Position numbers and translations under genes: made by a program. From an uncultured Thalassovita sp. (GTDB lineage Bacteria > Bacteroidota > Bacteroidia > Cytophagales > Flammeovirgaceae): a DNA stretch of 32,501 nucleotides. The stretch lies in NCBI GenBank assembly GCA_937129345.1, contig CAKZMZ010000379.1:1-32501 (forward strand). Reading direction: 5' to 3'. Within the stretch, counting starts at the first letter, position 1. Every line of letters begins with the position of its first letter. Below the pieces are notes generated by a model, which was not told where the DNA came from, did no database searches, and worked only from the letters and a program-made list of their open reading frames with translations. Positions 1 to 32,501 of the stretch are shown here, piece after piece.

Positions 1-2
1 TA

Positions 3-1040
3 AAAGATGGCAATACTTTTTGGAAATACAGACAAGGTTTCACCAACAAAGATGCTTGGAGGCGAGACAATATCAATAAATTGATTGAGTCTATACACGA
101 AGGTTTAAAAGCACAGAGACCTAAAATGAAATTTGGTATTAGCCCTTCTGCAGTTTGGAGAAATGTATACGATAGCCCGCTTGGTTCTTTTACAAGGGCA
201 GGAGTAGCCAGCTACGACCACCTACACGCCGATGTAAGGCTTTGGCTACAAAAGGGCTGGATCGATTATGTAGCGCCACAAGTCTATTTCAGTACTGAAC
301 ATAAGCACGCCAATTACCGCACTTTAGTAAGTTGGTGGAACCGCAATGTTTTTAACAAGCATCTTTACATTGGCCATGCTGCCTATAAAATTTACTGGGA
401 TTCAGACAAAACTTGGTACAGCAAAGAAGAAATGCAACGGCAACTAAAATTTAATAGAAGCATGGGTGAAGTGAGAGGAAGTATTTTCTTCAGATCTGCT
501 TCTTTTTTGCGCAACCGTGGACATTTTAGGGACTCGTTAAAAACGACTTGGTACAAATATCCTGCAATTACACCGCCTATGCCATGGAAAGATGATGTAC
601 CTCCGATGAAGCCTAAAAGTTTTGTGATTACCCTAAACCATGAAGGCATGGAACTGACCTGGGAAAAACCTAAGGTAGCTAAGGATGGGGATCCAGTAAG
701 TAGGTACATCATTTACAAAGTACCCGAAAAAAGTCATCCTGATGTTATTGAAGACCCTAAACATATACTTGCTATTTTGCCAGAGCATAAACTTTCTTTT
801 ACTGACACTACCCAGTGTACTTATGAAAATGCAGACTATTTTATTACTTCTTTAGACAAGCTTAATAATGAAAGCGCTCCTGTACGGCCACAAATACAGC
901 CATTACTTGTACTTGGCAAGTATAGTTATGAAGAATTTAGGTACTACTATAACTTTTTTGAAAAAGGCATGAAACAACATTTTGGTTGGTTAGATCCAAA
1001 TTCAAATAAGGTATTAGAAGACAGCGAAGCTGGTAGGTAA
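3..1040 (+). CDS. Glycoside hydrolase-like protein (GHL10/DUF187, YngK-like), 3' part; truncated at window start
   Basis: Frame stays open from base 3 to the TAA at 1038-1040, so the ORF-track start at 81 is internal. Motifs KFGISPSAVWRN, YDHLHADVRLWLQKGWIDYVAPQVYFS typical of GHL10; C-terminal fibronectin-III-like segment (ELTWEKPK...YIIYKV...). Confidence 0.85.
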   Translation, partial: KDGNTFWKYRQGFTNKDAWRRDNINKLIESIHEGLKAQRPKMKFGISPSAVWRNVYDSPLGSFTRAGVASYDHLHADVRLWLQKGWIDYVAPQVYFSTEHKHANYRTLVSWWNRNVFNKHLYIGHAAYKIYWDSDKTWYSKEEMQRQLKFNRSMGEVRGSIFFRSASFLRNRGHFRDSLKTTWYKYPAITPPMPWKDDVPPMKPKSFVITLNHEGMELTWEKPKVAKDGDPVSRYIIYKVPEKSHPDVIEDPKHILAILPEHKLSFTDTTQCTYENADYFITSLDKLNNESAPVRPQIQPLLVLGKYSYEEFRYYYNFFEKGMKQHFGWLDPNSNKVLEDSEAGR

Positions 1041-1044
1041 AAAA

Positions 1045-4000
1045 TCAAAACAAAGCCGAAAGTTGTATATTACCTGTATGTATCAACTTTCTATCGGGAG
1101 ACTTTCTGCCTATATAAGTACTCTGTAATTGCAGACCATTTGCTAGCCTTTTTACTAAGTTAAAGCGTATTGTATGGTTAATACCATTTCTCAGGCCTTC
1201 TAGCATTTCGTAACCAAGCGCAGACTGCTCATCGCCTGAGTACGAAATTTTATAGCTACTTAGCGAAAAATTGATTTGTTGATTTTTACCCATGTTACTT
1301 TTCAATTGCAAACTCAGTTCATTTATGCTACCATGCACATTTCTTTTTTCTTGGGCATCGCTCAAAGCATCATCCAAAGCATTTTTTTTCTTTAGCTGAT
1401 AATAGGCCGTAACCTTCCACTTAACATTGGGCTGAAAACTGATAGAAGGCTTTATAAACCAACTCTGCACTTGATAATTCTGATTCAGCATAAAATCAGA
1501 TGCTCTGAGTGTATTGCTTTTGCCTACACTCAGTTGCTGAGTAAAATCTCTATTGATCAACCATCTAGCATTCAAAGACCATTCTTCAGAATTAAAGGAT
1601 TCATAACCACCGGAGAGCAATTGTTTTCTCAAGTTCTTTTTAAAATGTAAATCAAACCCAAACTGATGGTGGTACCTCTGAAAGAATAGCGTACTGTGTA
1701 AAGCCATTACACCAGAAATTAAGTCCTGATCAGGTATAGAAGTAAAATAAGGCATAAACCTTTCTAAAAAATCATCACCACTGGTTCTGTATGCAGCGTT
1801 AAAAAGATTGGTATATGACCATTTAGCAATAAAATGCTTCCAATTGTTTTGCTCTAAAACATGCTGCTCTCTCCATGTTTGAGGTGCAGAAATCGATAGT
1901 TTGTGCCTCAAATTGCTCATATAAACCTGTAAAAATTCATTGGTTGGCACAAAAAATTTTGCGTAATTTCTCTCATCTGGCAGTAAGGCCTCAAAAAATT
2001 CGTCCAACTCCTGAATGCCATTATCGTTATAGTCGCGCCAAGTATGTGTACCCATACCATTGGCTACATTAAGAAAAATAAAATCCCTTTTCAATTCTCT
2101 GCCAGTACCTGTGCTAAAGGTCAAGTCTTGCAAAATAGCCTCATTAAATAGTCTTTGGTGCCATGTTGCTTGTCCACTGAGGGTGTTTTCTTCTACATTA
2201 CCTCTATCGCTTTGGGTCTCTAACTTTCTAAGGTTGAACTTAATTTTAAATCGGCTATTGCCTTTTGCTTTGTTTGCCATAAGACTGAGAGTGTTGGTGC
2301 GCCGTAGTAAAGTGCTGTCTTGGCTTATTGGCTGCTCATCTGCACGGATATTATAAGCTATTTTATAATCGAGCTTAGCACTGTCTAGGCTTTTTACATA
2401 AAAAGTATGTGCTTGGTAATTGCTTAGGCCACTACTCAATAAGGCTTGCCTGTCGAGATTAAAATTGTGTTGATTTATTTCATAAGTGTAGCCATGCGTA
2501 CCCCAACTCATACTGTAATTGGCATCGCTCTTTAGAAAACCCCAATGGGTATTTCTGTTGTTTTTTTGAATTTGAAGCAGTGTTGACTGTAAATTTAATC
2601 CTATTCTACCAAACTTTTGTACACTCCCGAACTGATGCTGAAACCCCTGTAAGAAATCCTCTTTTTTTCTGAATCCTAATTGATAATGGATTTCACTTTT
2701 GTCTTTACCTACAATCCCAAAAGAAAAATTGCCGATCAAATCTTGTAGTGTATCTAACTGTTGGCTAAAGATTCCCCAAGAGCGTTGAAACTCAATATCT
2801 CTAAATCGATCTACTTGCTTAAAGTCGGCGCTTAGCCTTTCCAAAGAAAGAGAAGTTTGCCATGTATGGCTTTCAGAAAAAGACAAAGGGTTCTTTTTGC
2901 TAGTAAAGCCAATTCTAATGGCCTGCCCTTGGTTATCTGCATCGTGTAAATCTGATAAGGCATTTTGGTCTTGGTTAGAGAAGGCAGCCTCTGCAAAAAC
3001 CTCTGTATTTTTGCCAAGGTGGTATTTGCCACCAACACTTAGCATCTGTTTTAAATTAGGTGCAGTAATTTTATTTCCCACCGTATAACTGCCTTGTGGT
3101 TTTCCGTTTTCAGGAGCTACCCAAACAAATTCACTCCCATTGTTATTGGCGTCGCCTTTTATATAATTACCATTGCCCAAACCTACAAATACAAAACTAG
3201 GCCTGTAGAAAGGACCATCTCCTGCCAATGCCCTTTCAAAAACAACATGGCTCTTTCCCTCATAAATGCTGTCTTTTTGAGTGTAAAGTATTTGGTTGGC
3301 ACTGTACTCGGTCACTTCTTCAAGTTGGGGCTGTACAAATATGGACTGAACGCTATCGCCGGCTTGCGATAGGGCCTCAAAAGCATTTTGACTGGCCGAG
3401 AAAGTAATTGGTCTGTTTTTTAGGTCTGCCTCCCTGTACCAATCTGCATATACTTCCATATTACCGTGCTTTTGGCTTAGGCCTAGGTTTGTTGCCAACC
3501 TTCCGTAATCTTGAATAACATATTCATACTCCACCCGAACTCTAGAAAAAGCATCGAAAATAATACTTGCATTAAACGTGATTTCTGACTGATTGTAATC
3601 TATGATGTAGTCGTTCTCAAACCCTCTTTGCAGCTGAGTACCATTTAAAAAAATCCGCTCTGAGCCAGCAATGACCATAATAAAGGGCTCATTGTTATTG
3701 CCCAATAATTTATAAGGCCCTAAAACACCATTTTGAACGCTAAGTTGCCTGCTCACAAACTGCCCTTTGGCCATAGCAACACCTGCATTTACAGCCAACT
3801 TCTTTTCTGAGAGCGTATCAACCGCAAAGGCTTTAAGTTTTGCTCCGAGAACTTGTTTCCTATATTTGAGAAAATAATTTTGCCTTTGATTGTTTAGGCC
3901 AATATCTCCTGCCTCCAAACTTCCATTCTTATGTCTTAACGCCAGATAAACCTTATCTATCTCTCGCAACTGTCGAGTGTTACCTTCCGGCTGAAATGGT

Positions 4001-4578
4001 ATTTCTTGATCAGAAAGTATAGCCTCCAATGTGATATCATCCGTGAGTTTTCCATCTAGTTGCAGATTGAGCGTAGAGTTAAAAGTAGCATCTTGCTGGT
4101 TGCCCATTCTCAATCCTCGAGTAATTACTCCGTGTTTTCTTATGCCGGGTGTGTGCAGGACCTCTTCCTCGCTTAATGGAGATTCGACCAAAACTGTGTC
4201 GAGTTCTTGATAAGTGATAGCGTATTTACCCGCATTATAGTCTTCTTGAGATCTTAAGGAAAGCGTATCTGAAAAATTAATCGGGAAAACATCAAAAGTC
4301 ACTAAAAAGGAATCTATATCTACCCCAATTTCCTTGTTGTAATTTACATATACTTTGTGCGCATCTATGCTATAATCGAGTTGAATGTCTGACTTAGATA
4401 TAATATGTGCAGGCCTTATTTCTTTAATGGCAATACTCAGCGGGTCAATAGTCAGTGAATCGGGCACAAAGTGGTGAACACCATATTTTACCCAAACAGC
4501 TTTTTGGGTGTTTATTTGTGCCTGGCAAAAATCGACAATTAAAAAAAATGATATATAAAAAAATAAGCCTTTAACCAT
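1045..4578 (-). CDS. Large predicted outer-membrane beta-barrel / cell-surface protein
   Basis: 1177 aa, N-terminal signal peptide (MVKGLFFYISFFLIVDFCQAQ), many alternating amphipathic beta-strands, motif ERIFLNGTQLQRGFENDYIIDYNQSEITF, EF-hand-like loop DYNDNGIQELDE. Confidence 0.75.
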   Translation of the reverse strand: MVKGLFFYISFFLIVDFCQAQINTQKAVWVKYGVHHFVPDSLTIDPLSIAIKEIRPAHIISKSDIQLDYSIDAHKVYVNYNKEIGVDIDSFLVTFDVFPINFSDTLSLRSQEDYNAGKYAITYQELDTVLVESPLSEEEVLHTPGIRKHGVITRGLRMGNQQDATFNSTLNLQLDGKLTDDITLEAILSDQEIPFQPEGNTRQLREIDKVYLALRHKNGSLEAGDIGLNNQRQNYFLKYRKQVLGAKLKAFAVDTLSEKKLAVNAGVAMAKGQFVSRQLSVQNGVLGPYKLLGNNNEPFIMVIAGSERIFLNGTQLQRGFENDYIIDYNQSEITFNASIIFDAFSRVRVEYEYVIQDYGRLATNLGLSQKHGNMEVYADWYREADLKNRPITFSASQNAFEALSQAGDSVQSIFVQPQLEEVTEYSANQILYTQKDSIYEGKSHVVFERALAGDGPFYRPSFVFVGLGNGNYIKGDANNNGSEFVWVAPENGKPQGSYTVGNKITAPNLKQMLSVGGKYHLGKNTEVFAEAAFSNQDQNALSDLHDADNQGQAIRIGFTSKKNPLSFSESHTWQTSLSLERLSADFKQVDRFRDIEFQRSWGIFSQQLDTLQDLIGNFSFGIVGKDKSEIHYQLGFRKKEDFLQGFQHQFGSVQKFGRIGLNLQSTLLQIQKNNRNTHWGFLKSDANYSMSWGTHGYTYEINQHNFNLDRQALLSSGLSNYQAHTFYVKSLDSAKLDYKIAYNIRADEQPISQDSTLLRRTNTLSLMANKAKGNSRFKIKFNLRKLETQSDRGNVEENTLSGQATWHQRLFNEAILQDLTFSTGTGRELKRDFIFLNVANGMGTHTWRDYNDNGIQELDEFFEALLPDERNYAKFFVPTNEFLQVYMSNLRHKLSISAPQTWREQHVLEQNNWKHFIAKWSYTNLFNAAYRTSGDDFLERFMPYFTSIPDQDLISGVMALHSTLFFQRYHHQFGFDLHFKKNLRKQLLSGGYESFNSEEWSLNARWLINRDFTQQLSVGKSNTLRASDFMLNQNYQVQSWFIKPSISFQPNVKWKVTAYYQLKKKNALDDALSDAQEKRNVHGSINELSLQLKSNMGKNQQINFSLSSYKISYSGDEQSALGYEMLEGLRNGINHTIRFNLVKRLANGLQLQSTYIGRKSPDRKLIHTGNIQLSALF

Positions 4579-4682
4579 GCGTCTCTAAAAACGCTGGTGC
4601 GCTTATCCCATTTTATCCTTTGCGACTTAGTTTGCTGTTAAATAGAAGTCAATAACCTTTACCTATAGTCTTATTTCCTTTT

Positions 4683-4705
4683 TTTGATTACTTTTAGTAA
4701 TCAAA
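4683..4705. promoter_or_regulatory. Perfect inverted repeat TTTGATTACT-TTT-AGTAATCAAA, candidate LysR-type operator
   Basis: 10-bp perfect arms with 3-nt centre, in the divergent intergenic region ~94 bp upstream of the LysR ATG; contains a central T-N11-A dyad. Confidence 0.45.
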
Positions 4706-4798
4706 TAGGGCATTCTTTAAAAACTTATCTTAATTAGAGTTTTTAGGGATATGCATCAAAATACTATCAATTAAGTTTTGTCAAATTAATTTTTAAGT

Positions 4799-5749
4799 AT
4801 GGTTACACTCATACAGCTAGAATACATCATTGCTGTAGACACTCATCGGCATTTTGCCAAAGCAGCTCAAAAGTGTTTTGTGACACAACCCACCCTGAGC
4901 ATGCAAATTAAAAAATTAGAAGAACACCTTGGCGTGGTTATTTTTGACCGCAGTAAACAACCCGTCGTGCCCACAGCTATAGGTGAGAAAATAATTGAGC
5001 AGTCTAGAATTATTTTACGTGAGTCTCATAAGCTTCCTCAAATCATTAACTCATTTAACGATTTTGTAAAAGGCCATCTTACTATTGGAATCTTACCTAC
5101 TTTGGGACCCTATTTAGTGCCTCAAATAGCAGGGAGTTTTACTGAAGCGTATCCTGCAATAAGCATCCATATAAAAGAACTTAACCCGAAAGAATTGCTA
5201 AATGGTCTAAAAAAAGATGTAATTGACCTTGGCATTACTGCCGCACCAGTCTTAGATGATACACTTTTTACAAAAAGCCTATTCTTTGAAGAAATTATGC
5301 TATATGTGAATGAAGGGAAATATTTAAAAAAAACTGATGATCATATTAGTATAGATGAGCTTGATAAATCCATACTTAAGATTGTGAGTAAAGAGCATCC
5401 GTTAAGGCAAGATACTTTGCAACTCGCAGCTTATTTGAAAAATACCAATGGAAAAACGTTTTTTAAGTATGAAGGCGATTCCATAGAAACCTTAAAGTTA
5501 TTGGTAGAAAAAGAGGGAGGTTTCACATTTATACCTGAAATGTCTGCAAAAGCCCATCAAAGAACTCAAAGTGCAAGATACATGCACCTCAAAGACTTTA
5601 AACCGCTTAGAGAAATTGTAATGGTAGTAACTAAGCAAAACCCTAATGAGCGCTTGGCCAATTTATTAGCTAAGCACATTAAAGAAAACGTTACCCCATC
5701 TCTACTTAACCAAAGTCGGGGAAAAGTTATTGGCTCACTTTATGAGTAA
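4799..5749 (+). CDS. LysR-family transcriptional regulator, OxyR-like
   Basis: N-terminal winged HTH MVTLIQLEYIIAVDTHRHFAKAAQKCFVTQPTLSMQIKKLEEHLGVVIFDRSKQPVVPTAIGE followed by an effector-binding domain; 316 aa. Confidence 0.9.
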   Translation: MVTLIQLEYIIAVDTHRHFAKAAQKCFVTQPTLSMQIKKLEEHLGVVIFDRSKQPVVPTAIGEKIIEQSRIILRESHKLPQIINSFNDFVKGHLTIGILPTLGPYLVPQIAGSFTEAYPAISIHIKELNPKELLNGLKKDVIDLGITAAPVLDDTLFTKSLFFEEIMLYVNEGKYLKKTDDHISIDELDKSILKIVSKEHPLRQDTLQLAAYLKNTNGKTFFKYEGDSIETLKLLVEKEGGFTFIPEMSAKAHQRTQSARYMHLKDFKPLREIVMVVTKQNPNERLANLLAKHIKENVTPSLLNQSRGKVIGSLYE

Positions 5750-7682
5750 CAAATTCAGGAATATTCACCATTTCCATTACGGCTTTTTCTATGCCTTCAG
5801 GACTAAAGCCTGCGTAATGTTGCAGCTCTATTTGCTCGCCTTGCTCAATTACCTCATCAGGAATACCCAACCTTCTTACCACAGTATTTTTGTACTGGTA
5901 GTCGGCCATAAATTCTAAAATGGCACTGCCAAAGCCACCTTGTACGCATCCATCTTCTATGGTAATCACCTTATCAAATTTGTTAAAAACCTCATGCAAA
6001 AGGTCTTCGTCCAAAGGTTTAACAAAACGCATATCATAATGAGCGGCGTCAATACCTTTTATTTCTAGTTTCTTGGCCACTTCTCGAGCATAATTACCAA
6101 CATGACCAATGGTGAGCAAAGCAATGTCTTTACCATCTTTTAATTTTCTTCCTGTGCCAACTTTAACTTCTTCAAGCGGAGTTTGCCATTCGGGCATTAC
6201 ACCTTGCCCACGAGGATACCTAATGGTAAATGCGCCTTCTCTTGGTAGCTGTGCCGTATACATCAGATTTCTGAGCTCAGCTTCGTTCATTGGGGCAGAA
6301 ACGACCATGTTTGGCACACAACGCATGAATGCTAAGTCGTAAGCACCATGGTGCGTAGCGCCATCAGCACCTGCAAAGCCGGCCCTGTCTAGGCAGAAAA
6401 TCACATGTAAATTTTGTACACAAACATCATGGATTACTTGATCGTATGCACGCTGCATAAAACTTGAGTAGATATTGCAAAAGGGGATCATCCCCTGTGT
6501 AGCCAAACCTGCTGAAAGCGTTACTGCGTGCTGCTCTGCAATACCCACATCAAAGGCACGCTCGGGTAGTGCCTTCATCATTATATTCATGGAAGAACCC
6601 GAGGGCATGGCAGGAGTAATTCCCACTATTTTTTCATTCATTTTGGCCAATTCTACTATGGTATTGCCAAAAACTTGTTGATATTTTGGTGGTTGAGGCG
6701 TATCGTAAACTTTCTTTTTTATCTCTCCGGTTATCTTGTCAAACTTGCCTGGTGCATGCCATTTGGTCTGGTTTTTCTCAGCTGGTAAATAGCCCTTACC
6801 TTTTGTTGTAATGCAGTGCAACAACTTGGGGCCCGGAATATTTTTTAAGTCTTCCATAACACTTACCAAGTGGTTAATGTCATGTCCATCTACAGGTCCG
6901 AAATATCTCAGATTTAATGCCTCAAATAAATTGCTATGATTTAAAATTGTAGACTTTATTAAGTGGTCTATTTTCTGAACCGCCTCCCTAGCACCTGGAG
7001 CCAACTTCTCTATTTTACCAAATAACTTCCATACATCATCTTTAAACTTATTATAAATCTGAGAAGTAGTTATATCGGTAAGGTAATCTTTAAGTGCACC
7101 CACATTTGGGTCTATAGACATGCAGTTATCGTTGAGCACGATCAAAAGATTGGTGTCAGATACGCCTGCGTGGTTCATACCCTCGAAAGCCAAGCCTGCT
7201 GTCATTGCACCGTCGCCTATTACGGCAATGTGCTGGCGTTCGTGCTCGCCTTTTAATTTGGAGGCAATGGCCATACCCAAGGCCGCGGAAATAGAAGTAG
7301 ACGAATGGCCAACACCAAATGTATCGTACTCGCTCTCCGCCCTTCGGGGGAAACCTGAAAGGCCTTCGTAGCGCCTGTTGGTATGGAATCTCTCTCTTCT
7401 GCCCGTTAATATCTTATGCCCATATGCTTGGTGTCCAACATCCCAAACTAGTTGATCGTAAGGCGTGTTGAAAACATGGTGTAAAGCTACTGTTAGTTCT
7501 ACCACACCTAAACTAGCACCGAAGTGGCCACCGAAAACAGAAACATTGTCTATTATGTATTGTCTTAATTCTTCGCAAACCTTGTAAAGCTCAGTAGAAT
7601 CTACATTTCTTAAATCTGCTGGCTTATTTATATTCTGAAGAAGTTTTCCAGGCTCTATTAACATTTTATTATCTTTTTTCAC
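5727..7682 (-). CDS. dxs: 1-deoxy-D-xylulose-5-phosphate synthase
   Basis: Full-length TPP-dependent enzyme: VWDVGHQAYGHKILTGRR, AVIGDGAMTAGLAFEGMNHAG, GVDGATHHGAYDLAF-like region (GFAGADGATHHGAYDLAFMRCVPN), DVGIAEQHAVTLSAGLA. Start may be the GTG at 7682 or the ATG at 7664. Confidence 0.97.
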   Translation of the reverse strand: MKKDNKMLIEPGKLLQNINKPADLRNVDSTELYKVCEELRQYIIDNVSVFGGHFGASLGVVELTVALHHVFNTPYDQLVWDVGHQAYGHKILTGRRERFHTNRRYEGLSGFPRRAESEYDTFGVGHSSTSISAALGMAIASKLKGEHERQHIAVIGDGAMTAGLAFEGMNHAGVSDTNLLIVLNDNCMSIDPNVGALKDYLTDITTSQIYNKFKDDVWKLFGKIEKLAPGAREAVQKIDHLIKSTILNHSNLFEALNLRYFGPVDGHDINHLVSVMEDLKNIPGPKLLHCITTKGKGYLPAEKNQTKWHAPGKFDKITGEIKKKVYDTPQPPKYQQVFGNTIVELAKMNEKIVGITPAMPSGSSMNIMMKALPERAFDVGIAEQHAVTLSAGLATQGMIPFCNIYSSFMQRAYDQVIHDVCVQNLHVIFCLDRAGFAGADGATHHGAYDLAFMRCVPNMVVSAPMNEAELRNLMYTAQLPREGAFTIRYPRGQGVMPEWQTPLEEVKVGTGRKLKDGKDIALLTIGHVGNYAREVAKKLEIKGIDAAHYDMRFVKPLDEDLLHEVFNKFDKVITIEDGCVQGGFGSAILEFMADYQYKNTVVRRLGIPDEVIEQGEQIELQHYAGFSPEGIEKAVMEMVNIPEFVTHKVSQ

Positions 7683-8143
7683 TCGTATGCGGCAACAAAT
7701 GTCTTAAAAATATAAGCAAGGCACAATAAGAAAATGCTTATTTTAATCCTTGTTCAAAGATTAACCTGCCGATTTAGTTAAATGTTTATAATTGGTTGGA
7801 GTGAACTATTTCCCTTTTGAAGGAGATAGGGACTGTATTTGAATCTATTAAATATAAACATAATCAGTTATACAGTGAGAACTTTACCAAGTATTGTAAA
7901 CAATTGTTAATCCGCAAAATATTTTTTATAATATCTTCAACTTAAAACCAAATTATTAGGATAAATATTGATTTAAAACCATTTTAAAGTAGGCTAAGGA
8001 ACTGAACGACCTAGAATCCGCTTTTTACATTTTTTTGAATCTCGAAGTGCCTATCTTAAGATTTGAACTGTTTATTCAACAGCTCAACTTTTCAAGCAGT
8101 AAAATTATCGGTCAGTTTTTACTTTAAAACAAACTATATAAAA

Positions 8144-8659
8144 ATGATACAGGTATTTAAAGGAGACATTACTACAGTTGAAGATGACGCTATTGTAAAT
8201 GCCGCCAATCCTTCTTTGCTAGGTGGCGGAGGTGTTGACGGCGCTATTCACCGTGTAGGTGGCCCCAGTATTTTGGAAGAATGCAAAGCCATTAGGGTAA
8301 AACAAGGCAAATGCCCTACTGGAGAGTCTGTAATTACCAATGCAGGAAAATTACCAGCAAAATACGTTATCCATACAGTTGGACCTGTTTGGGAAGGTGG
8401 GAATAAAAACGAAGCCGCACTGCTTGCTGCTTGTTATAAAAATTCGCTCGAGCTTTGTGTTGAACACAACATCAAATCCGTGGCTTTTCCTAATATTTCT
8501 ACAGGAATTTACGGATACCCTAAAGAAGAAGCGGCTGAAGTAGCCATTACAGCAGTAAAAGAATACCTTGATCAAAATAAGGAAATACAGATTGATGTGA
8601 GCTTTGTATGTTTTGATGAAGAAAATTATGAACTTTATCAAAAATTACTGGAAGCTTAA
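8144..8659 (+). CDS. Macrodomain protein (putative O-acetyl-ADP-ribose deacetylase, YmdB-like)
   Basis: [40 protein letters not shown]...[12 protein letters not shown]. The 27-aa ORF extension before this ATG does not look like part of the fold. Confidence 0.93.
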
Positions 8660-11600
8660 AACCTACTGCCAACAGCCAACGACAATTTTTTTGGCTTCAC
8701 TCTTCCATTTAAATTAAAAGTTTCGATAAGTATCGTATAATAACCAATCCCTACTTTTTCGCCATTGTCTTTGGTGCCATCCCAAGTAAAGAAGCCTTGG
8801 TTGGCCAAGCTTTGGTTTTGGATCAACTTTCTAACTATCCTTCCTTTTACATCATAGATAGTTACAGAAGCCATTGTGCCATTCTGTAAACAACCGTACT
8901 GAATTTGGGCAAAGTCGTCTTGCCCATCTAAGTCTGGGGTAATAATCGCTGGGGTAACCTTAAAACAATCATCGTCACTAAAGGTAGTTTCGCTATTTTG
9001 CGAATTGGTTTTTGCTGGAGTAGCAAAGCCCTCACTTTGAGCTGCCGAATGCCAATTGTCTCTTTCTTTTTCTGAAATTTTGTAGTCTATTCTTTCTAAA
9101 GAAACGCCTTCCTTATCTTCTAATAATGGGTTGTGCATATTCTCATCGTAATGGAAATCTTGTACAAACTCATCCAAAAAATTCAGGATTTTTACCTTGC
9201 CCTCATCATCATTGAAAGAGGGTAAGTTAACTTCTTGCAGCAGTGAATCAGGCACTGTAGGATAAAAGCTTTTAAATGCTTGGCGATCAGGCATAAGTAC
9301 CAGAAAGCGGTGTGGAGGAATGATAAAGACCTCATCCGAAATAGATTGCTCATCGCCTTTGCCATTGGCTACTTTCCAATTTTGCAGGTTAATGTATTTA
9401 TCTGAAGCATTGTAAATTTCTACAAAATCGACTCCCGAAGGTGGAGGATTAAAGAGGACTTCACTCAGCAAAATATCGTTTTCTGAAGCTGTTTCTGGTA
9501 ACACCAAAGATTGATTTGAAAATTCGGCAGCTGTATTTCCTGCACAGTCTTGTATGTTTTTAACGCTTATAGAATAAACTTTACCATTTTCTAGCGCACT
9601 GCTGAAATACAAATGTACCCTATCAAAAAAATAACCCGATTCAATTTCGATATAGGCCAATTCTACTGACGGACTTATTTGATAAGTAGCATTTTGTAAG
9701 GAGAGGCTATCCACATTTTCATTAAAAACCAAGACTAAGTGCGTAGAATCTATGGCATATACTTTTGTTAAGTATGGGGGGAAATTATCGGTCAGGGTGT
9801 CTTTAACTGAATTTTCTACGCCTGGGGTACCACCTTGTAGGCTAGCAGAAGCTATCCAGTTTTCTTCCCCACCACAGGGAAAGTAAACGTCTAACATCTC
9901 TAAGGAAAAACCTCCCGTTGCTTTTTCTTCTTGCCGATACCAATCATCAGAATAATGAACAAAATACACCAAACTGCCTTGTTGGTTTTTGATGACCAAA
10001 GGCTCACCTGTATTGTTTAAAGAAGGGAAACCTGAAACGGGCAAAGCACTTTCTCCAAAATGATGGGCATTGGAAGATGTACACAGCACACGATAACTTT
10101 TAGGCAAAATATAGCCTGAAAGCTGAGTAGTACTTGTGGCGTCGCTTAATGTACAAGCATTTAAATCTAGCAGTTGGTCAGTTGCATTGTAAATTTCGAG
10201 ATACTCTACTTCTGGTAAACCTGCGCTTGGTTCGGGGTCTGCCATAATTTCTGTGATGCGTATTTCGTGCAACTCCGGAAATTTGCCTTGTGCAATTGTT
10301 AAGGTATCTGTTAGCATGAGGTTGCCAAAGCAATCGCGTAAGTCTTTTACTATCAGCTCGTGCAAGCGACCTTTTGCGAGCACCTCATTAAAAGCTAGAT
10401 TCAAGGTATCTTTCCCAATCCATTCAATAGCCCTTGGGTTAATGGAATCATTTAATACAAATTGATTGCCTGAATCAACACTAAGGGTATCCATTTTTTC
10501 GGAAAAACTGAGTTGTATGACTTGGCCTCCTATGAGTTGATGACTTTGTATAAGAGGAAGGAAAGTATCTGGAATTTGTCCTGTTACAGAATTGAGCGCT
10601 CCTGGTGTGCCGCCCAAATTACTTGTAGAACTTCGCCAATTGTCTTTTTCTGTGCATGCATATTGTGCTTGAATCCTTTCAAGAGACCAACCGCCGTCTT
10701 TTTTTGAGGCTTCATGCCAATCATCAGTATAATTTACCGCATCCAATAATTCGCCTGCACTGTTCCATAATTTAATGGTTTCGCCACTGTTTGTAATGGA
10801 TGGGAAAGCTGCTAAGCCAATGGTTTCGCCAAACTCACTGAAACTTTCTCCAAAAGCATCATCACAAAGAATGAGAAATCCTCTTGCAGGAATCTCGCCG
10901 TTTCCTAATAGAACTTTCCTTGATTCATCCTCCAAATAAAGATGCAAAAGACTTAGAGGTTTGTCCATTGTATTGTGCAACTCAATATACTCAGCTTTGG
11001 GGAGAAGTTGTTGTGGCGTTGGATCTGCCATAATTTCACTAATGATGACCGCGCCTTTTTTAGGAACCTGTGGAAAGGAAAGTTCTTGACTGCTCAATGT
11101 CAAAATGTTTCCAGACAAATCTTTAAGCCGGCTTACACTCAACAAATAAGATTGACCAGGCCCAAAAGCTACATCAAATTGCAAAACAATCTTACTTCCA
11201 CTTATTAAATTTATTGAAGAAGGCATGATGCTTTGCCCGCCAAAGTTGAGTTGGTAGTGGTTATATGCCTCTGCGGTTTGTTCCAATAAAGACTCATCAA
11301 AATATAAAGTAATTTCATTGAAATCAGAAAAATACGCTTTTTCTAAAACAGGTGGGGTTTTGTCTAGCTTTAAAGAAAAATTTTGGGCGGGAGAAATGGT
11401 ACCATTGAACTGTAGTTGAGGCTGTACTTCTAAATTATAAACGCTATCTGCCAATAACTTTTCTTGAAAAAGTAAAGTGATTTGACCGCCAATTTCATCG
11501 GTGAAAACTGATAGTGGGGTTTTGTTGCCATTCAACAAAAAATGTGTATTGCTCAAACTGTCTCTTAACAAAGGTTGCTGGTAACGCAGCACTATTTGGT

Positions 11601-14037
11601 AAGCGTCTTTAATGTAGGCGGCTGAGATATTCTCTACATATTTAAAACTTTCTTGCAGATTTAAAGAAAAATGGCCATTTCTGCCGCGTAGGCTGTCAAT
11701 TTTCAAATGGTAGGTCCTGTCTAATTGCCATTCATGCTTAAAATAAAGCGCTGCTTTGTGCCCTGTTACACAAATGCTATCGGGCAAATAGGTATGATCT
11801 ATTTGAAATGCGCTTGGCCCTAACTGCCAGCTGGTATCCACTTCCATCGAAAACTCTAACAAAATACTATTTTTAGATAATGCTTGAAGGTTGGCGATTT
11901 GCGGCCTAAGGTTATCTAAATAAAAAGTATCAATACTTAACATCACATTACCTTGAAAATCGGCTATGTTTTCTAAAGTAAAAAGCAAGGAGTCTGACGA
12001 TACTAAAGTGTCAAAAAACAGCCAATATTTTCGGGTACTTTCGTAAAAAGGTAGTATCTGAGTCGGATGCACTCCACTTGCCGAGAAATGCACCGTGTCT
12101 TGTTGGATTTTTAAATTAGGCGGTTCATTAAAAGCGATGAGTAATCGGTTATTGGGAAATGCCTTTACTGACTCAGCAAAAGGTGCACGCACATCGTAGT
12201 AAAATTTTCTTGTTCGCGTATTCATGGTATTCCCCGCCAAATCAGCCACGTCGGTAACACGCAAGCTATATTCTTGCTCAGATGCTAAGCTTTTGTCAAA
12301 ATAGAGGTAAACAATGCTTGAATTAGCAGTATCAACCTCTATAGTCTTAGGATAAGAATCGCCTAGGTCATTCCTTAGTCTATAGTTATTTACAATTTGT
12401 GCCGTTAGAGTATCTACTGCTTCTGTAAACATGACTTTTACTACAGAATCTGAAATAGGATATACCGCATTTCTACTCGGTATAGAGGGTTTTTCCGTAT
12501 CGTAAACAAAGGCGTCAGACCAAGCGCTAAGCATTGTATTTTGATAGAGATCCTGTAGATTACTTATCTCTAAAGTCAATGTTTCATTTTCTACAAAGTT
12601 CTCGGCAAAAAACAGCTTTACAGACTGAGCGCTCTCGTGAATAATATTTACAGGATGGATATCTGCTGTGATTTTATAATTATCAGGATTTGAAATACTG
12701 GCAGCATTCATCACTTCATCAAAAGCAACTGAAAGCGTATTGCTATTTGCAAAAGAGAAATTTGCCACAGAAGGCGGCCAACGGTCTTTAAAAACGAATG
12801 ACTGATTGAGCGTATCAGAAAAAAGGTTGCCTTCCAAGTCGCTTATATTTGTGGCAGAAAGCTCATATATTTGATTTATTTCAAAAGTAGTATCAAAATG
12901 CAACAAATAACTATGCGCACTATCTCTGGTAATGTGCAAAGGATTTTTGCCACTGCCTTTTAGCCATAGTTTGTTCGATATCAGGCTGCTTTCTTGCAAT
13001 GCTTCATCAAACTGGATAATGATCACGCTGTCTTGAATGCCCTTTACATTTAAAATTTGCGGTGGCGCTAAATCAGGGGCTGAGTAAATAAAAGTGGTTT
13101 GAATAGGCTGATCAATAGGCAAGGCATTTCCTGATGTATCTGCAACTTCCAAAATTTTTAAGTTTTGCTCCAAATCGGTGGTAAAACCTACATCAAATTG
13201 AAGTATTACTTTTTTTTCCTGTACCTGCACTGAAGATGGCAGGATAACATCGTTTAGTAAATAGTTATCTTTCTCTAATGCCAATAAGCTATCTACCTTT
13301 GCAGAAAAAGTGAGTTGGATACTTTGCTCATTCAATACCACTAGCGAGTCGAGGTATGGGTATTTTATTAATGAAAAATCATCAAAGAAAAACTTGTCTT
13401 CTCTAGCACCTGAGGAGAAAAAAATCTGGGCACCAAAAAAGCCATTTACTTGACTGGCAGTGTAAGTAATCTTTCCTTGACTTTTTTCATTGACCCAAAC
13501 CTCCCAATTGTTGGCCTGATCTTTTTTAACCATTACATGAGCAAATTCAAAAGTAGCTGCTTTGCTAATTTTTTCACTTTCTAATAAGATTTCGTCTCCA
13601 TTTTTTAGATGGTAAAGTTGAAAGGTGAGAGAGTCCTCATTGGCCACGGGCTTGGCTTCTAAAAAAAGCCCATTGGCTGTTAGATTTAAGTCACTTTCTT
13701 CTGAAATTAAATAAATCCTTGTCTTGTTTCTTCTAGATAAAGAAGAAGACAGGCTCCCAAAATCTAATTTCACTTTAAAGGTCCATTTAAAAACATAAGC
13801 CTGCGCCGGGTCAGCAATGGCTGTACTGATCCAGCATTGACGCGTACCGCTGCCCTTGTCAAATTGAGCTTGCAGTTCACTCATCATAATCACAAAATCT
13901 CCTGTAACGCCACTTGAACTACCTCTATGCCAAATAACATCTCCATCGTCTAAGTTTATTCGATTAAAGTTATCTTGGATTTGGGCTAATAAAAATGCTG
14001 ACTGAAAGCAAAAAAATAAGCTAAAAAAATACCGCAT
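8656..14037 (-). CDS. Giant secreted multi-domain protein: Ig-like (SbsA-type) repeats, three lamin tail domains, FlgD/CHU_C-like C-terminus
   Basis: Preferred start 14037 gives signal peptide [19 protein letters not shown] (ORF extends to 14097). Repeated Ig-like units with '...YxLxVxxLxDLxGN'; three LTD units ([68 protein letters not shown]); C-term [11 protein letters not shown]...[14 protein letters not shown]...[25 protein letters not shown]. Confidence 0.88.
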
Positions 14038-14123
14038 AATTAAGTAGTTAGCATTACTCATTAAGGGGTATTTTAGTTGTTTTATTGTTTGGTACAAGAG
14101 AATTTTCCTGGTTTTCTAGAGCA

Positions 14124-14675
14124 TTAGTCAAGTATAAAATCAAATTCTTTGTGAACCTCCCAAAACTTGCCATTGTGTTTCAATAATGAAATCCTGTCTG
14201 CCAAGAAACTGGCCTCATATGGCTTATCTTTAAAGTAATCCCAAGCCTGTGGGAAAACATCCTTTTTCAAATCCCTTGTCGCAATGGTCATGTGTGGATG
14301 CATATCTTGGGAAATATTTTCTGTAGGAATTAAATCCTTGTTTTTAATGAATTGCTTAAAAGCAGCATGTAATCGTAAAAATTTTTCATGTTCTGCTACC
14401 TTCACAAAAACTACCCTTGGTGCGAAGCAATCGAAGCCTAAGAGCTTTACCTCAAAACACTTTTGATCTTTTGCGAAATATTCTAAAGCAGCTTTAAGTT
14501 CATGCTCTTGATTTTTAGTCAGTTTAAATGGCATTTGAAGTGTAATATGCGCTGGAGACTTTAAAGCATGCTTTGCATTGAAATGCTCTCGCATTTCATG
14601 TTTTAAGGCTTTTACTTCGCTTAAAATAGGTTCTGGGGCCACTATGGCAATGTAATACAAATTTTTATCGGGCAT
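14124..14675 (-). CDS. 2H phosphoesterase superfamily protein (2'-5' RNA ligase / LigT-like)
   Basis: Two HxTx motifs, HITL and HMTI, at expected spacing in a 183-aa protein. Confidence 0.85.
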   Translation of the reverse strand: MPDKNLYYIAIVAPEPILSEVKALKHEMREHFNAKHALKSPAHITLQMPFKLTKNQEHELKAALEYFAKDQKCFEVKLLGFDCFAPRVVFVKVAEHEKFLRLHAAFKQFIKNKDLIPTENISQDMHPHMTIATRDLKKDVFPQAWDYFKDKPYEASFLADRISLLKHNGKFWEVHKEFDFILD

Positions 14676-14820
14676 ATTTGTAAGTTTATGGTTTTGTGAG
14701 ATATGCTAAATTGCTAGAAGTGTTTTTATTGAGTTGCGATTTTAAGTTTGGGGCATTTCTCTACACTCTTATTTTATTTTCAAGTATGACTAATCTAATA
14801 AAAGATAAAAATAATAAAGT

Positions 14821-15408
14821 ATGTCTTCGCACCATGTAGTAAGAGATCAGCAAGAACCTGCGGTAATTGTGGCTAGCCCAGCCGGTAAATTTTTTCCGAA
14901 ACTGGCAGAAATGTTTGAGTGGAGCCCTGTTGTGGTGGTTTTGACCGAGGCTCTGCACGATTTTTTACAATGGGACACCAAGCTGGATGTAGTAGTTGGC
15001 GATATGGCTACGATGCAAGCGCACCAAGAATTACTCAATTTTCAAATGCCCTATAAGCAAATTGAAAGTTTAGACCAAAAGCTAGAAAAAGCTATGGATT
15101 TTTTGCTTTCCAATAACCATAAAACCGTTCATATTTTCAGCTTAAAACCTGATACACTGCTAGCCGAAAAATTAGCTGGTAGCGAAATTGAGGTTGTTTT
15201 TTTTACTTCGGAAATGAAGATTATACACTCTAAAGCAAGTTTTTTTAGTAAATGGGTATCTCAGGGCACTCAATTCAAACTTGTTGAAGGTGAACTTAAC
15301 TCTACTGAAAACCTGCGGGAAAACGGAAATGTTTATGAAGCAATGGAGAACGGATTTGCCAACTTTTATGGCAAAGGCGATTTTTGGATTGGGGAAATAC
15401 TGAAGTGA
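14821..15408 (+). CDS. Thiamine pyrophosphokinase-like protein with degenerate motifs
   Basis: VVVGDMATM aligns with the TPK GDxDS motif region; SLDQKLEKAMDFLLSN resembles the TPK (T)DxEKAL region; C-terminal NGFANFYGKGDFWIGEI resembles the TPK C-terminal half. Assignment by eye only. Confidence 0.55.
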   Translation: MSSHHVVRDQQEPAVIVASPAGKFFPKLAEMFEWSPVVVVLTEALHDFLQWDTKLDVVVGDMATMQAHQELLNFQMPYKQIESLDQKLEKAMDFLLSNNHKTVHIFSLKPDTLLAEKLAGSEIEVVFFTSEMKIIHSKASFFSKWVSQGTQFKLVEGELNSTENLRENGNVYEAMENGFANFYGKGDFWIGEILK

Positions 15409-15523
15409 AGGATATTTGTGAGGGTTAAACTAGTTGTTGGTATTCATAGCAAGTTATAGAAAATATCCATTTTTTGTTGAGTTGTTAATTTAGTACGCTG
15501 TACTGCTGAGTTAAAATTATTGA

Positions 15524-15550
15524 AAACAAAAAAGCCGGCAAAATGCCGGC
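15524..15550 (-). terminator. Rho-independent terminator of the DUF3592-like gene
   Basis: GCCGGCA-AAA-TGCCGGC stem (15534-15550) followed in minus-strand direction by TTTTTTG tract; 28 bp downstream of the 15578 stop. Confidence 0.85.
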
Positions 15551-15577
15551 CAACAAAGCTCCATTTAGACAATCTAG

Positions 15578-16018
15578 TTATCTCAGCTGAAACCTGAATC
15601 GTTTGCTAAACAAGGTAAACAAGGCTACCAAAAAGCAAATAGCGCAAAAAACTGCACTTCCGAAAACAGATTTACTAAACTGAAAATGGTAGTTATTCAG
15701 ATCGGATTCAATGGCTGCTTCTTCAAGATTTTGCGGGTTGTATTTTACGGTTACTTCGTCACCTACATGGTAAGTTCCCGATGTTTCACCAAGTACTGTG
15801 GCTTTCTCGTTGGTAACGGTGGTAAACTCGGCGTAGGGGCAGGGGCCGTCTCCTGTGTTTCTTACTTCTTTTACTATAGCAGTGGTCTGTACCCCACTGG
15901 CCTTAAGGGTCTCAACCTTTTTGTGATCCTTATAATTGAGCATAAAAAACACAAAGCCACCATAGAGATAGATAAGGGCTATAATGACCCTAATGCTAAG
16001 GTTAATCGTTTTTTTCAA
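15578..16018 (-). CDS. DUF3592-like membrane protein
   Basis: 146 aa, TM helix at each end, central TTAIVKEV...YAEFTTVTNEKATVLGETSGTYHVGDEVTVKYNPQNLEEA typical of DUF3592. Confidence 0.75.
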   Translation of the reverse strand: MKKTINLSIRVIIALIYLYGGFVFFMLNYKDHKKVETLKASGVQTTAIVKEVRNTGDGPCPYAEFTTVTNEKATVLGETSGTYHVGDEVTVKYNPQNLEEAAIESDLNNYHFQFSKSVFGSAVFCAICFLVALFTLFSKRFRFQLR

Positions 16019-16350
16019 AGCTAAAGTAGTTTAGTTTATTAATTAGGCTGTTTTTTGCCTTTTTGGGGAATATTTGCAAGAATCAGTTCGAACAGCAATT
16101 GTTTTGTTGTGTTAATATTTGTAAAAGTTACACTCGTAATAAAATATTTGCTAGCGCTTTTACTGTACATTGCCTGTCTCGCGAGCGGTTTATTGACTTT
16201 TTGGTGCTAAAAAACGGGGCTTTTTACTCAATTTTTTTATAGAGTTTTTCAGATTAATGCCTAAGTATTACATAGAATCGATTTTTTTGGCCATAAAAAA
16301 TCTTATTAAACCCTTGCATTTAATCTTTTGTTAGTGAATAAGTTGATTAA

Positions 16351-16373
16351 ATTGCATTTTATAGCAATGCAAT
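16351..16373. promoter_or_regulatory. Inverted repeat ATTGCAT-N9-ATGCAAT upstream of ABC exporter; candidate operator or leader hairpin
   Basis: 7-bp perfect arms ending 29 bp before the TTG start; an additional TTGCATTTAAT copy lies at 16314-16324. Confidence 0.35.
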
Positions 16374-16402
16374 AAGTTTAGTATTTCAAAACAGCTTTTC
16401 CT

Positions 16403-18193
16403 TTGAAAGAATTAGCCTATCTAAATAAATACTTTTTAAAATACCGCTACAGATTTATCTTGGGGATTGTGTTTATCACACTCTCTAATGTGTTTGCCAT
16501 ATTTCCTGCACAAATGGTACGACACGCCTTTGATTTGGTTAACGATACTATTAAAGTATATCCCAACTTTAAAGGCACAGAACTACAGAGCGAATTTTAC
16601 GAAGAGTTTTCTTTTATAATCTTGTTTTATGGAGGCTTGATTGTACTTATGGCCTTTATGCGTGGTGCTTTTTTGTTCTTAACAAGGCAGACCACCATAG
16701 TAATGTCTCGGCTAATTGAGTACGACCTCAAAAATGAAATTTACACACACTACCAATCTTTGCCCGTGAGTTTTTATCGCCGAAATAACACCGGAGATTT
16801 AATGGCAAGGATTTCTGAGGATGTAAGCAGGGTAAGGTTGTATTTAGGTCCCGGTGTCATGTACGGTGCTAACTTGATCATCACTTTTGTATTGGTCATT
16901 GGATACATGCTTACAGTTAATGTAAAACTAACTTTATATTCTTTGCTACCTTTGCCAATACTTTCAGCAAGTATCTACTACGTAAACAATCTCATTAACA
17001 AAAGGTCAGAAGCCATTCAGCGCAAACTCTCAGAAATGTCTACATTTGTGCAAGAGGCTTTTTCTGGCATTCGGGTAATCAAGGCATTTTCTAGAGAAGA
17101 AGACTCTGCCGATAGGTTTACAAAAGAGAGCTTGGCTTACAGAGATAAATCTTTAAACCTGATAAAAGTAAATGCACTTTTCTTTCCGTTAATGCTTGCA
17201 CTTATAGGCTTGAGTATAATCTTAACTGTGTATGTAGGTGGTATAGAGGTAATTAACGGCGCCATTACTCCAGGTAATATTGCAGAATTTATCATTTATG
17301 TAAACCTGCTAACATGGCCTGTTACCGCATTGGGCTGGGTAACCAGCATCATACAAAGAGCAGCAGCCTCTCAAGAGCGCATCAATCAATTCCTTAATAT
17401 TAAAAATGACATCATTTCAGATAAAGACATTAAAAGGCCAATAAAAGGCAAAATACAATTTAAAGATGTAGATTTCACCTATTCAGACTCTGGTATTAAA
17501 GCTTTAAAGAAAATCAATTTTGAAATTGAAGAAGGAAAATCTTTAGCAATTTTAGGAACCACAGGATCGGGTAAAAGTACCCTTGCCAACCTACTCTGTA
17601 GAATGTTCGATACAACAAAAGGCGAAATCCTGATTGATGACCTGAACATTAAAGACATCAATATCGAAAATTTGAGAAGCAATGTCGGTTATGTTCCTCA
17701 AGATGTATTCTTATTTTCTGACACCATAGGGGAAAATATCTCATTTGGGTCGGACACTCAAAGCAAAGAAGCCATTGTACAAGCTGCTAAAGATGCAGAT
17801 CTTTATAATAATATAGTCGATTTTCCTGACGGATTTGAGACCATGGTTGGAGAAAGGGGCATTACGCTCTCTGGCGGTCAGAAGCAAAGGGTTTCCATTG
17901 CACGGGCCATTATAAGAAAGCCTAAAATTCTAATATTAGATGATTCTCTTTCTGCCGTTGATACCAAAACAGAAAATGCCATTCTCAATAGTCTTAAAGA
18001 TATTATGAAAGGGCGTACTAGTATCATTATTTCTCATAGGGTTTCTTCTGCCAAACTTGCCGACAAAATTATTTTATTGGATGAGGGAGAGATTAAAGAA
18101 GCAGGCACGCACGAATCGCTCATTGCCCAAAATGGCGAGTATAAAGAATTGTACGAGAAACAGTTGAAGGGTGAAGAAGAGGTGGAGATATGA
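16403..18193 (+). CDS. ABC exporter half-transporter (MsbA/MdlB/YheI-like, fused TMD-NBD)
   Basis: Walker A GTTGSGKST, signature LSGGQKQR, Walker B ILILDDSLSAVD; six-TM exporter domain. Start is TTG; the next in-frame ATG (MVRHAFD) would remove TM1. Confidence 0.92.
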   Translation: MKELAYLNKYFLKYRYRFILGIVFITLSNVFAIFPAQMVRHAFDLVNDTIKVYPNFKGTELQSEFYEEFSFIILFYGGLIVLMAFMRGAFLFLTRQTTIVMSRLIEYDLKNEIYTHYQSLPVSFYRRNNTGDLMARISEDVSRVRLYLGPGVMYGANLIITFVLVIGYMLTVNVKLTLYSLLPLPILSASIYYVNNLINKRSEAIQRKLSEMSTFVQEAFSGIRVIKAFSREEDSADRFTKESLAYRDKSLNLIKVNALFFPLMLALIGLSIILTVYVGGIEVINGAITPGNIAEFIIYVNLLTWPVTALGWVTSIIQRAAASQERINQFLNIKNDIISDKDIKRPIKGKIQFKDVDFTYSDSGIKALKKINFEIEEGKSLAILGTTGSGKSTLANLLCRMFDTTKGEILIDDLNIKDINIENLRSNVGYVPQDVFLFSDTIGENISFGSDTQSKEAIVQAAKDADLYNNIVDFPDGFETMVGERGITLSGGQKQRVSIARAIIRKPKILILDDSLSAVDTKTENAILNSLKDIMKGRTSIIISHRVSSAKLADKIILLDEGEIKEAGTHESLIAQNGEYKELYEKQLKGEEEVEI

Positions 18194-18249
18194 TTTTTTA
18201 TGTTGATTTTTAGTCAGGTTTTAATTCTTGTTCATTTTTAAGGTCAATA

Positions 18250-19251
18250 TCACTCCCAAAAAAACTTAATCTCTTCTTTGTTTATTTTTAAATCAATCCT
18301 TTCCCCTGCTTTATATGTCTGATCACTCGGACAATTTACAATCCATTCGCTATTTGCTGCTTTTACAGTGAGCAAAGAATAACTACCAAAAAACATGGTA
18401 TTTTGTATTGTCCCACTCAAATCGCCTTGCTGCGTACCAACAGAAATGTGCTCGGGACGTATACCAAAGTAATTACCCATCTCGGTGCAAGACCTATTAA
18501 AAAAAGATTCGTAAAGCTCAACAGGAAAAATATTAATTTCTCCAAAAAAGCGCGCTACATAGCTATTTATTGGGATATTATATAATTTTCTAGGCGTTCC
18601 CTTTTGTATGACGTAACCGTTTTTCATCACCATTAAGCTATCTGCAACGGCCAGGGCATCGTTGGCTTCGTGTGTCACAAAAATGATAGAAGTGCCGGTT
18701 TCAGAAGAAATTTTTCTAATCAGTCTCAAAAATCGATTGCGCCTTGGCTTGTCTAAATTGCTAAAGGGTTCATCTAGCAATAAGACTTGGGGCTCGCTTA
18801 CCAAGGCACGCGCCAAAGCTACCCGTTGTTGCTGCCCTCCCGATATTTCCTTCGGAAAACGCTGCTGTAAGTGCTCTAGCTCACACAATTTCAATACTTT
18901 ATTTATTTGCACTTCTCTATACTGCACATTGCTGTATAATACGGGATGCCTAATATTTTCATAAACTGTAAAATTTGGTAGGAGCTCAAAATCTTGAAAT
19001 ACCATCTGTATCTCTTTGTAACCCGGTATGAGCTTATTTTTAGGGCTGATCAGTTTTTCTTCATTTAGGAGCAATGTGCCCTCATCAGGATCAATCAAGC
19101 CTGCCAATATTTTTAGAGAGGTTGTTTTTCCCGCGCCACTTTCTCCAATCAATCCTAGTACTTGGCCATTTTGTAGTCTAAAACTTAAATTATTTACAGC
19201 CGCTTTTTTTTGCTTTTCGTATTTCTTTTTCAGTCTTTTTATCTCTAGCAT
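18250..19251 (-). CDS. Importer-type ABC ATP-binding protein (Fe3+/sulfate/polyamine-type, TOBE-like C-terminus)
   Basis: Walker A GESGAGKTT, signature ISGGQQQRVALARAL, Walker B VLLLDEPFSNLDK, H-loop FVTHEANDALAVAD; C-term IRPEHISVG. Confidence 0.9.
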   Translation of the reverse strand: MLEIKRLKKKYEKQKKAAVNNLSFRLQNGQVLGLIGESGAGKTTSLKILAGLIDPDEGTLLLNEEKLISPKNKLIPGYKEIQMVFQDFELLPNFTVYENIRHPVLYSNVQYREVQINKVLKLCELEHLQQRFPKEISGGQQQRVALARALVSEPQVLLLDEPFSNLDKPRRNRFLRLIRKISSETGTSIIFVTHEANDALAVADSLMVMKNGYVIQKGTPRKLYNIPINSYVARFFGEINIFPVELYESFFNRSCTEMGNYFGIRPEHISVGTQQGDLSGTIQNTMFFGSYSLLTVKAANSEWIVNCPSDQTYKAGERIDLKINKEEIKFFWE

Positions 19252-19314
19252 AGTAAATCGTAGTGATAAATAAATAAACCGTATCTAAGGTAAAAGTGGG
19301 GATTGATTGAGCGC

Positions 19315-22300
19315 TTAGAAGTTCATGCCAATTTTATCGGGCAAATACATATTTATGGAGATACCTTGGTCTGCTTCTGAGTGTATCTTTATTTTGCCAT
19401 TGTAACTTTCGAGCACTTTGCCAAGTTCATAAAGTTCTTTTACGGGACCTTCTTGCACCTCGCCTGAGATAAAACCTTCTGTCGCTTTTTTCAATAAGTT
19501 TTCTGAAAAATTTTCGCTGATAGCTACACTTACAATTTTATCTTCTTTTTGTGCTGTAATCATAATTTTGCCAGAACCGTTTTCGCTACCAGACTGCAAA
19601 ATCTCAAAAACGGTATCGAAAACTTTCTCGAGGAACTGCTTTTTGCAAACAATCCAAGTATCGTTTTTAAATTCTTTTACTACAGATAAATCTGCTGCCA
19701 GTGTTGCCTTATAATTTGCAATGATATTCTCTAAAATGTCATTTGCATTAATGAGCTCAGGCTCACCTTCAAAGTTGTTTAGCAACTCAGGTACAACCAC
19801 CGTAGATTTTAATTCTTTAGAAGTTTGATGGCTTTCTTCAATTTTCTGCGAGCTTTCTTGTTCTGCTCCCTGCGGTTCTTTCGAAATTTGCTCTGTAGCG
19901 TGCTTTAACTGAGCTTCTTGCTCTTGTACTTTTTCTTCATACTGAGCAATAGTTGTTTTCTCTGCTGATACCTCTTTACTCTCTTTTTTTACAGAAAGAA
20001 TAAATATTGGATGCGCATCAGAGCTGTTGCCATTAATACTATTAAAGGTTACATATAGCCTCTGCCCAAAATGATTATAGAAAAAATCGCTTTGCTCTAC
20101 CTCTGGACTATTAATAAATTTTTTATAAATCTTTTGCAGCTCTGACTGCTCTTTTATTGCATTTTGTATATCTAAGCTGTTTTGAACGGGCTTTTGTAAA
20201 ACCTCTTCCAAAGTTGAGTTTTTATAAAGAATGTCACCGTTTTTTAGCAAAAAGGCAATACCTGTATTCTCTAGGTTATTTAACCAAGTAAGCGCTGCCT
20301 CCCCAAGTACATGCTCGTTTTTTTCCGTTGCTTGACCTAATATCACAATTTCAATAACTGCTCCTTTAAAACTGGAGAAATTGAGTGCGTTTCTAACGCT
20401 TATCTGGCAAGAAAGCCACTTTCCTTCTTTATCTATTATTTTTCCCTCAAGCTGTTTAAAAGCAGATTTTTTATCTTTTATTTTCTGCAAAGTGTTTTCT
20501 AACGCTAAGTGTGCGTTTGAATGGATTCTTTCTCGAAGGTTGCCTTTTAATTGATAGCCCAATCGCTCTTTACCAATTGCATTTACATATTTAATATTGG
20601 CCTCGAAATCTGAAAAGGCTAAGATATTGCTAGTTCCGCTTAGTAGTGCATTGTAAAACCTAGCTCTAAATGCAATGTCGGTTTCTTTTTCTGTTGTTTT
20701 TTTGAGCGAATGCTGAAATTGTACGAGATAAGCAAGTGTATTATTATCCTTTGCAATAGCGCTAGTATTTATCTCCACTTTTTGCCAAGCACCATTTTTA
20801 TTTTTTAAATGGATGGTTGTTTGCAAAGTATCTTCAGGGGTACTTTCAAGGTAATCGAGGTTATTTTTTATGGCATCTTGTTCTTTAGGATGAACAAAAT
20901 CTATAAAAGACCTTTGGTGCAAATCATGTGTGCTATAACCTAAAAATTGCTGTATTGAGGAATTTGAAAATGATAAACCTCCATTATTGTCTAATAATAA
21001 TATTGGTGTTTCCTGCTTTTCAAAAATACGAGCGAGCAAGTCTTGATCAAACTCAGGTTTTTTATCCACGGTAAAATCGCTCTTCTTGGTAAACTTGATC
21101 ACAATGCCATTTACCAACTCATTTTCAAGCATATTTACTTGTTTGAGAATTACCTTTTCCCAATTGCCATTTTTGTGTAGATAACTTATCTCGCCTCTGC
21201 TTTGGAAAGACGGATAATGCTTTACCCGATCAAAATTTTCGTGTACTTTTGCAGTATATTCAGGTGCTACAAAATCGAAAACATATTTATCAATCCTGCT
21301 CTCTTTGGTATAACCAAAGTGCTTTTGCATGTTATCGCTTACAAATTGAATCTTACCTTCTTCATCAACTACAGTAACCACTTCATCTGTAAGGTTGAGT
21401 AAATCGGCAAGCAGCTGATGCTTTTTCTGCATTGAAGCGGCCATTTCTAAACGTTCTTCTATAAGCCTTAACTCTATGGCAATTTCTCCATGACCTTCAT
21501 TTTCTGCTAATGGATAGAAGATACAATCGTAAGCTACTATTTCGTTGCTGTGGTTTCTAAAAGGCAATGCATTAATATAGTGCCTTTTATTGGACCGCTT
21601 TGCTTGTTCTATTGCCTGCTCAAGCTGCTCATAGCTACCCTCAGGCACAAAAGAAAGAATATTGGAGGCATTTGCAGCACTGCTGGATAAACCGAAAAAT
21701 GACTCTGCACTTTTGCTTACAAAACAGATATTGTTCTCTCGATTTACCGTCAAAAATAAATCCTCAGATTTTTCTATCAACTGATAATGTATACCCTTCT
21801 CATTGGTGGTTTCTTTAGCTTTAACAGCACTTAAAACAAAGGCAATAACTTTGGCACTTTCATGTAAAACTTTTAAGCTGATCGTCAAAAGTTTGTCTTC
21901 ATTTCTATTGTCAAATATAGTTTGTCCGTTGTTCCTCAGCGCTTCAAGTTGTGTATCAGTGAGTAGTTCAGAAAACTCAATTTTAGAAAAGTAATCATCA
22001 AATGTACCATTGCTTTGCCATATAGTGGATTCTTCCATTTCGGCCAAACTTATGGTATCTTGATCAATCGGGCTATTTAGCTTAAAAATTGCCGTGGCAA
22101 ACTGTTCGTTTTCAGTGGCTTCTGTCAAAAGAAACTCCCTTCTCTCTAACTCAGCTATTTTCTTTTGCGATAGATGCGCAAGAAGTTCTGCTTCATATTT
22201 GGGCAATAAAGCTTTTGCATTCTGCAATTCTTCATCTTGCCAAGTGCTTTCTTGTGGCTTGGCAAGTGTTAGCATGCCGATTACAATTCCCTGCTGCTTA

Positions 22301-22857
22301 ATCGCTAAAACCAATATATTTTTTTGCTCATAAGGAAAAGCTTCTTCTAGTACCTCCTTATCCTCAGGCCTTAAGCCTATGGCATCAGTATTTTGCAAAT
22401 TGCTTAGTAACGTAGCAGAAGTAGGGTATTCGATATTTTTGGAAAAATCCTTATTTAAATCCAAAAAAACTTTTTCTGTAGAATTGTATTCCCATAAGAC
22501 AGTTCCCTCTACATCGCTTAAATACGCATCAATATTGGCTAGATCTTGGGCACTGCCTTCAGGCACTTTAACCGCACCATGTTGCTTTTTATTTAAAAGC
22601 TCATTTTCTTGAGCCTGCCTTACCTCTTTCTCTCTTTCTTTTTCAGATGAATTGAGAAGTATCCAAACTAAAAATACGATAACAAGTCCTGTGGCAGATG
22701 CCAATAAAGAACTTAGTGCTATCTGATTAGGATTTTCTAAGTAATTGGCATAGTTGTCATAGACAATCCAACCGGTGGCTAAAATTGCCTGAAATGCCAA
22801 TACAAAAATCAATAATTTTCTATACGATTTACTTTCAGAATTTTCTTGTTCCGACAT
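19315..22857 (-). CDS. Membrane-anchored multi-PAS (PAS/GAF-like) sensor protein with degenerate HATPase-like C-terminus
   Basis: Two N-terminal TM helices; about five PAS-like units (e.g. TDEVVTVVDEEGKIQFVSDNMQKHFGYTKES, KQETPILLLDNNGGLSFSNSSIQQFLGYSTHD); C-term ends LGKVLESYNGKIKIHSEADQGISINMYLP, like the end of HATPase_c. Confidence 0.85.
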   Translation of the reverse strand: MSEQENSESKSYRKLLIFVLAFQAILATGWIVYDNYANYLENPNQIALSSLLASATGLVIVFLVWILLNSSEKEREKEVRQAQENELLNKKQHGAVKVPEGSAQDLANIDAYLSDVEGTVLWEYNSTEKVFLDLNKDFSKNIEYPTSATLLSNLQNTDAIGLRPEDKEVLEEAFPYEQKNILVLAIKQQGIVIGMLTLAKPQESTWQDEELQNAKALLPKYEAELLAHLSQKKIAELERREFLLTEATENEQFATAIFKLNSPIDQDTISLAEMEESTIWQSNGTFDDYFSKIEFSELLTDTQLEALRNNGQTIFDNRNEDKLLTISLKVLHESAKVIAFVLSAVKAKETTNEKGIHYQLIEKSEDLFLTVNRENNICFVSKSAESFFGLSSSAANASNILSFVPEGSYEQLEQAIEQAKRSNKRHYINALPFRNHSNEIVAYDCIFYPLAENEGHGEIAIELRLIEERLEMAASMQKKHQLLADLLNLTDEVVTVVDEEGKIQFVSDNMQKHFGYTKESRIDKYVFDFVAPEYTAKVHENFDRVKHYPSFQSRGEISYLHKNGNWEKVILKQVNMLENELVNGIVIKFTKKSDFTVDKKPEFDQDLLARIFEKQETPILLLDNNGGLSFSNSSIQQFLGYSTHDLHQRSFIDFVHPKEQDAIKNNLDYLESTPEDTLQTTIHLKNKNGAWQKVEINTSAIAKDNNTLAYLVQFQHSLKKTTEKETDIAFRARFYNALLSGTSNILAFSDFEANIKYVNAIGKERLGYQLKGNLRERIHSNAHLALENTLQKIKDKKSAFKQLEGKIIDKEGKWLSCQISVRNALNFSSFKGAVIEIVILGQATEKNEHVLGEAALTWLNNLENTGIAFLLKNGDILYKNSTLEEVLQKPVQNSLDIQNAIKEQSELQKIYKKFINSPEVEQSDFFYNHFGQRLYVTFNSINGNSSDAHPIFILSVKKESKEVSAEKTTIAQYEEKVQEQEAQLKHATEQISKEPQGAEQESSQKIEESHQTSKELKSTVVVPELLNNFEGEPELINANDILENIIANYKATLAADLSVVKEFKNDTWIVCKKQFLEKVFDTVFEILQSGSENGSGKIMITAQKEDKIVSVAISENFSENLLKKATEGFISGEVQEGPVKELYELGKVLESYNGKIKIHSEADQGISINMYLPDKIGMNF

Positions 22858-23073
22858 GTTCTAAAGATAAAAAATCTTTTGCTCCAAAAATTGCTTTTGC
22901 AATTTACCAAAGTTTGGCCTAAAAAGTATGAAAAACAAAAGCTTTTCAATAAGTTATTTGAAAAAAGCACACTAAGTTGCTAAGTAATTTGGTAAATAAA
23001 GCATATAACAAAAGCTTATTTTAAGCTGGCAAATAAGTGGCATTTTGCTATTTACAAAAAAGTTTACCCTCTT

Positions 23074-23829
23074 TTAATCTGTACTTTCGAGAAGCGAAGC
23101 AGATGCCTCATCCAAAATCCACATAACCTCGTTCTTTGCATTTCTGAGTAGCTGCGCCGGAAGTTTATCAGGGTTATACGTGCCTTTTGTGACCTCTTTT
23201 AAGGTTGTGGCTTTTCCTTTACCAAATACCAAGGGCACTATTTTTTTTGCCGCTAAAACTAGGGGCGGGGTAAGTGTAATGCGTTCTGTTTTTTGCTCTT
23301 TGTTGTAAGATGTGCTTACTAATTTTTGCTTTTCGTGAACCACTTCGGTATCTGGAAACCAAGATGCTGTATGGCCATCTGCACCCATTCCTAAAAAAAC
23401 CAAATCTAAACTCGGAACCGATGAAGCATTGGTGAGTTTTTTAATGATTTCTTCGTATTCATTGGCAACTTCCTGTATAGAGGTCGAATCAATATCCTGC
23501 GTTTTAGAAATCATTGGATGAACATTTTCTGAAGGAATTGGCAAATGATCCAATAAGGTCTCGTAAGCCATGCGCGTGTTGCTCAAATCGCTTTTGTACT
23601 CAACTAAGCGCTCATCTCCCCAAAAAACCAGTGTTTTATTCCAATCTATTTCATTTTTATATCTTTCTTCGGTTAGCAGGTTATGTAACTTTAATGGAGA
23701 ACTCCCGCCAGTTAAGACCATGGTAAAAACACCTGTCTTATCTATAGCATTTTTTGCAGCTTTTACAACTAGCGAAGCTGCATACGATGAAGCTTTATCT
23801 TGGTTTTCGAATATTTTATAATTATGCAT
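23074..23829 (-). CDS. pgl: 6-phosphogluconolactonase
   Basis: FTMVLTGGSSPLKLHNLL, FWGDERLV, SNTRMAYETLL, LVFLGMGADGHTASWFPDT. Confidence 0.95.
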   Translation of the reverse strand: MHNYKIFENQDKASSYAASLVVKAAKNAIDKTGVFTMVLTGGSSPLKLHNLLTEERYKNEIDWNKTLVFWGDERLVEYKSDLSNTRMAYETLLDHLPIPSENVHPMISKTQDIDSTSIQEVANEYEEIIKKLTNASSVPSLDLVFLGMGADGHTASWFPDTEVVHEKQKLVSTSYNKEQKTERITLTPPLVLAAKKIVPLVFGKGKATTLKEVTKGTYNPDKLPAQLLRNAKNEVMWILDEASASLLESTD

Positions 23830-23905
23830 TTCTTTATTGTAAGGTACAGAAGATAATTTATTTAACAGAATTAGAGGTGTAATTTAATACTGAGCTTTAT
23901 GGTTT

Positions 23906-24166
23906 TTAATGTTTTGGCCTGAGGAAAATACAGCTGCCTTTACAAAATGATAAGATGGCAAAAAACATTAGCATAAAAGAGAAAATCAATACAGTACCTA
24001 AAGTTTTGGTAAAGAAGCTCTCTCCATTAGAAACCAGTAATCCTATCATTGGAAAAACAGCTCCCATTAACGGCAGTATTTTATTAAACAATGCATTGGC
24101 AGTAGTTTGCACTATTTCTTGATTTTTAAGCTTATTGAGTTGTAAGGTTTTACTATCACACCACAT
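23906..24166 (-). CDS. Small hypothetical membrane protein (two predicted TM segments)
   Basis: ORF in line with neighbouring minus-strand genes; hydrophobic ILPLMGAVFPMIGLLV and TVLIFSFMLMFFAILSF. Frame remains open upstream to 24268 without an ATG, so the start is uncertain. Confidence 0.45.
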   Translation of the reverse strand: MWCDSKTLQLNKLKNQEIVQTTANALFNKILPLMGAVFPMIGLLVSNGESFFTKTLGTVLIFSFMLMFFAILSFCKGSCIFLRPKH

Positions 24167-24363
24167 ATTTTTAGTCTTAAGATTAAGGCTTTCTTTATCA
24201 TCAGGAATCTCCGATGATGGTTTCCTCGCCGTTTTTAAATCAGCGGCTTTATGATTACCTAAAAAATATCATAATCACAGCACCTATTAAAATTTTCGAG
24301 AGGTCTTTTAAATGTGATTTGCTTTATTGCTTGCTATGCTTTGTTGAACCTTATGAAAAACAA

Positions 24364-24966
24364 TCAAATTTTCCTCCACTCCAAGGTATTAAGCATATGC
24401 ATCATATCCACTTTAACGTATTCGATTACTGGTTTTAATGAATCGTTTTTTGTAGAAGTGGGAAAGTATAAAGCAGCCCTAAAAAAGTTTTCAACTGAAT
24501 CGGTAGCATAGTACTGAAATTGACTAGGCACATCGCCCTCTAGCTCAAAAACCACTGCTGTAATGCCTTTTGGAGTAACCGTTACATAATCGTCTATGGC
24601 AGTGGCTTTAACATGATGCTTTGTAGTAAGCCGATGCGAATCGTTAGACATCTCTATCAGTGAATCGAGGTTGTTATTTACCTCTTTATAAGATATGGTC
24701 AACTTGGCATCAAACTTAGGATAAAGTATTTCAATCCAGTAGGGTTCTGTCATAAAAGATTGATCGGGTACAATCTTGGCGTGCTTCGAGTATTCAAAAT
24801 TATAGGGCAGCGGTGTATCTAGCGCCGTATAGTTGTGTGAGGGCAGTTCTATACGGTGAAAGCCTTTTGGTTTAGGTAAATAAGCTTGATCATCGCCACA
24901 AGCTGCAAGTAAAAAAATTATAATAGCAGGGATGAAAGTGCTATAAGAATCACTTTTAATACGCAT
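24364..24966 (-). CDS. gldD: Gliding motility lipoprotein GldD
   Basis: Lipobox LLAAC; YLPKPKGFHRIELPSHNYTALDTPLPYNFEYSKHAKI; MTEPYWIEILYPKFDAKLTISYKEV. Confidence 0.92.
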   Translation of the reverse strand: MRIKSDSYSTFIPAIIIFLLAACGDDQAYLPKPKGFHRIELPSHNYTALDTPLPYNFEYSKHAKIVPDQSFMTEPYWIEILYPKFDAKLTISYKEVNNNLDSLIEMSNDSHRLTTKHHVKATAIDDYVTVTPKGITAVVFELEGDVPSQFQYYATDSVENFFRAALYFPTSTKNDSLKPVIEYVKVDMMHMLNTLEWRKI

Positions 24967-24993
24967 ATAAAAAATTGAAATGACTAAAAAATA

Positions 24994-26076
24994 TTAATCT
25001 GTAAGAGCACCTGAGCCTTCTTTCATTTTCTCTGCATTGTCTGCAATGCGGAGTTTTTCTATGAAATCTTCTATCTCTCCATTCATTATGCTCGGCAGGT
25101 TGTACACTGTATGATTGATCCTATGGTCAGTAACTCTACTTTGCGGAAAATTGTATGTTCTGATTTTATCTGAGCGGTCGCCACTGCCCACCATAGATTT
25201 ACGTGCTGCACCAACTTCCTCATTTTGTTTCTGAAGCTCTATTTCGTAAATCCTTGCTCTAAGTACACTAAGTGCTTTATCTAGATTTTTATGTTGAGAT
25301 TTTTCATCTTGACATGAGGCCACCACACCTGTTGGAATATGCGTTAACCGCACAGCAGAGTATGTGGTGTTCACAGACTGTCCGCCCGGGCCTGAGGCAC
25401 AAAATATTTCCTTTTTTACATCAGACATATTGACCTCGACCTCCACATCTTCTACTTCTGGCAATACCGCTACACTGGCCGCTGAAGTATGTACCCTACC
25501 CTGTGTTTCAGTTGCAGGCACACGTTGTACTCTATGGACGCCTGACTCAAATTTTAATTTGCCATAAACATCCTCACCTGAAACCGAAGCAATAATTTCC
25601 TTATAACCACCCGAAGAACCTTCGGTTACGTCCATAATGCCCACCTTCCAGCCTTGGGTTTCGGCAAACCTTTCGTACATCCTAAAAAGGTCTCCCGCAA
25701 AAATAGCTGCCTCATCTCCTCCTGCTCCACCTCTTATTTCTAGAATAATGTTTTTGCTATCGTTAGGGTCTTTAGGGATTAGCATGGTTTTTAAATCGCT
25801 TTCTAGTTTTGCACATTTTTCTTGCAAAATTTCAAGTTCTTCTTTGGCCATTTCCCTAAACTCAGTATCTTTTTCAGTTTCTAAGAGCGATTTAGTATTG
25901 GCGATACCTTCTTTAATCTCTTGGTACTCGTGGTAATGCTTAACTATTTTATCTAGCTCCTTGTATTCTTTATTTAGCTTAGCATATTTTTTCATATCTG
26001 CCATGGTTTCTGGCAGTACTATCAACTTACTAACTTCTTCGAAGCGCTCCTTTATTTCTTCTAATTTATTAATCAT
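24994..26076 (-). CDS. prfA: Peptide chain release factor 1
   Basis: GAGGDEAAIFAGDLFRMYERFAE, VPATETQGRVHTSAASVAVLPE, catalytic GGQ in CASGPGGQSVNTTYSAVRLTHIPTG. Confidence 0.98.
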   Translation of the reverse strand: MINKLEEIKERFEEVSKLIVLPETMADMKKYAKLNKEYKELDKIVKHYHEYQEIKEGIANTKSLLETEKDTEFREMAKEELEILQEKCAKLESDLKTMLIPKDPNDSKNIILEIRGGAGGDEAAIFAGDLFRMYERFAETQGWKVGIMDVTEGSSGGYKEIIASVSGEDVYGKLKFESGVHRVQRVPATETQGRVHTSAASVAVLPEVEDVEVEVNMSDVKKEIFCASGPGGQSVNTTYSAVRLTHIPTGVVASCQDEKSQHKNLDKALSVLRARIYEIELQKQNEEVGAARKSMVGSGDRSDKIRTYNFPQSRVTDHRINHTVYNLPSIMNGEIEDFIEKLRIADNAEKMKEGSGALTD

Positions 26077-26078
26077 AA

Positions 26079-26984
26079 CTATCTATTTCTTCCTTTTCGG
26101 TTATCTACAATCTTCTGCCCTTTTTCATCCCACTCCCTTAAAACATAAGGTTCAAATTCATCTTCATAAGGCCTGTTCCTGTTCACGTATTGCGTCTCTT
26201 TTTTATTGTTTGAGCGCTCTCTGTCGTAATACTCGTACCACCTGCCCACTTTTATATCGTCTCTGTACTCACCTTTGGTTTTTATCCTTCCACTCTCATA
26301 AAAGGCCAAATATACACCTTCTTTTTTGCCATATTGAATAGGAATGACCTCTTTTACTTTTTTTTGATTGATATCGTAATAAGTAATTTCAGAATTTTTT
26401 GGATGGCCACGGTAAAAATACTCTTTTTCTAAGAGTTCCATACCATTTCCATATTTTTCCCACCTGCCATGCTTGGTTCCTTTGTAAAAAATACCTCTGT
26501 CTACTAAGATACCATCTATAGTTCTTTCATAAGCGCCGTGTAAAAGGGGGCCCATTTCTGGTTTATATCTGTCTGGGTAAGTGCTCTCTATTTTTTTCCT
26601 CTTAGCATCATAAAAATACACCTCGTGCACGTACATGTTTGGCTTCACGGGTTCTTTTAGTACATGAATTTTTCTAAATATCACGTTCCGCCTATTCCTA
26701 CTGTATTCTTTGGTGTATCTTACTTTGGTTTTTATGCCATAAAATACTTTTTTCTTACGCTTCTTTTTTTTTCGTTTCTTTTTGTCCTCTTCTATAGCAT
26801 AAGGGTTTATCTCAAGAGTTGGCTTAAAATTAGGATTAGATTGAACCAGTAAGGTGTCTTGTTCTTGCTCTTTTTTATTTTTCTTCTGTGCAATCGCCTT
26901 ATTTAAAAAAGCAGAAGAAATCATTATTATAAGAAGCAGATATAAATATTGAAAGCGGTGTATTCTAAAAAAATATAACTCCAT
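26079..26984 (-). CDS. Secreted YwqK/MORN-like repeat protein with polybasic tract
   Basis: Signal-peptide-like N-terminus; repeats such as YKGTKHGRWEKYGNGMELLEKEYFYRG and YESGRIKTKGEYRDDIKVGRWYEYYD. ORF extends two codons further to 26990. Confidence 0.75.
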   Translation of the reverse strand: MELYFFRIHRFQYLYLLLIIMISSAFLNKAIAQKKNKKEQEQDTLLVQSNPNFKPTLEINPYAIEEDKKKRKKKKRKKKVFYGIKTKVRYTKEYSRNRRNVIFRKIHVLKEPVKPNMYVHEVYFYDAKRKKIESTYPDRYKPEMGPLLHGAYERTIDGILVDRGIFYKGTKHGRWEKYGNGMELLEKEYFYRGHPKNSEITYYDINQKKVKEVIPIQYGKKEGVYLAFYESGRIKTKGEYRDDIKVGRWYEYYDRERSNNKKETQYVNRNRPYEDEFEPYVLREWDEKGQKIVDNRKGRNR

Positions 26985-27050
26985 TATCAATGCTGTGTCT
27001 CTAAAAAATACTTCTTGCTGTAGAGTATGCTATTTTGCTCTCTTAACACA

Positions 27051-27087
27051 CTTTGGTGGGTATTAATTCACTAAATACCCACCAAAG
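27051..27087. repeat. Perfect 14-bp inverted repeat (hairpin) in intergenic region
   Basis: CTTTGGTGGGTATT - AATTCACTA - AATACCCACCAAAG; no adjoining T-tract on either strand. Confidence 0.85.
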
Positions 27088-27153
27088 AATTTAAGTTTAG
27101 TATGGACTTAAATAGTAACTGCTTTACTAAAATCTTTCTTTTCTGAATGTACC

Positions 27154-30100
27154 TTAGAAGCCATCGTCATCAAAGCCATCATCGTCGTCGTCATCTTCAT
27201 CATCAGCCACTTCTTCCTCTTCTTGTAGAGGCTGATCATCAATCACATCACCAAAAATATCTGCATCGATCAACTCTTCTTCTACATCTTCTACTGCACC
27301 ATCTTCTGGTATATATAAGTCTAGTATATCTTCTACGCCTAAATAATTCATCCTAAAGCTGCTTATAAAGCCCAAAAAGTTATCGTTTGATGCCCTTATT
27401 AGCCCTGGGCCACTTTTTTTAACTGCCAAGTTTGCGTTAAAGCCAGCATTAGAAGATAGCGCCCTTACACCATCTCGCCCAAAATCGAAATAAAACCAGT
27501 TTTCCTCATCTGCCATTATAAATAGTTTTGCTTCGTAGTCGCCTTCAGTTTTTGGGATTTCTAGATAACCTGTTACTAGTGAATTTACATCCGTTTTGAA
27601 CACATTGCCAAGGCCCATATCAACATCTGCATAAAAGCTTCTAAACTCTGTAGACCATTTTAGATTGACTTTATTGAGCATAATACCTGCATCAAAAAAG
27701 TCTGAGAGTTTCTCATTGCCATTTCTGTATTTTGAAAGATAATCGTCAAGCTGTTTTTCATTAAAAATCAAGGACAATTGCTCTTCCATTTCTTCATATT
27801 CCTCAAATGGTGCGATGAGTTCTTCCACATTGTCATAAATATCTAATCCTAAATCTGAAGCACTACTTGGAGCATCTGGTATCTTAAAATAGATGCTGGA
27901 GTTGATTTCGTATGATTCTTCTTCAAAATTTCCGCTGCCTCTACCTGCAGCGACTACCTCATAAAACTTGGTGTTTTCTACAAGGCTTAAATTGCCCTCA
28001 AAAGATACTTTTTTGCTATCAAAATTGTAAACAAACCGATCTCCTTTAGTTTCAGGATATTCCAATTTCTCGGCAGAAGCAACTATATAGTCTTTGGTTT
28101 CTTCATCATAAACAAGCCTTCCGCTTCCTTGAAATACCTTAAAATCATTTACCCTATCTCTATCAAAATGTACGAGTGTGGGGTAAAAGTCTCGGTCAAT
28201 TCTGCCAATGAACAAGCCCGTGGCAAGTTTTGTAGGAAAGCCAGCCACTTTGAGATTTTCGTCAACATTGATCACACCATGAGTTTCTTCAGTGGAGGAA
28301 CCATAAGCAAACCACGCATTTTCTTCGCGCTCTACATCTAAGGAAACCTCACCTTCAAATTTTAGGTATTTCTCAGAATCGAACATAGTAAGCTTTCCCT
28401 TATAGAGAAAACCCGGCAAGAATTTAAATTCGTCCTCTTCTTCGATAAAAGCTTCTGCCGTGGTAATGAACTCAGAGGCTTTGTCTTCACCTTTATTGGG
28501 CTTGATATCAAACTTTTCGAACCTAATTTCATAGGGCTCTTTTATTCCCATGGTGTATTGGTAAGTAGCCTCACCCTCAAATTTATTTCTCGAAATTATA
28601 TTTATGTCTGCATCTGTAAGCGTGTGGTATTTATTGAATGCGTTCATTTCTATCGTAGCGTTCTCGAGTTCGTCTATTTGTGCATTTTCACGAACCAACA
28701 CTTTACCACTATCTGGCAAAATGCGCACATTGGCAACTGTAATATAAGGTACTCCCTCAAGATTTAGGATGTGCTCATTAAGATCATAAACTGCGTCACT
28801 GGCAAAGATTTCGAGCGAATCTTGCCTTCTATTGTTAGAGGTAAATTTTCCTAGACCTAAATCACTATCGCCGTCAACACTCATTACCAAGGTATTTTGA
28901 TCCAAATTCCAGATTACTTGGCTTATGTTGGTCTCGTATTCAATAAATGGGAGTGTAAAACTGTTTTCGCCTTCCACCTCTGAGGTTACCACAGCGGCTC
29001 TTTGCCCAAGATCGTACTCTACTTTTACATTTTCTCCAGAAAGACCTGGAGTATTTGGGTCGTCTGATTTAATGATAAAAGATGAATTATTAGCCACGTA
29101 TTTAGAGGCTTCCATATTAAAGTTATCTGATATATTGACAGACCTCGGTGTTTCTATTTTGCCCTTGCCGTCCAAACCGCCTTCGGTCAGTGCCAATGTA
29201 CCTTCAAACTGTGTAGTGGTATCATAAATTTCAAAAGGCTCATCTTTAATATTGGTCAATAGCATACTGTCGCTGTTTACCATCCAACGCATCTCATACT
29301 GCTTCATCTTTACAGAAGGATAGCTAGTACCATTAAAATCGCCTGCTTCTATTTCGCCGCCCATACCTTTTGTATTTACCGAATCAGAGTAAAAAATAAA
29401 GTCTTTTGACTCGAAGGAACCAGAGAGATAATCAATCTTTCCTTTTCCTCTTATCCCTTTGTTATTTAGACTAATTTCATTGTAATAGGTAGCTTTCCCA
29501 TTATAGAGCGGCACTCCATTAGGATCCATTTGCCTTTTAAACCCAAAAGAATAATCGGGTTGTATAGAGATGTTCTGTTCAAAATCTGGAAAAATACCTT
29601 CTGATTTAAAGGTACCATCAAAGGTGATTACATCTGTATTATTATCGTTCAGACTGTCTATTACGAAAGGAGGGATATCGAAATGTATCCTGTGGTCATA
29701 AGCGCCACCTAAAATTTCTGGACCATCAAAATAAATGGACCCACCTTTTTTCGCATCCAAAATAGGATAGCGCTCCATACTTCTTCTACCAGATTTATTT
29801 TTTGGGTCAGAGATGAAGAGAGTACCTCCCGTTTGCACGATATTGTTGGCCAATTCTCGCTTTACACCATCATCATGGGTAACTAAGATGCCAATAGAGT
29901 CTATTACATCAAGATTTACGTTAAAGCTATCGTAATTGTACACAAATTCGGGCCCTCTAAATACGAAATTACCCGCTCGCATCTCTCCACCAAATGAAGT
30001 ATTTCTACCATCTTTTAAGTTTACCTTACCGTCTTGTGGCTTTACCAATACTTGCATAGAATCACTGATCATAAACTTGTCTACGCCTTCAAGTTTAAAA

Positions 30101-32130
30101 TCTTTGCCACTTAGGGCCACCGTAAGGTTTGCCTTATCTGTGGTTCTTGAATGCATGATCATGTTATCATAGTCAACTCCCCTTCTGCCTTGCATAGCGT
30201 AAACGTAAAGCTTTGCCTTCCTTTTAATGTCAATTAAGCCGGTTGTAGAATTGAAATCGATATAGCCTCTTTTGCTCAGTTCCATCATAGCACCTTTTAC
30301 CACTTCGGGATTTTGCTTAAGTGTTTTGGCCATATCGCTATAGTAAAAGGTATTTTTCCTAATCTTGTTAGAGTAGCCCACTACCATTTGTAGAGGATGG
30401 AAATTATAGTTTCCTTTTAAGGCAATGAAGCGGTACTTATCAAAGTAATCTTTCGACTCTACTACCAAGGGTATGCGTTCCCTAGCGTTAAGTATCTTCA
30501 TGTCAAAACTATCGGCTTCTACACTCCACTCAATAAATTCAGCAGAGATATTTACATCGTTTCTCGTATCTATAAACTGCGATATTTTATAAGCATCCTT
30601 ATCCCTTCTGGCCTGTAGCAATTTGTCTTTTGTGTGGTATTTTAGCTGAACGGCTGGATGCGAGATGGAATCTTCGGCGCTGTAATGGATTACAAATTCA
30701 GATTGGGGACTGTAAAGAAGGGAATCTTCATAAGTAAAACCCTTGTTAGAACGGGCTGTAAACTTATTTCCACTATTGCCATCGTACCTGATCATAGATT
30801 GCCCCCCCTGATAAACCGATTGGCTTTTGAATTTTTTGCCCTCAAGCGTAACGCCACCCTCATAGGTTACATCTTCTACAAAATCTTCAATAACTATATT
30901 GGCTAGGTAAGATTTAAAACGTGGATACTGCGCTTTGTCTGGCTTTGTATTATGTACATGGCTCTTATACTGAAGAATACCGGCAATGGGTTCTTCAGAG
31001 ACAGAATTGTAAGTGAGTTCCGCTTTTTCCGCTATAAATTCAGGATTGTGGAAGTCGAAGCTAAACTTACCCAAATCTGCATAAACTTCGTCTTCGGCAT
31101 AGCCAACGTTCTTCCAGCTTATTTTTCCGCTTTCTGCAACTATGGTATCGTTAGCAAGCATTAGAGAAGCCTCAATGCCTTTGAGATCTAAAGTGTCGTA
31201 GACAGAAATTAAGGCAAAATCAGCTTCTTTGATAGCTATAAATGGCCCTTTTATCTCTGGCAAAAGAGGTTCAGGTATGGTATAAAGGGCCTCAGTAGTT
31301 AAGGAAATGTCCTCTTCTTCAAAACCGCTGCTAGAAACAGTATCTTCCTCGCTCCAACTGTCTTCTGCGGTACTCCAACCGTCATCAGACCAACTATCTC
31401 CTGCATCTTCTGCCGTGCCCCATCCATCATCTGAGGAACCCCACCCATCGTCTCCTGAACTCCAACCGTCATCTCCCCAACCATCATCGCTTTCTGTTTC
31501 TTCTTCCTCTACTAAAGTGTCGTCAAACCACTCTTCTTTTTCCTCTTCTTCCTCGCCAAGTAGCATGCCTTCTTCTTCTGGCAACTCTTCTGTAGAGGCA
31601 TACAACTCACCTTGCATTAAATCGGGATTAGGAATATGCTCAAAAGTGAAACTTCCTGAGGTCATGACTACGCTATTAAATCGAGAGGCATAGACCGTAT
31701 CTGAGCTCAAAAAGGCGTGTGACTGTTTTAAAAAATTCGCTGTTACTTCCCTTTTATAAAAAGATGCTGTGGTATCGGCCACTTCTAAGAACCGGGTAAG
31801 GTCCGCACCACTCATCCCTCTAAAATTTCGAGCATTATCTAAAGACTCAAAAAATCTTATAAAATGCGGCCTAATTGCCAATCTCTTGGCATACATACTG
31901 CTTAGCACATTAAAAACATGGTCTTGCTGCTTGGTATCCAAACTGGTATAGACAGACTCAAAAGCGCTCACTACCGTGTCTGGAGACTCCGCATCTGGTT
32001 TTTGGAAGATACCGTTCAAATCAACCATAAGGCTGTCTTTTTCTTCAAACGGAACGCGGCTAAATTGGGCATAAAGTTGCCCATTAAGAAGAATCGTTAA
32101 TAGTACTAGGAACAAATAATCTCTTTTCAT
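27154..32130 (-). CDS. Giant secreted beta-rich protein of unknown function with acidic DDGW/DDGF repeats
   Basis: Signal peptide MKRDYLFLVLLTILLNGQLYAQ; low-complexity SDDGWGDDGWSSGDDGWGSSDDGWG...SDDGW; ~1300 aa of beta-strand-like repeats; C-terminus DDEDDDDDDGFDDDGF. Confidence 0.8.
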   Translation of the reverse strand: MKRDYLFLVLLTILLNGQLYAQFSRVPFEEKDSLMVDLNGIFQKPDAESPDTVVSAFESVYTSLDTKQQDHVFNVLSSMYAKRLAIRPHFIRFFESLDNARNFRGMSGADLTRFLEVADTTASFYKREVTANFLKQSHAFLSSDTVYASRFNSVVMTSGSFTFEHIPNPDLMQGELYASTEELPEEEGMLLGEEEEEKEEWFDDTLVEEEETESDDGWGDDGWSSGDDGWGSSDDGWGTAEDAGDSWSDDGWSTAEDSWSEEDTVSSSGFEEEDISLTTEALYTIPEPLLPEIKGPFIAIKEADFALISVYDTLDLKGIEASLMLANDTIVAESGKISWKNVGYAEDEVYADLGKFSFDFHNPEFIAEKAELTYNSVSEEPIAGILQYKSHVHNTKPDKAQYPRFKSYLANIVIEDFVEDVTYEGGVTLEGKKFKSQSVYQGGQSMIRYDGNSGNKFTARSNKGFTYEDSLLYSPQSEFVIHYSAEDSISHPAVQLKYHTKDKLLQARRDKDAYKISQFIDTRNDVNISAEFIEWSVEADSFDMKILNARERIPLVVESKDYFDKYRFIALKGNYNFHPLQMVVGYSNKIRKNTFYYSDMAKTLKQNPEVVKGAMMELSKRGYIDFNSTTGLIDIKRKAKLYVYAMQGRRGVDYDNMIMHSRTTDKANLTVALSGKDFKLEGVDKFMISDSMQVLVKPQDGKVNLKDGRNTSFGGEMRAGNFVFRGPEFVYNYDSFNVNLDVIDSIGILVTHDDGVKRELANNIVQTGGTLFISDPKNKSGRRSMERYPILDAKKGGSIYFDGPEILGGAYDHRIHFDIPPFVIDSLNDNNTDVITFDGTFKSEGIFPDFEQNISIQPDYSFGFKRQMDPNGVPLYNGKATYYNEISLNNKGIRGKGKIDYLSGSFESKDFIFYSDSVNTKGMGGEIEAGDFNGTSYPSVKMKQYEMRWMVNSDSMLLTNIKDEPFEIYDTTTQFEGTLALTEGGLDGKGKIETPRSVNISDNFNMEASKYVANNSSFIIKSDDPNTPGLSGENVKVEYDLGQRAAVVTSEVEGENSFTLPFIEYETNISQVIWNLDQNTLVMSVDGDSDLGLGKFTSNNRRQDSLEIFASDAVYDLNEHILNLEGVPYITVANVRILPDSGKVLVRENAQIDELENATIEMNAFNKYHTLTDADINIISRNKFEGEATYQYTMGIKEPYEIRFEKFDIKPNKGEDKASEFITTAEAFIEEEDEFKFLPGFLYKGKLTMFDSEKYLKFEGEVSLDVEREENAWFAYGSSTEETHGVINVDENLKVAGFPTKLATGLFIGRIDRDFYPTLVHFDRDRVNDFKVFQGSGRLVYDEETKDYIVASAEKLEYPETKGDRFVYNFDSKKVSFEGNLSLVENTKFYEVVAAGRGSGNFEEESYEINSSIYFKIPDAPSSASDLGLDIYDNVEELIAPFEEYEEMEEQLSLIFNEKQLDDYLSKYRNGNEKLSDFFDAGIMLNKVNLKWSTEFRSFYADVDMGLGNVFKTDVNSLVTGYLEIPKTEGDYEAKLFIMADEENWFYFDFGRDGVRALSSNAGFNANLAVKKSGPGLIRASNDNFLGFISSFRMNYLGVEDILDLYIPEDGAVEDVEEELIDADIFGDVIDDQPLQEEEEVADDEDDDDDDGFDDDGF

Positions 32131-32252
32131 AAACAATACTATGATTGAATGCTACCGAAAATGCAAAGTACTTCGATTTAATTTTTGGCGGTCGAAATCA
32201 GTGCAAGTGTTTATTCAAGCTTTAATGTTTGTGAATAACAAATTGCAAAAAT

Positions 32253-32501
32253 CTATCCTTTCTCGAAAACAAGGCTCGCCCAGTTTTCGTGCACTTTGCA
32301 TTTAGTAAATTTTAAACGAAGAGAAATTGCTTTATTGACAATCAGGGGAATATCTTCTGGATGAAAGCCACTTAGCACAAGTATACCCATGTCTTGAAGC
32401 AGGCCATTGTAAACTCTTAATTCTTCTAAGATTACATTGCGGTTTATATTGGCCAACACAATTTGATATTGGGCCTCTTTACCAATTTGAGCCGCCATGC
32501 C
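32253..32501 (-). CDS. prmA: Ribosomal protein L11 methyltransferase, C-terminal part; truncated at window end
   Basis: YQIVLANINRNVILEEL...GILVLSGFHPEDIPLI, the N-P/I-N-R and C-terminal part of PrmA; frame open to the window edge. Confidence 0.85.
   Translation of the reverse strand, partial: GMAAQIGKEAQYQIVLANINRNVILEELRVYNGLLQDMGILVLSGFHPEDIPLIVNKAISLRLKFTKCKVHENWASLVFEKG

Follow-up and report, generated by a model that had tools for sequence, protein, structure and literature searches.

A nameless giant exported protein of Bacteroidia with a predicted LptA/LptD-like fold and lineage-specific acidic tails

What does a secreted protein of 1658 residues, matched by no described family, do in the cell envelope? 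The question is raised by a gene on the minus strand of a 32,501-nucleotide stretch of Flammeovirgaceae DNA (hereafter the window, meaning the whole stretch that we analysed). The open reading frame runs from an ATG at 32130 to a stop codon at 27154-27156. Searches of Pfam, NCBIfam and PDB sequences with the 1658-aa protein gave zero matches at E ≤ 0.001, and our incomplete coverage of the literature turned up no obvious description of the family. The gene can be divided into the following parts, listed with its upstream neighbour.

27154..32130, minus strand: whole gene, a 1658-aa exported envelope protein (ORF, and homologues in 54/58 order and 325/395 class genomes)
32068..32130, minus strand: type I signal peptide, residues 1-21, without lipobox (sequence)
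31621..32064, minus strand: N-terminal domain, residues about 23-170, probably helical (alignments; conserved class-wide)
31276..31608, minus strand: acidic linker rich in Trp, residues 175-285; its five DDGW units lie at 31375-31488 (restricted to Cytophagales; missing in class-level homologues)
27295..31275, minus strand: predicted all-beta core, residues 286-1612, LptA/LptD-like by fold comparison (AlphaFold and Foldseek)
30445..31113, minus strand: beta unit A, residues 340-562, homologous to unit B (hhalign)
30190..30438, minus strand: inserted winged-helix module, residues 565-647 (secondary structure of the model, Foldseek, weak wHTH profile matches)
28855..29523, minus strand: beta unit B, residues 870-1092, duplicate of unit A (hhalign)
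27295..27693, minus strand: C-terminal folded domain, residues 1480-1612, in which Trp1492 and Trp1545 are near-invariant (alignments and AlphaFold)
27157..27294, minus strand: acidic tail, residues 1613-1658, probably disordered, ending DDDDDDGFDDDGF (C-terminal motif conserved in Cytophagales)
32253..32501, minus strand: 3' end of upstream prmA, given for context (Pfam PrmA, E 1.5e-4)

The signal peptide, MKRDYLFLVLLTILLNGQLYA, is of the cleavable Sec type, with cleavage between the A and Q of LYAQ, and no lipobox was found among 99 homologues checked. A scan past the signal peptide revealed no second hydrophobic or transmembrane segment, and cysteine is absent from the mature part of the protein. 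A preliminary description had proposed a secreted, long beta-rich protein with five DDGW units near the N-terminus, a DDGF acidic C-terminus and prmA as a neighbour. These observations stand: the ORF and Sec-type signal sequence were confirmed, the DDGW units were located at the positions listed, two DDGF units occupy 27157-27183, two AlphaFold models agree on the beta-rich region, and the prmA neighbour is real. The description had overlooked the winged-helix module, the N-terminal helical domain and the internal duplication.

Homologues were detected in 54 of 58 genomes of the order Cytophagales; apart from the nearest relatives, most share about 27-34% identity with the 1658-aa protein. In a scan of named genome contigs the carriers were again Cytophagales, among them Flexithrix dorotheae, Flammeovirga, Fulvivirga, Ohtaekwangia, Chryseolinea and many Cyclobacteriaceae MAGs. 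A first phylum sample (14/297) suggested a narrow family, but this was overturned by the class sample, which reached many more families and in which 325/395 genomes and 161/197 genera carry the family, a broad distribution with repeated absences. At class level a genome usually encodes one member, 1470-1570 aa long and alignable with the 1658-aa protein over its full length, and most sampled Bacteroidia have a single copy per genome. The family is absent from the sampled members of four families (f23, f24, f26 and f30) and from one genus whose family's other members carry homologues. A profile with distant members, used without a positive control, found nothing in 23 genomes lacking the family, and OstA is present in all of these. 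The distribution suggests that an old protein was lost repeatedly, rather than that a new one arose in a narrow group. The families that lost it may include the usual laboratory models, which would account for its having been overlooked so far. This class-wide, nameless giant envelope protein, and not chiefly its DDGW repeats, is our main finding, and is more important than was first thought: an exported protein of 1500-1660 aa that most sampled Bacteroidia encode once, and that no family model covers, leaves a large gap in our picture of the envelope of the phylum.

Three homologues deserve separate mention. The closest named one (L053, PBYL01000165.1; 72% identity) comes from a MAG labelled Thalassovita, an alphaproteobacterium, and the MAG probably belongs to Flammeovirgaceae and was mislabelled or misbinned. 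At G370:C42:308196-317482 two copies lie head to tail in a tandem duplication, each with an in-frame stop within the match. The homologue at L120 is split into frames of 404 and 1146 aa, reflecting a frameshift or an assembly error.

To gain insight into the architecture we turned to structure prediction. An AlphaFold2 model of residues 286-1470, based on 68 family sequences, had a pLDDT of 86.5 and a pTM of 0.53, a value commonly this low when a long chain bends; a second AlphaFold model, covering residues 1100-1612, had a pLDDT of 88.2 and a pTM of 0.83. Both are mostly beta and predict a long all-beta protein. When the predicted structure was compared with solved structures using Foldseek, 11 PDB matches had E ≤ 0.001, nine of them to LptD (E 1.9e-6), and a segment of the model matched LptA (2r19_B) over 129 columns with rmsd 4.2, target TM 0.56, probability 1.00 and E 0.096. 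LptC and apolipoprotein B100 (apoB100) were also among the matches, a chorein (VPS13-like) protein was the top match in the viral library, and with the C-terminal model (1100-1612) LptD and LptA again appeared near the top of the list, at weak E-values. Global TM-scores amount to just 0.06-0.14 of the query, long stretches superpose with a large rmsd, and the human beta-propeller protein LRP2 reaches similar E-values, albeit at low probability, so the fold match is carried mainly by the LptA-sized segment. On these models an LptA/LptD-like groove is the best-supported architecture, although it is not proven.

Two further features mark the core. Strand spacing repeats before and after the winged helix, and hhalign aligned residues 340-562 with 870-1092 over 113 columns (probability 81%, E 1.2e-5); since unit A matches unit B by profile, the core contains an internal duplication. 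Between the strands, residues 565-647 follow the order H-S-H-H-S-S-H by DSSP of the model, that of a MarR-like winged helix, and Foldseek matched this region to MarR, Hpr and SarA with probabilities of 0.98-1.00. Weak profile matches were obtained to SarA, Sul12a, Fe_dep_repress, TrmB and transcription factor E, all of them winged-helix proteins; where coordinates were reported, the match lies on or close to the same residues. The winged-helix region is conserved in all aligned members.

The acidic segments show a different pattern of conservation. The protein contains seven DDG[WF] units, compared with 0.08 expected from 2000 whole-protein shuffles (maximum 2), and the five DDGW units of the linker compare with 0.02 expected when the linker alone is shuffled. 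Asp and Glu make up 39% of the linker (175-285) versus 16% of the core. Among Cytophagales the linkers vary from 25 to 148 residues and contain 5.0% Trp versus 0.6% in the core, mostly following Asp, Glu, Ser, Gly or Asn (72 D-x-W motifs versus 23 in shuffles). At the other end, of the 78 Cytophagales homologues whose C-terminus is complete, 68 (about 87%) finish in [DE]G[FW], on tails of 6 to 335 residues. The last four positions (n = 76) read D-D-G-F, with Asp at −4 in 58, Asp at −3 in 65, Gly at −2 in 68 and Phe at −1 in 71. Because many loci are close relatives, we clustered them at 60% identity; [DE]G[FW] ends 10 of the 17 clusters and Phe or Trp ends 13, the motif being missing from some deep Cytophagales branches. 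Both linker and acidic tail are absent from the class-level homologues examined outside Cytophagales, in which the N-terminal domain joins the core directly and the protein ends soon past the last folded domain. Within Cytophagales both joints have been lengthened.

The suspicion that the tails are lineage-specific noise is thus half right: they are confined to the lineage, but they are not noise, since they are strongly conserved inside the order. We also considered DGF as a genome-wide sorting tag. In a census based on the DNA pattern, no other real ORF of the same genome ended in [DE][DE]GF; the other such frames are spurious (35 and 7 codons), counts did not exceed those of a reversed control, and the idea was rejected. 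Given that the motif recurs within the order and is absent both outside it and from other real ORFs, C-terminal [DE]GF probably serves as a docking motif that this lineage acquired on top of an ancient core. By analogy with acidic-aromatic C-termini of other proteins, the tail is most simply read as a peptide that docks onto one partner; Ca2+ binding is possible. In SSB-type docking peptides a short acidic motif at the C-terminus ends in Phe. The giant protein likewise carries its acidic motif at the extreme C-terminus, ending in Phe past a variable, probably disordered linker, but it is unrelated to SSB and exported, and its motif is DDGF, with none outside Cytophagales. Such a short C-terminal motif provides a direct handle for fishing out the partner.

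The results above establish the family and where it occurs, its export signal, the conservation of the tail, the duplication and a predicted fold; to them we add a proposal for function. We suggest, with a probability of roughly 0.4, that the protein is a single-copy core envelope component of Bacteroidia that acts as a periplasmic conduit or bridge of the LptA/LptD type for lipid or glycolipid and that carries docking tails in Cytophagales. It would be secreted by Sec, free of any membrane or lipid anchor, and would fold into a long beta-jellyroll or groove with the winged helix inserted, capped by helices at one end and by a small beta domain at the other. The groove would hold the acyl chains of a lipid or glycolipid and pass this cargo between envelope partners, parallel to the ordinary Lpt and TAM systems, while the winged helix and end domains may serve as binding modules. 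In Cytophagales the Trp-rich acidic linker and the C-terminal acidic-Gly-Phe peptide would have been added, most likely as docking motifs, and the docking partner would have a pocket for an acidic-aromatic C-terminus. Periplasmic residence, the lipid cargo, bridging and its direction, docking and the partners are what we infer here. A fuller version, in which the protein forms a class-wide trans-periplasmic bridge apart from Lpt and TAM for lipid or glycolipid, clamped to a partner in Cytophagales through the acidic-Gly-Phe C-terminus together with the Trp-acidic linker, is tentative and on balance doubtful. Besides the loose global fold match, several points count against a conduit: a winged helix would be unusual in one, entire families that retain OstA lack the gene, and sequence profiles show no kinship with OstA. 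Should the protein conduct lipid, it would join Lpt and AsmA/TamB as another bridge between the membranes. It may belong, so far unrecognised, to the machinery of outer-membrane construction.

The groove could instead hold beta-strands or lipid anchors. The protein would then be a TAM-like periplasmic scaffold or chaperone for assembly of outer-membrane proteins or lipoproteins, with no lipid conduit. Beta-groove proteins such as TamB have been tied to both assembly and lipid transport (PMC12045153, PMC11014939), and the acidic-aromatic tails resemble protein docking motifs. However, no TamB or AsmA profile matches the family (24 members compared) and the genome already encodes two TamB proteins, in frames of 1569 and 1539 aa; we regard this alternative as unlikely, though still worth weighing. 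The same comparison lends no support to the AsmA-like architecture raised in the preliminary description. AsmA, TamB, YhdP and the eukaryotic bridge-like (chorein/RBG) proteins share with the giant protein a similar size and presumably a similar groove principle, and the viral chorein match fits this likeness. Unlike AsmA/TamB/YhdP, the giant protein lacks both the AsmA/TamB profile match and an N-terminal membrane helix, and the two TamB genes are separate from it; the AsmA-like proteins of Escherichia coli are anchored in the inner membrane (PMC12045153).

Less probable still is a role on the outside of the cell, as a structural beta-scaffold or surface protein in adhesion, gliding or a sheath. 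The protein is large, secreted and beta-rich, and a gliding gene lies three genes downstream in the window, among the following neighbours.

26079-26990: secreted MORN-like protein, downstream of the giant-protein gene
24994-26076: prfA, downstream of the giant-protein gene
24364-24966, minus strand: gldD, gliding motility lipoprotein (TIGR03512, E 5.8e-65), three genes downstream

This arrangement of a MORN-like secreted protein, prfA, gldD and pgl occurs in few loci only, and with GldD-like neighbours in just 5 of 80 loci we rejected the neighbourhood as evidence for gliding. Moreover, neither Pfam nor NCBIfam recognised a T9SS C-terminal domain in the giant protein, and its collinear, class-wide conservation at one per genome is unlike that of a surface adhesin.

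A giant LptA acting as an obligate subunit of LPS transport is largely excluded. LptA and LptD are the best fold matches, and the protein shares with LptA/OstA (the periplasmic LPS bridge; OstA_2 in Bacteroidota) a signal peptide and possibly, judging by the LptA-matching segment of the model, a beta-jellyroll fold. It differs from the OstA of its own genome in length (1658 aa versus a 574-aa frame) and from LptA/OstA in its winged helix and internal duplication, and it is absent from many OstA-bearing genomes. A separate OstA_2/LptA gene is present in its own genome and in 27 of 28 relatives, and OstA is kept in all 23 genomes without the giant protein. Among 24 members neither Pfam OstA profile (PF13100, PF03968) matched at E ≤ 0.5, and hhalign of the family against the OstA_2 family gave a probability of 1.3%, so kinship was rejected. 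The suggested OstA/LptA-like architecture holds as a fold resemblance but finds no support as family membership. LptD, the outer-membrane LPS translocon, gave the best Foldseek E-values with both models, but these models have no evident outer-membrane barrel and fit LptD loosely across long stretches (rmsd about 40). The giant protein is an additional player beside Lpt and TAM.

Least likely of all is a winged-helix regulator, in which the whole protein or a fragment cleaved from it would sense the envelope and bind DNA, since the conserved region and its MarR/SarA/Hpr fold matches (probability up to 1.00) sit in a protein with a signal peptide and an envelope-type fold, we know of no route back to the cytoplasm for an exported protein, and winged helices also serve as protein-binding modules.

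Beyond the window, prmA is a conserved neighbour, present in 59 of 80 Cytophagales loci and directly upstream in most of those 59, as it is in most class-level loci; its identity was established by Pfam in the one example tested. The gap to the giant-protein gene is often within about 15 bp, and tpiA precedes prmA. The acyltransferase gene plsY lies downstream in 10 of the 19 loci at class level, and also in some Cytophagales, Fulvivirga among them. We considered a plsY operon as evidence for lipid work and rejected it: plsY gave no match in six tested genomes that carry the giant protein, and since carriers can lack plsY altogether, the link lends no support to coupling with lipid synthesis. 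G035, G200, G239, G094, G231 and G102 are near-complete Bacteroidia genomes without detectable plsY, and glycerol-3-phosphate acylation there must therefore use another enzyme.

Other large genes lie elsewhere in the window. A 1177-aa secreted protein without a Pfam or NCBIfam match is encoded at 1045-4578 (minus strand). The 1813-aa product of 8656-14097 (minus strand) carries a CHU_C type IX secretion signal along with lamin-tail (LTD) and Big_5 domains, and is likely a secreted surface protein. At 19315-22857 (minus strand) a 1180-aa multi-PAS protein, in which Pfam recognises only PAS and sensor domains, ends in a kinase-like and apparently degenerate C-terminus.
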